From the NCBI GenBank assembly GCA_003567855.1, contig PWYM01000272.1:1-58092 (forward strand): a stretch of DNA of 58,092 nucleotides, read 5' to 3'. Below, piece by piece: positions 1 through 58,092 of the stretch. The notes beneath the pieces were generated by a model. It was not told the DNA's origin. It made no database searches and was given only the letters and a program-made list of their open reading frames with translations. Source of the stretch: Gammaproteobacteria bacterium. Its GTDB lineage: Bacteria > Pseudomonadota > Gammaproteobacteria > Steroidobacterales > PWYM01. A program made the position numbers and the translations under genes. How positions within the stretch are numbered: the first letter of the stretch is position 1; each line of letters opens with the position of its first letter.

Positions 1-1514
1 CCCAGGGTGTAGTGGTTGTTGACCCGGATCAGGCGATGCCCTTCGCGTTCTATGACCGCCACGGTGGCATGACTGCCCTCCCTGACCTCGATGAGCTGCT
101 CGTCATGCGCGGGGTTGAGATACACCGGGCTCAGCAGCGACGCCGGCGCCCAGGGGACCAGCAGCGCTGCGGCGGCGGCCACCGGTGCCAGCAGCCGGAG
201 ACGCCTGCGCGGCCGCGTCGCCAGCACCAGCGCCATCGCCGCGAAATAGCACGCCGCCAGGATCAGCAGAGCCCCCGACGCACCGAATACCGGTAGCAAT
301 ACGAAACCCGCTGCCAGCGCCCCGGCGATCGCGCCTGCGGTATTGACCGCGATCAGGTTCCCGATGGTCGCCGCCGCGCCCCGCCGGTCCTGCTCGAGCA
401 ACCGGAGCAGGTACGGCAGGATCGTGCCCAGCACGACTCCGGGCACCAGCATCACGATCACGGCGACGCCGCCCACGCTGCCCAGGTAGCGCCACCAGTC
501 CTTGCCCGCGCCGACGTAGCCGAGCCCCCCGGTGTTCAGGTGGAACAGCCATGGCGAAGCCACGACCAGCACACCGGCAAGCCCCAGCAGGACCAGCATG
601 ACGATCGAGGTATCGGCCCGCGACCAGCGGCACAGGCGGTTCGCGAGCGCGGCACCGAGCGACAGCGCACACAGGAACACCACCAGCACCAGCGAGTAGG
701 TGTAGACGGAGTTCTGCAGCACCTGCGAGAACAGCCGCGTCCAGATCACCTCGACGCCGATCGCCGCGAATCCAGACACGAACGCCAGCAGCCAGACGAT
801 CCTGTCCCGCGGCGGGGTTGCTTCCGAGGGCGAAACGGACACCGCGGCAGGCACCGGTGCGGGTTCGGGTCGCCACCGCGCCAGCGCCACCGCCGCGATT
901 CCGACCAGCACGTCCAGCCCGATGGCCAGCAGGTACGCGCCCGCAAACCCGAGCACCACCGGCAGCAGGAAGCCGGCTGCCAGCGCGCCGGCTGCAGCCC
1001 CACCGGTATTGACGGCGTAAAGAAGACTGCCGAGACGACCGAGATCCGCCGGGTGGCGTATCAGGTACTGCCCCATGACCGGCAGCGTGCCGCCCATCAG
1101 GAACGCGGGGGGCAGCAGGATCACGGTCGCCAGTGCGATCTTCAGGAGCAGATCGGCCAACGGCAGGTGACCCAGCAGCGGGTACAGCGCCGGGTAGACG
1201 GCGTGGTAGGCATCCAGCAGCACGAAATGGCCGAGCGCGGTAGCCCCGACACCGAGCTCGAGCCAGCCGAAGGCCGCCAGGCTGTTGCCGAACCGCTGCG
1301 CGCGGCGTCCCCAGAACCACCCGCCCAGGGCGATGCCGGCGAAAAATATCGCGATTGCCAGCGCAGCCGCCTGGGCGGTACTGCCGAACAGCAGTCCGAG
1401 CTCCCGCACCCACAGGACCTGGTAGACCAGGGCGGCGAAACCCGAGACGAAAAACAGAATCACCAGGATCGGCAGCCGAACCGGTGCCGAAGGGGAGCCA
1501 GGGGCAGCAGACAT
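1..1514 (-). CDS. Fused MFS-like membrane protein / spermidine synthase-like protein (3' end cut by window edge)
   Basis: The ATG at 1514 opens a frame of at least 504 codons that runs off the left edge. The N-terminus (MSAAPGSP, then a hydrophobic helix containing FFVSGFAALVYQVLWVREL) is typical of fused multi-membrane-span/spermidine synthase proteins, and many hydrophobic segments follow. The last visible residues (HATVAVIER...NNHYTL) match the beginning of a spermidine-synthase Rossmann domain, so the soluble domain lies outside the window. These proteins are annotated as spermidine synthases by similarity, but a polyamine activity is not established for the fused class. No Shine-Dalgarno precedes the ATG, and a TATAAT sits only 10 bases upstream, so the message may be nearly leaderless. 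The long Arg-rich ORF in another frame here is a shadow. Confidence 0.85.
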   Translation of the reverse strand, partial: MSAAPGSPSAPVRLPILVILFFVSGFAALVYQVLWVRELGLLFGSTAQAAALAIAIFFAGIALGGWFWGRRAQRFGNSLAAFGWLELGVGATALGHFVLLDAYHAVYPALYPLLGHLPLADLLLKIALATVILLPPAFLMGGTLPVMGQYLIRHPADLGRLGSLLYAVNTGGAAAGALAAGFLLPVVLGFAGAYLLAIGLDVLVGIAAVALARWRPEPAPVPAAVSVSPSEATPPRDRIVWLLAFVSGFAAIGVEVIWTRLFSQVLQNSVYTYSLVLVVFLCALSLGAALANRLCRWSRADTSIVMLVLLGLAGVLVVASPWLFHLNTGGLGYVGAGKDWWRYLGSVGGVAVIVMLVPGVVLGTILPYLLRLLEQDRRGAAATIGNLIAVNTAGAIAGALAAGFVLLPVFGASGALLILAACYFAAMALVLATRPRRRLRLLAPVAAAAALLVPWAPASLLSPVYLNPAHDEQLIEVREGSHATVAVIEREGHRLIRVNNHYTL

Positions 1515-1524
1515 AGTGTGCAAA

Positions 1525-1530
1525 ATTATA
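1525..1530 (-). promoter_or_regulatory. Perfect -10 hexamer TATAAT upstream of the spermidine synthase-like gene
   Basis: The minus strand reads TATAAT ten bases before the ATG at 1514. That places the predicted start of transcription within about five bases of the ATG. No good -35 is visible at 16-18 bases. The -10 match is seen directly; promoter activity is inferred. Confidence 0.4.
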
Positions 1531-1611
1531 ACGTATCGGCAGGCACACACATGTCGCTGCGCGTTACGGTGTGCCCTCCTGCCCGCGCGGCACCGTCAGG
1601 TGAGCCCGGGC

Positions 1612-2610
1612 TCAGTCCCCCGCCACGGCACTGCCCAATACCGGCTCGTCGAGCACCACCTCGGGCGCATCGTGGTCGACGCTTGCCATCGCGGCCGGAA
1701 CGCCCCGCGCCTGGCCGGCGATGAACTCCGCGCTCGCCCAGTCGACGACCGCGCGGCTTTCGCGCGTGGCCCGCACGACCTCCTGGGTGAGGACCGTCAG
1801 GCCGCGCTCGGCAAACTCCTCGGCGTATTCCTCCAGCGGCGGGTGCGCCTCGAGGTAGAGCACGTCGTTTCGCCAGCCCACCTTGTAAGGCTGGTTGATG
1901 ATGCGCACCTCGGTGCCGACCGAAATCTGCTCATAGAGCGATTCCACGCTCTCCGGGAACATGCGGATGCAGCCGTGCGTGACGCGCATGCCAACACCTT
2001 CGGGGCGATTGGTGCCGTGGATCAGGTACGACGGCAGCGACAGCCGGATCGCGCGGCTGCCCATCGGGTTGTCCGGCCCCGGCGGCACCACCCGCGGCAG
2101 CGTGCGGCCCATCTCGGCGTAGCGCTCGCGCACCGACTGCGGCGGCGTCCAGCTCGGGTTGCGGCGCATCTCGGTGACGCGGTGACGCCCGATCGGCGTG
2201 TCCCAGTCCATCTGTCCGATGCTCACCGGATAGGTGATCACGCGTTGCGGCTCGCCCTCGGCCCGCTCCGGGTAGTAGTAGAGACGATACTCGGGGAGGT
2301 TGATCACGACGCCGCGACGCGGTCCTTCCGGCAACACGAAGCGTGTCGGGATCGTGACCTCGGTCCCCTCGCCCGGCACCCACGGGTCCACCCCCGGGTT
2401 CGCGCGGCGCATTTCCTCGTAACCGATCCCGTATTCGCGCCCGATTTCGAGCAGCGTGTCTTCCCAATGGGTGGTCACCGTCTTGAGCTCACCGACCACC
2501 TGCTGTTGGTCGGATTCCAGGACGAATTCATGGCCGCCATTGACCGTGGCCGCATGAGCAAACTGAAATGCCGAGATAAACAACATTGCAAACAGTGTTT
2601 TATGAATCAT
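1612..2610 (-). CDS. L,D-transpeptidase (YkuD domain) with LysM-like N-terminus
   Basis: The 332-residue protein begins with a signal peptide (MIHKTLFAMLFISAFQFAHA). A LysM-like segment follows at about residues 45-90 (DTLLEIGREYGI...NPGVDPW), then a YkuD catalytic domain with HGT and the signature HGCIRM; the nucleophile Cys is near residue 213. Family knowledge: such periplasmic enzymes of the ErfK/YbiS/YcfS group form 3-3 cross-links in peptidoglycan or attach Braun-type lipoprotein to it. An acidic C-terminal tail of about 60 residues follows the domain. The gene lies 57 bases downstream of the DASS transporter on the same strand. Its AT-rich first codons differ from its GC-rich neighbours. 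The specific substrate cannot be assigned. Confidence 0.93.
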   Translation of the reverse strand: MIHKTLFAMLFISAFQFAHAATVNGGHEFVLESDQQQVVGELKTVTTHWEDTLLEIGREYGIGYEEMRRANPGVDPWVPGEGTEVTIPTRFVLPEGPRRGVVINLPEYRLYYYPERAEGEPQRVITYPVSIGQMDWDTPIGRHRVTEMRRNPSWTPPQSVRERYAEMGRTLPRVVPPGPDNPMGSRAIRLSLPSYLIHGTNRPEGVGMRVTHGCIRMFPESVESLYEQISVGTEVRIINQPYKVGWRNDVLYLEAHPPLEEYAEEFAERGLTVLTQEVVRATRESRAVVDWASAEFIAGQARGVPAAMASVDHDAPEVVLDEPVLGSAVAGD

Positions 2611-2667
2611 CTCAAAAGTACTTTGTTACCCGTGAACGTCAATGGTCGGCTGTCCGCGGACCCTTGC

Positions 2668-4167
2668 TCAGGCACCGAGCACCGGCACGATGAGCACGTA
2701 CGTCAGGGCTGTGACCCCCAGCGCACCGACTATGTTCAGCCAGAATCCCGCGCGTGTCATCTCCCGGATCGTCACGTGGCCCGATCCGAACACGATCGCG
2801 TTGGGCGGTGTCGCGACCGGCAGCATGAATGCGTAGCTCGCCGCGATCGCCGCCGGGACGATCAGGTGATAGGCGTCGAGGCCCAGCACCGGCGCGATCG
2901 CCGCGAGAATCGGAACCAGCGTCGCGGTCGTCGCGGTGTTGCTCGTCAGTTCCGTCAGGAACTTCACGAGCGTGATCACGCCGAGCACGATCAGCACCGA
3001 CGGCAGTCCGCCCAGTCCCGCGGCAAGCGTGCCGATGTACGCGCTGACACCGTAACCGTCCATCGCCGCCGCGAGGCTGAGTCCGCCGCCGAACAGCACG
3101 AGCAGCCCCCACGGCAGCTTCGCGGCCGAGTGCCAGTCGAGCAGGCGCTGCCCGCGCTCCTCGCCGCCCGGCAGCACGAACAGCGTGAGCGCGGCGGTGA
3201 TCGCGATGCCCGGGTCGCTGAGCCCGGCGAGCGGCCGTACACCGGCGATCTCGATCTGCTGCAGCAACGGCCGCGTCACCCACAACATCGCGGTCGCCGC
3301 GAACACGAGCGCGGTGCGCCACTCGGCTGTACCCATCGGACCGAGTTCGGTGAGCGCCCGCCGGATCGTGACCTCGGCACCGTCCACCGGCTGCGCGTCG
3401 AGCCGGTAGACGCACCGCGTCAGCAACCACCATGTCAGCGGGATGAATATGATCACCAGCGGGACACCGAACATCATCCAGCGCACGAAGCTGATCTCGC
3501 GACCGAGCTGCGACTCCGCATAGGAGACGACGAACACGTTCGGCGGGCTGCCGATGATCGTCGCGACGCCACCGATGGACGCGGCGTACGCCGTGCCCAG
3601 CAGCAGGCACACGGCGAACGCATGTGCACCGGCCTCATTGCGCCCGGCCCCGTCGCCGTCCCTGTGCAGCAGCGCGATCACGCTCAGGACCACCGGCAGC
3701 AGCATCATCGTCGCCGCGGTGTTGGTGACCCACATGCTGGTGCCCGCGGAGATCAGCATGAAGGCGGCGACGATGCGCGCCGGCGAGGTCCCCACGCGTG
3801 ACAGTGCCGAGTATGCGATGCGCCGGTGCAGGCCCCATTTCTGCAGGCACTGCGCGAGCATGAAACCGCCGAGAAACAGGAAGATCAGTTCGTGGCTGTA
3901 GGGGCGCGCGGCCTCGGAGATGCCCATGCCGCCGGCCATCGGAAACAGCACCAGTGGCAGCAGCGCGGTCGCATAGACCGGAATCGCCTCGGTCATCCAC
4001 CAGACCGCCATCCACGCAGCCGCCGCCGCGGCGACGCGACCGGTCCAGGAGAACTCGACGGTCTCGCCGGTGCCGTCGACGAACTGTTCGGGCAGGAGGA
4101 ACAGCAGCAGTGCCGCGAGCGCCGGCCCGCTCCACAGGCCGATGCGCGACACCAGCTGGGTGTTCAA
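2668..4167 (-). CDS. DASS (SLC13/VcINDY-type) sodium:anion symporter
   Basis: The 499-residue protein is highly hydrophobic with about 11-12 membrane segments. It carries both Ser-Asn-Thr-type signatures that line the substrate and sodium site in this family: a TNTAAT form in the first half and a TSNTATTAT form in the second. Family members take up di- or tricarboxylates, or sulfate, with Na+ in the inner membrane. The exact substrate cannot be read from sequence. It follows fabH by 85 bases on the same strand and could be transcribed from the fatty-acid operon. The usual fabD/fabG/acpP genes are not here. The start MNTQLVSRIGL is the first ATG of the frame and precedes the first helix directly. 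Confidence 0.9.
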   Translation of the reverse strand: MNTQLVSRIGLWSGPALAALLLFLLPEQFVDGTGETVEFSWTGRVAAAAAAWMAVWWMTEAIPVYATALLPLVLFPMAGGMGISEAARPYSHELIFLFLGGFMLAQCLQKWGLHRRIAYSALSRVGTSPARIVAAFMLISAGTSMWVTNTAATMMLLPVVLSVIALLHRDGDGAGRNEAGAHAFAVCLLLGTAYAASIGGVATIIGSPPNVFVVSYAESQLGREISFVRWMMFGVPLVIIFIPLTWWLLTRCVYRLDAQPVDGAEVTIRRALTELGPMGTAEWRTALVFAATAMLWVTRPLLQQIEIAGVRPLAGLSDPGIAITAALTLFVLPGGEERGQRLLDWHSAAKLPWGLLVLFGGGLSLAAAMDGYGVSAYIGTLAAGLGGLPSVLIVLGVITLVKFLTELTSNTATTATLVPILAAIAPVLGLDAYHLIVPAAIAASYAFMLPVATPPNAIVFGSGHVTIREMTRAGFWLNIVGALGVTALTYVLIVPVLGA

Positions 4168-4252
4168 GAAGGCGCCCCGTCAGAGGTGAGGCGAAAGGCC
4201 GTCGCTTGCGGTTCGAAGCCCATGCCGATCTCAGGCCTGCCGCGCCCGGCGC

Positions 4253-5221
4253 TCAGTAGCGCAGCAGCGCGGCCCCCCAGGTCAGTCCGCCGCCGAAACC
4301 TTCGAGCAGCACCATCTGGCCGCGCTGCACCCGGCCGTCCCTGATCGCGACATCAAGCGCCATCGGTACCGACGCCGCCGAGGTGTTGCCGTGGTCCTGC
4401 ACCGTGAGCACGACGCGGTCCATCGGTATTTCGAGCCGCTTCGCGGTCGCCTGGATGATCCGGATGTTGGCCTGGTGCGGAATGAGCCAGTCAAGCTCAC
4501 TCTTGGGGGTGCCGGTCCGTTCGAGGATGTCCTCGGCGATACCGCCGAGCTTCTTGACCGCGACCTTGAAGACCTCGTTGCCGCGCATCTGGATGGTCTG
4601 GTCGGCCGTCTCCCCGGGTGGCGGCTTGCGGCGTGAGACGCCGGTGGGCACGTAGAGGATGTCCTTGAAGTGGCCGTCGGCGCCCAACCGGGTCGCGAGA
4701 ATGCCCGGTGTTTCGCTGGCCTCGAGTACGACGGCGCCCGCACCGTCGCCGAACAGCACGCAGGTGTCGCGCGACTTCCAGTCCGTGATGCGCGACAGCG
4801 TCTCGGCGCCGACGACGAGCGCGCGCCTGGCCTCACCGAGCCGCACGAACTTGTCGGCGGTGGACAGCGCGTAGAGAAACCCGCTGCATGCGGCCTCGAC
4901 CGCGATCGCCGGCATGCCGCCGATGCCGAGTTTGTCCTGGAGCAGACAGGCGACGTTCGGGAACAGCTGGTCCGGGGTCGTGGTACCGACGACGATGAGG
5001 TCGATGTCGGAGGCCTCGATGCCGGCCGCTTCGAGCGCGCGGCGCGAGGCCTCGAGTGCGAGATCGCTGGTGGTCTGGTCTTCGGCAGCGATGTGGCGGC
5101 GCTCGATGCCGGTACGGGTCCGGATCCACTCGTCGCTGGTGTCGACCATGCGCTCGAGATCGAAGTTGGTGAGGACCTTTTCTGGCAGGTAGCGACCGGT
5201 ACCGGCTATGCGGGAATACAT
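4253..5221 (-). CDS. fabH: 3-oxoacyl-[ACP] synthase III (FabH)
   Basis: FabH condenses acetyl-CoA with malonyl-ACP to start fatty-acid synthesis in the cytosol. The 322-residue protein has the usual length and all three catalytic residues: Cys near residue 112 in EAACSGF, His near 247 in IPHQANIR, and Asn near 277 in HGNTSAA. The start ATG at 5221 lies inside the end of plsX; the 16-base overlap ATGTATTCCCGCATAG contains the plsX stop, implying translational coupling. The N-terminus [19 protein letters not shown] is typical of FabH. It is the last biosynthetic gene of the yceD-rpmF-plsX-fabH operon. Confidence 0.98.
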
Positions 5222-6234
5222 AATGCTTTCTGGTTTTCGAACATGCGCGCGATATGCGCAGGGACCCCCTCGCGGACTTCCTTGATGGCCACGCGTATCG
5301 CATTGGCCATCGCGACACTGTCCGCAGAACCGTGGCTCTTGACCACGATCTCCGACAATCCGACGAAACTCGCACCATTGTAGTGGCGCGGATCCAGCCT
5401 GTCGCGCAGCGCGAGCAACGCGGGCCTGGCCGCCAGCGCCTGTAGCCGGCGCACGGCGCTGCTGGTGAACTCCTCGCGAAGGTAGCCGCCCATCAGTCCG
5501 GCGACACCTTCCATGGTCTTGAGCGCGACGTTGCCGCTGAAGCCGTCGGTGACGACCACGTCGACCTCACCGGAGAAGATGTGGTTGCCCTCGACGAAGC
5601 CGACGTAGTTGAGCGCGCTGGCGGCGAGCAGTCGGCCGGCCTCGCGCACCGTCTCGTTACCCTTGATGTCTTCCTCGCCGATATTCAGCAGCCCGACGCG
5701 CGGGCTGGGCAAGCCGGCGATGTCGGCTGCAACGACGCTGCCCATGCATGCGAACTGCATGAGGTTGTCGGCGTCTACGCCGACATTGGCGCCGAGGTCG
5801 AGCATGAAGGTACTGCCCGATGCCGACGGCACCGGCGCCATGATGGCCGGGCGGTCGACGCCGGGAATGGTCTTGAGCACGAACTTCGCGGTCGCCATCA
5901 GCGCACCGGTATTGCCGGCGCTCACGCAGCCGCGGGCCTCGCCACGCTTGACGAGGTCGATCGCCACGCGCATCGACGAGTCTTTCTTGTGGCGCAGCGC
6001 ATCGCGCGGGTGATCGGTCATGCCGACGACCTCGGATGCGGCGTGCAGGCGCAGTCTATCGCCATAGCGCGCACCGTAACGTGCGCGCGCCTCGTCGATC
6101 ACGTCGGGAAGCCCGACGAGCAGGACCGCGACGTCCGGGTCGGCGTCGAGCACGGACACGGCGGCAGTGACCGCTGACCGGGGGCCGAGGTCGCCGCCCA
6201 TCACGTCGACGGCGATCGTCAGGGCGTCACTCAT
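5206..6234 (-). CDS. plsX: Phosphate acyltransferase PlsX
   Basis: PlsX makes acyl-phosphate from acyl-ACP and feeds phosphatidic-acid synthesis at the membrane surface. The start is the ATG at 6234 ([18 protein letters not shown]), because the conserved family N-terminus begins there; a GTG at 6279 would add 15 poorly conserved residues. Visible family motifs are [24 protein letters not shown] and [12 protein letters not shown]. The protein has 342 residues, the usual length. The end overlaps fabH by 16 bases. The 92-base gap to rpmF begins with a strong hairpin. Confidence 0.97.
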
Positions 6235-6306
6235 AGGGGGGCGAAGAACACGAAGACCCAGGTGGCGACGCGGCCGCACCGGTACGCGACCGGCATGCCA
6301 TCACCC

Positions 6307-6326
6307 ACCCCGCACAGGTGCGGGGT
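6307..6326 (-). other. Intercistronic hairpin directly after rpmF
   Basis: ACCCCGCAC and GTGCGGGGT form perfect 9-bp arms around two bases, starting immediately after the rpmF stop codon. No T-run follows, so it is probably not a simple intrinsic terminator. It may act as an mRNA processing or stability element that lets ribosomal protein L32 be made in excess over PlsX/FabH. Confidence 0.5.
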
Positions 6327-6521
6327 TTACTCCTGATCTTCCTCGACCGGCGGCTGCGCGATCACCTGGCGCCCGCGGTAGTAACCGTCGGCGCTGACGT
6401 GATGGCGGCGATGGGTCTCGCCCGTCGTCGGTTCGACCGACAGCGTGGGATTCTTCAGCCCGTCGTGCGAACGGCGCATGCCGCGGCGCGAAGGCGTTTT
6501 GCGACTCTTTTGAACAGCCAT
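6327..6521 (-). CDS. rpmF: 50S ribosomal protein L32
   Basis: The 64-residue basic protein starts [20 protein letters not shown], the standard L32 N-terminus, and ends in a short acidic tail (PPVEEDQE). It lacks the Cys pairs of zinc-binding L32 forms, as is usual in gammaproteobacteria. A GGAG eight bases upstream supports the ATG at 6521. It lies 57 bases downstream of yceD, as in many bacteria, and couples ribosome supply with membrane lipid synthesis. Confidence 0.98.
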
Positions 6522-6578
6522 GTGCAGATCTCCATATGTCCCGGGCCGCCGCGAGCGCAAGCCCGGAGACGACAATGT

Positions 6579-7088
6579 TCAGTCGAATTCCGGTGCCAGC
6601 GCCACCAGCGCTTCCCCGAGTTCGCCGCAATGGGCGGGATCGGGATGCGCCGGCACAAGCGGCAGTGCCATGATCAACTCTTCTTCCAAAAGGTCCAGCG
6701 GGCGCACGCGCGCCTCGCAGACGATGTATTCCAGCGCGTCGGGCACCACCGCCGCCGACGCCTCGTCGGCCACCAGTGCGACTTCGGTGTCGATGCGCAG
6801 CGCGTGGTCATAGGCTTCGAGGCAGCGTTCACACCGAAGTGGCACGCTCAGATTCGCAGTGATCGAAAGCCGCGTCCAGCCTCCGGCCCCCGAGCGCTCA
6901 GCCGTGCCCGCCGGGGCAAAACGGAGCCTGGCATCGACCTCGTAATCACCGCCCTCGCACCGCGAAGCGTCGGCCGAATCGACCACCCGCCCAAAAAGCA
7001 TGAGGGGCAAACGCCCCTCGAGCACCGCGCGGCGTCCCCCCAGAGCTGAAGCAGCCGAAAGCGCCTGCCACTCTTTCGAAAACGCCAT
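6579..7088 (-). CDS. yceD: YceD, DUF177 23S rRNA accumulation protein
   Basis: The 169-residue protein has the DUF177 core with the Cys pair LRCERCLEAY near residue 87, and the C-terminal DLLEEELIMALPLVP block followed by a conserved HPD...C segment. The family is required for normal 23S rRNA accumulation and is almost always encoded immediately upstream of rpmF, as here. It is the first gene of the operon and is preceded by a strong sigma70 promoter in the 56-base region shared with the divergent maf gene. Confidence 0.95.
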   Translation of the reverse strand: MAFSKEWQALSAASALGGRRAVLEGRLPLMLFGRVVDSADASRCEGGDYEVDARLRFAPAGTAERSGAGGWTRLSITANLSVPLRCERCLEAYDHALRIDTEVALVADEASAAVVPDALEYIVCEARVRPLDLLEEELIMALPLVPAHPDPAHCGELGEALVALAPEFD

Positions 7089-7097
7089 AACCGGACA

Positions 7098-7126
7098 AAT
7101 ATAAAACGGTGTCGGACCCGTGTCAA
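7098..7126 (-). promoter_or_regulatory. sigma70 promoter of the yceD-rpmF-plsX-fabH operon
   Basis: On the minus strand TTGACA (7126-7121), a 17-base spacer and TATATT (7103-7098) lie just upstream of yceD. This is a perfect -35, optimal spacing and a 5/6 -10. The transcript would start about seven bases below 7098, close to the yceD ATG at 7088, so the leader is very short. Confidence 0.8.
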
Positions 7127-7144
7127 AAAAGCTATCGTGATGCC

Positions 7145-7738
7145 ATGGCTAACGCACTCATACTCGGCTCATCGTCGCGCTACCGCCGCGCGCTGCTGGA
7201 ACGCCTCGGCGTCGCGTTCGAGTGCATCTCGCCCGACGTGGACGAGACCCCTCGCAACGGCGAGGCGCCGGCGGTGCTGGCTGCGCGGCTGGCCCGGCTG
7301 AAGGCCGAAGCGGTTGCCACCGCCCGCCCTGACTCGGTCGTCATCGGCGCCGACCAGGTCGCCGAACTCGACGGCGCGGCGCTCGGCAAACCCGGCACCG
7401 CGGCCAGGGCCCGGGCACAGCTCGCCGCGAGCTCGGGCCGCAGCGTGCTGTTTCACACGGCCATCTGCGTGCTCGGCCCCGACGGCTTCGCTTACGAACA
7501 CACCGACCTCACGGTGGTGCGTTTCCGCAGCCTCGACGACGCTGAAATTCAGGCCTACGTCAGCCGCGAGCAGCCGCTCGACTGTGCCGGCGCATTTCGC
7601 TGCGAGGGTCTGGGCATCACGCTGTTCGATGCGATCGAGAACCGCGACCCTACCGCGCTGATCGGCCTGCCGCTGATCGCGGTCTCGGCGGCCCTCAGCC
7701 GCGCCGGGCTCTCGCCGCTGGGCGACGCTGCGTACTGA
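7145..7738 (+). CDS. Maf-family nucleoside triphosphate pyrophosphatase (YceF-like)
   Basis: Maf proteins hydrolyse non-canonical or modified NTPs; the YceF branch acts on 7-methyl-GTP. The start at 7145 gives the classical N-terminus MANALILGSSSRYRRALLERLG with the family SSSxxR loop. Other family blocks are VIGADQVAEL, LGKP, and DCAGAFRCEGLG near the end. The protein has 197 residues. It is divergent from yceD, the conserved neighbour of YceF-type genes, which favours the YceF subfamily over YhdE. Its 3' end overlaps the convergent rluC by 44 bases. Confidence 0.93.
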   Translation: MANALILGSSSRYRRALLERLGVAFECISPDVDETPRNGEAPAVLAARLARLKAEAVATARPDSVVIGADQVAELDGAALGKPGTAARARAQLAASSGRSVLFHTAICVLGPDGFAYEHTDLTVVRFRSLDDAEIQAYVSREQPLDCAGAFRCEGLGITLFDAIENRDPTALIGLPLIAVSAALSRAGLSPLGDAAY

Positions 7739-8684
7739 GCGCCTCGACCACCGCGGCGAGCTCGGGCGGCAGCGGCGCGCTGAACGACTGCGGCTCGTCC
7801 GTGCCGGGCCGGCGTATGGACAGCAGGTGCGCGTGCAGGAACAACCGGTCCAGCCCCAGCGCGGCGAGCGTCTCGTTGAAGGCCGCGTCGCCGTAGCGGT
7901 CGTCGCCGGCGACGGGATGGTCGACCGCCGCCGCGTGCACCCTGATCTGGTGCGTGCGTCCACTCTCGGGCCGGGCCTCGAGCAGGCTCGCGGTGCCGAA
8001 ATCCTCGACCAGCCTGAATTCGGTCACGGCCGGTTTGCCGTCGCCGCCGACGCGCACGTGGCGCTCGCCGCCGCGGCGATGGCCGACGTCGAGCGCCAGT
8101 GACACCCGGTCGCGGCCGCGCTGCCAGCGCCCGCGCACCAGTACCAGGTAGCGCTTGTCGACGGCATGTTCGCGGAACTGCGCATGCAGGTCGCGCAGCG
8201 CGCTGCGTCGTTTCGCGACCAGCAGGCAGCCGCTGGTCTCGCGGTCGAGGCGGTGCACCAGCTCGAGGAACTCGGCATCGGGGCGCAGCGCACGCAGGGT
8301 CTCGATCACGCCGAACGACAGGCCGCTGCCACCGTGCACCGCGATGCCGGCGGGCTTGTCGAGCACCAGCAGTCGGTCATCCTCCTCGAGTACCGACGTG
8401 GCGATGCGCTTGCGCAGAGCCGGCGGCGGCGTGCCGCGGGCGTCGTCGCCGGACTGCCCGCGGGCCAGCGGCGGCAGGCGCACGCGGTCGCCGTCCTGCA
8501 GGCGCTGGGACGGGCGCGCCCGGCGGCTGTTGACGCGCACCTGGCCGGAGCGCAGCAGCCGGTAGACCTGTCCGCGCGGCCAGCCCTTCAGGCGGCGGAG
8601 CAGCCAGTTGTCGATGCGCTGGCCCTCGTCGGCCGCGCTGACGGCGACTTCGGACACGGACCGGCCGGGCTTGGCTTCTGACAT
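7695..8684 (-). CDS. rluC: 23S rRNA pseudouridine synthase RluC (RluA family)
   Basis: The 329-residue protein has an N-terminal S4 RNA-binding domain (about residues 18-80: RIDNWLLRRLKGWPRGQVYRLLRSG) and a RluA-type catalytic domain. The signature HRLDRETSG contains the catalytic Asp near residue 146; family blocks LDKPAGIAVHGGSG and RTHQIRVH follow. RluC modifies U955, U2504 and U2580 of 23S rRNA in E. coli. Its position divergent from rne matches E. coli, where rluC and rne also face away from each other. The last 44 bases overlap the maf 3' end on the other strand. Confidence 0.95.
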   Translation of the reverse strand: MSEAKPGRSVSEVAVSAADEGQRIDNWLLRRLKGWPRGQVYRLLRSGQVRVNSRRARPSQRLQDGDRVRLPPLARGQSGDDARGTPPPALRKRIATSVLEEDDRLLVLDKPAGIAVHGGSGLSFGVIETLRALRPDAEFLELVHRLDRETSGCLLVAKRRSALRDLHAQFREHAVDKRYLVLVRGRWQRGRDRVSLALDVGHRRGGERHVRVGGDGKPAVTEFRLVEDFGTASLLEARPESGRTHQIRVHAAAVDHPVAGDDRYGDAAFNETLAALGLDRLFLHAHLLSIRRPGTDEPQSFSAPLPPELAAVVEALSTQRRPAARARRG

Positions 8685-9129
8685 CTGACTGGGCCGGATC
8701 GCGGCTGGGGGACAGGGCCGGCAACGCCAGCCATGACGGGAAGTTACGGTGCATTGCTGCCCTGCGGGCGCATTGCTATATTACAGTATCGGCAGGCGCC
8801 AGGTCGCAGCCGTACACAAGCCGAACTGCATGGCGCCACGCTTCGGGCGGGGCGCCGTACACAGGCCCGAACCATCGAACAATCTCCCGGACAGTCCGCG
8901 CGCGCCGCGCCGGGTGTGGCCATTGCGGCACACCGCGAGCGAGCACGGATGACACACCCGCGGTCCAGGCTGCGCTGCCACAGGCGGCGCCCGGGGCCAT
9001 GATGGCCAGAATCGGATGACAGCGTGCTGATACTGCGGCTGCTCACAATCTGTCTTTCGCGCCAGCTGCCGGCAGCCCCGCTGCCAGGCCAGGTCGCGGT
9101 GTGCTCCGGGGAACCGCGAGTAATCCCCC
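8685..9129 (+). promoter_or_regulatory. Divergent rluC-rne intergenic region with long rne leader
   Basis: This 445-base stretch holds no convincing ORF. A plausible sigma70 promoter for rne reads TTGCTG (8754-8759), 17 bases, TATATT (8777-8782). It would give a leader of roughly 340 bases before the rne ATG. In E. coli the rne leader is about 360 bases and mediates feedback cleavage of its own mRNA; similar length and GC-rich inverted segments make the same control likely here. The -35 matches only TTG, so the promoter call is moderate. Confidence 0.55.
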
Positions 9130-12100
9130 ATGAAAAGAATGCTGGTGAACGCAACTCAGCAGGAAGAGTTGCGCGTGGCCCTCGTAGACGGCCAGAAGCT
9201 CTACGACCTCGACATCGAAGTTCCTTCCCGGGAGCAGAAAAAGGCCAACATCTACAAGGGCCGCATCACCCGGGTTGAACCCAGCCTCGAAGCGGCGTTC
9301 GTCGATTACGGCGCAGACCGCCACGGCTTCCTGCCGCTGAAGGAAATCTCCGCCGAATATTTCGTGCGTCCGCCCGGCGAGGGCGACAAGGTCGCAATCC
9401 GCGACGTGCTGCGCGAAGGCCAGGAAATCGTCGTCCAGGTCGAGAAGGAAGAGCGCGGCAACAAGGGCGCCGCGCTCACGACCTTCGTCAGCCTCGCCGG
9501 ACGCTTCCTCGTGCTGATGCCCAACAATCCCGGTGCCGGCGGCGTGTCGCGCCGCATCACCGGCGAAGACCGTGACGTGGTCCGCGAAGCGCTCCAGCAG
9601 CTCACGGTGCCCGACGGCATGGGCTGCATCGTGCGCACCGCCGGCGTCGGCCGCGGCGCCGAGGAACTGCAGTGGGACCTCGACTACCTGCTGAGCGTCT
9701 GGGAGGCGATCAAGCAGGTCGTCGTGTCGCGTCCGTCGCCGTTTCTGATTTACCAGGAAAGCAAGGCGATCATCCGCGCGCTGCGCGACTACCTCAACAC
9801 CGACATCGGCGAAATTCTCATCGACGACGCCGCGGTGTACGCCGAGGCGACCGAGTTCATGCAGCAGGTGATGCCGCACAACCTGCGCAAGCTCAAGCAC
9901 TACGACGACGAAACGGTCCCGCTGTTCACGCGTTTCCAGATCGAGAGCCAGATCGAGACGGCGTTCTCGCACTCGGTGACGCTGCCGTCGGGCGGTTCCA
10001 TCGTCATCGACCAGACCGAGGCGCTGGTGTCCATCGACATCAACTCGGCGCGGGCGACCAAGGGTGGCGACATCGAGGCCACCGCGCTGAACACCAACCT
10101 CGAGGCCGCCGACGAGATCGCCCGGCAGCTTCGCATCCGCGACATCGGCGGGCTCATCGTCATCGACTTCATCGACATGGGGCCGTCGAAGCACCAGCGT
10201 GATGTGGAAAACCGGCTGCGCGATGCGGTGCGCATGGACCGTGCACGCATACAGATCGGGCGCATATCGCGCTTCGGGCTGCTCGAGATGTCGCGCCAGC
10301 GGCTGCGTCCGTCGCTCGACGAGTCCATGCACATCACCTGCCCGCGCTGCAGCGGCAACGGCACGATACGCAGCGTCGAATCGCTCGCGCTCGCGGTGCT
10401 GCGCCTCGTCGGAGAGGAGGCACGCAAGGAGCGCACCGCGAAGGTCATCACGCAGTTGCCGGTCGACGTGGCCACCTACCTGCTCAACGAGAAGCGCGAC
10501 TGGGTCAACAGCATCGACGAGCGCCATGGCGTGCGCATCGTGATCGTCGCGAACCCGGCGCTCGAGACCCCGAACTACGCGATCCGCCGCGTGCGCGACG
10601 ACGAGGTCGAGCTGCCGGAGAACGCCGACACGAGCTACCGGATGATCGCCTCCGACACCGACCTCAGCGAGCAGTACCTGCAGAGCACGCAGCCGCGCCA
10701 GCTCGAACAGCCGGCGGTGAACGTGATGGTGCATGCCAGCCCGGTGCCCTCGCCGGCGCCGCAGGCACAGGCGCCCGAAGCGCCCGAACGGGCCGCACCG
10801 CAGCGCGAAGCCACACCCCCTCGCGGGCTGTTCGGCTGGCTCGCCGGTCTGTTCGGTGGGGGTGGTGACACCCGCGATGACGACGATCGCAAAGACGGCA
10901 AGCGCGACAGCAGCAGGCGTCGCCGCGGCACTGGCGGCGCGAAGGGCGCGGTGGATGACACCGGCTCCGACAACCGGCGCGGGACGCGCGACGGCACCCG
11001 CCGCCGCCGTGGTGGCGACGAACGCCGTGGCGGTGGTGAACGCGGGGCGCGCAACGAAGGCGGCCGCCGCGGCGGGCGCAACAAGCGCGATGACGCCAAC
11101 GGCGAGCGCAAGCGCGCCGGCGGCGGCGGCAGTGAGCAGCAGGGTCGCAGCCGCGATGACCGCGGCTCACGTCGTGGTGACGGCGATGAGAAGAAGCCGC
11201 GCCGTCAACAGGGGGACGCGAAGAAGGCGGAAGACGCGAAGCCCGCCGACGCTGCCGCCAGCCAGCAGGCTGGCCCCGGCAACGACGCGAACGCGCGCGA
11301 CGACTCGTCCACCCCACGTCGTCGCACCGAGGCGGAGCCGCCCAAGGCACCCGCCGGCGGCACACCCGACAAGGGGAACGCGGACCAGGCGGCCGCCGGT
11401 GGCGACGCTGCTGCGGGTGAGCAGCAGCAGTCCGGCGAGCAGTCGACCGACGGCGAACGCGCCGGCGGCAGCAGGCGTCGTGGCGGCCGCAGGCGTCGCC
11501 GCGGATCGCGCGGCGGACGGGCGCGCCAGCAGGAAGGCGCTGCGGGGCAGGAAGGCTCCGGGCAGCAGGACGGCTCTGCGCAGCAGGACGGGTCCAGGAC
11601 GCCGGAAGGCTCTGCACGGCAGGACGGTGCCGGGCAGCGCGACAGTGTTGCCCAGCAGGACAGCTCCGGGCAGAAGGACGGCGGTGGACAGCGAGACCGG
11701 CAAGCGCCGCAGGACAGCCGCCGCCGGGACGAGGGCCGGGACGAGGGTCGGACCCAGTCGGCCGCAGAACGTGGTTCAGCACCGAAGACCGATGCCGCCA
11801 ACGCCGAAAAGGTGACTTCTGGCGCGCCCAAGGGGGAGACGTCCGGGGATCAGCCGCGCAAGGCTGAGGTCTCCGCGGACCAGGCTCCGAAGAAGGAAGC
11901 TCCGAAAGCGGCGACTGCTACGGCAGAAGCTCCTAAGGCAGAAGCTCCTAAGGCAGAAGCTCCTAAGGCAGAAGCTCCTAAGGCAGAAGCTCCTAAGGCA
12001 GAAGCTCCTAAGGCAGAGGCTCCTAAGGCAGAGGCTCCTAAGGCAGAGGCTCCTAAGGCAGAGGCTTCCAACGCGGACACGCCGAGGCCAAAGCCCCTGG

Positions 12101-12498
12101 CCGCCGACACGACCGGCACAGGCTCCAGCCCAGGCACTGCGAGGGCCGACACGGGTCCGGCTGAGACTCAGAAGGCGCAGGCCCCGATGGTCGACGGACC
12201 CGACAGCAGCCGCGGTAACGGCGCCGCCGGACCGCACGAGCAGTCATCGCTGCCGCTGGCGCCCCAGGCGCCGGCACGCGACCGATCCCCGCCCGGCACG
12301 CCCGGTGACACGCGCGAGGCGGGTGAACCCCGCCGTGCGGACTCGGCATCGAGGCCGGCCGCGGAGCCGGCGCGTGCGCCCGCAGTGCCGAACACGGAAT
12401 CGCGCCCTCGCGAGGATGCGCCGGCACGGCCGCAGACCAGTGACGAACGCAAGCCACGCGAGAACACCCCGTCCGACGGGGACAACACGCGGCAGTAG
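9130..12498 (+). CDS. rne: Ribonuclease E, degradosome scaffold
   Basis: This essential endoribonuclease handles mRNA decay and rRNA/tRNA maturation and sits on the inner membrane. The 1122-residue protein starts [21 protein letters not shown] as in E. coli. The catalytic half is colinear with E. coli: Asp303 (in VSIDINSAR), Asp346 (in VIDFIDMG) and the zinc-link Cys404/Cys407 (CPRCSG) fall at the same numbers. Residues about 564-577 ([14 protein letters not shown]) form an amphipathic helix like the E. coli membrane-binding segment A. The rest is a disordered Arg-rich, Gln/Gly/Asp-rich and AEAPK-repeat scaffold that is poorly conserved; exact degradosome partner sites cannot be assigned. Confidence 0.98.
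11923..12069 (+). repeat. 15-bp tandem repeat inside rne (AEAPK unit)
   Basis: There are six perfect copies of gcagaagctcctaag (11923-12012), three copies with GAG instead of GAA (12013-12057), and a partial tenth unit. Each encodes AEAPK in frame. The two homogeneous blocks and near-zero divergence point to recent expansion by slippage or unequal exchange. The unit is less GC-rich than the rest of rne. Confidence 0.97.
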
Positions 12499-12508
12499 GT
12501 ATCAGGGC

Positions 12509-13000
12509 TCAGCGGCGCTGCGAACGCAGCGCCGCGATGAGTCCGTCACATGCGTGCTCGACGAGATCGAGCACGTACTCGAAACCGTTGGCGCCCCCGT
12601 AGTACGGGTCAGGCACTTCGGTTTCACCACTGCGCGCGGCGTACTTCAAAAACAGCTCGAGCGTGGCACCGGCATCACCCGGACGCAGCGCTTCGAGAAG
12701 GTCATGATTGTGTCGGTCCATCGCGAGGATCAGATCGAAGCGCGCGAAATCCTCTGCCATCACCTGCCGGGCGCGCAACTGCGACAGATCCACGCCGCGC
12801 CGGCGCGCTGCCTCTACCGTGCGCCGATCGGGCGGATTGCCGACGTGGTAGTCATGGGTGCCCGCCGAATCCAGCTCGAGTTCCAGATCCGGGGCCTGTT
12901 CGGCGAGACGGCTTCGCATGATGCCCTCAGCGGTGGGCGACCTGCATATATTGCCCATGCAGACGAAGAGAATGCGGCGGGTGACCTTGCGCTCAGCCAT
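12509..13000 (-). CDS. Low-molecular-weight protein tyrosine phosphatase
   Basis: The 163-residue protein has the P-loop VCMGNICRSP (CX5R) near the N-terminus and the general-acid loop EVPDPYYGG near the C-terminus, the two hallmarks of LMW-PTPs. These cytosolic enzymes dephosphorylate phosphotyrosine; bacterial members often act with polysaccharide kinases, but none is encoded nearby. The ATG at 13000 (MAERKVTRR) overlaps the DUF2802 stop in ATGGCTGA, which decides the start over an upstream in-frame codon at 13039. It ends 10 bases from the convergent rne stop. Confidence 0.93.
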   Translation of the reverse strand: MAERKVTRRILFVCMGNICRSPTAEGIMRSRLAEQAPDLELELDSAGTHDYHVGNPPDRRTVEAARRRGVDLSQLRARQVMAEDFARFDLILAMDRHNHDLLEALRPGDAGATLELFLKYAARSGETEVPDPYYGGANGFEYVLDLVEHACDGLIAALRSQRR

Positions 13001-13427
13001 GGCCGCCACCCTGTCCGGCCCTGTCCACGGGCGCTGCATGGTCGCCGTGCAGCCGGCTGATCAGCTCGGCTTCGCCGCGGCTCAGGCCGCAGGTCGCGAC
13101 CAGGCTGTCGATATCCTCTCCGCGCTGCGCCAGTCGGATGGCCTGCAGGTACGGCCCGGCATTGTCATCGCGCAGCATCAGCTGCTCCTGCTGTTCGGAG
13201 AGCAGCGCCAGGCGCTCGGCCAATTCGGACTGACGACCGGCGGTGCGTGCACCGCCCTCACCGAAATGTGCGAGCTCTGACTGCAGGCGCATCAGCTCGG
13301 CCTCATGGCGCGCAAGACGCTCGTGGGCACGCGCGGCATTGGCGCCTGCGCGCACGGCCACGACCAGGCCCAGCAGCGCGACGAAACCGCCGCTGACGAT
13401 CGCGAGCAGCAGGGGGTCGATATTCAC
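12993..13427 (-). CDS. DUF2802 flagellar-cluster-associated protein
   Basis: The 144-residue protein has one N-terminal membrane helix (about residues 5-25), a long predicted coiled coil (AHERLARHEAELMRLQSELAHF...SELAERLALLSEQQEQLM), and a C-terminal segment (YLQAIRLAQRGEDIDSLVATCGLSRGEAELISRLHG) resembling a helix-turn-helix and characteristic of DUF2802. The family is regularly encoded at the end of cheA-motCD-cheW loci in Pseudomonas-type genomes; its role is unknown. The start is GTG at 13427, overlapping the upstream small ORF in GTGA. Its stop overlaps the phosphatase start, so the three genes are translationally coupled. Confidence 0.85.
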   Translation of the reverse strand: MNIDPLLLAIVSGGFVALLGLVVAVRAGANAARAHERLARHEAELMRLQSELAHFGEGGARTAGRQSELAERLALLSEQQEQLMLRDDNAGPYLQAIRLAQRGEDIDSLVATCGLSRGEAELISRLHGDHAAPVDRAGQGGGHG

Positions 13428-13624
13428 GCGTAGTCGTCCACGAGTCCGCCGCGCCGGCGGGGCGACGGTCGGTATTCATGCGCCGCCGCCACGTCCGGGG
13501 TCTCTGCCGAAGCGTCGTGCCCGTCGTCGCGTGATTGCCGGCCCTGCTGCTCGTCGCGCGGATCAGCCGGCCGCGATACCTGGCGAACTGGCTGTGGCGG
13601 CGATATGCGTCCCACCTTTTGCAT
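13424..13624 (-). CDS. Small unknown Pro/Arg/Asp-rich protein ending VDDYA
   Basis: This 66-residue ORF is hydrophilic and probably disordered (many Pro, Arg, Asp and Gln) and ends in RRGGLVDDYA. I do not recognise a family. It is likely real: GGAGG lies ten bases before the ATG at 13624, and its TGA overlaps the GTG of the DUF2802 gene in GTGA. It sits where parA/parC and cheW genes lie in related loci. A short conserved acidic-aromatic C-terminus could be a docking peptide, but that is a guess. Confidence 0.6.
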   Translation of the reverse strand: MQKVGRISPPQPVRQVSRPADPRDEQQGRQSRDDGHDASAETPDVAAAHEYRPSPRRRGGLVDDYA

Positions 13625-13643
13625 TGCACATTTTCCTCCGCCA

Positions 13644-13671
13644 GATGCAGTGCACCGCGGTGCACTGCATC
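13644..13671. repeat. Perfect 28-bp palindrome
   Basis: GATGCAGTGCACCG joined to CGGTGCACTGCATC is a perfect 14+14 base inverted repeat without spacer. It lies in the 120-base gap between motB and the small ORF, about 20 bases before the latter's start. There is no T-run, so it is not an obvious intrinsic terminator. It could be an operator, an mRNA hairpin or a deletion scar. Confidence 0.9.
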
Positions 13672-13744
13672 GAGCAACGCCGCGATCTCGACGAGCAGCG
13701 CAAGCTGGCCGTCACGGCTGACAACGTCGCCAATATACCCGGCA

Positions 13745-14710
13745 TTACCGCTCACCGTCTCGTTCGGGCTTACCGCTGCTGGCAACGGCGCGCTCACGCG
13801 GATCCACAGGGTCGACCGCAATCGGCTCGCCGGTGTTGTCGCCGCCCATTTTACCGGCATGTACCGGCTCGGCGAGCGCGCGCGGAGGCGATCCCGCCAT
13901 CACGACGATCACCACGCGACGGTTCTCGGCGCGCCCCTCGGGAGTGTCATTATCCGCCACCGGGCGATACTCACCGTAGCCGATTGCAGCCATCGTCTCC
14001 GGGGGAACGCCATTGTGCATGAAAACGTGTACGACGCTGGCGGCCCGCGCCGAGGACAGTTCCCAATTCGACGGGAAAACTTCGGTCCGGATTGGCAGTG
14101 TGTCGGTATGACCCTCCACGCGGATCTCGACGTCGCCGTCGACCAGCACTTCCCCGAGGCCCTTGATGATGTCGCGCGCGGGTGCCGTCATGCTCGCGCT
14201 ACCGCTCGCGAAAAGCACCTCGGTGTTAATCTCGACCTCGATCCACAGCGGGTTCTCCCGGACACGGATCAGTTCAGCGTCGACCAGCGGTGCCATCCTC
14301 TCGCGGATACGGGTCGCAAGTTTCGCAATCGCGTCGCGTGCCCGCTGCATGTCGGCCTCGGACGCACCGCTCTGTCGGATGATTTCCTCGGGCAGGCGGT
14401 CGTGTTCCCTGAGCCGCAGCAACTCGGGAACAAGATCGGCCTCCAGCGGAACGAGCGTACGCGGCATGTCCACGCTCGGCATGTCAAAGGCTCGTGCGAG
14501 TTCGCCGGTCTGCACCGGCTGCAGTGACTTCGGCGCAGTGCGGAACGCGGCCACCAGGGAGTCCGAAAGCACGCGGTATTTGCCTTCGTTGACCGAAGAG
14601 ATCGCATACATCACGACAAAGAACGCGAGCAACAACGTGATCAGGTCGCCATAGGGAATCGCCCATGCTTCATGGTTGACATGTTCCTCGCGCTTGCGCC
14701 GACGGGCCAT
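13745..14710 (-). CDS. motB: Flagellar stator protein MotB/MotD
   Basis: The 321-residue protein has a basic cytoplasmic N-terminus, a single membrane helix starting IPYGDLITLLLAFFVVMYA with the proton-binding Asp near residue 22, and a C-terminal OmpA-type peptidoglycan-binding domain (EGHTDTLPIRT...NWELSSARA...GYGEYRP). With MotA it forms the torque-generating proton channel anchored to the wall. The sequence and its position downstream of cheA favour the MotD (MotC/MotD) branch. No second stator pair is present here. A hydrophilic tail of about 50 residues follows the OmpA domain. Confidence 0.95.
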   Translation of the reverse strand: MARRRKREEHVNHEAWAIPYGDLITLLLAFFVVMYAISSVNEGKYRVLSDSLVAAFRTAPKSLQPVQTGELARAFDMPSVDMPRTLVPLEADLVPELLRLREHDRLPEEIIRQSGASEADMQRARDAIAKLATRIRERMAPLVDAELIRVRENPLWIEVEINTEVLFASGSASMTAPARDIIKGLGEVLVDGDVEIRVEGHTDTLPIRTEVFPSNWELSSARAASVVHVFMHNGVPPETMAAIGYGEYRPVADNDTPEGRAENRRVVIVVMAGSPPRALAEPVHAGKMGGDNTGEPIAVDPVDPRERAVASSGKPERDGER

Positions 14711-14728
14711 CGTGATTGCCCCCGCCGC

Positions 14729-15469
14729 TCAGCGACCGAAGCCCTGCAGCTTCGATTCGATACTGCGCGGATTTTCGCCCTGGGCAATGGAAAGTAGTCC
14801 CTCGATGATCATCTCGCGGTGAGTCGAGTGCGCTTCGACGATCGCCTTGAGCTTGTTGCCGACCGGCAGAAAGAAAAGATTCGCCGACGCAATTCCGTAA
14901 ATAGTCGCGACGAAGGCCGTGGCAATGCCGGTGCCGAGAGCGCTGGGATCGGCAAGGTTCTGCATCACCGCGATCAGTCCCATCACCGCGCCGATGATGC
15001 CCAGCGTAGGCGCATAGATGCCCATGCTCTCGAATATCTTTGCGCCCTGCGTGTCCTGGGTCTCGCGACTGCCAAGATCAACTTCGAGCGTGTTGCGCAG
15101 CACGTCGGGTTCCACCCCGTCGACAAGCATCTGCAACCCCTTGCGCGTGAATTCGTCGGGCTCCTCCTCGGCGAGTTCCTCCAGGCCCAGGAGCCCGTCC
15201 TTGCGCGCGACCTGGCTCCAGCCGACGATCTTCTCGATCGTCGAGTTCATGTCGAGCCGCGGCGCACGAAACACCCACGGAAAGATCCTGAGCCCGTGCA
15301 GGAAAACCGGCAGGCGAGCCTGGATCAGCGCTGCGGCGAGAGTGCCCATGAACACGATCACGAACGCCGCGCCATTCCATAGCGCAGCGAGGCCACTGCC
15401 CTTCAGGATGCTGCCGCCCACCACCGCGAAAAGCGCCAGTCCGACGCCGACCAGACTCAGGATATCCAC
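14729..15469 (-). CDS. motA: Flagellar stator protein MotA/MotC
   Basis: The 246-residue inner-membrane protein has four predicted helices. Two are at the N-terminus (LSLVGVGLALFAVVGGSIL and AAFVIVFMGTLAAALI); two follow the cytoplasmic loop and include the APTLGIIGAVMGLI and GIATAFVATIYGIASANL blocks typical of MotA/MotC. It surrounds MotB in the stator. The start is GTG at 15469, preceded by GAGG at eight bases. It lies 50 bases after cheA, where related genomes carry cheB; no cheB remnant is recognisable in that gap. Confidence 0.95.
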   Translation of the reverse strand: MDILSLVGVGLALFAVVGGSILKGSGLAALWNGAAFVIVFMGTLAAALIQARLPVFLHGLRIFPWVFRAPRLDMNSTIEKIVGWSQVARKDGLLGLEELAEEEPDEFTRKGLQMLVDGVEPDVLRNTLEVDLGSRETQDTQGAKIFESMGIYAPTLGIIGAVMGLIAVMQNLADPSALGTGIATAFVATIYGIASANLFFLPVGNKLKAIVEAHSTHREMIIEGLLSIAQGENPRSIESKLQGFGR

Positions 15470-15519
15470 TGTTCAGTCCTCGACCCTATTACGTGTTCCA
15501 GGTTCCAACCGCGACCCGA

Positions 15520-17271
15520 TCACGCCGCGTGCTCGAACGTTTGTGTGACACCACCGGTGTCGACGATCAGCGCAGTGTCACCGCCGCTGGTGACCGTTGC
15601 GCCGACAAAGGTCTCGACTGAGCGCAGTGCGCCGGTCAGCGGCTTGACGACGACTTCTTCTTCCCCAATCAGCGCGTCGACGAGCATCGCGATCCGACGT
15701 CCGCCCAGAGTCACCACGACCACGTGAGTGCCCGGCGGCAATTCCTCGCTGCCTGGAGTTGGGCGTGGACGCTCGGCGAACAGGCACCCCAGTGGCACCA
15801 GCGGTAACGGCTCACCGCGCACGATCACGACCTGGCGGCCCTGCACCCATTGCGAGGCAAGCTCGTCCGTGGCGATGGTTTCCACGACCTCGCCCATCGG
15901 CAGCGCGAAGCGCTGACTGCCGACCCAAACCATCAGCGTGCGAAAAATGCCGCGCGTCAGCGGCACCATGATGCGTATCCACGTACCCTCGCCGGGCGTA
16001 GACTCGATTTCGACCAGCCCGCGAAGCTCACTGATACGCGCGCGTACGACATCCATCCCGACGCCGCGGCCGGAAATGTTTGACACTTCGCTGCGCGTGG
16101 AAAAGCCTGCACCCAGGATGAGCTGCAGCGCCTCGGCGTCGCTCAGCGCACTCGCCGCTTCGGCGCTGAGCGCACCTTTTTCAACCGCCCTGGCACGCAG
16201 CTGCCCGGGGTCCATACCGCGGCCGTCGTCACCAACCCTGATCACGATGTAATGCCCCTGCCGGTACGCCTCGAGCGTCACCTCGCCAGTGGGAGGCTTG
16301 CCGGCAGCCTCGCGTTCCTCGGGCGACTCGATGCCGTGATCAACAGCATTTCGTACGAGGTGAATGAGCGGGTCGCTGAGCCGCTCGACGAGGTTCTTGT
16401 CAACCTCGCTGTCTCCCCCGTGGATCACGAGGCTGATTTCCTTGCCCAAGGTACGGGCAACATCGCGAACCACCCGCGGAAAGCGTGAAAAAATCCGACT
16501 GATCGGTTGCATGCGTACGTGCATAACCGCGCTCTGCAGCCCGTCCGTCACTGCATCGAGATTGCTGACGGTCTTGACCAGATCCTCCGAACCGTCGTCT
16601 CTCTCGACCAGTGTCATCAGGCGATTTCGCAGTAACACCAGCTCACCGACGAGGTTCATCATGCCGTCCAGCCGCACCGCCTCGACGCGCACCGATGCTT
16701 CGGCACCCGGATGACCCGAGCGGATCGGACCGAACTCCGACACGGGTCTTGAACTCGACGACAGGCGACGGCCCGACCCGGAGGGGCCCGCCCGATGCAA
16801 CGAGTCCAGCAATGCCTCGAGAGCCTCGTCGTCGTCTGGCGTGGAGTTGATCTTCGTTCCATGCCCGGAGTCAGTGGCGGAGCCGCTGCCCGGAGGGTGT
16901 ACCAGCAGCTCGTCGAGCGCAGCAAGCAGTTCCATATCTGCTGGCGGGAGGGAGGCACTCTCTTGCAGGGTCGTGAACATCGATGCAAGCGCATCCGCCA
17001 CCCGAAGCATGACGTCGATGAGTTCAGGAGTTGCCTGCGCTTCGCCCTGCCGAAGCAGGTTGAATACGTCTTCGGCGCGATGGCATAGCGCGACCACCGG
17101 CTCGAGCAGGAGAAAACCCGCTCCACCCTTGATCGAGTGGATGCTCCGGAAGACTGCATTCAGCAGCTGGGTGTCTTCCGGCGCATTTTCCAGCGCAATC
17201 AGTTGCGGAATCAGCGCGTCGACCAGCTCACCGGCGTCGTCCAGAAATTCTCGAAGCAGTTCGTGATCCAT
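15520..17271 (-). CDS. cheA: Chemotaxis histidine kinase CheA
   Basis: CheA autophosphorylates and passes phosphate to CheY. Domains in order: an HPt domain with His45 in SIHSIKGGAG; a linker of about 80 residues; a dimerisation helix pair (MMNLVGELVLLRNRLMTL); an ATPase with N box HLVRNAVDHGIESPEERE, DDGRGMD and GRGVGMDVV; and a C-terminal CheW-like domain. At 583 residues it lacks a folded P2 (CheY-docking) domain. The linker instead carries DEALEALLDSLH, which resembles short CheY-binding motifs. The start at 17271 (MDHELLREFLDDAGE) fits the HPt fold better than an in-frame start nine codons upstream. All catalytic boxes look intact. Confidence 0.95.
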   Translation of the reverse strand: MDHELLREFLDDAGELVDALIPQLIALENAPEDTQLLNAVFRSIHSIKGGAGFLLLEPVVALCHRAEDVFNLLRQGEAQATPELIDVMLRVADALASMFTTLQESASLPPADMELLAALDELLVHPPGSGSATDSGHGTKINSTPDDDEALEALLDSLHRAGPSGSGRRLSSSSRPVSEFGPIRSGHPGAEASVRVEAVRLDGMMNLVGELVLLRNRLMTLVERDDGSEDLVKTVSNLDAVTDGLQSAVMHVRMQPISRIFSRFPRVVRDVARTLGKEISLVIHGGDSEVDKNLVERLSDPLIHLVRNAVDHGIESPEEREAAGKPPTGEVTLEAYRQGHYIVIRVGDDGRGMDPGQLRARAVEKGALSAEAASALSDAEALQLILGAGFSTRSEVSNISGRGVGMDVVRARISELRGLVEIESTPGEGTWIRIMVPLTRGIFRTLMVWVGSQRFALPMGEVVETIATDELASQWVQGRQVVIVRGEPLPLVPLGCLFAERPRPTPGSEELPPGTHVVVVTLGGRRIAMLVDALIGEEEVVVKPLTGALRSVETFVGATVTSGGDTALIVDTGGVTQTFEHAA

Positions 17272-17291
17272 GTAGATCCCCGCGACGACGC

Positions 17292-17378
17292 CTAGCAACC
17301 CAGCCGCTGCAGCAGGCCGTCGATCTCGGCACCTTCCACGACGCAGCGAATGCGGTGTCCATGTTCCTGCGCGTACAT
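17292..17378 (-). CDS. 28-residue ORF resembling only the CheY-binding tail of CheZ
   Basis: Between cheY and cheA, where CheZ is normally encoded, there is only a 28-codon ORF. It starts five bases after the cheY stop and reads MYAQEHGHRIRC... ending EGAEIDGLLQRLGC. The last 13 residues match the pattern of the CheZ C-terminal peptide that docks on CheY (E. coli ends QVDDLLDSLGF). The four-helix phosphatase domain of CheZ is absent. No strong Shine-Dalgarno is visible; re-initiation after cheY is possible. It could be a scar of a large deletion, an assembly deletion, or a functional micropeptide. Homology rests on a short motif plus position. Confidence 0.4.
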   Translation of the reverse strand: MYAQEHGHRIRCVVEGAEIDGLLQRLGC

Positions 17379-17382
17379 GCCG

Positions 17383-17775
17383 TCAGCTCGCTTCTCGCAA
17401 TCGTGCAAATACCCGGTCAATTTTTTTCTGCAGCGTCTCGGCGGTGAACGGCTTGACGATATAACCGTCAATGCCGGCCTGCCCGGCCTCTATGATCTGG
17501 TTACGCTTTGCCTCGGCGGTGACCATCAGTACCGGCAATGACTCCAGTTCGGGATCGCCACGCACAGCCTCCAGCAGGTCGATGCCGGGCATGTTCGGCA
17601 TATTCCAGTCGGTAACGAGAAAGTCGATACCGCCCCCTTTCAGGATCGGAAGAGCCGTCGCACCATCGTCGGCCTCCACAATGTTGCTGTAACCCAGCTC
17701 ACGCAGCAGGTTCTTGATGATCCGGCGCATCGTGGAGAAATCATCCACCACGAGGATCCGCATGCCCTTGTCCAT
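17383..17775 (-). CDS. cheY: Chemotaxis response regulator CheY
   Basis: The single-domain receiver is about 130 residues. All functional residues are present: the Asp pair in LVVDDFSTMRR, the phospho-acceptor in VTDWNMPNM, Thr in LMVTAEAKR, and Lys in YIVKPFTAETL. It binds FliM when phosphorylated to change motor rotation. GGAGG five bases upstream supports the ATG at 17775 (MDKGMRILV). It lies 52 bases after fliA and directly before the CheZ-tail-like ORF, an order matching fliA-cheY-cheZ-cheA of polar-flagellated gammaproteobacteria except for the missing cheZ body. Confidence 0.97.
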   Translation of the reverse strand: MDKGMRILVVDDFSTMRRIIKNLLRELGYSNIVEADDGATALPILKGGGIDFLVTDWNMPNMPGIDLLEAVRGDPELESLPVLMVTAEAKRNQIIEAGQAGIDGYIVKPFTAETLQKKIDRVFARLREAS

Positions 17776-17827
17776 CACCGCCTCCGGTATGCCGGTCCAC
17801 GCTGCTTGCGCGTGCGGCGTACTTCGG

Positions 17828-18544
17828 TCATCCGCGGGTCCATGCGGACATTCTCGCCCTCAGTCGTCCAAGGCTCTGCCCGTGCAGCTGGCAGACCCGC
17901 GATTCCGTGACGCCCAGCACCTCGCCGATCTCCCTGAGATTCAGCTCGTCGTCGTAATACAACGACAGGACCAGTCGTTCCCGTTCCGGCAGGCCGGCAA
18001 TCGCCTCGGCCAAAGCTTGTCGAAACCCGTCCCGTGCGCACTGCTCATCCGGTGTGTCGTCCTCGGATCCCGGCAACAAGTCGTCGGCGTTCGCGTCGTC
18101 GCCGCCGAGTTCCTGCAGACTGAACACTCGGCTGGCGGTGACGTCTCGCAGCATCCGGTGATAGGTATCCAGATCCACCTCCAGCGCGTCGGCAACCTCG
18201 TGTGCGTCGGCAGCTCGCCCCTCGCGCGCCTCGACGGAGCCCACCGCCTTGGCAATCCGGCGTGTATTGCGGTGGACCGATCGCGGCGTCCAGTCGTAGC
18301 GCCGGATCTCGTCGAGCATCGCACCGCGGATGCGTATCCCGGCAAAAGTCTCGAAGCTGGCCCCCTGCCCTGTCTCGTAATTCGTTGCCGCCTCCAGCAG
18401 GCCCACGACCCCCGCCTGGATCAGGTCATCGACCTGCACGCTTTCAGGCAGGCGTGCGGCCATGTGGTAGGCAATTCGCCTGACCAGATCCAGGTGGTTA
18501 CTGACCAGCTGGTCCCTGTGCTTGCGGGATTCGAGCGCGTACAT
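17828..18544 (-). CDS. fliA: Flagellar sigma factor FliA (sigma28)
   Basis: The 238-residue sigma factor directs late flagellar transcription. Region 2 is seen as LVRRIAYHMAARLPESVQVDDLIQAG with the FliA-type RIRGAMLDEIRRYDWTPRSVHR block. Region 4 is seen in LPERERLVLSLYYDDELNLREIGEVLGVTESRVCQLH. It starts three bases after the flhG stop, with GGAGA seven bases before the ATG. Its predicted targets in this window are the fliC, flgM and CheV-like promoters. The anti-sigma factor FlgM is encoded at 56699. Confidence 0.97.
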   Translation of the reverse strand: MYALESRKHRDQLVSNHLDLVRRIAYHMAARLPESVQVDDLIQAGVVGLLEAATNYETGQGASFETFAGIRIRGAMLDEIRRYDWTPRSVHRNTRRIAKAVGSVEAREGRAADAHEVADALEVDLDTYHRMLRDVTASRVFSLQELGGDDANADDLLPGSEDDTPDEQCARDGFRQALAEAIAGLPERERLVLSLYYDDELNLREIGEVLGVTESRVCQLHGQSLGRLRARMSAWTRG

Positions 18545-18547
18545 CGC

Positions 18548-19441
18548 TCAGTCTCCGAGTCCGACGGCCATCGCCGGTGTGACGCCGGCGCCAACCAGTC
18601 TTTCGACGAAGAACTCGATACGGCCGCTGTTTCCCGCGGGCACGGGAAGGTTATCGGCCGACTGGGCGAGTTTCTTGAACGCACGCGATGCGGGCGCGCC
18701 GGGATACGCGCTTACTACCGGTTTCTGGCGCTGTATCGCCGAGCGCACGAGTTCGTCGCGCGGAATACTGCCCAGGTGAGCGAGATTCACGTCCAGGAAC
18801 CGGTCACAGACGAGCTGCAGCTTCCTGAACAGCTCGTGACCATGCGTTGCATGATCGACCATATTTGACAGAATCTGGAACCGTGAAACGCCGTACTGGC
18901 GCGACAGGACCTTGATCAGTGCATAGGCATCGGTCAGCGAGGCGGGTTCATCACAGACGACGACCAGCACCTGCTGCGAGGCCGAACAGAAGGTCGCCAC
19001 TTCGGCACTGATGCCCGCCGCAACGTCGACGATCAGATAATCCAGCTCACGGCCGAATTCGCTGAATGCCTGGATGATCCCGGCCTGTTCGCGTATCGAC
19101 AGCCCGGTCATGCGCGAGATACCCGAAGATGCCGGCACGATCGCGAGGCCGTCCGGTCCGTCGACGACGATCTCGTCCAGCGTATGGGTACCATCGAGCA
19201 CGTGTGAGAGATTGGTGACCGGGTTGAGACCGAGCAGGACGTCGATGTTTGCCAGACCTAGGTCGGCATCCAGCAACATCACGCTGCGGCCGCACTGGGC
19301 CAGTGCCGTGCCCAGGTTGACCGCCACGCTGGTCTTGCCCACACCGCCCTTGCCGCTCGCAACGGCAACCACCTGGACTGGCCGCGGACGTCGGCGCAGC
19401 GTGCGGACCTGGTCCGGGCCCCGGTAATCAGACATGTGCAT
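18548..19441 (-). CDS. flhG: Flagellar number regulator FlhG (FleN), MinD-like ATPase
   Basis: The 297-residue P-loop ATPase has the deviant Walker motif SGKGGVGKTS near residue 30, LLDADLGLANIDVLLG, and a C-terminal amphipathic region. With FlhF it limits flagella to one pole and in Pseudomonas/Vibrio antagonises FleQ/FlrA, which is encoded in this window. The start at 19441 overlaps the flhF stop by 14 bases; GGGAG eight bases upstream favours this ATG over a second one at 19435. Confidence 0.95.
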   Translation of the reverse strand: MHMSDYRGPDQVRTLRRRPRPVQVVAVASGKGGVGKTSVAVNLGTALAQCGRSVMLLDADLGLANIDVLLGLNPVTNLSHVLDGTHTLDEIVVDGPDGLAIVPASSGISRMTGLSIREQAGIIQAFSEFGRELDYLIVDVAAGISAEVATFCSASQQVLVVVCDEPASLTDAYALIKVLSRQYGVSRFQILSNMVDHATHGHELFRKLQLVCDRFLDVNLAHLGSIPRDELVRSAIQRQKPVVSAYPGAPASRAFKKLAQSADNLPVPAGNSGRIEFFVERLVGAGVTPAMAVGLGD

Positions 19442-20798
19442 TCAACTGGCTCCCGCTGCCGTTGGAGTTATGAAGCGATGACGAAGCCAGGGTGGCGACA
19501 CCGTCCCATGCGCTTCGGTTGAGCGTCTTCGAGACAAGGCGCTGGATACTTGCAGTGTGAAGATCCTCGGGCACGCGCTGGCCTTCGCTGCTGTATGCCA
19601 CCGGCAGGCGCTCGCGGATCAGCGTGGAGAGCACGGCGCCAAGGCCAGGTGCCTCGTCCATTTTCGTGATCACCGCGCCGGCAAGATGCTCGCGACCATA
19701 GGCAGCGACCACCTCGTCAAGCACCTGTGGCAGTGCATTCGCAGCGAGGACCAGCAAGCTGCGAATCTGTGCCAGTTCACGCAGACGCAGGAATTCCTCG
19801 CCCAGGCGCTCGTCACGCTGACTCATGCCCGCGGTGTCGACGAGTACCAGGCGCTTGTCACTCAATGAATCGAGCACCCGCCTGAGTTCGGCCCCGGCAC
19901 TCGCCGCGCGCACCGGGATGCCCAGGATCAGGCCGAACGCGCCGAGCTGACGCTGTGCGCCAACCCGGTAGTCATCGGTGCTGACCAGTGCGATAGAGTC
20001 ACGTCCGTAACGCAGGCTGTAGCGCGCGGCGAGCTTCGCGATGGTCGTGGTCTTGCCGACCCCGGTCGGACCGACGAGCGCAATGACACCACCTTGCTCC
20101 AGAGGATCCTCGCGCACGATCGGTATACGCCGGGCAATCTCGTAGAGCGACTCTCGCCACGCGCGCTCAGGATCCTCGGGATGGGCAATTTCTGAACTGA
20201 CCTCCGCGACCAGCGCTTCGGCAAGCCCGGCCTGCTCGAGCTTGCGCGCCACGAGCGTCCGGTGCGGGTCAACGAGCCCCTCGCGTTCGCGGTGAGCCGC
20301 ACGGAACTGTTCATGCACCATGCTCCGCAACATCGCGAGTTCCTCGCGCATCCCCGCCAGCGTCGTGTCGGGCACCCACTCGACCGCCCCCGGGTCGGAC
20401 CGCAAGCCCAAGGACGGGCTCACTCCGGGGTCGGACCCGAGATCCGCGGCGGACCCCTCCTTTTCTTTTTTTATATCAATACACTTGGCGCGGTCCGACC
20501 CTGCATCTGGAGCTGCTTCGGATGCCAGATCGGGGCGATCCAACCCATGGGTGGCCGCTGCCGGGGGCGGGTCGGCGAGCAGCGCCTGCTGCCAGCGGGG
20601 CGGCGCATTCTCGCGGCTGCGCCCTCCCTCCGGAGTCATCTGTTCAAGCAGATGTTCGTCATAGTCGACGGCGGCGATGAGCTCGGTACCGCCGTCGGCC
20701 TGGCGGCTCGACAGGATCACCGCGTCAGTGCCCAGCTCCTGGCGCACCTGCTGTATGGCCTGACGCATGTCAGGTGCGACGAAGCGCTTGATCTTCAT
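19428..20798 (-). CDS. flhF: Polar flagellar GTPase FlhF with in-frame repeat insertion
   Basis: This SRP-type GTPase marks the pole for flagellar assembly. The 456-residue protein has the short basic N-domain (MKIKRFVAPDMRQAIQQVRQ), a variable linker, and NG domains with GPTGVGKTTT, DTAGMSQRD and TKMDEA. Residues about 100-136 in the linker are encoded by a 110-base element bounded by 12-base inverted repeats, with an AT-rich core unlike the gene around it. The peptide is Lys- and Gly/Ser/Asp-rich (GSD motifs) and should be tolerated in the linker. The gene lies 37 bases after flhA. Confidence 0.96.
   Translation of the reverse strand: MKIKRFVAPDMRQAIQQVRQELGTDAVILSSRQADGGTELIAAVDYDEHLLEQMTPEGGRSRENAPPRWQQALLADPPPAAATHGLDRPDLASEAAPDAGSDRAKCIDIKKEKEGSAADLGSDPGVSPSLGLRSDPGAVEWVPDTTLAGMREELAMLRSMVHEQFRAAHREREGLVDPHRTLVARKLEQAGLAEALVAEVSSEIAHPEDPERAWRESLYEIARRIPIVREDPLEQGGVIALVGPTGVGKTTTIAKLAARYSLRYGRDSIALVSTDDYRVGAQRQLGAFGLILGIPVRAASAGAELRRVLDSLSDKRLVLVDTAGMSQRDERLGEEFLRLRELAQIRSLLVLAANALPQVLDEVVAAYGREHLAGAVITKMDEAPGLGAVLSTLIRERLPVAYSSEGQRVPEDLHTASIQRLVSKTLNRSAWDGVATLASSSLHNSNGSGSQLNAHV
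20392..20501 (-). repeat. 110-bp inverted-repeat (REP/MITE-like) element inside flhF
   Basis: GGGTCGGACCGC (20392-20403) and GCGGTCCGACCC (20490-20501) are perfect 12-base inverted repeats. A third copy, GGGGTCGGACCC, lies at 20428-20439, and there is an internal hairpin AGCCC-AAGGAC-GGGCT. The core (20457-20485) is pyrimidine- then AT-rich. The element keeps the flhF frame open. No transposase is nearby; it resembles REP or MITE-type repeats, but the family is unknown. Confidence 0.75.
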
Positions 20799-20835
20799 TC
20801 AGTCCACCTCCGCGTATCGGGCCCGATGCCCGTAC

Positions 20836-23037
20836 TCATGCCGGTGCCGGCTGCAGGGGTCGCTCGCCGACGCCTGCCGCACCCTGCGACTGCGATGCCT
20901 CGCCACCGACCGTACCCACGACCCGTACCGGTTTGTTGTCCGGAATCTCCGTGTAGGCGAGCACGTGCAAGCCCCGCACCGCCTGACGCAACCAGCGCGA
21001 CAACCAGTGACGCAGGTCCGGCGAGGTCACGAGTATTGCCGGCTGACCTGTGGTCTCCTGGCGTCTGGCGAGTTCGCCTACCGAGCGCTGCACGCGGTCG
21101 GCGAGTCCGGGCTCAAGACCCAGGCCACCGCCGCCGCCCGCCTGTACCGACTGCTGCAAAATCTGTTCCAATCCGGGGTCGAGTGCGATAAGTGGCAGTT
21201 CTTCAACGTCTCCCGCCATCTGCTGCACGATCGATCGCGACAACGCGGCGCGTACCGCCGTGGTCAACGCGACGGGATCCTGACTGCGTGGCGCCTGCTC
21301 CGCCAGAGATTCGGCGATCGTGCGCATGTCGCGCACGGGAATCTGCTCGGCGAGCAGGTTCTGCAGCACCTTGAGCACGGTGCCCAGCGAGAGCGGCTTG
21401 GGCACCAGGTTTTCGACGAGTTTCGGACTGCTCTTCGCCAGCATGTCGAGCAGCTGTTGCACCTCGTCGTGACCGATCAGCTCATGCGCGTGCTGGCGCA
21501 GCAGTTCACTGACGTGAGTCGCGATCACGGTGCCGGCATCAACGACCGTGTAACCGAGTCCCTGCGCCTGGCTGCGCTGGTCGGCTGGAATCCACACCGC
21601 GTCCATGCCGAATGCAGGGTCACGGGTCGCGACTCCTTCGAGCTCGCCGTAGACCGTTCCCGGATCGATGGCGAGCTCGCGCTCGGGCATCACTTCCCCG
21701 GTCGCGATCGGCACGCCCATCAACGTGATCCTGTAGGCGGTCGGCGCCAGATCGAGGTTGTCGCGGATGTGAACCGCCTGCACCAGGAAACCGAGCTCCT
21801 GTGAGAGCTTGCGGCGCACGCCCTTGATGCGTCCGAGCAGCTGGCCGCCCTGGTTGCGGTCGACGAGCGGCACGAGCCGATAACCGACCTCGAGCCCAAC
21901 CACGTCGACCGGCTGAACATCCGACCATGACAGGTCGCGGTCCTCGTCACCGTCGGCGGACATTCCGTCGCCACCGCTTTCAGAATCGGCCGAACCCGTC
22001 GCCGTACGGCTTGCACCGCCGCGAGAGGCGTCGCCTCCAGCGACAGAATCGCCCGCGAGCTCGAGTCGCTTCGCTGTACGCCATCCCCACGTCGCGAGAC
22101 CCGCGGCCAGCAGCAGGAACACCAGCGTGGGCATACCCGGCGCAAGTCCGAGCAGCGTGATCACGCCAGCGGCCACGTACAGCGCACGAGGCGTACCGAA
22201 AAGCTGCTCGGAAATCTGCTGACCCATGTCACGCGCCGCCGATACCCGTGTGACGATGATCGCGGTTGCAGTCGAGAGAATGAGTGAAGGGATCTGCGCG
22301 ACCAGCCCGTCCCCGATCGTCAGTAGCGTGTAATTACGCGCGGCGTCACCCATCGACATCGCGTGGGTGACGGTACCGACCACGAGTCCGCCAATGATCG
22401 TAATCAGCAAGATCAGGATGCCGGCCACAGCATCGCCACGAACAAACTTGCTCGCACCGTCCATCGACCCGTAGAAATCGGCCTCCTGCGAGACTTCCTC
22501 ACGACGTGCCCGTGCCTGCTCCTGGTTGATGAGTCCGGCGTTGAGATCCGCGTCAATAGCCATCTGCTTGCCGGGCAGGGCATCCAGCGTGAAGCGCGCA
22601 CTGACCTCGGAGACCCGCCCGGCGCCCTTCGTGACGACGACGAAGTTGATGATCACGAGGACCCCAAACACGACCAGGCCCACTCCATAGTTGCCACCGA
22701 CAACGAACTCACCAAACGCCTGAATGACTTGGCCCGCGGCATCGGTGCCGGTGTGGCCGTTGAGCAGCACCACACGCGTTGAGGCAACATTCAGAGCGAG
22801 CCGGAGCAGCGTGGCAATCAGCAGCACCGTCGGAAATACGGCGAAATCCAGCGGGCGCGGCGAATAGACCGCCATCAGGATCACCACGAGGGCCAGCGCA
22901 ATATTGAACGTGAACAGCATGTCCAGCATCAGCGGCGGCAGCGGCAACACCACCATCGCCAGCAGGGCTATCAAGAGCAGTGGTACGCCAAGGCCAGCGA
23001 CGCCGACGTTACGCAGGGGCTTCAGGAGCGTGGTCAC
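20836..23037 (-). CDS. flhA: Flagellar type III export gate protein FlhA
   Basis: The 733-residue protein has about eight N-terminal membrane helices and a large cytoplasmic domain. It carries the FHIPEP-family signature region (RFTLDALPGKQMAIDADLNAGLI). It forms the nonameric export ring that receives FliC, FliD and chaperones. The start is GTG at 23037 and overlaps the flhB stop in GTGA; AGGAG six bases upstream supports it. A low-complexity Gly/Ser/Asp-rich segment around residues 325-365 separates the membrane and soluble parts. The C-terminus is Pro/Ala-rich. Confidence 0.97.
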   Translation of the reverse strand: MTTLLKPLRNVGVAGLGVPLLLIALLAMVVLPLPPLMLDMLFTFNIALALVVILMAVYSPRPLDFAVFPTVLLIATLLRLALNVASTRVVLLNGHTGTDAAGQVIQAFGEFVVGGNYGVGLVVFGVLVIINFVVVTKGAGRVSEVSARFTLDALPGKQMAIDADLNAGLINQEQARARREEVSQEADFYGSMDGASKFVRGDAVAGILILLITIIGGLVVGTVTHAMSMGDAARNYTLLTIGDGLVAQIPSLILSTATAIIVTRVSAARDMGQQISEQLFGTPRALYVAAGVITLLGLAPGMPTLVFLLLAAGLATWGWRTAKRLELAGDSVAGGDASRGGASRTATGSADSESGGDGMSADGDEDRDLSWSDVQPVDVVGLEVGYRLVPLVDRNQGGQLLGRIKGVRRKLSQELGFLVQAVHIRDNLDLAPTAYRITLMGVPIATGEVMPERELAIDPGTVYGELEGVATRDPAFGMDAVWIPADQRSQAQGLGYTVVDAGTVIATHVSELLRQHAHELIGHDEVQQLLDMLAKSSPKLVENLVPKPLSLGTVLKVLQNLLAEQIPVRDMRTIAESLAEQAPRSQDPVALTTAVRAALSRSIVQQMAGDVEELPLIALDPGLEQILQQSVQAGGGGGLGLEPGLADRVQRSVGELARRQETTGQPAILVTSPDLRHWLSRWLRQAVRGLHVLAYTEIPDNKPVRVVGTVGGEASQSQGAAGVGERPLQPAPA

Positions 23038-24188
23038 AGTGTCTCCTCATCAGTTCCCGAACGCGCACGGATCAGTTCCGCTGGCACCTCGAGGTCTTCT
23101 GGCGGTGGCGGCGCCGCATCGTCGGCGGCGGTACGCAGTTGGTACACGTAGGCAAGCACACGAGCGACCGCGATGTAGAGCTCGCCTGGAATCTGCTGCT
23201 CGAGCCGGGTGTTGTAGTACAGCGCCCGTGCCAGTGGTGGCGCCGCGACCAATGGGATACCCGATTCGGCCGCGATCTCACGGATACGAGCGGCAACGAG
23301 ATCAGTCCCCTTGGCGACCACTCGCGGCGCACCATCGGCCTGCTGATCGTACTGCAGCGCAACGGCGTAATGCGTCGGGTTGGTGACCACCACGTCTGCG
23401 GCCGGCACTTTCTCCATCATCCGGCGGTTCGCTAGTTCCTGCTGGATTCTGCGCACCCGACCCTTGGTCTCCGGATTGCCGTCGGTCTGCTTGTTCTCGT
23501 CTTTGACTTCCTGACGCGTCATCTTGAGTTGGCGCTGGTGGTTCCAGATCTGGAATGGCACATCGATTGCCGCGATGATCGCGACGACGCCAGCCAGTGA
23601 CAGGAAGACCCAGTGGATGATCCGCCCCGCCTCACGCAGCGCCTGTTCCACCGACAGCCGTCCCAACAGAACGATATCCGACGCGAGGTGCCATAACAGC
23701 GTGCCGGCAACCGCTGCAATGAACGAGAACTTCGCCAGCGTTTTCAGGAATTCCATGCCACCCTGGGCTGAGAAGATCCGCTTGAGACCCTGCCAGGGGT
23801 TGATGCGCTTGAGCTGTGGTGAAACCGCCTTGCCACTGAAGCGCCCGCCGCCCAGCGCGAGGGGGCCAGCCAGTGCGGCGATCGCCAAAACGACAAAAAG
23901 CGGGGCCAGCGCGCCAAGCGCCTCGAGAATTCGAGCCCAAAGCACCTGCGGCAGTCTGTTCGGCTCGTCCAACAGATCGACTGGCAGCTGAAAATTGGTG
24001 GTCATGATCCCGACCAGCGCAGCCACAATCTGATCACCGAGCAGCAGGAGACCGAAACCACCGCCAAGCAGAACCAGCGTGGTGTTCAGATCGCGCGAGC
24101 GCGCAACCTGCCCCTTCTTCCTGGCATCTTCGATCCGCTTCGGTGTCGGCTGTTCGGATTTATCCTGGCCGTTTTCGTTTTCTGCCAT
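23034..24188 (-). CDS. flhB: Flagellar type III secretion switch protein FlhB
   Basis: The 384-residue protein has four membrane helices and a cytoplasmic domain with the self-cleavage motif NPTH near residue 267 (VVVTNPTHYAVAL). FlhB cleaves itself between Asn and Pro and, together with FliK, switches export from rod/hook to filament substrates. The N-terminus (DKSEQPTPKRIEDARKKGQVARS) is the conserved family start. It follows fliR by six bases and overlaps flhA by four. Confidence 0.97.
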   Translation of the reverse strand: MAENENGQDKSEQPTPKRIEDARKKGQVARSRDLNTTLVLLGGGFGLLLLGDQIVAALVGIMTTNFQLPVDLLDEPNRLPQVLWARILEALGALAPLFVVLAIAALAGPLALGGGRFSGKAVSPQLKRINPWQGLKRIFSAQGGMEFLKTLAKFSFIAAVAGTLLWHLASDIVLLGRLSVEQALREAGRIIHWVFLSLAGVVAIIAAIDVPFQIWNHQRQLKMTRQEVKDENKQTDGNPETKGRVRRIQQELANRRMMEKVPAADVVVTNPTHYAVALQYDQQADGAPRVVAKGTDLVAARIREIAAESGIPLVAAPPLARALYYNTRLEQQIPGELYIAVARVLAYVYQLRTAADDAAPPPPEDLEVPAELIRARSGTDEETL

Positions 24189-24194
24189 CGCCGC

Positions 24195-24971
24195 CTACCC
24201 CAGCAGTGCCCGCATCAGGCCAAAACCCGCATCGAAGGTTTCGAGCAACTGGTCCACCACACCCGGCAGTGCAAGCAGCAGCACCACGAACCCGAGTGTC
24301 AGCGTCATGGGAAAACCGACCGCAAAGATGTTGAGCTGCGGCGCCGCGCGCGTCATCACACCCATGGACACGTTGGCTACGAGCAGCGCGCACATCGCGG
24401 GCAATGCCACCAGCATCGCGTTCGAGAACATGTTGCTGCCCCACGCCACCAGCGACCACAGACTGTCCACGGGAAGCCAGCCTTCAGTGACCGGCAAGAG
24501 CCTAAAGCTGTCGACTATCAGCTGGATCAAGGCGACATGGCCGTTCATCGCCAGAAACACAAGCGTCGTTATAACCGCGAAAAAATGACTAACGAGCGGA
24601 ATGGAAACGCCCTGCTCCGGGTCGACCATCGAAGCGAAACCAAGCCCCATGGACAGAGCGACCGCTTCACCCGCGATCGTCATTGCACTGAAAATGAGTT
24701 GCAGCACGAACCCGATGGTCACGCCAATCAGGATCTGCTGCAAAAGCACATAGGCACCGTGCACGCTCAGCAGCGCGACTTCCGTCGGCACCTGCACCAT
24801 GGGTGCGACCAGGAGCGCGAGCGCAAACGCAAGTCCCACACGTACGCGCACGGGAATTGCTCCATTGCCGAACAGTGGCGTCGCGAGCAGCATGGCGCCT
24901 ATACGCGCAAACGGCCACATCACCGCCGCGATCCACGCGTTGAGGGTGTCGATTGTGAGAGGCAGCATCAC
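24195..24971 (-). CDS. fliR: Flagellar export gate protein FliR
   Basis: The 258-residue protein is almost wholly hydrophobic with about six helices. It has FliR-type blocks (WPFARIGAMLLATPLFG, VPVRVRVGLAFALAL-like, NMFSNAMLVALPAMCALLVANVSMG). It forms the core of the FliPQR export gate. The frame can start with GTG at 24971 or ATG at 24968; GAGG eight bases before the GTG slightly favours 24971. It lies ten bases after fliQ. Confidence 0.95.
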   Translation of the reverse strand: MMLPLTIDTLNAWIAAVMWPFARIGAMLLATPLFGNGAIPVRVRVGLAFALALLVAPMVQVPTEVALLSVHGAYVLLQQILIGVTIGFVLQLIFSAMTIAGEAVALSMGLGFASMVDPEQGVSIPLVSHFFAVITTLVFLAMNGHVALIQLIVDSFRLLPVTEGWLPVDSLWSLVAWGSNMFSNAMLVALPAMCALLVANVSMGVMTRAAPQLNIFAVGFPMTLTLGFVVLLLALPGVVDQLLETFDAGFGLMRALLG

Positions 24972-24981
24972 GATCTGCGCC

Positions 24982-25251
24982 TCAACTCACCAGCATGGGA
25001 ATGGACTGATAGAGTTCGAGCACGAAGCCGGTAAGCGTGGCAAGCAACCAATGTCCGGCAACCGCGAGCACCACAACGACGGCGAGCAACTTCGGGATGA
25101 ACGACAGCGTCATTTCCTGGATCTGGGTCGCTGCCTGAAGCATGCCGATCGCGAGTCCGATCGCGAGCGCGGTAAGCAGGATGGGCGCTGCAAGCAGCAC
25201 CGCAACCCAGAGCGCTTCCTGTCCGATCTCGACGACCATTTCGGGGGACAT
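24982..25251 (-). CDS. fliQ: Flagellar export gate protein FliQ
   Basis: This 89-residue protein has two membrane helices and is full length for the family (MSPEMVVEIGQEALWVAVLL; family block ATQIQEMTLSFIPKL). Several copies join FliP and FliR in the export gate. It is 16 bases downstream of fliP in the standard fliOPQR order. Confidence 0.96.
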   Translation of the reverse strand: MSPEMVVEIGQEALWVAVLLAAPILLTALAIGLAIGMLQAATQIQEMTLSFIPKLLAVVVVLAVAGHWLLATLTGFVLELYQSIPMLVS

Positions 25252-25267
25252 TCGATTCGACTCCGGG

Positions 25268-26020
25268 CTATACGAGGAAACTGCCAGCCAGCGTGGTCAT
25301 GATCAGCGACCAGCCGTCGACGAGCACGAACAACATCAGCTTGAAAGGCAGCGAGATGATCAGCGGAGAAAGCATCACCATGCCCATTGACATGAGGACA
25401 CTGGCGACCACCAGATCGATGATTAGAAACGGGATCAGAATCAGGAAACCGATCAGGAACGCGGTTTTCAGCTCACTGGTGACGAACGCGGGCACCAGGA
25501 GTGACATAGGGATCTCGTCAGCGCCGTTGAATCCGTCTCGGCCTGACATGTGTGTGAACATCAGCAGATCCTCCTGGCGCGTGTGCGCGAGCATGAACTC
25601 GCGTACCGGCTCGCGCGCGGCAAGCAACGCGTCTCCGGGTTCGAGCTCATCGGCCAGGTAAGGCGTAATGGCCTCGCTGTGCACCCGGTCGAACACCGGT
25701 GTCATCACGAACAGCGTCAGGAACAGCGCCAGTCCGAGCAGGATCTGGTTGCTTGGGGTTTGCTGTGTACCGAGCCCCTGGCGCAGGATCGCAAGCACAA
25801 CGATGATCCGCGTGAATGCGGTCATCATGATGAGCGCCGCCGGCAACAGGCTCAGCAGAGTCATCAGGACCAGTATCTGCAGCGTCACCGAGTAGGTTCT
25901 ACCGCCTCCCCCGTCGTCGGCGACAGTGAGCAGCTCAAGCGCCTGCTGCCCGGCGACTTCGGGTGTGTAAAGCCCGAGGACCAGAAGGGCCATGGCACTG
26001 ATGAGCAGACGCGGCAGCAT
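25268..26020 (-). CDS. fliP: Flagellar export gate protein FliP
   Basis: The 250-residue precursor has a cleavable signal peptide (about residues 1-24) and four helices. Family signatures include MTAFTRIIVVLAILRQGLGTQQTPSNQILLGLALFLT and LLVPAFVTSELKTAFLIGF. Five copies form the core of the export gate with FliQ and FliR. Its start codon shares one base with the fliO stop (TAATG), implying coupled translation. Confidence 0.97.
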   Translation of the reverse strand: MLPRLLISAMALLVLGLYTPEVAGQQALELLTVADDGGGGRTYSVTLQILVLMTLLSLLPAALIMMTAFTRIIVVLAILRQGLGTQQTPSNQILLGLALFLTLFVMTPVFDRVHSEAITPYLADELEPGDALLAAREPVREFMLAHTRQEDLLMFTHMSGRDGFNGADEIPMSLLVPAFVTSELKTAFLIGFLILIPFLIIDLVVASVLMSMGMVMLSPLIISLPFKLMLFVLVDGWSLIMTTLAGSFLV

Positions 26021-26538
26021 TACTGGCGCGCTCCAAGCGCGGCACGGAGCCGGCCGGCGAAACTGTCGTCGGTCACCGTCGCATCGACCGCATTGATGTT
26101 CTCGACAGGACGCTCGAGCACGTGCAGTGCCTGCACCCGTCCGGGCGCGACGCCGATAAGCACCTGCTCGTCACCGACGCGCACGAGCAGCACGCGCTCG
26201 CGGCCGCCCACCGGCAACGCGGACAGCACCTGTATCGCCCGACCTCGAGCCTGGCCGGCATTACCGAATCGGCGCACGAACCAGGCGAGCCCGAACATCA
26301 GCGCGAGCACGACGATCAGGCCCAGCACGCTTCGCCCCAGGGCGGCGCCACCGGAAAATCCTTCTCCGGTCAGGCGGGCCGGTGGCTCTCCGGCGAGCGC
26401 AGTCAGTGGACACACCAGCGCCAGAAACAGCAGCGCCCACAGGGTCGCCACATACCACCCGGTGCGTGGCCCCCGCGACTGCTCTTCCGATTCAGGCGAC
26501 ATGCTGTTCATCCGTACCTGGCTTTCCCCTGGAGACAT
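26020..26538 (-). CDS. fliO: Flagellar export gate assembly protein FliO
   Basis: The 172-residue protein has a first hydrophobic segment (about residues 29-50, possibly a cleaved signal), a second helix (LGRSVLGLIVVLALMFGLAWFVRRF), and a C-terminal domain typical of FliO (VLSALPVGGRERVLLVRVGDEQVLIGV). FliO stabilises FliP during gate assembly. Alternative starts exist at Met10 and Met13; I keep the ATG at 26538, 12 bases after fliN. Confidence 0.9.
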   Translation of the reverse strand: MSPGESQVRMNSMSPESEEQSRGPRTGWYVATLWALLFLALVCPLTALAGEPPARLTGEGFSGGAALGRSVLGLIVVLALMFGLAWFVRRFGNAGQARGRAIQVLSALPVGGRERVLLVRVGDEQVLIGVAPGRVQALHVLERPVENINAVDATVTDDSFAGRLRAALGARQ

Positions 26539-26549
26539 TCGGGCACCGT

Positions 26550-27017
26550 TCAGCGCAGCTTGCGCACGCGCTCGTCCGGACTGACCACGTCGGTCAGGCG
26601 GATGCCGTACTTCTCGTTGATCACCACGACCTCGCCATGTGCGATCAGCGTGCCATTGACCAGGACGTCGAGCGGCTCACCGACCAGGCGCTCGAGTTCG
26701 ACCACCGAGCCCTGGTTGAGCTGAAGCAACGTACGGATGGGCAATCGCGTGCGGCCGATTTCCATGCTGACAGTGACAGGAATATCGAGGATCATGCGCA
26801 GATTGGCGTCGTCTTCGACGGCAATGCTCTCCCTGTTCAGATCCGGTAGCGTCGCCCGCCGGGCTCCGTCAGCGCCGACTGCCTTATCGTTGTCCGCGTC
26901 ACGCCCGGCAACCGATGGTTCGGCCGCGTTCGCGTCCACGCCTGAATTGGCAGCCGCCCCCGCCGGCGTATCACCCCACGCGGCGTCATCGCTGGGCTGT
27001 TGAGTCTGTTCGGGCAT
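26550..27017 (-). CDS. fliN: Flagellar motor switch protein FliN
   Basis: The 155-residue protein has a disordered acidic/Ala-rich N-terminus (about 70 residues) and a C-terminal SpoA domain (LDIPVTVSMEIGRTRLPIRTLLQLNQGSVVELERL...EVVVINEKYGIRLTDV). It forms the base of the C-ring and binds FliH. It starts two bases after the fliM stop region and is coupled to it. Confidence 0.97.
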   Translation of the reverse strand: MPEQTQQPSDDAAWGDTPAGAAANSGVDANAAEPSVAGRDADNDKAVGADGARRATLPDLNRESIAVEDDANLRMILDIPVTVSMEIGRTRLPIRTLLQLNQGSVVELERLVGEPLDVLVNGTLIAHGEVVVINEKYGIRLTDVVSPDERVRKLR

Positions 27018-27018
27018 T

Positions 27019-28023
27019 TCATTTACTCCTGCGTTGATCCTGATCGTCGATTCCGGGCACGCGTTCGATGAGCTTTACGGCGCTGGTCCCATCGGCGGCC
27101 CCGTAGGTGCCGCGCCAAAGCGGAATACCTTCGACTTCCAGCGTGACGGCTTCAGGCATGTCTATGGGGATCACGTCGCCCGTGCGAAGATTCATCACCC
27201 TGCGCAGGCTCAGTTCGACCTCGGTGAGCGGGCAGCTGATGTCGACCAGTGCATCCTCGATTTCACGACGCATCGAGCGCAGCCAGCGCTCGTCGGCGTC
27301 GGAGCGGTCGCTCTGCACACCCGCGTGGAGAATTTCCCGGATCGGTTCGATCATCGAGTACGGCAACGTGACATGAAGGTTGCCCGCGCCACCATCGAGA
27401 TCGACGCGAAAGTTTGATACGACGACCACCTCGGCCGGACTGACGATGTTTGCGAACTGGGGATTGACCTCGGAATTGATGTACTCGAATTCCACCGGGA
27501 GCACGGGGCGCCAGGCTTCCATCAGATCCTCGAAGGCACGCTTTAGGATCATGTGCACGACGCGCGTCTCGGTCGCTGTGAAATCCCGGCCCTCGATCTT
27601 GGCGTGGAAACGCCCGTCGCCGCCGAAGAAGTTATCGACGAGCATGAACACCAGGTGAGGATCGAAGACGAACAGTGCGGTACCGCGCAGCGGCTGCATG
27701 CGTACCAGGTTCAGGCTCGTCGGAACGTACAGGCTGTGCACGTACTCGGAGAACTTCACCATCTTCACCGCCTCGACAGAAATCTCGGCTGATCGGCGCA
27801 ACATGTTGAACAGGTTGATGCGCAGATGGCGAGCAAAACGCTCGTTTATCATCTCGAGCGTGGGCATGCGTCCACGCACGATTCGTTCCTGGCTGGCAAG
27901 GTCTATCGAGCGCGGTTGACCGTCCGACTGCGTGTCGGCGGGCTCGGTTTCCACCGACCCTTCGTTCACGCCGTGCAGCAGCGCGTCGATTTCTTCCTGC
28001 GAAAGTACGTCGTCTCTGGGCAT
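27019..28023 (-). CDS. fliM: Flagellar motor switch protein FliM
   Basis: The 334-residue C-ring protein has the N-terminal CheY-binding motif LSQEEIDALLHG (residues 7-18), a middle CheC-like domain, and a C-terminal SpoA domain (LRTGDVIPIDMPEAVTLEVEG). The intact CheY-docking motif shows that the switch can still respond to CheY-P. It lies ten bases after fliL in the fliLMNOPQR order. Confidence 0.97.
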   Translation of the reverse strand: MPRDDVLSQEEIDALLHGVNEGSVETEPADTQSDGQPRSIDLASQERIVRGRMPTLEMINERFARHLRINLFNMLRRSAEISVEAVKMVKFSEYVHSLYVPTSLNLVRMQPLRGTALFVFDPHLVFMLVDNFFGGDGRFHAKIEGRDFTATETRVVHMILKRAFEDLMEAWRPVLPVEFEYINSEVNPQFANIVSPAEVVVVSNFRVDLDGGAGNLHVTLPYSMIEPIREILHAGVQSDRSDADERWLRSMRREIEDALVDISCPLTEVELSLRRVMNLRTGDVIPIDMPEAVTLEVEGIPLWRGTYGAADGTSAVKLIERVPGIDDQDQRRSK

Positions 28024-28033
28024 TACGTCGCGC

Positions 28034-28519
28034 TCACTGCATCACGAAACTGGTGAAGAAAACGTCTTCGATCTCGTGGTGGTTGGCGCGCTCCGCAAGC
28101 AGGTCGCGCACGATCTCTCGCGCCTCGATGCGAAGTGCTTCCTTGCCTTCACTCCCGATCAGGGTTTCGAACTCCTGATCGCTGAGCAGCATGAGGAGTT
28201 CATGACGGATTACCGGCATGTGTTCCTTGGCGGCATCGAGAGCGCGCGGCTCGTAGGCCATCAGCTCGAGCCCGGCCTGGAGGTAGCGCACCCGGCCAGC
28301 ATCGCGGAAGTTCACGACCAGCTCGGGCTGGAGTGCCAGGTAGTGGGAGGTCGGCTTGCGGTCGGCGCGGTCGCCGCCATGCATGTCGTTGAGGTAGAAC
28401 GCGCCGCCGCCGCCGCCCGCGCCAAGCACAAGCAGCAGGACCAGCATCAGACCCCAGCGGGATCCGCGCCTCGTCGTTGCCGGCACCTGATCACCCTTCT
28501 CCTTGTCGACTGCTGCCAT
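28034..28519 (-). CDS. fliL: Flagellar basal body-associated protein FliL
   Basis: The 161-residue protein has one N-terminal membrane helix (WGLMLVLLLVLGAGGGGGAF) and a periplasmic FliL domain (YLALQPELVVNFRDAGRVRYLQAGLELM...LLMLLSDQEFETL). It surrounds stators and supports torque under load. It is the first gene of a long unidirectional operon reaching at least to flhA and probably to the motB genes. A sigma54 promoter lies about 36 bases upstream of its ATG. Confidence 0.95.
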   Translation of the reverse strand: MAAVDKEKGDQVPATTRRGSRWGLMLVLLLVLGAGGGGGAFYLNDMHGGDRADRKPTSHYLALQPELVVNFRDAGRVRYLQAGLELMAYEPRALDAAKEHMPVIRHELLMLLSDQEFETLIGSEGKEALRIEAREIVRDLLAERANHHEIEDVFFTSFVMQ

Positions 28520-28555
28520 CTGTGTATCCCGCGATTGAATCCCGGGAGATCAGAA

Positions 28556-28570
28556 GCAAGGGTCGTGCCA
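28556..28570 (-). promoter_or_regulatory. sigma54 promoter of the fliL operon
   Basis: The minus strand reads TGGCAC-GACCC-TTGC, a perfect match to the sigma54 consensus. It would start transcription near 28544 and give a leader of about 25 bases to fliL. FleQ and FlrC-type activators in this window are the expected enhancer-binding proteins. Confidence 0.88.
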
Positions 28571-28604
28571 TCACAAACTATAATATGAGATACAGAGAGT
28601 TACG

Positions 28605-28617
28605 TGGGTCCGACCCA
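28605..28617. repeat. TGGGTCCGACCCA palindrome upstream of the fliL promoter
   Basis: Six-base arms surround one central base. It lies 35 bases upstream of the fliL -24 element, next to an AT-rich stretch. It belongs to the GGTCSGACC motif set found in several flagellar non-coding regions. Confidence 0.7.
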
Positions 28618-28652
28618 GATTGGGAGCGGGTGGGTGACGGGGTTTTGACGGG

Positions 28653-29726
28653 TCAGGCGTAGAGGTCGACGAGACCGTGACCCTTGCCGGTCTGCTCGGG
28701 GCCAGGGTTGTCGGCAGGCACATCCGACGACTCCCCGGTGCCTGCCGAATCGGGATCGGTGTCGGCATGGGCTTCGTCGCCTCGGGCGCCTGAACCGATG
28801 TCGGCATCGGCGAGTTCAAGACCACCCTCGGCAAGGTATTCGCGCAGCCGCGGCAGCGCCTGCTCGAGCGCGTCGCGGACCTGTGAGCTCTGGCTGACGA
28901 AGTTCAGCGTCACCTGGTCGCCGTCCATGCGCAGGCGGATTTCGAGCGGACCGAGGCGTGGTGGATTGAGCGCGAGATCTGCGCGGGCGACACCCTCGCG
29001 AGCCATCCATGACACGCGTTCGGCGAGTCCCTGCCCCCACGCGGCGGTGCCCGGGGACTGCGTAAGCCCGGTCCCACCCGGAGCCTGTCCAGGGGTCGCG
29101 GCGGCCGCCGTCGCGCCAGATAGTGACTGCACACCACTCGCAGCCGCGGGTTGTCCCCACTGCCCCCCCAGCAGGTCCTGCAGCAGGACCGGTGCACCGG
29201 GCGGACGATCACCCGTACCCCGCTCGGTCGCACCGGAAAGCTGCAACCCCTGGAGCTCACCGTCGCTGCGCCGGCCTGGCTCGCCCCCGTCGAGCCAGGC
29301 GCGGTGCAGCGCCGCGAATGCCGCCGCGCCGCGGCCGGCCGGAAACGCATTGCCACCCGGCGGCAGAATCCTGCCGTCTGCACGGACATCCTCGGCAGGG
29401 CCGTAGCCGCCGGCGAACGCGAGCAGCGCCTCCAGCGCCTCGGCATCGAACGCGATGTCGACTGCATCATCCTTGGTGAGCGCAGGCACCGCCCCCGTTG
29501 CAACAACAGGCTCCGGCACCGGATCAACGGCAGTCGCGTAGGCCGCGAGCAGCCCGTCAAGCACACGATTGAAGTGCGCGAGCTGCCCGTCATCCCCATG
29601 ACCGGACAAACCGAGTGCCTGCAGCGCGGCATCCAGAGCCTCGAGCTCCGCAACGGGAAGCGACCCGAGCGCTTCGGGCTGCCGCACGAGTCCTTGCAGC
29701 TGCTGCATTACCGGTGACAACGACAT
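28653..29726 (-). CDS. fliK: Flagellar hook-length control protein FliK
   Basis: FliK is an exported molecular ruler that sets hook length and triggers the FlhB switch. The N-terminal two-thirds is low-complexity and Ala/Gly/Pro-rich. The C-terminal Flg_hook domain is clear (RADLALNPPRLGPLEIRLRMDGDQVTLNFVSQSSQVRDALEQALPRLREYL shortened here to its key blocks LNPP, LGPLEI and ALEQALPRLREYL). The ATG at 29726 (MSLSPVMQQ) is preferred over 29744, because the sigma54 promoter would start RNA near 29746, leaving almost no leader for the upstream ATG, and AGGG precedes 29726 by eight bases. Confidence 0.9.
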   Translation of the reverse strand: MSLSPVMQQLQGLVRQPEALGSLPVAELEALDAALQALGLSGHGDDGQLAHFNRVLDGLLAAYATAVDPVPEPVVATGAVPALTKDDAVDIAFDAEALEALLAFAGGYGPAEDVRADGRILPPGGNAFPAGRGAAAFAALHRAWLDGGEPGRRSDGELQGLQLSGATERGTGDRPPGAPVLLQDLLGGQWGQPAAASGVQSLSGATAAAATPGQAPGGTGLTQSPGTAAWGQGLAERVSWMAREGVARADLALNPPRLGPLEIRLRMDGDQVTLNFVSQSSQVRDALEQALPRLREYLAEGGLELADADIGSGARGDEAHADTDPDSAGTGESSDVPADNPGPEQTGKGHGLVDLYA

Positions 29727-29757
29727 GCTGGTTTCCCTGTTCATATGGCTCCAGGCA

Positions 29758-29772
29758 GCAAGTTACGTGCCA
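29758..29772 (-). promoter_or_regulatory. sigma54 promoter of fliK
   Basis: The minus strand reads TGGCAC-GTAAC-TTGC, a perfect consensus in the short gap between fliJ and fliK. The predicted start site is near 29746. It separates fliK from the fliEFGHIJ transcript and helps fix the fliK start codon. Confidence 0.82.
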
Positions 29773-29786
29773 CCGTACCCGTTCCG

Positions 29787-30227
29787 TCAACCGACCCTGG
29801 ATCTGGCGGCACGCTGCACGGAACGCTCATCGTCCTCGCGCTGGTCGGCGAGCAGCCGCTCGCGCTGCTCGGCAAGTCTCGCATCGTCCATCACGCGACT
29901 GAGCGCCTGCGCATGCTGGCGTTGTGCGAGCCAGTGCGCCCGCGTGGCCTCGAGCGACGCCCGCGCGCGGTTCACTACGGATTGCTGCTGACTGATCGCC
30001 TGCTGCAGCCGGACGATGAACAGCCGCGTCTCGCGGATGCCGCCGATCCCGCGCGATACCTCACCCTCCAGCGCATCGATGTACGACTGCCGGTAGCGCT
30101 CGAGTTCGGTGAGCTTGGCCAGCTGAGTGTCGAGCGTGGACTGCGCCGCGGTCAGCGCCTTGGCGGCGCGCTGCTCGCGATCATCGGCAAGCTGTGCGAC
30201 CGGACGCAGCGTATCGGCGCGGGTCAT
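29787..30227 (-). CDS. fliJ: Flagellar export chaperone FliJ
   Basis: The 146-residue protein is almost all alpha-helix and coiled coil, rich in Ala, Arg, Gln and Glu, as in FliJ (ALTAAQSTLDTQLAKLTELERYRQSYIDAL). It is the stalk of the FliHIJ ATPase complex and activates the FlhA gate. Its start overlaps the fliI stop by four bases. Assignment rests on composition, length and position between fliI and fliK. Confidence 0.88.
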   Translation of the reverse strand: MTRADTLRPVAQLADDREQRAAKALTAAQSTLDTQLAKLTELERYRQSYIDALEGEVSRGIGGIRETRLFIVRLQQAISQQQSVVNRARASLEATRAHWLAQRQHAQALSRVMDDARLAEQRERLLADQREDDERSVQRAARSRVG

Positions 30228-31696
30228 CGCGCGTCACCCGCCGGTGGCCAGCGATCGGTGTCGGCCGACGACGACCCGGCAGCAATTGGTCCCTCACCGC
30301 CACCGTGCAAGTCGTAGCCCACCCCTTCCGGTTGCGTACAAAGCCGTGCCAGCGCCTCGGCGCTGGCGGCGTGCGAGACCGGCTCGTCCATGCTCTGCGT
30401 GAGAAACGCCTGCAGTCGCGGATACATCCGGATGGCCTCGTCAACCTCGGGATTGCTGCCACGCTGGTAGGCACCGATGTTGATCAGATCCTCCTGGCGC
30501 CGGTATGCCGAGTACAGTTTGCGGAACCGCCGCGCCGCGTTCTGCTGGGCTGTACTGGTCACCTGGTTCATCACGCGACTCACCGAAGCCTCCACGTCGA
30601 TCGCCGGGTAACGCCCGCCCTCCGCGATACGCCGCGACAACACGATATGACCATCGAGAATGGCGCGCGCGGCATCGGCCACCGGATCATTGGTGTCATC
30701 GCCCTCGGCAAGCACGGTGTAGAACGCCGTAATCGAGCCGCCACTGTGTTCGTCGTTGCCGGCACGTTCGACCAGCTGTGGCAGGCGCGTGAATACCGAC
30801 GGCGTATAGCCCCGCGTGGTCGGCGGTTCACCAATCGCGAGCCCGATCTCGCGCTGCGCCTGCGCGAAGCGTGTCAGCGAGTCCATCAGCAGCAGCACGT
30901 TCCTGCCACGGTCACGGAAGTACTCTGCCACCGAAGTCGCCAGCATTGCCCCCTGCATCCGCATCAGCGGCGAATGGTCTGCGGGGGTTGCGACGACCAC
31001 CGCGCGTGCCATGCCCCCGGGTCCGAGCGTGGTCTGTACGAACTCGTTGACCTCGCGACCGCGCTCGCCCACGAGACCGACGACGATGATGTCGGCATCG
31101 GTGTAGCGGGTCATCATGCCCAGCAGCGAACTCTTGCCCACGCCACTGCCGGCGAACAGCCCCATACGCTGGCCGCGTCCCACGGTGAACAGTCCGTTGA
31201 TCGCGCGCACGCCCACGTCGAGCGTGTCGCGTATGGGAAGGCGTCGCAGCGGGTTCACCGGTCGCCCCTGCAGCGGCATCCAGTCACCCGCCGGCACCAG
31301 CGACCGACCATCGAGCGCATGGCCGGCACCGTCGATCACCCGCCCAAGCAGGTGCGGTCCGACCTGGACTTCGGTTGCATGGCGCACCGGTACAACGCGC
31401 GCATGAGGGGTCAGTCCGCGCACGTCTCCGACTGGCATCAGGTAGATACGGTCGGCACCAAAGCCCACGGCCTCGGCGTCAACTGTGTGTCCACCTTCGC
31501 CAACGATACGGCATCGCCCGCCCACAGGAACCTGGCAGCCGGCCGCCTCGAGTGTCAGACCGACCATGCGCACGAGTCGGCCCGCCGCGACCATCGGCCG
31601 CACGGCCCCGGCATCGGCACGCGCTTTGGCAACGCGTGCCGCAATCCGCGCCCGGCGCGAGGCACGCACGGATCCAATGTCAGGCGATGCTGCCAT
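30224..31696 (-). CDS. fliI: Flagellum-specific export ATPase FliI
   Basis: The 490-residue F1-beta-like ATPase has Walker A GSGVGKSSLLG near residue 180, the catalytic region VVGLVGERGREVNEFV, Walker B LLLMDSLTRFAQAQREI, and the family block GGSITAFYTVLAEGDD. It energises unfolding of export substrates. The ATG at 31696 (MAASPDIGS) is chosen: GGAGA lies five bases upstream, and it overlaps the fliH end by 17 bases; upstream in-frame codons lie deep in fliH. A Ser/Asp-rich tail of about 30 residues follows the conserved C-terminus. Confidence 0.97.
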   Translation of the reverse strand: MAASPDIGSVRASRRARIAARVAKARADAGAVRPMVAAGRLVRMVGLTLEAAGCQVPVGGRCRIVGEGGHTVDAEAVGFGADRIYLMPVGDVRGLTPHARVVPVRHATEVQVGPHLLGRVIDGAGHALDGRSLVPAGDWMPLQGRPVNPLRRLPIRDTLDVGVRAINGLFTVGRGQRMGLFAGSGVGKSSLLGMMTRYTDADIIVVGLVGERGREVNEFVQTTLGPGGMARAVVVATPADHSPLMRMQGAMLATSVAEYFRDRGRNVLLLMDSLTRFAQAQREIGLAIGEPPTTRGYTPSVFTRLPQLVERAGNDEHSGGSITAFYTVLAEGDDTNDPVADAARAILDGHIVLSRRIAEGGRYPAIDVEASVSRVMNQVTSTAQQNAARRFRKLYSAYRRQEDLINIGAYQRGSNPEVDEAIRMYPRLQAFLTQSMDEPVSHAASAEALARLCTQPEGVGYDLHGGGEGPIAAGSSSADTDRWPPAGDAR

Positions 31697-32465
31697 CGGT
31701 CTCTCCTTTGCCCGCGTCGTCAGCGCCGATCCGACCGGCCCCGCCGGCTTCAGTGGCATGCAGGTCAAGCGATGCACGTGCGTCCCCCATTACCGCGGCA
31801 ACCACCGCACCCAAGCGCGTTTCGAGCGTCGCATCCACCTCTGTATGCTCGGTGATCAGGCGTAGACCGCCACGCGTGATGGTCGGTTCTTCCAAAATGC
31901 GCCACGGCCGCTCGAGCTCGTCAAGGTGCAACAGCTCGCGCACAAGGCGTGCATCCTGAGGGTGAAGATGCAGCGTGATGCGTCGCTCGGACGACGGTAG
32001 CAGCGTCAATGCGTCGCGTACCACGCCGACGATCTGACCCGGATCTGCGCTGATCTCCCGACGCACGAGCTGGCGCGCGATAGCGGTCGCGAGCCCGGCG
32101 ATCTCCTCGGCCAACTCGTCATCGAGATCGGCGAGCGGTCGCTCAATGTCGCCTAGCAGCGCCGCCAGCGTTTCGGCCTGCTGTTCCCGCTCAAGCACCG
32201 CCGCGCGCCGCCCCTCCTCCAGCCCACGCTGGTAGCCCTGCTCGCGTGCCTGCGCCTCGATACGTTCGAGCCGTTCGGCGGTGAGTGGCGACAGCGCACC
32301 ATCGTTTTCCGGAGGCGATTCTCCAGCTGTACACGCGGCCTCGCCACATCCGGAAGACGAATCGGGATGACCGACGTCCGGCAACTGCCAGCGCGGCAGA
32401 TCGCGTGCATGCTCCGCGTCGAGAATCTCCACAGTCGCGTGCGCGACGTGTCCGGCCCTGGTCAT
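31680..32465 (-). CDS. fliH: Flagellar assembly protein FliH
   Basis: The 261-residue protein has a disordered N-terminus, a Glu/Arg-rich helical stretch (RLERIEAQAREQGYQRGLEEGRRAAVLEREQQ, shown only in part) that is the FliH hallmark, and a C-terminal domain (IARQLVRREISADPGQIVGVVRDAL). It binds FliI and FliN and controls the ATPase. The ATG overlaps the fliG stop in ATGA. Confidence 0.93.
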   Translation of the reverse strand: MTRAGHVAHATVEILDAEHARDLPRWQLPDVGHPDSSSGCGEAACTAGESPPENDGALSPLTAERLERIEAQAREQGYQRGLEEGRRAAVLEREQQAETLAALLGDIERPLADLDDELAEEIAGLATAIARQLVRREISADPGQIVGVVRDALTLLPSSERRITLHLHPQDARLVRELLHLDELERPWRILEEPTITRGGLRLITEHTEVDATLETRLGAVVAAVMGDARASLDLHATEAGGAGRIGADDAGKGETDGSIA

Positions 32466-33466
32466 ACGTATTGCTCGCTGCTCGCACCACCAATCGCGAT
32501 CTCGCCCTCTTCGGCCAGTCGCCGCACGACCGACAGGATCTCTTTCTGCGCGGTTTCGACGTCACTGAGCTTGACGGGGCCCTTACTGTCTAGATCGTCA
32601 CGCAGCATCTCCGACGCGCGCCTCGACATGTTGCGGAACACCTTCGCGCGGACTTTTTCCTCGGCCCCCTTGAGCGCAACAACGAGATTCTCTCCGGATA
32701 CCTCGCGCAACAGGCGCTGGATCGCCGGGTCGTCGAGATCGACGAGATCGTCGAACGTGAACATCAGGTCCTGGATCTTCTGGCTGAGTCCCTCGTCATT
32801 GCCGGAGATCGTCTCCAGAATCACGCTTTCCGTACTCGAGTCCATGAAATTCAGGATGTTGGCAGCGCTCCTCAGCCCGCCCATGCTCGAGGACTTGACG
32901 TTCGTATTCACCGAGAACTGCGTCTCGAGGATCTGGTCGAGCTCATGCAGTGCGTGCGGCTGGATACCATCGAGTGTGGCAACACGCATCACCACGTCGG
33001 GCTGCACGCGATCTGGCAGGTAGCTCAGTGTTTCGGCGGCCTGGTCGGCATCGAGGTAGGACAGCACGATTGCGATGATCTGCGGGTGCTCGAGCCGGAT
33101 GATCTCTGCGACCTGCCGCGGGTCCATCCATTTCAGCGCCTCAAGGCCCTTGGAGTCGCGACCGGTGAGAATCCGATCGATGAGATTGTTGGCCTTATCC
33201 TCGCCGAGCGCGTTGCGCAACACCTTGCGCACGTACTCATCGCTGCCCACACCGATCGCGGTCTGGTCCTCCGCCGCGTCGTTGAACTCCATCAGCACGC
33301 GACTGACATCACGCCTGCTCAGGCTGGGCATCGCCGCCATCGCGGTGCCGATCTTCTGCACCTCGCGCGGCCCCATGTGCTGGAGCACCTTGGCGGCGGC
33401 CTCCTCACCGATTGCCATCAGGAAGATCGCAGCCTTGCCGGTGCCGTCGAGTTCAGCCGTTGTCAT
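32462..33466 (-). CDS. fliG: Flagellar motor switch protein FliG
   Basis: FliG links the C-ring to the MS-ring and interacts with the stator. About 334 residues; domain N begins ELDGTGKAAIFLMAIGEEAAAKVLQHMG. The middle domain contains EHPQIIAIVLSYLDADQAAETLSYLP. The C-terminal domain carries the charged torque helix (FDDLVDLDDPAIQRLLREVSGENL). The ATG at 33466 overlaps fliF by 14 bases; a GTG three codons earlier is possible. Confidence 0.97.
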   Translation of the reverse strand: MTTAELDGTGKAAIFLMAIGEEAAAKVLQHMGPREVQKIGTAMAAMPSLSRRDVSRVLMEFNDAAEDQTAIGVGSDEYVRKVLRNALGEDKANNLIDRILTGRDSKGLEALKWMDPRQVAEIIRLEHPQIIAIVLSYLDADQAAETLSYLPDRVQPDVVMRVATLDGIQPHALHELDQILETQFSVNTNVKSSSMGGLRSAANILNFMDSSTESVILETISGNDEGLSQKIQDLMFTFDDLVDLDDPAIQRLLREVSGENLVVALKGAEEKVRAKVFRNMSRRASEMLRDDLDSKGPVKLSDVETAQKEILSVVRRLAEEGEIAIGGASSEQYV

Positions 33467-35150
33467 TGTCGTCACTCTTCACCCAGGACTTGACTACCTG
33501 CGCGACTCGGCGCGGGTCCTCGTTGATCATCTTGTGGGCACTGTCGAGGCTGTTTCGATAAACGTCGTCGTTTACCCGTACGCCACCGCCTCGGGGATCA
33601 CCATTGCCGGGTCCGGCCTGAGCACCGGGCGCACCCAGCGATGCGACCGCGGCCTGCTGTAGCGCATCGGTCGGCAGCGCGTCGGTAGGCAACGCGAGGC
33701 CGCCTGCACCGCCTGCGCCCTGCAGCTGCAGTGGTGCGCGAGCGAGCGAACGGATTGCCGGTCGGAGTGCACCGAATACCAGGATCAGCACCAGCAACCC
33801 GGCCAGCCCGTGGCGGATCAGCTCCTGGACCCAGGGCTCTTCCCACAATGGTGCGGGCGCAAACACCTCGCTGACCTCTTCGACGCGGAACGAGGTGTTG
33901 ATCACATTGACGCTGTCACCGCGGGCCGCATCGAAACCGACCGCGTCGCGTACCAGGGCGGTGATGCGTTCGAGCTTCTGCTCGTCGAGCGGCACGCGAT
34001 CAGTGGCACCCTCGGCGCCGGCCACTTCCTCGTGGTCGACGACGACGGCTACCGAAAGGCGGCGCAGGCTCGCCGGCGCCTCGCGGATGTGACTGACGGT
34101 TCGGTCGATCTCGAAATTGCGCGTCGCACGAACGCTGCTCCGTGTACTGGACGCTCCTCCACCATTCTCCGCCAACACGTCACCGGTCACGGCCTCGCCG
34201 TCCGCCGGCGGCTGGTTGGACAAGGCACCGGGCACTCCCTGCGGACCCGGCGCGGTGTTCTCGTCTTCCTGTATCTGTTCGCTGCGTAACACGCGCCGAT
34301 CGGGATCGTAGGCCTCCTCGGTACGTTCGATCTGCGTGAAGTCGACAGCGGCGGTAACCTGAGCGCGCACGGCATCGGCGCCGAGCACTGGCGTCAGGAT
34401 GTCGAGGATGCGCTGTACGTACGCTTTCTCGAGGCGTTCCTGGTATTCGAGGTGACGGTCGGAAAGACCCGAGCGTGCATCGTCGGCCTGCTGGGACAGC
34501 AGTCGCCCGTTGTGGTCGACCACCGACACGCGCTCGGCGACCAGTTCGGGCACGCTTGAGGCGACCAGGTGCACCATCCCGGCGACCTGCGCGTCGTCGA
34601 GGCGTCGGCCCGGATGCACGCTGATGACCACCGACGCGCTCGGCTGCGACTGCTCGCGGATGAACACGGACTGGCGCGGCAGTGCGAGGTGCACGCGTGC
34701 GGCCTCGACGCTGCTGAGACTGGTGATCGAGCGGGCGAGCTCACCTTCGAGCGCGCGGTGATAGCGCGCATTTTCCATGAGCCGGCTGGTCGTGATGCCC
34801 TGCGATTCCTCGAGGATCTCGAAGCCGATGCCCGAATCGCGCGGTACGCCCTCGGTCGCGAGCAGTAGCCGGGCCTGGTGCAGGTCGGTAGACGGAACCT
34901 GCAGCGCACCACTGGCCGGATCGAGGCGGTGGCGCACGCCCTCGCCCTGCAGCACTTCGACCGCGCGCGCGGCCTCGCGCCCCTCCAGTCCCGACAGCAA
35001 GGTGACGTAGTTCGGCCTGAGCCCCCACAGCACCACCGTGACGATCACCGCGACGAGCAGTCCGACGGTGACCAGCAGGCCGATCTGGCGCTGTACCGGC
35101 AGCTTCGTGAACGCCTCGAAGCGAGTGCGTATCGTGTCCGTTTGCGACAT
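33453..35150 (-). CDS. fliF: Flagellar MS-ring protein FliF
   Basis: The 565-residue protein has two membrane helices (near residues 22-44 and 440-460) flanking a large periplasmic ring-building region. That region has YscJ/FliF motifs (VPRDSGIGFEILEESQGITTSRLMENARYHRALEGELARSI, quoted in blocks) and the ARVHLALPRQSVF block. The C-terminal tail that binds FliG (RVAQVVKSWVKSDDNDNG) is present. It is the assembly base of the basal body and lies 25 bases after fliE. Confidence 0.97.
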   Translation of the reverse strand: MSQTDTIRTRFEAFTKLPVQRQIGLLVTVGLLVAVIVTVVLWGLRPNYVTLLSGLEGREAARAVEVLQGEGVRHRLDPASGALQVPSTDLHQARLLLATEGVPRDSGIGFEILEESQGITTSRLMENARYHRALEGELARSITSLSSVEAARVHLALPRQSVFIREQSQPSASVVISVHPGRRLDDAQVAGMVHLVASSVPELVAERVSVVDHNGRLLSQQADDARSGLSDRHLEYQERLEKAYVQRILDILTPVLGADAVRAQVTAAVDFTQIERTEEAYDPDRRVLRSEQIQEDENTAPGPQGVPGALSNQPPADGEAVTGDVLAENGGGASSTRSSVRATRNFEIDRTVSHIREAPASLRRLSVAVVVDHEEVAGAEGATDRVPLDEQKLERITALVRDAVGFDAARGDSVNVINTSFRVEEVSEVFAPAPLWEEPWVQELIRHGLAGLLVLILVFGALRPAIRSLARAPLQLQGAGGAGGLALPTDALPTDALQQAAVASLGAPGAQAGPGNGDPRGGGVRVNDDVYRNSLDSAHKMINEDPRRVAQVVKSWVKSDDNDNG

Positions 35151-35175
35151 GACCCCAGCAAACTCCCTGAGCAGG

Positions 35176-35505
35176 TCAGACCTGCATGTTCATGATTTCC
35201 TGGTACGCAGAAAGCAGCTTGTTGCGCACCTGAACCGTGGCCTCGAAGCCCAGCGAGGCCTTCTGCCCGGCGAGCATCACCTGCGACAGGCTGACCTGTG
35301 GGTCGCCGAGCTGGAATGCGGTCGCGAGCTCCGCTGATTTCTGCTGCGTGTCGTTCACCTGTTGCAGCGACTGCTGCAGCGTACGTGCGAAATCGGCGGA
35401 GGCCCCGCCCTCGGCGGCCTGCGCGCCGTTACTGGCGCTGCCCGACGCGGTGGCCGACAGCCGGCGCATTTCGTTCAGGACCTGCTGGATCTGCATGTCA
35501 CTCAT
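35176..35505 (-). CDS. fliE: Flagellar hook-basal body adaptor FliE
   Basis: The 109-residue protein has the FliE C-terminal block LGDPQVSLSQVMLAGQKASLGFEATVQVRNKLLSAYQEIMNMQV (key parts DPQVSLSQVM, ASLGFEATVQVRNKL). It connects the MS-ring and rod. It starts 59 bases after the FlrC-type gene. I found no sigma54 or sigma28 promoter in that gap, so it is probably read from the activator gene upstream. Confidence 0.95.
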   Translation of the reverse strand: MSDMQIQQVLNEMRRLSATASGSASNGAQAAEGGASADFARTLQQSLQQVNDTQQKSAELATAFQLGDPQVSLSQVMLAGQKASLGFEATVQVRNKLLSAYQEIMNMQV

Positions 35506-35564
35506 CGGCGGTGCTCCATCGTGGTCTCGCGTTACCCTGTTTCAGCTTGCTGCGATTTACCGGC

Positions 35565-36881
35565 TCACGGAATCGCGATACCGGTCTCGCGCATGCGCGC
35601 AAGCTTGTAGCGCAGCGTGCGCGGGCTGATCCCGAGCCTCGCCGCGGCGTGTTTTCTGCACCCACGCTCCACACGCAGTGCGTCGAGGATCAGCCTGTCC
35701 TCGGTGTCGCGCAGCCGTCCGCCGAGGGGTGCGCCGCTATCGCCCGGAGCCGCGTCACTGGACCACGTCGTCTCACCGCGTGCCGGGATGCCCTGAAGGT
35801 CCTCGAAACCGAGATCCGAGGCCTCGATGGAGGTACCCAGACCCAGCACGATCGCGCGCTGGATCACGTTCTCGAGTTCGCGAACGTTGCCGGGCCAGTC
35901 ATGTTCGGCAAGGCGCCTCTCGGCACAATCGCCGAGCCGCATCGAATCACCGCCGTGACGGGCGAGCAGCGCCCGAGCGAGCGGTGCGATGTCGCCGGGC
36001 CGCTCGCGCAGCGCCGGCACATGCAACGGCAGCACGTTGAGCCGATAATAGAGATCCTCTCGAACGTAGCCGTCGGTCACCGCCTCGCGCAAGTCACGGT
36101 TGCTGGTCGCGAGTACCCGCACGTCCAGGGCGATCCCGCGCCGACCGCCAAGGCGCTCGACCTCCTTCTCCTGGAGCACGCGCAGAATCTTCGCCTGCAG
36201 GCCGATGTCCATCTCGGTGATCTCGTCAAGCAACAGCGTGCCGCCCTGTGCCTGTTCGAATTTGCCGGCACGCGCCTCGGTGGCGCCGGTGTAGGCGCCC
36301 TTCTCGAAACCGAACAGGATCGCTTCGAGCATCTGCTCGGGAATCGCCGCGCAGTTCACCGCCAAGAACGGCCCCTCGCCGCGCGCCGATGCCGCGTGCA
36401 CGAAGCGGGCGTAGCACTCCTTGCCGACGCCCGACTCGCCGGTGATCATCACCGTCGCATCGGATCCGGCGACGCGGTGGGCGAGCTGCAGCGTACGCCG
36501 GCTCACAGGATCATCGACCACCGGCCGGGCCCGGTGTAACCGCCCGGCGACGGCCACGACGTGCGCGGCCGCGGTGCGTTCATCCTCGTCCAGCGGGTAG
36601 AGTTCGGCACCGCGCAGATCGGCGACCGCGGCAGTGTCGCCGCCGACCGCGATCAGCGCACCGGGGGCCGCAGCCCCCAAAGCCCGCAGCGCCGCCACGG
36701 GTTCCCCCGGCAGCAGCCCCGCGTCGACGATCACCGCCGCCGGCTGCGCGGCCCGTGCCGCACCGATCAGTGCTGCCCAGTCCGTGACCGGCGTCGGCAC
36801 CAGGCCGCCGTCGACCAGGGCGCGCGCCAATCCGGTGTCGGCCGACACTGACGGCCAGAGCATGTGCACCTCGGGATGCAT
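35565..36881 (-). CDS. FlrC/FleR-type sigma54 activator with degenerate receiver
   Basis: The 438-residue NtrC-family protein has an AAA+ domain with Walker A GESGVGKE, GAYTGA near residue 195 for sigma54 contact, and GGTLLLDEITEM. A Fis-type helix-turn-helix ends the protein (RKHAAARLGISPRTLRYKLARM). The first ~115 residues fold like a receiver but lack the acidic pair (MLWPSVSAD) and the conserved Lys; an Asp is kept in VIVDAGLLPG. In Pseudomonas and Vibrio the FleS/FlrB kinase gene sits between fleQ/flrA and this gene; here there is none. It should activate mid-class flagellar promoters, probably without normal phosphorylation. Confidence 0.88.
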   Translation of the reverse strand: MHPEVHMLWPSVSADTGLARALVDGGLVPTPVTDWAALIGAARAAQPAAVIVDAGLLPGEPVAALRALGAAAPGALIAVGGDTAAVADLRGAELYPLDEDERTAAAHVVAVAGRLHRARPVVDDPVSRRTLQLAHRVAGSDATVMITGESGVGKECYARFVHAASARGEGPFLAVNCAAIPEQMLEAILFGFEKGAYTGATEARAGKFEQAQGGTLLLDEITEMDIGLQAKILRVLQEKEVERLGGRRGIALDVRVLATSNRDLREAVTDGYVREDLYYRLNVLPLHVPALRERPGDIAPLARALLARHGGDSMRLGDCAERRLAEHDWPGNVRELENVIQRAIVLGLGTSIEASDLGFEDLQGIPARGETTWSSDAAPGDSGAPLGGRLRDTEDRLILDALRVERGCRKHAAARLGISPRTLRYKLARMRETGIAIP

Positions 36882-36897
36882 CGGAAAAGGTCTCTCC

Positions 36898-36914
36898 CGC
36901 CCCGAAGTTCGGGG
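36898..36914 (-). other. Hairpin in the leader of the FlrC-type gene
   Basis: GCCCCGA-AGT-TCGGGGC forms a seven-base stem directly upstream of the GGGAG ribosome-binding site. It could affect translation of the activator. No T-run follows. Confidence 0.4.
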
Positions 36915-36938
36915 CCTGCTTACTCGCAGCAGAGAGAT

Positions 36939-36953
36939 ACAAAAAGCGTGCCG
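36939..36953 (-). promoter_or_regulatory. Possible weak sigma54 promoter of the FlrC-type gene
   Basis: The minus strand reads CGGCAC-GCTTT-TTGT with exact sigma54 spacing but one mismatch in each half, including loss of the -12 C. It lies in an AT-rich part of the 138-base gap after the FleQ-type gene. FleQ/FlrA normally activates this gene through sigma54, which makes the site plausible. Confidence 0.35.
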
Positions 36954-37019
36954 TTATCTATTTTTATTGACTTAACAGCAGCTTGGGAGTACTGACGCTT
37001 CGCTGGCGCCGCTGGCGGG

Positions 37020-38501
37020 TCAAATTTCTGACGCCGCCGTCTCGTCGCGCTGGATGCCGAACTTGCGCATCTTCTCGACCAGCGTCGTGCGCCGCATGCC
37101 GAGCAGCTTCGCCGCTTTGGCGACGACGCCGCCTGTCTCATCCAGCGCCTGGCGGATCATGCTCGACTCCAGTCCCGACAGGTATTCGCGAAGGTCAAGT
37201 CCGTCACCGGGCAGCCGCCAGGCGCCGGCGACAGCCTCCTGCGGCTGCGGCAACGGTGCCGGCGGCAGCTCGTGGAGTTCGTCGTCGCTGGCCAGCGCCC
37301 TGAAGCCCCCGGGCAGCTGCGCAGGACTCACGGTCTCGCCCTGGTGGAGGATGGACAATCGCTCGACCAGGTTCGCCAGTTCGCGCACGTTACCGGGCCA
37401 GTCGTAGCGCTCGAGAACCCGCAGCGTCGCTGGCGACACACGCACCGAACCGCGTCCCTCGGCCTCGAGTCGGCCGACGAGCTCGTTGATCAGCAGCGGC
37501 AGGTCCTCGGCGCGCTCGCGCAACGCCGGTGTCTCGAGCGGGAAGACGTTCAGCCGGTAGTAGAGATCCGATCGGAAGCGCTCATCTTCCACCATCTTCG
37601 GCAGGTCCCGGTGAGTCGCGGCGATGATGCGCACATCGGCTTCGATTGCGCGCGTGCTCCCCAGGCGCTCGAAGCGGCGTTCCTGCAGCACGCGAAGCAG
37701 CTTGACCTGCATCGGCTGAGGCATGTCGCCAATCTCGTCGAGGAACAACGTTCCGCCCTGGGCCATCTCGAACCGGCCCTTGCGGGCGGTCACCGCGCCC
37801 GTGAATGCGCCCTTTTCGTGCCCGAACAACTCGCTCTCGAGCAGTTCGCCAGGTATCGCGCCGCAATTGACCGCGACGAACGGGCCCTCACGACGCGCGG
37901 ACTGCCAGTGGATGTTGCGCGCGATGACTTCCTTGCCGGTGCCCGTCTCGCCTAGCACGAGTACGGTGGCGTCAGTGGGTGCGACCTGCGAGATCATCGT
38001 GCGCAGATCGCGGATCGACTCGCTGCGCCCGATCAGCGCACGAAAGAGTTCCGGGTTGCGATGGACAGGTGTGCCGTCTTCTTCCGACAGGGCGGCCTCG
38101 ACCGCCACGCTGAGCCGTGCCTCAAGCCGGTCGCCGCCAGCCCATCCAAGTCGCGAGACCACCTGGTCGGCATGGCTGCGCGGCAGGCGTGCGACCTGTT
38201 CGTCCAGGTCGAGCGCGACCACCCGCAGATTCGGATCCCACTTCAGAAGCTCATGCAGCGCGCGGCCGGAGCTGTCGGGACATGCCCCGGCGTGGATGAC
38301 CGCGGCGGCAAAACGCGTGCCGGACTCGGCATATTCTTCCCAGGATTCCGGAGTCGCGACGACCACGGGCAGGTCACCGGTCGCCGCGAGCCCGTCGATG
38401 GTATCGGCCAGTCCATTGTCGTCGGCGATCACCAGCAGGCTGCGCTGCCTTTCGTCCTTGTCGGCGGCCTCATTGGCGCTTCGGATCCCTGCTGTCGACA
38501 T
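37020..38501 (-). CDS. fleQ: FleQ/FlrA-type master flagellar activator
   Basis: The 493-residue sigma54 activator has an N-terminal FleQ receiver-like domain, an AAA+ domain (Walker [20 protein letters not shown] near residue 230, [13 protein letters not shown]) and a Fis-type HTH ([24 protein letters not shown]). The [12 protein letters not shown] segment and the ARN motif correspond to the c-di-GMP-binding region of Pseudomonas FleQ, so response to c-di-GMP is likely. The ATG at 38501 has AGGGAA ten bases upstream and is preferred over a TTG at 38522. FlhG, its usual antagonist, is also encoded here. Confidence 0.93.
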
Positions 38502-38709
38502 GTATGCGCGTTCCCTATACAACGTCGCGACGCCCCCCGGGGGCGCCAGTCACCGCCGCCCCATCACTGGGCGAGAGGCCCGTCGCCTATTTGCGATGGA
38601 TGGATGCTACCACCGCTGTGCTGCCCTGTTGTGCGCTGGATCACGATCAAGCCACCGAATCAGCGCTCCAGCACCGGTACACCCCCAGGCGTCCACGATG
38701 CGGACTGAC
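38502..38709 (-). promoter_or_regulatory. Leader/promoter region of the FleQ-type gene
   Basis: This 208-base gap contains no supported ORF. A GC-rich hairpin (CGCCCCC/GGGGGCG, 38531-38545) lies about 30 bases upstream of the start codon. I see no sigma54 or sigma28 site and no convincing sigma70 pair, although a vegetative promoter is expected for the master regulator. Confidence 0.4.
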
Positions 38710-39270
38710 TCAGTGCTTCTCCCGCTGCCGCGCGACCTGCCGGCGGTGGCGGCGAAACACAAGCTTGTCGAGCTCGCTGCGCATTGCCGTGGTCATTCCA
38801 TGAAAGAATAGTGAAACACGCCATGCACTGGCATCGGGCTCACATGCATCGACCACGCCGAACAACTGCAGCGGGGTCGGGTACAGCCCGCTGAGGTAGA
38901 GATCGACGGCTACCTGGCTGCCCGCTTCGATCGACACCGGCAACTGCAGCTGCATGCCGCGCGAGTTGTAGACCACGGGTAACGCATCGGGCAGCGCCTG
39001 CTGCGCCTCCACCAGCCGTGCAACAAGATTCAGAAGCAGGCCCACGCGCGCCTCGAGACGCTGGAAGTCCTCTCCGTGGCGTTCGTGGTCATCACCATGC
39101 GTCGCCGGCAGCGCGTCCATGGCGACCAGCGCTCGAAGTAGTACCTCGTTGCTGGTGTTGATGCGCTCCAGCCGCGCTTCCGCAGGCCACGCTTCGAGCT
39201 CACGCGCCCCCACCGGCAGCTCGTCCCCGCACGCGATGCGGCCGTCGATATTCAGTACGTCGCCTGGCAC
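38710..39270 (-). CDS. Atypical (tetrameric-type) PilZ-like protein
   Basis: The 186-residue protein starts with GTG at 39270, six bases after GAGAGG. The N-terminal half resembles a beta start followed by long helices ([24 protein letters not shown]). The C-terminal half has a PilZ-like barrel ([14 protein letters not shown]...[11 protein letters not shown]...LFFHGM) and a basic tail ([11 protein letters not shown]). The usual RxxxR...DxSxxG c-di-GMP motif is not in canonical form, as in the XC_6012-type tPilZ family. Location between fliT and fleQ suggests a flagellar or c-di-GMP-linked role; ligand binding is unproven. Confidence 0.75.
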
Positions 39271-39295
39271 TGTGGTCCTCTCGCGTCCAGGGGCG

Positions 39296-39592
39296 TCAGT
39301 CCGTGCCCGCCAGTGCCCCGGCCGTATAGGCATGGGCCGCGCGCTGGCCGCGACGGTGATGATCGAGCCTGGCCTGCAGCGCATCGCGCGACGACTCCAC
39401 TTTATCCGCGAGGTACAGGCAACGGGCACGAAGCCCTTCGAGCATTGCGCGCGCCTCGACGGATTCGAACTCGGACTGCAGCAGCGACCCGAGACCCTCG
39501 ACGGTGGTCATCGCCGCGTCCCATTCACCGTCGGCGAGCTGACGCTCGAGCATTGCCAACCGCGCGGTGCCGGTGTGCTCCGAGTGGCTCAT
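39296..39592 (-). CDS. fliT: FliT-like flagellar export chaperone
   Basis: The 98-residue helical protein (MSHSEHTGTARLAMLERQLADG...SLLQSEFESVEARAMLEGLRARCLYLADKVE, in blocks) fits FliT by length, helicity and place directly after fliS. FliT is the FliD chaperone. The ATG at 39592 overlaps the fliS stop in ATGA; a longer upstream frame is not supported. Sequence similarity in this family is low. Confidence 0.75.
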   Translation of the reverse strand: MSHSEHTGTARLAMLERQLADGEWDAAMTTVEGLGSLLQSEFESVEARAMLEGLRARCLYLADKVESSRDALQARLDHHRRGQRAAHAYTAGALAGTD

Positions 39593-40026
39593 CCCCGCTG
39601 CACCGCCGCGGCATCCGTACCCGCCTGCCGGAATTCCAGCGGAATCGCGTCCCACGCGTCCTTGATCTCGCCCAGCAGCGTGGACACCTCATCCAGCGGC
39701 TCAGGCTGATTTCGCAGGTTCGCCTCGAGCAGACGGCGATTCATGTAAGCGTAGAGCAGTTCGAGATTCGCCGCGAGTTCGCCGCCCTGCTCCGCATCCA
39801 GACTGATGCGCAGTCCCTCGATGATGTCTATGGCCTTGCCGATGAGCTGACCCTTGCGCGCCGTGTCGCCGCGGCCCATCGCCGCGCGTGCGAGCGCGAT
39901 ACGCGACAGCGCGCCTTCCATCAGCAGCCGGATCAGCTGGTGCGGGTTGGCTTCGTGCACCTCGGAGTGCAATCCCACCTGCTGGTAGGCCTGTGCGGCG
40001 TGTCCGTATCCCCGTGAATTCATCAT
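39589..40026 (-). CDS. fliS: Flagellin export chaperone FliS
   Basis: The 145-residue protein has the FliS core (AYQQVGLHSEVHEANPHQLIRLLMEGALSRIALARAAM, in blocks) and LLYAYMNRRLLEANLRN. It binds the flagellin C-terminus to prevent premature polymerisation. Two adjacent ATGs (40026, 40023) follow GGGAG. It lies 18 bases after fliD. Confidence 0.95.
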   Translation of the reverse strand: MMNSRGYGHAAQAYQQVGLHSEVHEANPHQLIRLLMEGALSRIALARAAMGRGDTARKGQLIGKAIDIIEGLRISLDAEQGGELAANLELLYAYMNRRLLEANLRNQPEPLDEVSTLLGEIKDAWDAIPLEFRQAGTDAAAVQRG

Positions 40027-40044
40027 CCCGTGCTCCCGTTGCGG

Positions 40045-41379
40045 TCAGCGCTTACGGTTGTTGAGGCCCGCGAGCTGCTGGTCGAGAAATTCGCTCGCCG
40101 AACGCAATTCGGCCACGATCGCGTCCATTGCGCTGAACTGCCTGCGGGTACGATCTTCGAATCGCTCCATGCGTGCGTCGAGTTGCTCTTGCTGGCGCTC
40201 GATCGCGCGCAGCTGGTTGCGGATGCTGTCGCTGCGACTCGCGAGCAGCCCGCCGCTCTCCGCAAACCCCCGCACCCGTTCGGTCATGCTGGTACCGAAA
40301 CCGTTGAGCACGCCCATCACGCCCTCCAGATCGGCATCGATGCGCTCTTCAAGCGCCCCGCGGTCGAAGGACAGTGTTCCGTCTGCAGTGGTCCGCACGC
40401 CCAGGTTGACCATGAACCGAGTGGTTCCCTCCGCCATTGCCGAACTGCCAAGCACGCCACTCAGTGAGGAGGCGATCCCCCGCAGCACCGCATCGCCCAT
40501 CATCGGGCCTGCTTCCTGACGCTCGGCGTCGAAGCGGGTCAGCTCGTTGATCGAGGTGATCACCGCGTTGTAGCGCTCGACGAACGACTCTACGCCGTCA
40601 GCGATTGCGTCGCGGTCGAGCCCCACCTCCACGGTGGTAGCCTCGCCGGGCGGCGTGGTGTTTCGAAGATCGAGTGTCAATCCGGGCAGCACGTTGTCGA
40701 GCTGGTTGCTCGCCGACGTCACGGTCAGACCGTTGATCACGACCTCGGCGTCATCCGGGGCCACGGTTTCGGTCATCGCGGCATTGCCGAGCCGCGGGTC
40801 CAGGTCGCCCGCGGCTTCCAGCGATATGCGCTGATCTGCCCCCGTACGCTGCCCGTTCAGCAGCAGCCGGGTTCCGCTCGCATCATTGACGAGCGTGGCC
40901 TGTATACCGAGATCGGCTGCATTGATCGCGTCGCGCACTTCCCTGAGTGTGGCACCCGGCTCGAACTCCAGGGTCGTCGTGGCCCCGTTGCCGAGGCCGA
41001 GTGTCAGGCTGCCGGCGCCGACATCGGCGCCAGGGTCGGTAAAGGCATCACTCGCCAGCGAATGCGCGGCTGCGAGTGCATTCACGGCTACCGTGTAGCG
41101 CCCCGCATCTGCATCGGCCGTGGTCCGCACGCCCAGCGCCTGCTCGTTGCCGACCGAGGCGGTTCGACCTTCCTGTGCGGCTCCGAGACGCGTGGCCTCA
41201 GACTGCAGGTCTTCAAGCGCCGCCCTGATGGACCCGAACCCGGAGAGCTGCACCTCGAGACGTTCCTGATTGCGATCGAGACGCTGCTGTGCCGGTTTAC
41301 GTTCGGCGGCGACGAGCTCGTCGACGAGGTTGGCCAGGTCGAGTCCGGATCCGACTCCAAGGCTACTGATCACCGACAT
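40045..41379 (-). CDS. fliD: Flagellar filament cap protein FliD
   Basis: The 444-residue exported cap protein begins MSVISSLGVGSGLDLANLVDELV, the standard FliD N-terminus. It ends with the coiled coil ESGGLLASRSDSIRNQLRAIERQQEQLDARMERFEDR (blocks) that packs in the cap base. It folds flagellin subunits at the filament tip. AGGGG seven bases before the ATG is a good ribosome-binding site. No flaG gene lies between fliC and fliD, unlike Pseudomonas and Vibrio. Confidence 0.95.
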   Translation of the reverse strand: MSVISSLGVGSGLDLANLVDELVAAERKPAQQRLDRNQERLEVQLSGFGSIRAALEDLQSEATRLGAAQEGRTASVGNEQALGVRTTADADAGRYTVAVNALAAAHSLASDAFTDPGADVGAGSLTLGLGNGATTTLEFEPGATLREVRDAINAADLGIQATLVNDASGTRLLLNGQRTGADQRISLEAAGDLDPRLGNAAMTETVAPDDAEVVINGLTVTSASNQLDNVLPGLTLDLRNTTPPGEATTVEVGLDRDAIADGVESFVERYNAVITSINELTRFDAERQEAGPMMGDAVLRGIASSLSGVLGSSAMAEGTTRFMVNLGVRTTADGTLSFDRGALEERIDADLEGVMGVLNGFGTSMTERVRGFAESGGLLASRSDSIRNQLRAIERQQEQLDARMERFEDRTRRQFSAMDAIVAELRSASEFLDQQLAGLNNRKR

Positions 41380-41501
41380 CGTGCCACCCCTGCGGCTGCT
41401 TCACTTATATCAAGATGGGGTGCCGGCACACGTCCGACACCCCGCCCGTATCCCAGTCCGGGTGAACAGGGTGGACCGACGCTTGGGCCCGGCCCACCCC
41501 G

Positions 41502-41528
41502 CGACCGCCCCCGCATTCGGGGCGGTCG
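41502..41528 (-). terminator. Hairpin downstream of fliC (putative terminator)
   Basis: CGACCGCCCC and GGGGCGGTCG form a 10-bp stem with a seven-base loop 16 bases after the flagellin stop. A second smaller palindrome (TGGGCCCGGCCCA) follows at 41484-41496. There is no T-run, so termination may need Rho or the hairpin may mainly protect the flagellin mRNA. The rest of the 164-base fliC-fliD gap shows no clear sigma28 or sigma54 promoter. Confidence 0.5.
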
Positions 41529-41543
41529 ACCTCACCCGTCTCC

Positions 41544-42731
41544 TTACTGCAGGAGACCCAGCACGCTCTGCGGCACCGCGTTGGCCTGCGAGAGCATCGA
41601 CACGCCTGCCTGCTGCAGGATCTGGGCCCGGGTCAGCTCGGCGGTTTCCGCCGCGAAGTCCGCATCCATGATCCGCGACCGCGAGGCCGAAAGGTTCTCG
41701 GTCGCCGTCGACAGGTTGGCGATGACCGACTCGAAGCGGTTCTGGATCGCGCCGAACTCGCTGCGCAGATCGCTGACCGCGGTCAAGGCGGCATCGACAC
41801 GGAGGATTGCATCATCGGCGTCCGAGGCCGTCTTGACGCTGACCGAGTTCAGGCTGCCATCGAGCTCCGCAGTTCCGGTGAACAACGCGCCGACGACCGC
41901 ACCGCCGCCCCCGAAGGTGATGTCCTCAGAAGCCCGGATCGAGAGCTCCGCTCCGTCAATGGAGACGGTCACGCCCCCGGCCGCAGCGCTGATCGCATCG
42001 GCGAGGTCCTGCAGCGTATCGAACTCACCAGACACCGAGACCGCCGAAGCGTCACCGACCTGGATCGTCAGCGCGTCACCCGACGCGATCGTCAGGGCCT
42101 GCACCGAGACCCCGCCACCCGTGCCGGTCGTCACGTTGACGAACTGACCCTCGGCATTCACGTAGGTGCCCGCAGACGTCTCGTCCAGGGTGAAGTCGGC
42201 GGTGGCCGACGCGATCTGGCCAAGATCACCAGCGCGGGCGCTGGTGTCCAGCGTGACGGAAATCGTCTCGCCGACGTTCGCACCGACCTGGAACGCCGCA
42301 GTGCCGAAGTTGCCGTCGAGGACCTTCTGACCGTTGAACGCCGTCTGGTTGGCGATGCGGTCGATCTCGGCAATGCGCTGCTGGACTTCCTGGTCAAGCG
42401 CCGCACGGTCGCTCTCGCTGTTGGTCGCGTTGCGCGCCTGCACCGCGAGTTCTCGAATGCGCTGCAGGTTGTTCGACACCTCCTGCAGTGCACCCTCGGA
42501 GGTCTGCGACAGCGAGATGCCGTCGTTGGCGTTTCGTACGGCCTGGTTCATGCCGCGAATCTGCGTCGTGAAGCGCTCGGAAATTGCGAGACCAGCCGCA
42601 TCATCCTTGGCGCTGTTGATGCGCAGGCCCGACGACAGCCGCTCCAGAGAGGTCGCGAGCGCGCCCTGGGAGGAGCTGAGGTTGCGCTGAGCGTTCAGCG
42701 ACATCACGTTCGTATTGATCACTTGAGACAC
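41544..42731 (-). CDS. fliC: Flagellin
   Basis: The 395-residue filament protein has the conserved D0/D1 ends: N-terminal SQVINTNVMSLNAQRNLSSSQGAL and LQRIRELAVQARN (the TLR5-recognised segment), and C-terminal LSASRSRIMDADFAAETAELTRAQILQQAG. The central region (about residues 170-290) is variable and Thr/Gly/Ala-rich, including a flagellin-IN-like repeat. It starts with GTG at 42731, eight bases after AAGGAG. A sigma28 promoter lies about 93 bases upstream, and the leader contains a stable hairpin (42767-42785). It is the only flagellin gene in the window. Confidence 0.97.
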   Translation of the reverse strand: MSQVINTNVMSLNAQRNLSSSQGALATSLERLSSGLRINSAKDDAAGLAISERFTTQIRGMNQAVRNANDGISLSQTSEGALQEVSNNLQRIRELAVQARNATNSESDRAALDQEVQQRIAEIDRIANQTAFNGQKVLDGNFGTAAFQVGANVGETISVTLDTSARAGDLGQIASATADFTLDETSAGTYVNAEGQFVNVTTGTGGGVSVQALTIASGDALTIQVGDASAVSVSGEFDTLQDLADAISAAAGGVTVSIDGAELSIRASEDITFGGGGAVVGALFTGTAELDGSLNSVSVKTASDADDAILRVDAALTAVSDLRSEFGAIQNRFESVIANLSTATENLSASRSRIMDADFAAETAELTRAQILQQAGVSMLSQANAVPQSVLGLLQ

Positions 42732-42758
42732 GTCTAAATCTCCTTGAAGAGAGCCCCT

Positions 42759-42785
42759 GGTCCGACCCGCCGCACCGTGCGGCGG
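42759..42785 (-). other. fliC leader hairpin with adjoining GGTCCGACCC motif
   Basis: CCGCCGCAC and GTGCGGCGG are nine-base arms around one base (42767-42785) in the flagellin mRNA leader, which should stabilise the message. The GGTCCGACCC motif (42759-42768) overlaps its edge and is a member of the recurrent GGTCSGACC set. Confidence 0.55.
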
Positions 42786-42823
42786 TTGGTCCCGGCGGCT
42801 GATTGCTACCGCTTCCGAGTGGG

Positions 42824-42850
42824 TTAACGGCGCACGTCAGCCGGACTTGA
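42824..42850 (-). promoter_or_regulatory. sigma28 (FliA) promoter of fliC
   Basis: The minus strand reads TCAAGTCC, 11 bases, GCCGTTAA. Relative to the FliA consensus (TAAA-N15-GCCGATAA) this is 3/4 and 7/8 with exact spacing. The -35 block is identical to that of flgM. It lies between the sulfotransferase stop and the flagellin leader. Confidence 0.85.
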
Positions 42851-42879
42851 GTGCGGATGCGGGATTTGTGACCGGGGTC

Positions 42880-44439
42880 TCATCCGGTGCTCTCATAGCA
42901 GACTCGGGCCGCACGCTCGAGTGCATGCTCGAATCGAGGACGCTGCGCCGCGTAGTACTCGCCGATGCGCCCGAAGCCGGAGTTCACGCGGCTGCGAACG
43001 CTGCTGCTGCCGGCCAGACCCACGATGCCGGGACCCGCGTCTAGACCGTGCTCGTTACCGCAGGCCGGGTCCCAGGCAAGCCCGTGTGCTGCGAGTACCG
43101 ATGTCACTGTCGCGTCCGGATCGGCGACCATCTGCTCGTAACGCACGAGGCTCACGCGGTCCGGAAAAACCTCTGCCCAGTGTGCTGCTATTCGTCGGCT
43201 CACGGTGACCCAGTGCGCGATGGCATCGATGTCCCAGGCGAGGGGTTGTTTCTTCTCGAACCACTTCAGGTAGATCGCAAGCGCACTGTCGACCGGGTCG
43301 CGTTCACACAGCACCAGACGTGTCGCCGGATTCAACAGCATGATCGTGCCGGCGTGCAGCAGGTAACCGGGATGGGTGAGCAGGTAGCTTGCGACGTCGT
43401 GACACACCGGGTCACCCCAGTTCGCATCGAGGCGCTCGGCGAGATGTTCGAAGGCGCCGGCATCGAGCATCCGCAGGGATTCCGGATAGCCCCTGTAGAG
43501 CCCCTTCACACTACGCGCGAGCGTCTCGTGGACCGTGTCGAGTTCCCCATAGCTCACCAGCGATCGATGCGCCTCCAACGGGCCCTCGAGCAGCGACTTG
43601 CCCGAACGGGGAGTGCCGACAATCAGCGTGAGGCCACGCCGCCGGGCACAATGGCCCGACAAGGCATCAATGAAATCGGGCGTAAAGACGTCTGTCATGC
43701 GCCGCGCATGGGCATGAAGCTGCTGACGTGCCGGTACACCGCGGGACCTGTCGACCCCGGCGCGCAGCCGATTGCCGGCTTCAAACGCACGGAAAGCGCT
43801 TTCCGGATCGCCCGCGTCTTCGAGCATCTTGCCGAGTGCAAACTGGAGCTGCGCACGTTCGCGCGCGCCCAGACCGCGCTGTCTGAGCAGTCTCCGGATT
43901 CGGTCGACCTCGGGCGCACCGCGCGGGAAATGGCGGACCTGGCTGTAGCGCTGCCATACGCGCGGCTGTGAAGGATTCCCGCCAAGCAGCGCGGCGAACA
44001 CCTCCGCCGCCTCGGCGGCGCGACCGAGTCCGTTGAGAACGACCGCGTAGTCCTCCAGCGTCTGCTCGCGACTGCCATCCACACGCAGCGATTCTCGTAG
44101 TGCGGCAGCCGCTGCCTCGGGACGTCCGAGCTCGAAAAGCACGCCGCCGAGCATGCTCAGGACCTCCGGGTCATCATGGCCCGCATCACGCGCCGCCGCG
44201 AGATAGCGCAGCGCCGTGTTGTGCAGCCGGGCAGCACTCGCCATCGCCCCCATCAGCTTGAGCGCGCTGATGTTGCGTGGTTCGACACGAAGCACCTCCT
44301 TGCAGAGACGCTCGGCCTCGGCAACGCGTCCGGCACGGCGCGCCTGCTCCGCTGCGCGCAGCCGACCGCTGTTACCCACCCCTCCGCGGGCAGCTGCCGA
44401 TCCCACCGGTGACTGAACGACTGCAGGGCCGTGTCTCAT
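42880..44439 (-). CDS. TPR-sulfotransferase family protein
   Basis: The ~519-residue protein has N-terminal tetratricopeptide-like helices (about residues 25-190: AEAERLCKEVLRVEP, LHNTALRYLAAARDAG, AAAALRESLRVDG). A sulfotransferase-type C-terminal domain contains VGTPRSGKSLLEGPLEAH and a second nucleotide-site region CERDPVDSALAIYLKWF. Family members transfer sulfate from PAPS, usually with PRSGTT; here Thr is Lys, so activity is uncertain. The ATG at 44439 has GGAG at eight bases and is preferred over 44457. Position between flagellin and flgL suggests modification of flagellin or of filament glycans; this is inference. Confidence 0.8.
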   Translation of the reverse strand: MRHGPAVVQSPVGSAAARGGVGNSGRLRAAEQARRAGRVAEAERLCKEVLRVEPRNISALKLMGAMASAARLHNTALRYLAAARDAGHDDPEVLSMLGGVLFELGRPEAAAAALRESLRVDGSREQTLEDYAVVLNGLGRAAEAAEVFAALLGGNPSQPRVWQRYSQVRHFPRGAPEVDRIRRLLRQRGLGARERAQLQFALGKMLEDAGDPESAFRAFEAGNRLRAGVDRSRGVPARQQLHAHARRMTDVFTPDFIDALSGHCARRRGLTLIVGTPRSGKSLLEGPLEAHRSLVSYGELDTVHETLARSVKGLYRGYPESLRMLDAGAFEHLAERLDANWGDPVCHDVASYLLTHPGYLLHAGTIMLLNPATRLVLCERDPVDSALAIYLKWFEKKQPLAWDIDAIAHWVTVSRRIAAHWAEVFPDRVSLVRYEQMVADPDATVTSVLAAHGLAWDPACGNEHGLDAGPGIVGLAGSSSVRSRVNSGFGRIGEYYAAQRPRFEHALERAARVCYESTG

Positions 44440-44462
44440 GACTGTGTCTCCATCCATGTTCC

Positions 44463-45662
44463 TCAGCGCAGGAAGTCGAAAAGCGACAGGCGGCTGACCT
44501 GTGCGTACGACTGCTGCGCCGCCTGCAGCGCCGTCAACTGCTGGTTGAAGCGGCTGATCGCCTCGGCGTAGTCGACGTCGCGCACCTCCGACAGCGTGGT
44601 CTGAAGCTGCAGCAGGTGGTCGGCGTTGATGCTCCGCTGGGTCTCGATCGCGCCAAGTCGCGCGCCAACCGTCGAGCGCGTATCGGCGACCTTCGCCAGC
44701 GCCTGGTCTATACCCTGCAGCACCGCTGCGAGCTCATTGTTCATCCGTGCACGCGCCGGCCCGCCCGCAGTGTCGGATCGAAGCGCATCAATCGCGCGGC
44801 GGTAAACTTCGAATACAGAGTCCTCACCGGCAGGCCTGACCTCGAAGCGGTCACCGTCGGCCGGCCTGCCCGACAGGCTCACGCTGACACCCGAAAACTC
44901 GATCGTCGCGTCCGGCTGATAGACGCCCGTCGCGACCACGTCGCCGGCGCTGTCGTACACCGTCCAGGCGTCCTCAGGCGCGATTTCGATCGCGTACGTG
45001 TCGTCGGTCCACGCACCGGGGTTGCTCACGCTGCTCACACCTATGCGTCCTTCACCGCTGTTGCCGGGGTCACCACGCACCTCGAACGTGCCATTGCCTG
45101 CTGGAATGCCCATGAACACGTCGCCACCCGACTCACCGATCGAGAGCTGACGGACCGGGCTGATCTGCAGCGATCTCGTCCGGCCGTCGCCGTTGAACGT
45201 CACGCCGCCATCCGCATCCCGCGTAAACGGCCGCGTCAGCGAGTTCAGTCCGCCGAAGATGTATTCTCCATTGGCGTTCCGCGTATTCGCGATGTCCTTG
45301 ACCTCGGCGAGCAGCTGTTCGACTTCTACCGCGATCGAGCGGCGCGACTCGGTCGTCTGACTCGCGTTGTTTGCCTGCAGTACGAGCTCGCGGATTCGCT
45401 GCATGTTGTTGCCGACCTGGTCGAGCGCGCCCTCGGTGGCCTGGAGGCGGAATTCGGCACGGTCGGCGTTTTTCTGGTATTGCTCGACCGCGTCGATCGC
45501 CTCCCGGTACTGAAGCATCTGCACGGCACCGGACGGGTCGTCGGACGGGGAATTGATGCGTTGCCCGGTAGCGAGCTGCTGCTGCGTCTTCATGAGATCG
45601 GATTGGCCACGCGTCATCGCATCGAGGCCGGCATTGAAGATCTGGGTGGTCGAGATGCGCAT
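44463..45662 (-). CDS. flgL: Flagellar hook-filament junction protein FlgL
   Basis: The 399-residue protein has flagellin-like ends: MRISTTQIFNAGLDAMTRGQSDLMKTQQQLATGQR at the start and LTALQAAQQSYAQVSRLSLFDFLR at the end (given in blocks). It includes NANGEYIFGGLNSLTRPF, typical of FlgL. It joins FlgK to the filament. It is the last gene of the flgB-L operon, three bases after flgK. Confidence 0.96.
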   Translation of the reverse strand: MRISTTQIFNAGLDAMTRGQSDLMKTQQQLATGQRINSPSDDPSGAVQMLQYREAIDAVEQYQKNADRAEFRLQATEGALDQVGNNMQRIRELVLQANNASQTTESRRSIAVEVEQLLAEVKDIANTRNANGEYIFGGLNSLTRPFTRDADGGVTFNGDGRTRSLQISPVRQLSIGESGGDVFMGIPAGNGTFEVRGDPGNSGEGRIGVSSVSNPGAWTDDTYAIEIAPEDAWTVYDSAGDVVATGVYQPDATIEFSGVSVSLSGRPADGDRFEVRPAGEDSVFEVYRRAIDALRSDTAGGPARARMNNELAAVLQGIDQALAKVADTRSTVGARLGAIETQRSINADHLLQLQTTLSEVRDVDYAEAISRFNQQLTALQAAQQSYAQVSRLSLFDFLR

Positions 45663-45665
45663 TGT

Positions 45666-47558
45666 CTATCTCCTGAACGCGCCGAGCAGGGAATCAAACA
45701 TCTCGTTGCTGACCGCGATCACGCGGGCCGCGGCCTGGTAGGCCTGCTGGTAACGGATGAGGTTTGCGGCCTCCTCGTCGAGGTTCACGCCGGATATGGC
45801 CTCGCGCTGCGCAAGCGCCTCGTTGTGCAGCCGCTTGGAGGCGTCGGCGGCGATGCCAGCCTGGCGCGTGCGCACCCCGACATCGGCGACGAGTTCCGAG
45901 TAAGCCTCGGCCGCCGAGCTCGAACCGCCGTTGAGCGTCCGGAGCTGGCGCACGTCGGCAAGGCGGAGCGCGTTGCGGTTATCGCCCGGTGCGCTGGTGT
46001 TGCCCGAGACTGTGAACGCGTCACCGTCTGCAGGCGTACCCCTGATCTCCACCCGCCAGCCATTGTGCTCGATCGCCGTCGGTCCGTTGGGGACACGCGC
46101 GAAATCGACGCCCCCTACGTTGAAGGTGTCAGTGGCGGCGTCGTAGGCGATCTGCGCCGGGATCAAGAGCTCACCGGCGGCACCATCGACGACCCGCGCC
46201 TCGCCGATGACCGCATCCCCTGTATTGTCATTGCTGGCGACACCGTCGAGAGCCGATGCCGCTGCGACGCGGCGAGGATCGACAACCACGGGCGTGAGCG
46301 CCGCCGCGGCATCACGGAAGGGTTCCACCGTAAAACGATCGCCGCTCACCGCGCCGCTGACACCCGCGGTGTCGATGCGCAGTCCGTCGACCTCGAGGCT
46401 GTCGCCCGGCGTGATGCTGCCCACGGCCTGGCCATCGCTGCTGCGGCGCACGCGCCATTCACTGCCGTCGAAGCGAAGCTCGTACGCGGTCGCGCGGGCC
46501 TCGCCGAGGTCGAGCAGTTCGGCGTCGGGCGTCCCGGTCGCGGCGTTGGTTGGATGGTCGCTGACAGCGATGTCTGGCACGTCGAAGAACGCACCGCCCG
46601 GGTTACCCTCCAGGTCCACGCCCTGCGCGTGTGCGGCATTGAAATCATTGGCCAGCGCGACGGCGATGCGGCCCAGCGTGTCCTGCGTCTGGTCGAGCAG
46701 CTCGTTGCGTACCGAAACCAGGCCGCCCACACGTCCGCCGGTGAGCTGCGCCGTAATCGGCACGACAGTTCCGCCCGAGACATAGCCGATCCCGACCGGT
46801 ACGCCGTCGCTGCCGGTATTCATTGCACGCAGCTCCGTGGCCTTGCCGCCGACGACAAGGCTCTGGCCGTTGCCGACGAACACGTTCATGGACCCGTCGT
46901 CCTGCATCACGGTATTGACGGATACAAGCTCCGAGAGCTCGCGCAGCTTCGCGTCGCGCTGGTCCAGCAGATCGGCCGACGCGCGGTCCGAGCCAACGCG
47001 GGCGATTTCGGTATTCAGCCGCGCGATGCTGTCGGCCAGCCCGTTGATCTCGTCGACGGTGGTCTTGAGCTGCCCGTCGACGATCGAGCGCTGCTGCTCT
47101 ATACGGTCATGAAGATAGCCGAAGCGGTCGGCCAGCGTCTGTGCCTCGCTGAGCAGCACCTGGCGCGCGGCGGTGGATGTGGGGTCGTTGGCCACTTCCT
47201 CTACCGCAGCGAAGAAATCGCTGAGCGCCGGTGAAAGGCCTGCGTCGGGATCGGCGAGCAGATTGTCCAGACGCTGCGCGAAGTCCCTGTACACCGAGTG
47301 CTTCGCCGACTCCGAGGTGCTGTCCATGAGTCTCAGGTTCACGAACTGGTCAGCGATGCGCTCGACCCCGGTCATCTTGACGCCACGGCCCACGCTGCCT
47401 ACGCCGCTGGTGAGCGGTACCTGCGAACTGAGGCCCAGCCGCTGGCGGCTGTAGTCCTCGTTGCCGACGTTGGCAATATTGTGTCCGGTCACGTCCAGCG
47501 AGCGCTGGTAGGCCATCAGCGCTGACTTGCCTATGCCGAATATTCCACCCATGTCCAT
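45666..47558 (-). CDS. flgK: Flagellar hook-filament junction protein FlgK
   Basis: The 630-residue protein has the FlgK N-terminus (IFGIGKSALMAYQRSLDVTGHNIANVGNEDYSRQR) and the C-terminal rod/hook signature (LDEEAANLIRYQQAYQAAARVIAVSNEMFDSLL), each quoted in part. It forms the first junction zone on the hook. The start may be Met1 at 47558 or Met3 at 47552; GGGG lies nine bases before the latter. Confidence 0.96.
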   Translation of the reverse strand: MDMGGIFGIGKSALMAYQRSLDVTGHNIANVGNEDYSRQRLGLSSQVPLTSGVGSVGRGVKMTGVERIADQFVNLRLMDSTSESAKHSVYRDFAQRLDNLLADPDAGLSPALSDFFAAVEEVANDPTSTAARQVLLSEAQTLADRFGYLHDRIEQQRSIVDGQLKTTVDEINGLADSIARLNTEIARVGSDRASADLLDQRDAKLRELSELVSVNTVMQDDGSMNVFVGNGQSLVVGGKATELRAMNTGSDGVPVGIGYVSGGTVVPITAQLTGGRVGGLVSVRNELLDQTQDTLGRIAVALANDFNAAHAQGVDLEGNPGGAFFDVPDIAVSDHPTNAATGTPDAELLDLGEARATAYELRFDGSEWRVRRSSDGQAVGSITPGDSLEVDGLRIDTAGVSGAVSGDRFTVEPFRDAAAALTPVVVDPRRVAAASALDGVASNDNTGDAVIGEARVVDGAAGELLIPAQIAYDAATDTFNVGGVDFARVPNGPTAIEHNGWRVEIRGTPADGDAFTVSGNTSAPGDNRNALRLADVRQLRTLNGGSSSAAEAYSELVADVGVRTRQAGIAADASKRLHNEALAQREAISGVNLDEEAANLIRYQQAYQAAARVIAVSNEMFDSLLGAFRR

Positions 47559-47602
47559 GATCCCCGGCCGGGGTCACCGGCCCTCGTTATCGTGTCGCGG
47601 CG

Positions 47603-48715
47603 TCAGCCACGTTCCGGGGTCGCCGACCGCTGACCGGCGGTCAGCACGTCGTGGCGCCCGCCCGCATCACGATGACCCGGCAGACCACGCTCGACGATAC
47701 CCATGATCTTGTCGGCGTAGCGCGGATCGGTCGCGTAGCCCCCCTGCTGAAGCCCGTCGAGGAACCCCCGCGGCTCCGCTGCGCGCTCGAGCGCCGGCCG
47801 GTAGCGCGGCAGGCGCTCGAGCAGCGCCGCATAGTCGTCGAAACTCTCGGCGAGTCCGTCGTACACGCGGAACTCGGCGCGCTCGCGCCGCGCCACGCCG
47901 TCGCGGTACTCGAGCGTCGGCACGCTGACACGCGCGCCCTGCCACTCGCTGCCGGTCTTGACGCCGAACAGGTTGAAGCTCGGTTGGCCGTTACGGCCCG
48001 GCATCATGTGCTGGCCCCAGCCGGTCTCCAGCGCGGCCTGCGCGACCAGCACCTCTGGCGCGACGCCGAGGCGCGCGCCGGCGCGACGCGCGTGCGGCAT
48101 CAGCGCATCAACGAACGCCTCGGGCGTCGCCGGCGGCCAGTCGACGCCGCCGGCGGCCTCGCCTTCACCGCCGACCTCGACCTCGTGCAGTGCCTCGATG
48201 GCCTCATCGTCGTCCCCGTCGACCGCCAACGGCACGACGCCGGTTGCGATCGCGGCGGCCAGGCGTGCCTGCTGTTCGGGGTCGATACGTGTGGTCGCAT
48301 CCACGGCACGCACTCCCCCGCGCCGCACGGGCATCGCGAGTTCGCGTTCACCTTCGGGCCCGCCCGATCGGCTTCCAACCTCGCCACCCGCGATCGCCGC
48401 GCCCGGCGGAATACCGAGGTGTCGATGCAACGAATCGGCCAGCCCTATACCCCCTGCCCGGCTCATCTGCTCGGCAATGCGCTGGTCGAACATCTGGTGG
48501 TAGAGATCCGACTGCGCGCTGTCGAACAGGCCACCGCCAAATGACTGACTGCGGCGCATCTCGCCGAGCACCATCTGGATGAACAGTGCCTCGAACTGGA
48601 CCGCGGCCTCCTTGGCGGCATCGGCAGAACCGTTGCGCGCAGCCAGCCGCAGCGCCGACAGGTCACCCTCGCCGGCGCGGTGCATCATCGCGGTGGTTTC
48701 GAAGCCGCTGCGCAT
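47603..48715 (-). CDS. flgJ: Flagellar rod assembly muramidase FlgJ
   Basis: The 370-residue protein has an N-terminal rod-cap domain (AAVQFEALFIQMVLGEMRRSQSFGGGLFDSAQSDLYHQMFDQRIAEQM, in blocks) and a C-terminal glucosaminidase domain with the catalytic Glu in AALETGWGQH and FNLFGVKTGSEW. It opens the peptidoglycan for the growing rod. A linker of about 60 residues separates the two. Both halves are fused as in most gammaproteobacteria. Confidence 0.95.
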   Translation of the reverse strand: MRSGFETTAMMHRAGEGDLSALRLAARNGSADAAKEAAVQFEALFIQMVLGEMRRSQSFGGGLFDSAQSDLYHQMFDQRIAEQMSRAGGIGLADSLHRHLGIPPGAAIAGGEVGSRSGGPEGERELAMPVRRGGVRAVDATTRIDPEQQARLAAAIATGVVPLAVDGDDDEAIEALHEVEVGGEGEAAGGVDWPPATPEAFVDALMPHARRAGARLGVAPEVLVAQAALETGWGQHMMPGRNGQPSFNLFGVKTGSEWQGARVSVPTLEYRDGVARRERAEFRVYDGLAESFDDYAALLERLPRYRPALERAAEPRGFLDGLQQGGYATDPRYADKIMGIVERGLPGHRDAGGRHDVLTAGQRSATPERG

Positions 48716-48722
48716 CGTCGAT

Positions 48723-49871
48723 CTAGATCACGATCAGTTCGGCGCGCAGCGCGCCAGCCTGGTGCAAGGCCTCCAGGATCGCGATCAGGTCACCCGGCGC
48801 GGCACCGACCTGGTTGACCGCCTGCACGATCTCGTCAAGGCTTGTGCCGGGGCCGAACGGGAACATGCGTCCCTCGCCTTCGCGCACGTCGATCTCGCTG
48901 TCGGGAATGATTGCGGTCTCGCCGTCCGAGAACGGTGCCGGCTGCACGACGCCGAAGCGTTCGCTGATCGTCACCGCAAGTCCGCCGTGCGACACCGCCG
49001 ACGGCAGCACGCGCACGTTGCCGCCCATCACGATCGTGCCGGTACGGGAATTGACGATCACGCGCGCCGGCTGCTCTCCGGGTTCGACGCGGATGTTCTC
49101 GAGCACCGACACGAAGCTCACGCGCTGGTCGGGGTCGACCGGGGCGCGCACGCGCACCGAGGTCGCATCGCGCGCGCGGGCCATGTCGGGGCCGAGTTCG
49201 GTGTTGATCGCCTCGACCAGCCGGTGCGCGGTCGTGAAGTCGGCGCGGCGCAGGTTCAGCGTGACGGTGTCGCCATGCGCGAAGGAACTGGGCACCTCGC
49301 GCTCGACGCTCGCCCCTGAGGGAATACGCCCTACGCTCGGCACGTTCAGGGTCACCGACGAGCCGTCGCGCCCCTCCACGCCGAACCCGCCGACGACGAG
49401 GTTGCCCTGCGCCATTGCGTAGACCTCACCGTCGGCGCCCCGCAGCGGTGTCATCAGCAGTGAACCGCCTCGCAGGCTGCGCGCGTTGCCGATCGACGAG
49501 ACGGTGATGTCGATCTGCTGGCCGGGCTTGGCGAAGGGCGGGAGCTCGGCGTGCACCATCACCGCGGCGACGTTGCGAAGTTGCAGGTTCGTGCCCGGAG
49601 GCACCGTGACGCCAAGCTGACCCAGCATGTTCTGCAGGCTCTGGGACGTGAATGGCGCCTGGTTCGTCTGGTCGCCGCTGCCATCGAGCCCGACGACCAG
49701 CCCGTAGCCGACAACCTGGTTGCTGCGTACGCCAGCAACCTGCGCGAGATCACGGACGCGTTCGCCGGCACCGTTGTCGCCGTTACCGCTCTGCGTCCAC
49801 GCAAGCGTCGGAAACACCAGTGCGGCTAGCAGCAGCAGCGTCACGCGCCGCATCGGGGAAGTCATGATCAT
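48723..49871 (-). CDS. flgI: Flagellar P-ring protein FlgI
   Basis: The 382-residue precursor has a signal peptide ([20 protein letters not shown]) and FlgI blocks ([50 protein letters not shown]-like [31 protein letters not shown]; short pieces). It forms the periplasmic bushing ring in peptidoglycan. It lies 18 bases after flgH. Confidence 0.96.
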
Positions 49872-49889
49872 ATCGGCTCTGCTCCCGGC

Positions 49890-50588
49890 CTAGAACGGCC
49901 ACCAGCCGCTGTTGAAAAAGCGACTGGCCCAGCCCTGTCGGTTGCTGTCGGCAACCGCACCGCGACCACCGTAGGCCAGTTGCGCGTCGGCGACCTGGGT
50001 CGACAGCACCGTGTTGTCGGCACGGATGTCGACCGGGCGCACGATGCCGCGCAGTCGGATGTATTCCTGGCCCTGGTTGATCGCGAGCCAGCGTTCGCCC
50101 TGGACGACGAGGTTACCGTTGGGCAGCACCTCGGCGACGGTCACCGCGATCGAGCCATCGAGGCGGTTGCTCTGCGACGAATCTCCGCTGCCGTCGAAGC
50201 TGCGCGATCCCGATAGTCGGTTGTCGAGGATCGGCACGCCGTTGCGTGTCACCGGCCGGCCGGCGATCGTCGGGTTGCTGATATCCACCGACGAATCCTT
50301 GGAGGTAGACGTATTCGCGCTCTTGCTTGCGTCGGTGCGCTCGGAGAGCACCACCGTCAGCACGTCGCCGACGCGGCGCGCCTTGAAATCCTCGAACAGC
50401 GCCTGGCTGCTCGCCGGCTGGTAGATAGCGCCCGCGTTGTGCTCGGGCGGCACCGGCTGCTGCGGCAGCGTGGTTGCGAACTCGTCGCTGTCGCCGCGCG
50501 ACACCGGCGTGACGTGGCTGCATGCCGACACCGCGAGGACGGCGGCCAGTGCCGGCAGCAGCCGGAGCAGCGAATCGGACTCGAACAT
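49890..50588 (-). CDS. flgH: Flagellar L-ring lipoprotein FlgH
   Basis: The 232-residue lipoprotein has a signal peptide ending in the lipobox LAVSAC. FlgH blocks include ALFEDFKARRVGDVLTVVLSERTDASKSANT, NGNLVVQGERWLAINQGQEYIRLRGIVRP (in parts) and DAQLAYGGRGAV. It forms the outer-membrane bushing ring. The ATG at 50588 has GGAGG five bases upstream and is preferred over GTG at 50594. It lies 11 bases after flgG. Confidence 0.96.
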   Translation of the reverse strand: MFESDSLLRLLPALAAVLAVSACSHVTPVSRGDSDEFATTLPQQPVPPEHNAGAIYQPASSQALFEDFKARRVGDVLTVVLSERTDASKSANTSTSKDSSVDISNPTIAGRPVTRNGVPILDNRLSGSRSFDGSGDSSQSNRLDGSIAVTVAEVLPNGNLVVQGERWLAINQGQEYIRLRGIVRPVDIRADNTVLSTQVADAQLAYGGRGAVADSNRQGWASRFFNSGWWPF

Positions 50589-50599
50589 ACGCACCTCCG

Positions 50600-51391
50600 T
50601 CAGCGTCCGAGATTGTTGTTCGCGTACTGCAGCATCTGCTCGGCGGTCGAGATCGCTTTTGAATTGACCTCGTAGGCACGCTGGGTCTCGATCATGTTCA
50701 CGAGCTCCTCGACGGTATTGACGTTCGAAGCCTCTAGCGCGCCCTGGATCACCGTGCCCATGCCATCGAGGCCGGGCTGGTTGATCTGGGGGGTGCCACT
50801 GGCGGCTGTCTCGCGATACAGGTTCTGCCCCATCGGCTCCAGGCCGGCGGGGTTGATGAAGTCGGCGAGCTGGAGACTTCCGGTCTCGACCGGCGCGGCG
50901 TCACCCGAGAGCTGTACGTTGACGATGCCGTCGGCGCTGATCGTTATGCTGCGTGCACCCTCGGGCAGAGTAATGCCCGGCTGCAGCGGATGTCCGCTCG
51001 AGGTGACGACCTCGCCGTCGGCGTTGACCTGGAAAGACCCGTCACGCGTGTAGGCGACGTTACCGTCGGGCATCAGCACCTGGAAGAACCCGCGTCCCTC
51101 CACCGCGATGTCGAGCGCGTTTTCGGTCTGTACCAGATTGCCCTGGTCGAACATCTTCTGCGTCGCCACGGGGCGCACGCCGGTACCCAGCATCAACCCC
51201 GAGGGGAGTTGCGTGTCCTGCGACGACTGCGCACCGGGTTGGCGCACGTTCTGGTAAATCATGTCCTCGAACACCGCACGACCCTTCTTGAAGCCCGTCG
51301 TGTTGGCGTTGGCGAGGTTGTTCGAAATCGTCGACATCCGGGTCTGCTGGGCATCGAGCCCGGTCTTCGCGACCCACAGTGCCTTGTTCAT
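50600..51391 (-). CDS. flgG: Distal rod protein FlgG
   Basis: The 263-residue protein begins [44 protein letters not shown] and ends [34 protein letters not shown] (both in part), the axial-protein signatures of FlgG. It builds the distal rod. It is 29 bases from flgF. Confidence 0.97.
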
Positions 51392-51420
51392 GAGTGTGCT
51401 CCCTCGTTTGCGCGGTGCGT

Positions 51421-52161
51421 TCAGGTAATGCGCATCAGCTGCGCGGAGGCCTGATCGTTGTCCTCGGCGCTGCGGATCATGTTCACCTGGGTCTCGAACT
51501 GTCGCGACAGCTGGATCATGTTGACCATCGCGTCGATGACGTTGACGTTGCTGCCCTCGAGCATCCCCGAAGCCAGACGCACCTCGGGATCGGCATCGAC
51601 GGGCGCGTCACCGGCGACACGCACCAACCCGTCCTCGCCCCGGCGCAGCGCATCGGCCGGCGGATTCACGAGCCGGATGCGGTCGACAACAGCCAGCGCG
51701 TTCGCTTCCTGGCCCTGCGGGCGGATCGTGACCGTGCCATCGGTCGCGATCTCGATCGTGTCGTACGGCGGCACCGCGATCGGCCCGCCGTCGCCGACGA
51801 CCTGCAGGCCGCTGCCGGTCAGCAGTCGACCCATGCTGTCGACCTGGAGATCGCCAGCGCGTGTGTACGCTTCACCGCCGTCCGGCGCCTGCACCGCAAT
51901 CCAGCCCTGGCCCTCCACCGCAACGTCGAGCTCGCGCCCGGTGGGCTGCATTGCCCCCGGCGTGAGATCCACGTGCTGCGCGCGAAGCTGCGCGTAGGCG
52001 CGGCTCGAATGCCCGTCGCCGTTGACGCTCATCGTCACGAAGTCGTTGAGGCTCGCCCTGAAACCCGTGGTGTTGGCATTGGCGAGGTTATGACTGGTCG
52101 CCGCCTGCGAGAGCATCGTCTCGCGCGCGCCGGTCATTGACAGGTACATCATGCGGTCCAT
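51421..52161 (-). CDS. flgF: Proximal rod protein FlgF
   Basis: The 246-residue protein starts [35 protein letters not shown] (in part), which distinguishes FlgF from FlgG. It has the C-terminal axial motif [22 protein letters not shown]. It forms part of the rod. It lies 30 bases after flgE. Confidence 0.95.
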
Positions 52162-52191
52162 TTCGGTACGGCCCCGGTGCTATGCCCGTGA

Positions 52192-53409
52192 TCAGCGGAT
52201 GTTGATGATCGTCTGCGTGATCGCATCGGCGGTGCTGATCACCTGCGCATTGGCCTGGAAGTTGCGTTGCGCGGTGATCAGGTTCACGAGCTGCTCCGAG
52301 ATGTCGACGTTCGACGCCTCGAGTCCGCCCGACTGGATCGTGCCGAAGTCGCCCTCGCCGGCCTTGCCCATGATCGGCTCGCCGGCGGCGAAGGTCTCGG
52401 CCCACGCGTTGTCACCGAGCTGCTGCAGACCCTGCGGGTTCGAGAAATTCGCAACCGCGACCTGGCCCAGCGCCTGCGCCTGGCCGTTGGTGTAGCGGGC
52501 CAGTACGATGCCCTTGTCATCGACGTCTATGGAGGTGAGCCGCCCGGTGGTGTAGCCGTCCTGGCTCAGCGAATTCACGTTGCTGGTGCCACCGAATTGC
52601 GTGATCTCGGAGAAATCGAACTCGATGTCCATCTGTGCGCCTCCGGACGGCGGCGTGAACGGCCCGAAGCTCGCCGGCGCGGTCGGCTCGACGAGGCGGC
52701 CTGCGCTGTCGAACTCCAGCGCGACCGGCGACCCCACCTCGGTGCCGTCGATCGCGAGGTGCGCCGCCCAGTTCAGCGACCCCTCGTTCCTGAAGAACAG
52801 GCTTGCGGTCTGCGACTGGCCGAGCGAGTCGTAGAGGCTCAGCGAAGTCGAGAAGTTGAAGCTCGATGGGTCCTGCGGATCGAAGGGCACCGCGCTCTGG
52901 TCCTCCGCGTCGGCGGCGAGATTGAGCGATGCGCGCACCTCACTCGTCGCCCTTGGCGATGACTCGCCGGAACTCAGCCGCAGGTCGCCAAGCTGGCCCG
53001 AGCTGAATACACCCGGATTGCCGTCCTGGGGGGGATAGGCCTGCAGGCGGGCGCCCTGCGCGTTGACGACATAGCCGTCGCGGTTGACCTGGAAGCCACC
53101 TGCGCGGCTGTACACACGCGAGCCGCCGTCGTTGAGTACGAAGAAACCCTGGCCACTGAGGCCCAGATCCATGTTGTTCCCGGTGGTCTCTATGTTGCCC
53201 TGGCTGAACTGCTGCGTGACCGCCGCAAGCCGGGCGCCGGTGCCCGTGGCGGTATTGGAGATACCGCTGTAGGACAGCGCGAAGATGTCGGCGAACTCGG
53301 CCCGCGACTCCTTGAAGCCGGTGGTGCCCGTGTTGGCGACGTTGTTGCCGGTCACCCTGAGGTCGGCCGAGGCTGCGTTGAGTCCGCTCAATGCTGTGCG
53401 AAATGGCAT
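52192..53409 (-). CDS. flgE: Flagellar hook protein FlgE
   Basis: The 405-residue protein has the N-terminal motif MPFRTALSGLNAASADLRVTGNNVANTGTTGFKESRAEFADIF and C-terminal GLEASNVDISEQLVNLITAQRNFQANAQVISTADAI (short pieces). The variable middle forms the outer hook domains. FlgE polymerises to the universal joint. It lies 39 bases after flgD. Confidence 0.97.
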   Translation of the reverse strand: MPFRTALSGLNAASADLRVTGNNVANTGTTGFKESRAEFADIFALSYSGISNTATGTGARLAAVTQQFSQGNIETTGNNMDLGLSGQGFFVLNDGGSRVYSRAGGFQVNRDGYVVNAQGARLQAYPPQDGNPGVFSSGQLGDLRLSSGESSPRATSEVRASLNLAADAEDQSAVPFDPQDPSSFNFSTSLSLYDSLGQSQTASLFFRNEGSLNWAAHLAIDGTEVGSPVALEFDSAGRLVEPTAPASFGPFTPPSGGAQMDIEFDFSEITQFGGTSNVNSLSQDGYTTGRLTSIDVDDKGIVLARYTNGQAQALGQVAVANFSNPQGLQQLGDNAWAETFAAGEPIMGKAGEGDFGTIQSGGLEASNVDISEQLVNLITAQRNFQANAQVISTADAITQTIINIR

Positions 53410-53448
53410 GTCGTTTGCTCCGTATCGCTGTTCAGTCCGGACGCGGCG

Positions 53449-54123
53449 TCAATTGACGACGCGCACCTTGTCCATATCCACGTTGCCCAGGCCGGTGACA
53501 GTCAGTGTCACCGCGCCGTTGTAGTTATCGATGCCCACGCTCTCCACGCGGCCCGACATCAGCACGCCGGCGCCGATCGTGTGGTCACCGTCACGCACCT
53601 GGGCCTCGACCGCGTAGAAACCCGGCGCGACCGGCTGGCCGTCGGCATCGGTGCCGTCCCAGCTGAATCCGGCGCGACCCTCAGCCGTCGCATCGACCTG
53701 CAGGCGCTGCACGAGACGTCCGCTCAGATCGATGATGTCGACCGTCGCGCTGTTCGCACCCTTCGGGAGCTCCACGGCGCCGTGCATCTCACCCTCCGGC
53801 GGCAGCCAGCCTTCGCTGGACGGCACCATCACGCTGCGGTCGATGAGCGCCGCGGCTTCGAGCGCACGGTTACCCTGCAGCGACCGGCCCAGCGCGTTGA
53901 TAGAGCCCTGCAGCTCCTGGATGCCGTTGACGGTGCCGAACTGCGCGATCTGGCCGAGAAAATCGCCGCTCTCCATCGGGTCGAACGGGTCCTGGTTGCT
54001 GAGCTGGGTGATCATCAGCTTCAGGAAGTCTTCCTGGCCGAGCTTGTCGTTCGGCTTCTCGGTATTGCGCGCGCTGCCGCCCAGGCCGAGCTGTTCGAGC
54101 ATCGCCGGGTCTATTCCGGACAT
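53449..54123 (-). CDS. flgD: Flagellar hook cap protein FlgD
   Basis: The 224-residue protein has an N-terminal FlgD core (LGQEDFLKLMITQLSNQDPFDPMESGDFLGQIAQFGTVNGIQELQ, in blocks) followed by an FN3/tudor-like domain (FSWDGTDADGQPVAPGFYAVEAQV). It caps the growing hook and is not retained in the mature flagellum. It lies 46 bases after flgC. Confidence 0.96.
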   Translation of the reverse strand: MSGIDPAMLEQLGLGGSARNTEKPNDKLGQEDFLKLMITQLSNQDPFDPMESGDFLGQIAQFGTVNGIQELQGSINALGRSLQGNRALEAAALIDRSVMVPSSEGWLPPEGEMHGAVELPKGANSATVDIIDLSGRLVQRLQVDATAEGRAGFSWDGTDADGQPVAPGFYAVEAQVRDGDHTIGAGVLMSGRVESVGIDNYNGAVTLTVTGLGNVDMDKVRVVN

Positions 54124-54169
54124 CGGGGCCTCCGTGACGGGTACGTGTCACCCGCATCGTGGGTCGTCA

Positions 54170-54586
54170 TCAGTTGCGGCCAAGCTGCAGCGTGCGCAGC
54201 ATCAGCTGCTTCACGGTGTTCAGCACCTCGACGTTGTTCTGGTAGGTGCGGTTGGCCGACATCATGTCGGTCATCGCCTCGACCGTGTTCACCGCCGGCA
54301 GGAAGACGTAGCCGTCCTCGTTGGCCAGCGGATGGTTGGGCATGTGGCGCATTTCGGGCGGCGCCTGGCTCTGCACCACGCCGTTCACGCGCACCGAAGC
54401 CGATCCGCCCTGCCCGCCGAAGTCGTCCATCACTGCCTGGAACACCGGGTGGCGCGCACGGTAGGCGCCGTCGGCGGTGCCACTCGCGCTGTCGGCATTG
54501 GCGAGATTCGACGCGATGGTGTTGAGCCGCACCGACTGCGCGCTCAGCCCGGAGCCCGATATGTCGAAGACCTTGAACAGACTCAT
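54170..54586 (-). CDS. flgC: Proximal rod protein FlgC
   Basis: The 138-residue protein starts MSLFKVFDISGSGLSAQSVRLNTIASNLANADS and ends VNTVEAMTDMMSANRTYQNNVEVLNTVKQLMLRTLQLG (in part). The start at 54586 is five bases after flgB; a longer upstream frame overlaps flgB and is a shadow. It is a rod component next to FlgB. Confidence 0.97.
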   Translation of the reverse strand: MSLFKVFDISGSGLSAQSVRLNTIASNLANADSASGTADGAYRARHPVFQAVMDDFGGQGGSASVRVNGVVQSQAPPEMRHMPNHPLANEDGYVFLPAVNTVEAMTDMMSANRTYQNNVEVLNTVKQLMLRTLQLGRN

Positions 54587-54591
54587 CAGGG

Positions 54592-54990
54592 TTACTCCCC
54601 GCGCAGCGCGCGTCGGATGCCGCTGATGCGGCTGTCGAGGAAATCGAGGCTCGCCTGGTAGCGCACCGCGTTCTCGGCGAACGCCGACTGCTCGAGCTGG
54701 CTGTCGACGGTGTTGCCGTCCAACGAGGGCTGGTTGGGCGTGCGGTAGGCGATTTCGAAGTCGGGGCCACTGCCCTGGGCGGCCCCGAAGTGGCCGGCGC
54801 GCGTCGCGCGCAGGTGCGTGCCGTCGCCACCCTGCGCATTCTGCAGTGCCGCACGGAAATCTATGTCGCGCGCCTTGTAATGGGGCGTGTCCGCGTTGGC
54901 GAGGTTCGACGCAATGGTCTCGATGCGCCGCTCGCCCACCTGCAGCGCGGCGGGATGAATACCCAGTGCCTTGTCCAGCGAAATGGCCAT
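54592..54990 (-). CDS. flgB: Proximal rod protein FlgB
   Basis: The 132-residue protein begins MAISLDKALGIHPAALQVGERRIETIASNLANADTPHYKARDIDF (in part), the FlgB signature. The ATG at 54990 is preferred: an upstream in-frame start at 55143 would precede the sigma54 promoter. It is the first gene of the flgBCDEFGHIJKL operon. Confidence 0.97.
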   Translation of the reverse strand: MAISLDKALGIHPAALQVGERRIETIASNLANADTPHYKARDIDFRAALQNAQGGDGTHLRATRAGHFGAAQGSGPDFEIAYRTPNQPSLDGNTVDSQLEQSAFAENAVRYQASLDFLDSRISGIRRALRGE

Positions 54991-55001
54991 CTGCCTGCTC
55001 C

Positions 55002-55010
55002 GGTCCGACC
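55002..55010. repeat. GGTCCGACC motif in the flgB leader
   Basis: A copy of the recurrent palindromic motif lies about 10 bases downstream of the predicted sigma54 start site of flgB. FlrC-type activators can bind downstream of the start site in Vibrio, but binding here is untested. Confidence 0.5.
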
Positions 55011-55029
55011 ACGATCTGCCGAAACCGAA

Positions 55030-55044
55030 GCAATACTCGTGCCA
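55030..55044 (-). promoter_or_regulatory. sigma54 promoter of the flgB-L operon
   Basis: The minus strand reads TGGCAC-GAGTA-TTGC, a perfect sigma54 consensus followed by T. The predicted start is near 55018, giving a leader of about 28 bases to flgB. Confidence 0.88.
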
Positions 55045-55107
55045 GTCCGGAAAACTCTCAGTATTTACATGCGTTTGAGAAATTCCGCCCGTCCCGGGCA
55101 CCCTCGG

Positions 55108-55117
55108 GGGTCGGACC
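55108..55117. repeat. GGGTCGGACC motif upstream of the flgB promoter
   Basis: A second copy of the recurrent motif near flgB lies about 64 bases upstream of the -24 element, in the gap between the CheV-like gene and flgB, a typical distance for an enhancer site. Its function is unknown. Confidence 0.5.
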
Positions 55118-55170
55118 GGCGTCAGAAAACCGCCACCCGGCACAAGGCCGGAAGCGGCAAGGCCTTGCCG

Positions 55171-55638
55171 TCAGGCGGAAAGCGCCTGCCGGTCGGCACG
55201 CATCAGGTAATGGCAAACCTCGCCGGCGACCTCATCAGCACAGAATCCGACGAGCAGGCCATCGGCGCCGGCGCGTTCGGCGAGCACGCCGGCGTACTCA
55301 TCGCCCGGCGATGACTGCAGCAGCACATAGAGTCCACAGAGCAGCGGATCGCGCCGGATCCCGGCGGTCAGCATATAACCGTCCATGGCCGGCATGTCCG
55401 CAGCCGAGATGACCATGGAAATCCAGCGCGTGAGCACCCCGGCACGCGCCCACGCCTGCAGCCACTCGAGCGCCTGCGCGCCGTTCGGCGCGACCATCGC
55501 CTCGACACCGACCTGCTGCAGCGCGAGCCGAACCCGGTCGCGTGCTTCCACTTCATTGTTGACCACGAGCACGCGATGAACGCGCCTGCGCTCCTCTAAC
55601 CCGGAGCACCACACTACGCTGGCCGTTGATTCCGTCAT
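55171..55638 (-). CDS. CheV-derived stand-alone receiver lacking the phospho-acceptor Asp
   Basis: The 155-residue protein aligns in pattern with the CheV receiver domain: VLVVNNEVEARDRVRLALQQVGVE corresponds to VLVVDDS..., and MVISAADMPAMDGYMLTAGIRRDP to VISDIEMPEMDGY. The acidic pair is NN, the phospho-acceptor Asp is Ala (VISAAD), and the conserved Lys region reads LLVGFCADEVA. The CheW domain of CheV is missing. The gene sits between flgB and flgA, exactly where cheV-cheR lie in Vibrio and Pseudomonas. A sigma28 promoter precedes it, so it is probably expressed. It may be a decaying cheV or a phosphorylation-independent receiver. Confidence 0.7.
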   Translation of the reverse strand: MTESTASVVWCSGLEERRRVHRVLVVNNEVEARDRVRLALQQVGVEAMVAPNGAQALEWLQAWARAGVLTRWISMVISAADMPAMDGYMLTAGIRRDPLLCGLYVLLQSSPGDEYAGVLAERAGADGLLVGFCADEVAGEVCHYLMRADRQALSA

Positions 55639-55669
55639 GGTTCCGTCATCCCCGCTGAATCACGTCAAG

Positions 55670-55696
55670 CTATCGGCGGATCACCCTCGAACTTGA
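55670..55696 (-). promoter_or_regulatory. sigma28 promoter of the CheV-like gene
   Basis: The minus strand reads TCAAGTTC, 11 bases, GCCGATAG: 3/4 in the -35 and 7/8 in the -10 of the FliA consensus, with exact spacing. The -35 start TCAAGT is shared with fliC and flgM. Confidence 0.82.
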
Positions 55697-55767
55697 GGGT
55701 CATCAGACCAGGCCGAATGGCCGCGAAATCGCGGATTTCTTCAGGTAATCGAGCATTGACGAACGCT

Positions 55768-55782
55768 TGGCACGTAGCATGC
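55768..55782 (+). promoter_or_regulatory. sigma54-type promoter of flgA
   Basis: TGGCAC-GTAGC-ATGC keeps the essential GG and GC at correct spacing with one mismatch (A for T). The predicted start is near 55794, about 40 bases before the flgA ATG. The palindrome GCGGGTCCGACCCGC lies at +8 to +22. Confidence 0.7.
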
Positions 55783-55800
55783 ATGCAGAGTTTCCCGGAT

Positions 55801-55815
55801 GCGGGTCCGACCCGC
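55801..55815. repeat. GCGGGTCCGACCCGC palindrome in the flgA leader
   Basis: Seven-base arms surround one central base, just downstream of the predicted sigma54 start. It is the longest member of the recurrent motif set outside flhF and could form an mRNA hairpin. Confidence 0.6.
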
Positions 55816-55833
55816 GATGCAGCTTGGGAAGCG

Positions 55834-56670
55834 ATGACCTCGACCGCCTACACGCCATGCCATCGGCACCGACCGTTGCGAATTGCGGCCCTGTTCGCGG
55901 CGCTCGTCGCAGCACTGCTCGCGCCTTTGTTCGCGCCGGCGGCCAGCGCTGCCGACGATGCCAGGTACGAACCGCACGCCCGTATCGCCGACGCCGCGAC
56001 CACGTTCATGACGCGCGAAGCGCGTGTCGCACACGCCGCCGCTCGCATCGAGGTGACCGCGGGCCAGCTCGACCCGCGACTGCGCATGGTGCGCTGCGAC
56101 GCACCACTGGAGACCTTCATGCCTCCGGGCGGGCGGACACTGGGCCGCACGGTCGCCGGAGTGCGATGCCCGACCGGCGCGCGCTGGTCGCTGTTCGTAC
56201 CCGTGCACGTGGCCGCCTATCGGGAAGTGGTGACGCTTGCGCGTCCGCTGGCACGCGGTACCCGCCTGGCGGCCGGTGATCTCGCGGTGCGCGAACACGA
56301 CCTCGGCGACCTGCCGCGCGGCTGGATCGCCGACCCGGCACAGGCGGTAGACCGTGCGCTGCGCCGTGCCGGCGGTTCCGGTGACGTGCTGACACCGGCG
56401 CTGCTCAGTGAACCGCAGGTCGTGCGCCGTGGTCAGCGGGTACGCCTGGAAAGCACCGCCGGCACGGTCGGCGTACACGCCGACGCCGAAGCGCTGGGAC
56501 ATGCCGCCCGCGGCGAGCGTGTGAGGGTGCGCAATCTGTCGTCGGGCGAGGTCGTGCAGGCGGTCGCGATCTCGGACGGCGTCGTTGCCACCGGGCCTGG
56601 AGCCGCGCAGCGCTCGCGACAGGCCTCAAGTCCGGCCGAATCCGGCCGTAACAGTGAGGCGACGCCCTGA
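55834..56670 (+). CDS. flgA: P-ring assembly chaperone FlgA
   Basis: The 278-residue periplasmic chaperone for FlgI has a signal peptide (RIAALFAALVAALLAPLFAPAASA) and a C-terminal SAF-like FlgA domain (LARPLARGTRLAAGDLAVREHDL; VVRRGQRVRLESTAG; RVRVRNLSSGEVVQA). The ATG at 55834 follows GGGAAG and starts the signal peptide; an upstream frame start at 55693 would precede the promoter. The last bases also contain the flgM promoter. It is divergent from the flgB operon. Confidence 0.93.
   Translation: MTSTAYTPCHRHRPLRIAALFAALVAALLAPLFAPAASAADDARYEPHARIADAATTFMTREARVAHAAARIEVTAGQLDPRLRMVRCDAPLETFMPPGGRTLGRTVAGVRCPTGARWSLFVPVHVAAYREVVTLARPLARGTRLAAGDLAVREHDLGDLPRGWIADPAQAVDRALRRAGGSGDVLTPALLSEPQVVRRGQRVRLESTAGTVGVHADAEALGHAARGERVRVRNLSSGEVVQAVAISDGVVATGPGAAQRSRQASSPAESGRNSEATP
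56626..56652 (+). promoter_or_regulatory. sigma28 promoter of flgMN inside the flgA 3' end
   Basis: TCAAGTCC, 11 bases, GCCGTAAC. The -35 region is identical to that of fliC over 11 bases (TCAAGTCCGGC) and the spacing is the FliA optimum; the -10 is weaker. It would let FliA drive its own anti-sigma factor, as is known in other bacteria. Confidence 0.75.
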
Positions 56671-56698
56671 ACGGGGCGGGATCAGCTGGAGTTCGCAC

Positions 56699-56998
56699 AT
56701 GGACATAAAGAACCTCAATAACCCGTCGGCGCGCGCCAACGACACAACGCGCTCCGGCGCGGGGGGCGCCGCGGCTGCCGTCCCCGGTGCCGACGCCAGG
56801 CCCGGCGATGGACGCGGCAGCACCCGCAGCGATGCGGTGACATTGACCCCCGCGGCCCGCGGGCTTTCGGCGATGGGCGCCGATGCGCCCTTCGACCGCG
56901 ATCGCGTGGATGCGATCAAGGATGCCATCGCACGCGGCGAGTACACGGTCGATCCCGATCGGATCGCGCAGGCAATCGTCGAACTCGACGACTTCTGA
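56699..56998 (+). CDS. flgM: Anti-sigma28 factor FlgM
   Basis: The 99-residue protein is largely disordered. Its FlgM C-terminus is clear (DRDRVDAIKDAIARGEYTVDPDRIAQAIVEL), and the N-terminus MDIKNLNNPSARAN is typical. It holds FliA inactive until it is exported through the completed hook. GGAG seven bases upstream fixes the ATG at 56699. Confidence 0.94.
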   Translation: MDIKNLNNPSARANDTTRSGAGGAAAAVPGADARPGDGRGSTRSDAVTLTPAARGLSAMGADAPFDRDRVDAIKDAIARGEYTVDPDRIAQAIVELDDF

Positions 56999-57019
56999 CG
57001 TGCCCGGTTCGGACATGAG

Positions 57020-57526
57020 ATGCCGGTCATGATGCACGCCAGCGCACAGCCGGAACATCCGAATACGCCCGCTGCCGATCTCACTGTTGCGGTCGAGCAG
57101 CTGTCGGCCCGCGTGGATGCATTGGACCAGGCGATCTCGCGTGAGGAACAGGGCCTGCGCGACAACGACACCGACGGCCTGGTCGCCGCAGCCGAGGAAA
57201 AACGCACGCTACTTGCCGACCTCGACGGTGCGTGGCGTACCTTGCACAACGCGCTTGGCCGACCGCCGGGTACACCGCCTGGTGTGCTGCTAGCAACACT
57301 GTCCGCGCGCACGCCTGAACTCGCGCCGACGCTCGAGGCCACGCTCGATACCCTCCGCAATTGCCGGCTGCGTAACGGCGCACTCGGTACCATACTGGCC
57401 GAAAAGCGGCGACTGACCGAGGACACCCTGTACTGGCTGACCGGCGGTGCGCTCTCGGCTCCGGCATACGGCCCCCGGGCCCAGTCCTCCCCCCGGATTG
57501 ATCCAAGGTCGCTGGGCCAGGCCTGA
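57020..57526 (+). CDS. flgN: FlgK/FlgL export chaperone FlgN
   Basis: The 168-residue helical protein (AVEQLSARVDALDQAISREEQGLRDNDTDGLVAAAEEKRTLLADLD, in part) matches FlgN by length, helical pattern and place directly after flgM. It guides FlgK and FlgL to the export gate. Start codons at 57020, 57029 and 57032 are possible; none has a strong ribosome-binding site. Confidence 0.85.
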   Translation: MPVMMHASAQPEHPNTPAADLTVAVEQLSARVDALDQAISREEQGLRDNDTDGLVAAAEEKRTLLADLDGAWRTLHNALGRPPGTPPGVLLATLSARTPELAPTLEATLDTLRNCRLRNGALGTILAEKRRLTEDTLYWLTGGALSAPAYGPRAQSSPRIDPRSLGQA

Positions 57527-57628
57527 GTCCAGAAGCGAATCCCGCCGAAGCCGCGGGTCGGTGCGGGCGCGCCCGCTCCTTGGGAGTAACCGCGCGGGTG
57601 CGCCCGCGGTGCACAGAAGTGTCGCGGG
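57527..57628. terminator. Convergent gap with two GC-rich hairpins
   Basis: GCGGGCGCGCCCGC (57563-57576) is a perfect 14-base palindrome, and CGCGGG-TGCG-CCCGCG (57593-57608) is a second stem. They lie between flgN and the convergent HDOD gene and are candidates for bidirectional termination, although neither has a T-run. Confidence 0.45.
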
Positions 57629-58092
57629 TCAGGCGCCGCAGCATCGCTGCGCTTCGTCCATCAAGAGTTCCAGCGTCGGGCGTTCGACGCCCAGCATGGC
57701 CACGGCAGGCAGGGCCTCGATATCGACCGGCGCTGCGCCCACCGTTCTGTCCTCGCAGCCCACGTCCAGGTCCAGCCCGAAACTTCCGGGTAACAACGCC
57801 GACAGTGCATCGGCAGCACGCACCACGCTGACCAGTGCCCGCACATCAGCAGTGTCTGCGACTCGCGCGGCGATCGCCTCGGGCGCGGCTTCGGCGTGGT
57901 GACAGGCGACGGTGTATGCCGCCCAGTCGGGGAAACGCCAGTGTACCAGCGCTTCGGCGCCGAGCTGTGCGTGGCTTGCGCCCACGGCCTCGCGTTCCGC
58001 ACACGCAAAGTCGAGTTCGCGCGAGCCGGACGGCGCCGTGCTGCCGCCAGCCCGGGCGCGCGCCGCGGCAACCACGTCGCAGAACGCGTTAC
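57629..58092 (-). CDS. HDOD-domain protein (5' part beyond window)
   Basis: At least 154 codons are visible, entering from the right edge without a start. The HDOD signature region is seen as EAVGASHAQLGAEALVHWRFPDWAAYTVACHHAEA (in part). HDOD proteins are signalling scaffolds with inactive HD-GYP-like folds, often linked to motility, c-di-GMP or chemotaxis. The N-terminus, and any fused receiver or GGDEF domain, cannot be seen. It is convergent with flgN. Confidence 0.82.
   Translation of the reverse strand, partial: NAFCDVVAAARARAGGSTAPSGSRELDFACAEREAVGASHAQLGAEALVHWRFPDWAAYTVACHHAEAAPEAIAARVADTADVRALVSVVRAADALSALLPGSFGLDLDVGCEDRTVGAAPVDIEALPAVAMLGVERPTLELLMDEAQRCCGA

Follow-up and report, generated by a model that had tools for sequence, protein, structure and literature searches.

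A 28-codon remnant of cheZ, probably vestigial, in the cheY-cheA interval of a gammaproteobacterial flagellar operon

The window, the whole 58,092-nucleotide stretch of contig PWYM01000272.1 that was analysed here, harbors a minus-strand flagellar operon that runs from fliH to flhB, flhA, flhF, flhG, fliA, cheY, cheA, motA, motB and a DUF2802 gene. All of the operon genes described below are found on this strand. The gene fliA (17828-18544) is the start of a fliA-cheY-cheZ-cheA block. The adjoining cheY (17383-17778) is intact, since alignment finds the acidic pocket, the phospho-acceptor Asp, the Thr and the Lys all present, and its product is 82% identical to that of its nearest relative, locus L077 (the same place as G135:C68). 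The cheA gene (15520-17271) is also intact, with Pfam matches to the Hpt, dimerisation, ATPase and CheW-like P5 domains. A motA-type stator gene (14729-15469) lies directly 3' of cheA, cheB being missing from this position, and is followed by a motB/motD-type stator gene (13745-14710). The last gene of the operon, identified by Pfam, encodes a DUF2802 protein (12993-13427). In the same-genus genomes G001 and G004, Pfam searches of the genes between motB and the DUF2802 gene find a parA-like gene and cheW, together with a 153-residue ORF that has no Pfam match; in the window all three are missing from the corresponding interval (13428-13744), and the DUF2802 gene comes directly after motB. Further upstream, fliM (27019-28023) is intact; its product, to which CheY-P also docks, has the motif LSQEEIDALL at its N-terminus. 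In trees, the flagellar genes between 12500 and 32500 do not fall within the genus's flagellar clade, which may reflect gene transfer or fast evolution. Elsewhere in the window, the C-terminal tail of RNase E is encoded by about ten near-perfect 15-bp repeats (11918-12066), which give KAEAP units.

The spacing between cheY and cheA is only around 110 bases, and within it lies a 28-codon ORF (17292-17378) that encodes MYAQEHGHRIRCVVEGAEIDGLLQRLGC. The initial annotation had placed just such an ORF in this slot, and the position is exact. The ORF begins 4 nt past the TGA of cheY (17383-17385) and stops 20 nt short of the cheA ATG at 17271; with a permissive set of start codons, its frame also opens at a TTG at 17471, inside cheY, to give 59 residues. 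The ATG itself is found at the conserved start position of cheZ, and in gene order the ORF occupies the cheZ place of the fliA-cheY-cheZ-cheA block. Its codon usage is gene-like, with a log-likelihood ratio of 10.1 against a median of 12.5 for in-frame genes, a value that no out-of-frame open stretch matches, and its GC3 of 75% is close to the 75.6% of the adjacent genes.

The relationship of this short ORF to CheZ was assessed with a position matrix derived from the full-length CheZ tails of the relatives' loci that were retrieved. On this matrix the last 12 residues score 5.7 bits. The best chance segment among the 1,458 stops of the window reaches 2.7 bits, and in the loci, where around 46,600 segments ending at a stop codon were scored, the best reaches 3.3 bits, which rules out chance resemblance; the only scores there above that of the window tail belong to real CheZ tails and to a second tail-only copy in genome G002. 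The ORF thus ends, as had been proposed from the sequence at the outset, in a CheY-docking tail that terminates at the stop codon in the manner of CheZ. The CheZ of L077 is full length and ends in DVVEGQQDVDDLLSELGV, and the last 17 residues of the ORF align with its C-terminus. Here the window reads CVVEG-AEIDGLLQRLGC, and, since the VVEG upstream of the motif is common to both, the homology reaches beyond the docking motif itself. In several full-length relatives cheZ starts 3-5 nt past the cheY stop. Both junctions of the ORF, its start relative to cheY and its stop relative to cheA, are as they are in full-length relatives. Because both positions are kept, the ORF appears to be the product of an internal, in-frame deletion of cheZ, and of the two origins offered by the initial annotation it is the removal of the catalytic part by deletion that is borne out. 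The phosphatase helices are missing, as also claimed: the PF04344 profile, which covers the helical phosphatase domain, gives no Pfam match to the 28-mer, and the catalytic glutamine region, Q-D-[LI]-[TS]-G-Q, is present in relatives and absent from the 28 residues. Because the catalytic part is missing, the predicted peptide would have no CheY-P phosphatase activity. A search of PDB sequences with the 28-mer returned unrelated weak matches only.

Full-length CheZ is the rule at this position. Of 80 named gammaproteobacterial loci, located by way of their CheY, 77 have an intact full-length CheZ in the slot, with tails that are variants of QDxVDDLLSSLGF. The remaining three, none of them tail-only, represent a contig end, an ORF that lacks the tail motif and a frame that is interrupted. 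As had been expected at the outset, the slot normally holds a full-length CheZ, with lengths mostly of 230-290 residues. In one locus, L132 (Piscirickettsiaceae MAG DT_62), cheZ seems to be an interrupted frame, with a 79-residue ORF and a separate ORF that has an intact tail. A full CheZ is present in all four genus-mates of the window genome (G000). Flagellar-type CheY is encoded by 68 of the 396 genomes of the order, and comparison of the two lists leaves only four of the 68 without a CheZ above the cut-off: G000, G296, G375 and G348. In G296 and G375 (loci G296:C6, or L176, and G375:C13, or L175) cheZ is gone without residue, and motA is found around 20 nt past cheY with no ORF between them; G240 and G368, from the same genus as these two, keep cheZ, the G368 form being short at 177 residues. 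The CheY of G348 is of a more distant type and adjoins a different CheA-like gene.

G002 provides the only other tail-only case seen, both in the order and among the matches listed in a class-wide scan, which extend only to scores above those of weak hits. Two further candidates, G316:C21 and G579:C119, were rejected because they appear to be contig-end fragments or to be split between contigs. G002 is a genus-mate, and in its second flagellar che locus (G002:C218; L015) the cheZ slot contains a 64-codon ORF (L060:5709-5903, minus strand) that starts 4 nt past the cheY stop and ends in RGQHDVDALLSDMGL; the CheZ profile matches it over CheZ positions 170-202 only. In a tree built from eight concatenated flagellar and chemotaxis proteins, the G002:C218 locus groups with the loci of the genus that have a full CheZ, and the window falls outside both these and L077. 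That both tail-only copies go back to a single reduction is rejected by the tree and by an AU test (p = 0.0025), subject to the long branch of the window. On the same phylogenetic grounds, and with the same caveat, cheZ has most likely been reduced to its tail twice, independently, in the window lineage and in G002.

The tails of both copies have diverged. Pairs of full-length CheZ proteins whose CheY identity is 0.78-0.86 have a mean tail identity of 0.85 and a minimum of 0.67. The window tail is only 0.42-0.50 identical to full-length tails, including those of L077 (CheY identity 0.82) and G014 (CheY identity 0.78), and the G002 tail is 0.58 identical where around 0.93 would be expected, so both appear to be accelerated. 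The window tail keeps D-x-L-L-x-x-L-G and has lost two residues that we take to be D207 and F214 in E. coli numbering. Its matches by codon position, on comparisons of 12 codons that are small and non-independent, are around 7, 8 and 7 of 12, an even spread that is unlike that of full-length pairs and is as expected for decaying DNA with no apparent amino-acid constraint. The G002 tail, under the same limits, gives around 8.5, 10 and 5, which resembles a constrained protein. With FlhA as the yardstick, the divergence of CheY and CheA in the window is no more rapid than where a full CheZ is present, which indicates that the pair is still under constraint.

The window belongs to a metagenome-assembled genome of 302 contigs that is 87.6% complete, and absences outside the operon are thus provisional. 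Within this genome a CheZ profile search gave no match at E <= 10, which rules out an intact CheZ elsewhere at that threshold, and a search for CheX (PF13690) gave none at E <= 1, which removes CheX as a substitute phosphatase. The complete cheZ or cheX for which the initial annotation had advised a search is thus found in neither case. Only one MCP is encoded, against 5-10 in the genus-mates, and stand-alone CheW is absent save for one CheW-like gene beside the lone MCP. These two genes probably represent a pilus-type chemosensory cluster, a label that is unconfirmed by Pfam or NCBIfam. Canonical CheR was not found in the genome, where the sole match to the CheR domain is a 910-residue ORF. 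Some of these gaps may be due to the incompleteness of the assembly, which does not account for the losses inside the operon. As assembled, the genome is that of a flagellated organism with one MCP and no canonical CheR, yet with CheY and CheA seemingly constrained.

We consider that the 28-codon ORF is probably the vestigial tail of a CheZ, retained beside a flagellar CheA and CheY whose sensory input has been lost. An in-frame internal deletion would have removed the four-helix catalytic body and joined the start codon to the last 17 or so codons. In the same lineage cheW and the parA-like gene have also gone from the operon and, within the limits of the incomplete assembly, nearly all chemoreceptors and the canonical CheR are missing from the genome. 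A CheA that is not activated by receptors and CheW would load CheY only slowly; self-hydrolysis of CheY-P could then suffice to clear it, and a phosphatase would be dispensable. In E. coli, strains without receptors or CheW have no CheY phosphorylation, whereas loss of CheZ alone leads to an excess of CheY-P (PMC12270135); on this basis a receptor-less lineage could drop CheZ harmlessly. Receptor input would accordingly have been lost first and CheZ activity afterwards without penalty. The remaining stub, if translated, would bind CheY at most weakly and would not mediate its dephosphorylation. One possible reason for its persistence is that ribosomes translating across it maintain the coupling of cheA to cheY.

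The missing cheW and parA-like gene and the near absence of chemoreceptors make decay the simpler account, and the complete loss of cheZ in G296 and G375 is in keeping with it. Some observations point the other way: the ORF retains a start codon, a stop codon, an open frame and the codon usage of a gene, the rates of CheA and CheY are not those of an abandoned pair, and the apparently independent reduction to the same tail in G002 also argues, in part, against simple decay. A rival reading is that of a working micropeptide. Once translated, such a peptide would bind CheY-P at its alpha4-beta5-alpha5 face and act as a decoy or buffer against FliM, lowering switching without any phosphatase activity. 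The docking role of the CheZ C-terminus is established (PMC1447658; work cited in PMC12270135), the codon usage of the ORF is gene-like, tail-only CheZ has seemingly arisen at least twice, the G002 copy retains the motif with conserved first and second codon positions, and the window tail shares EIDxLL with the N-terminus of the window's own FliM. However, the window tail has diverged at around the rate of unconstrained DNA with the loss of D207 and F214, no close relative shares it and the genomes compared contain no orthologous ORF, and, with receptor input seemingly lost, CheY-P in need of buffering may be scarce. The surviving competitor of FliM that the initial annotation had entertained thus goes unsupported, as its tail is far less conserved than that of full-length CheZ and has no codon-position bias. 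A working CheY-binding peptide is a live minority reading, on balance unlikely for the window and better supported, on codon patterns, for the 64-codon copy of G002. The broader proposal that CheZ is repeatedly reducible to a stand-alone docking peptide, which would tune a receptor-less CheA-CheY pair through competition with FliM and so turn a phosphatase into a sequestration device, strikes us as decidedly speculative and rather improbable.

Selection might instead act on the open frame and not on the peptide, with the ORF serving to carry ribosomes and transcription from cheY into cheA. The junctions of 4 nt and 20 nt suit this role, both reductions are in frame with a stop near cheA, and translational coupling is a known theme for chemotaxis genes (PMC2716512). 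Yet G296 and G375 have lost cheZ with no substitute ORF, though it is motA that succeeds cheY there, and the codon-position pattern of G002 is left unexplained, making coupling as the sole reason for the ORF a doubtful proposition with a small chance of being right. It is very improbable that the contig simply skips a full cheZ that is present in the sampled genome. A metagenome-assembled genome in 302 contigs is open to assembly or binning error, but the junction is in frame, the tail is unlike known full-length tails and so is not the product of a simple skip, cheW and the parA-like gene are missing from the same contig, and G002 has a tail-only locus as well. The FabH encoded on the contig is closest to, and groups with, that of the genus, which rejects a foreign contig in the bin, although the flagellar genes of the contig lie outside the corresponding clade of the genus.

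If the stub is vestigial, the locus provides a stepwise record of the dismantling of a chemotaxis operon while the flagellum, CheA and CheY remain constrained, and it raises the question of what role is left to a CheA-CheY pair that is apparently without receptors. A peptide that works would, on the other hand, represent a natural CheY-P decoy made out of the tail of a phosphatase.

Tail-only CheZ is not reported in the literature that was found, a search of partial coverage, which suggests a form that is unreported but is otherwise a variant of known CheZ. With CheZ (PF04344) the 28-mer shares the cheY-cheA slot, the start and stop positions and the C-terminal docking motif; it differs in having no helical body, catalytic glutamine region or profile match, and in its 28 residues against 200-290. 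CheY-P binds to CheZ mainly at the C-terminus, which is tethered to the helix bundle that bears the active site (PMC1447658; work cited in PMC12270135). The G002:C218 ORF resembles that of the window in lying in the cheZ slot, in starting 4 nt past the cheY stop, in consisting of linker and tail only and in having no parA-like gene nearby. In contrast to the window ORF, it is longer (64 residues), its tail QHDVDALLSDMGL is better conserved, cheW is still there, a full-CheZ locus is found beside it in the same MAG, and its origin appears from the tree to be independent. The N-terminal motif of FliM binds the same face of CheY-P as the CheZ tail. The short EIDxLL motif is common to FliM and the window tail, although the FliM motif is the N-terminal part of a switch protein and not a separate peptide, and the two are, as far as tested, not related by descent.
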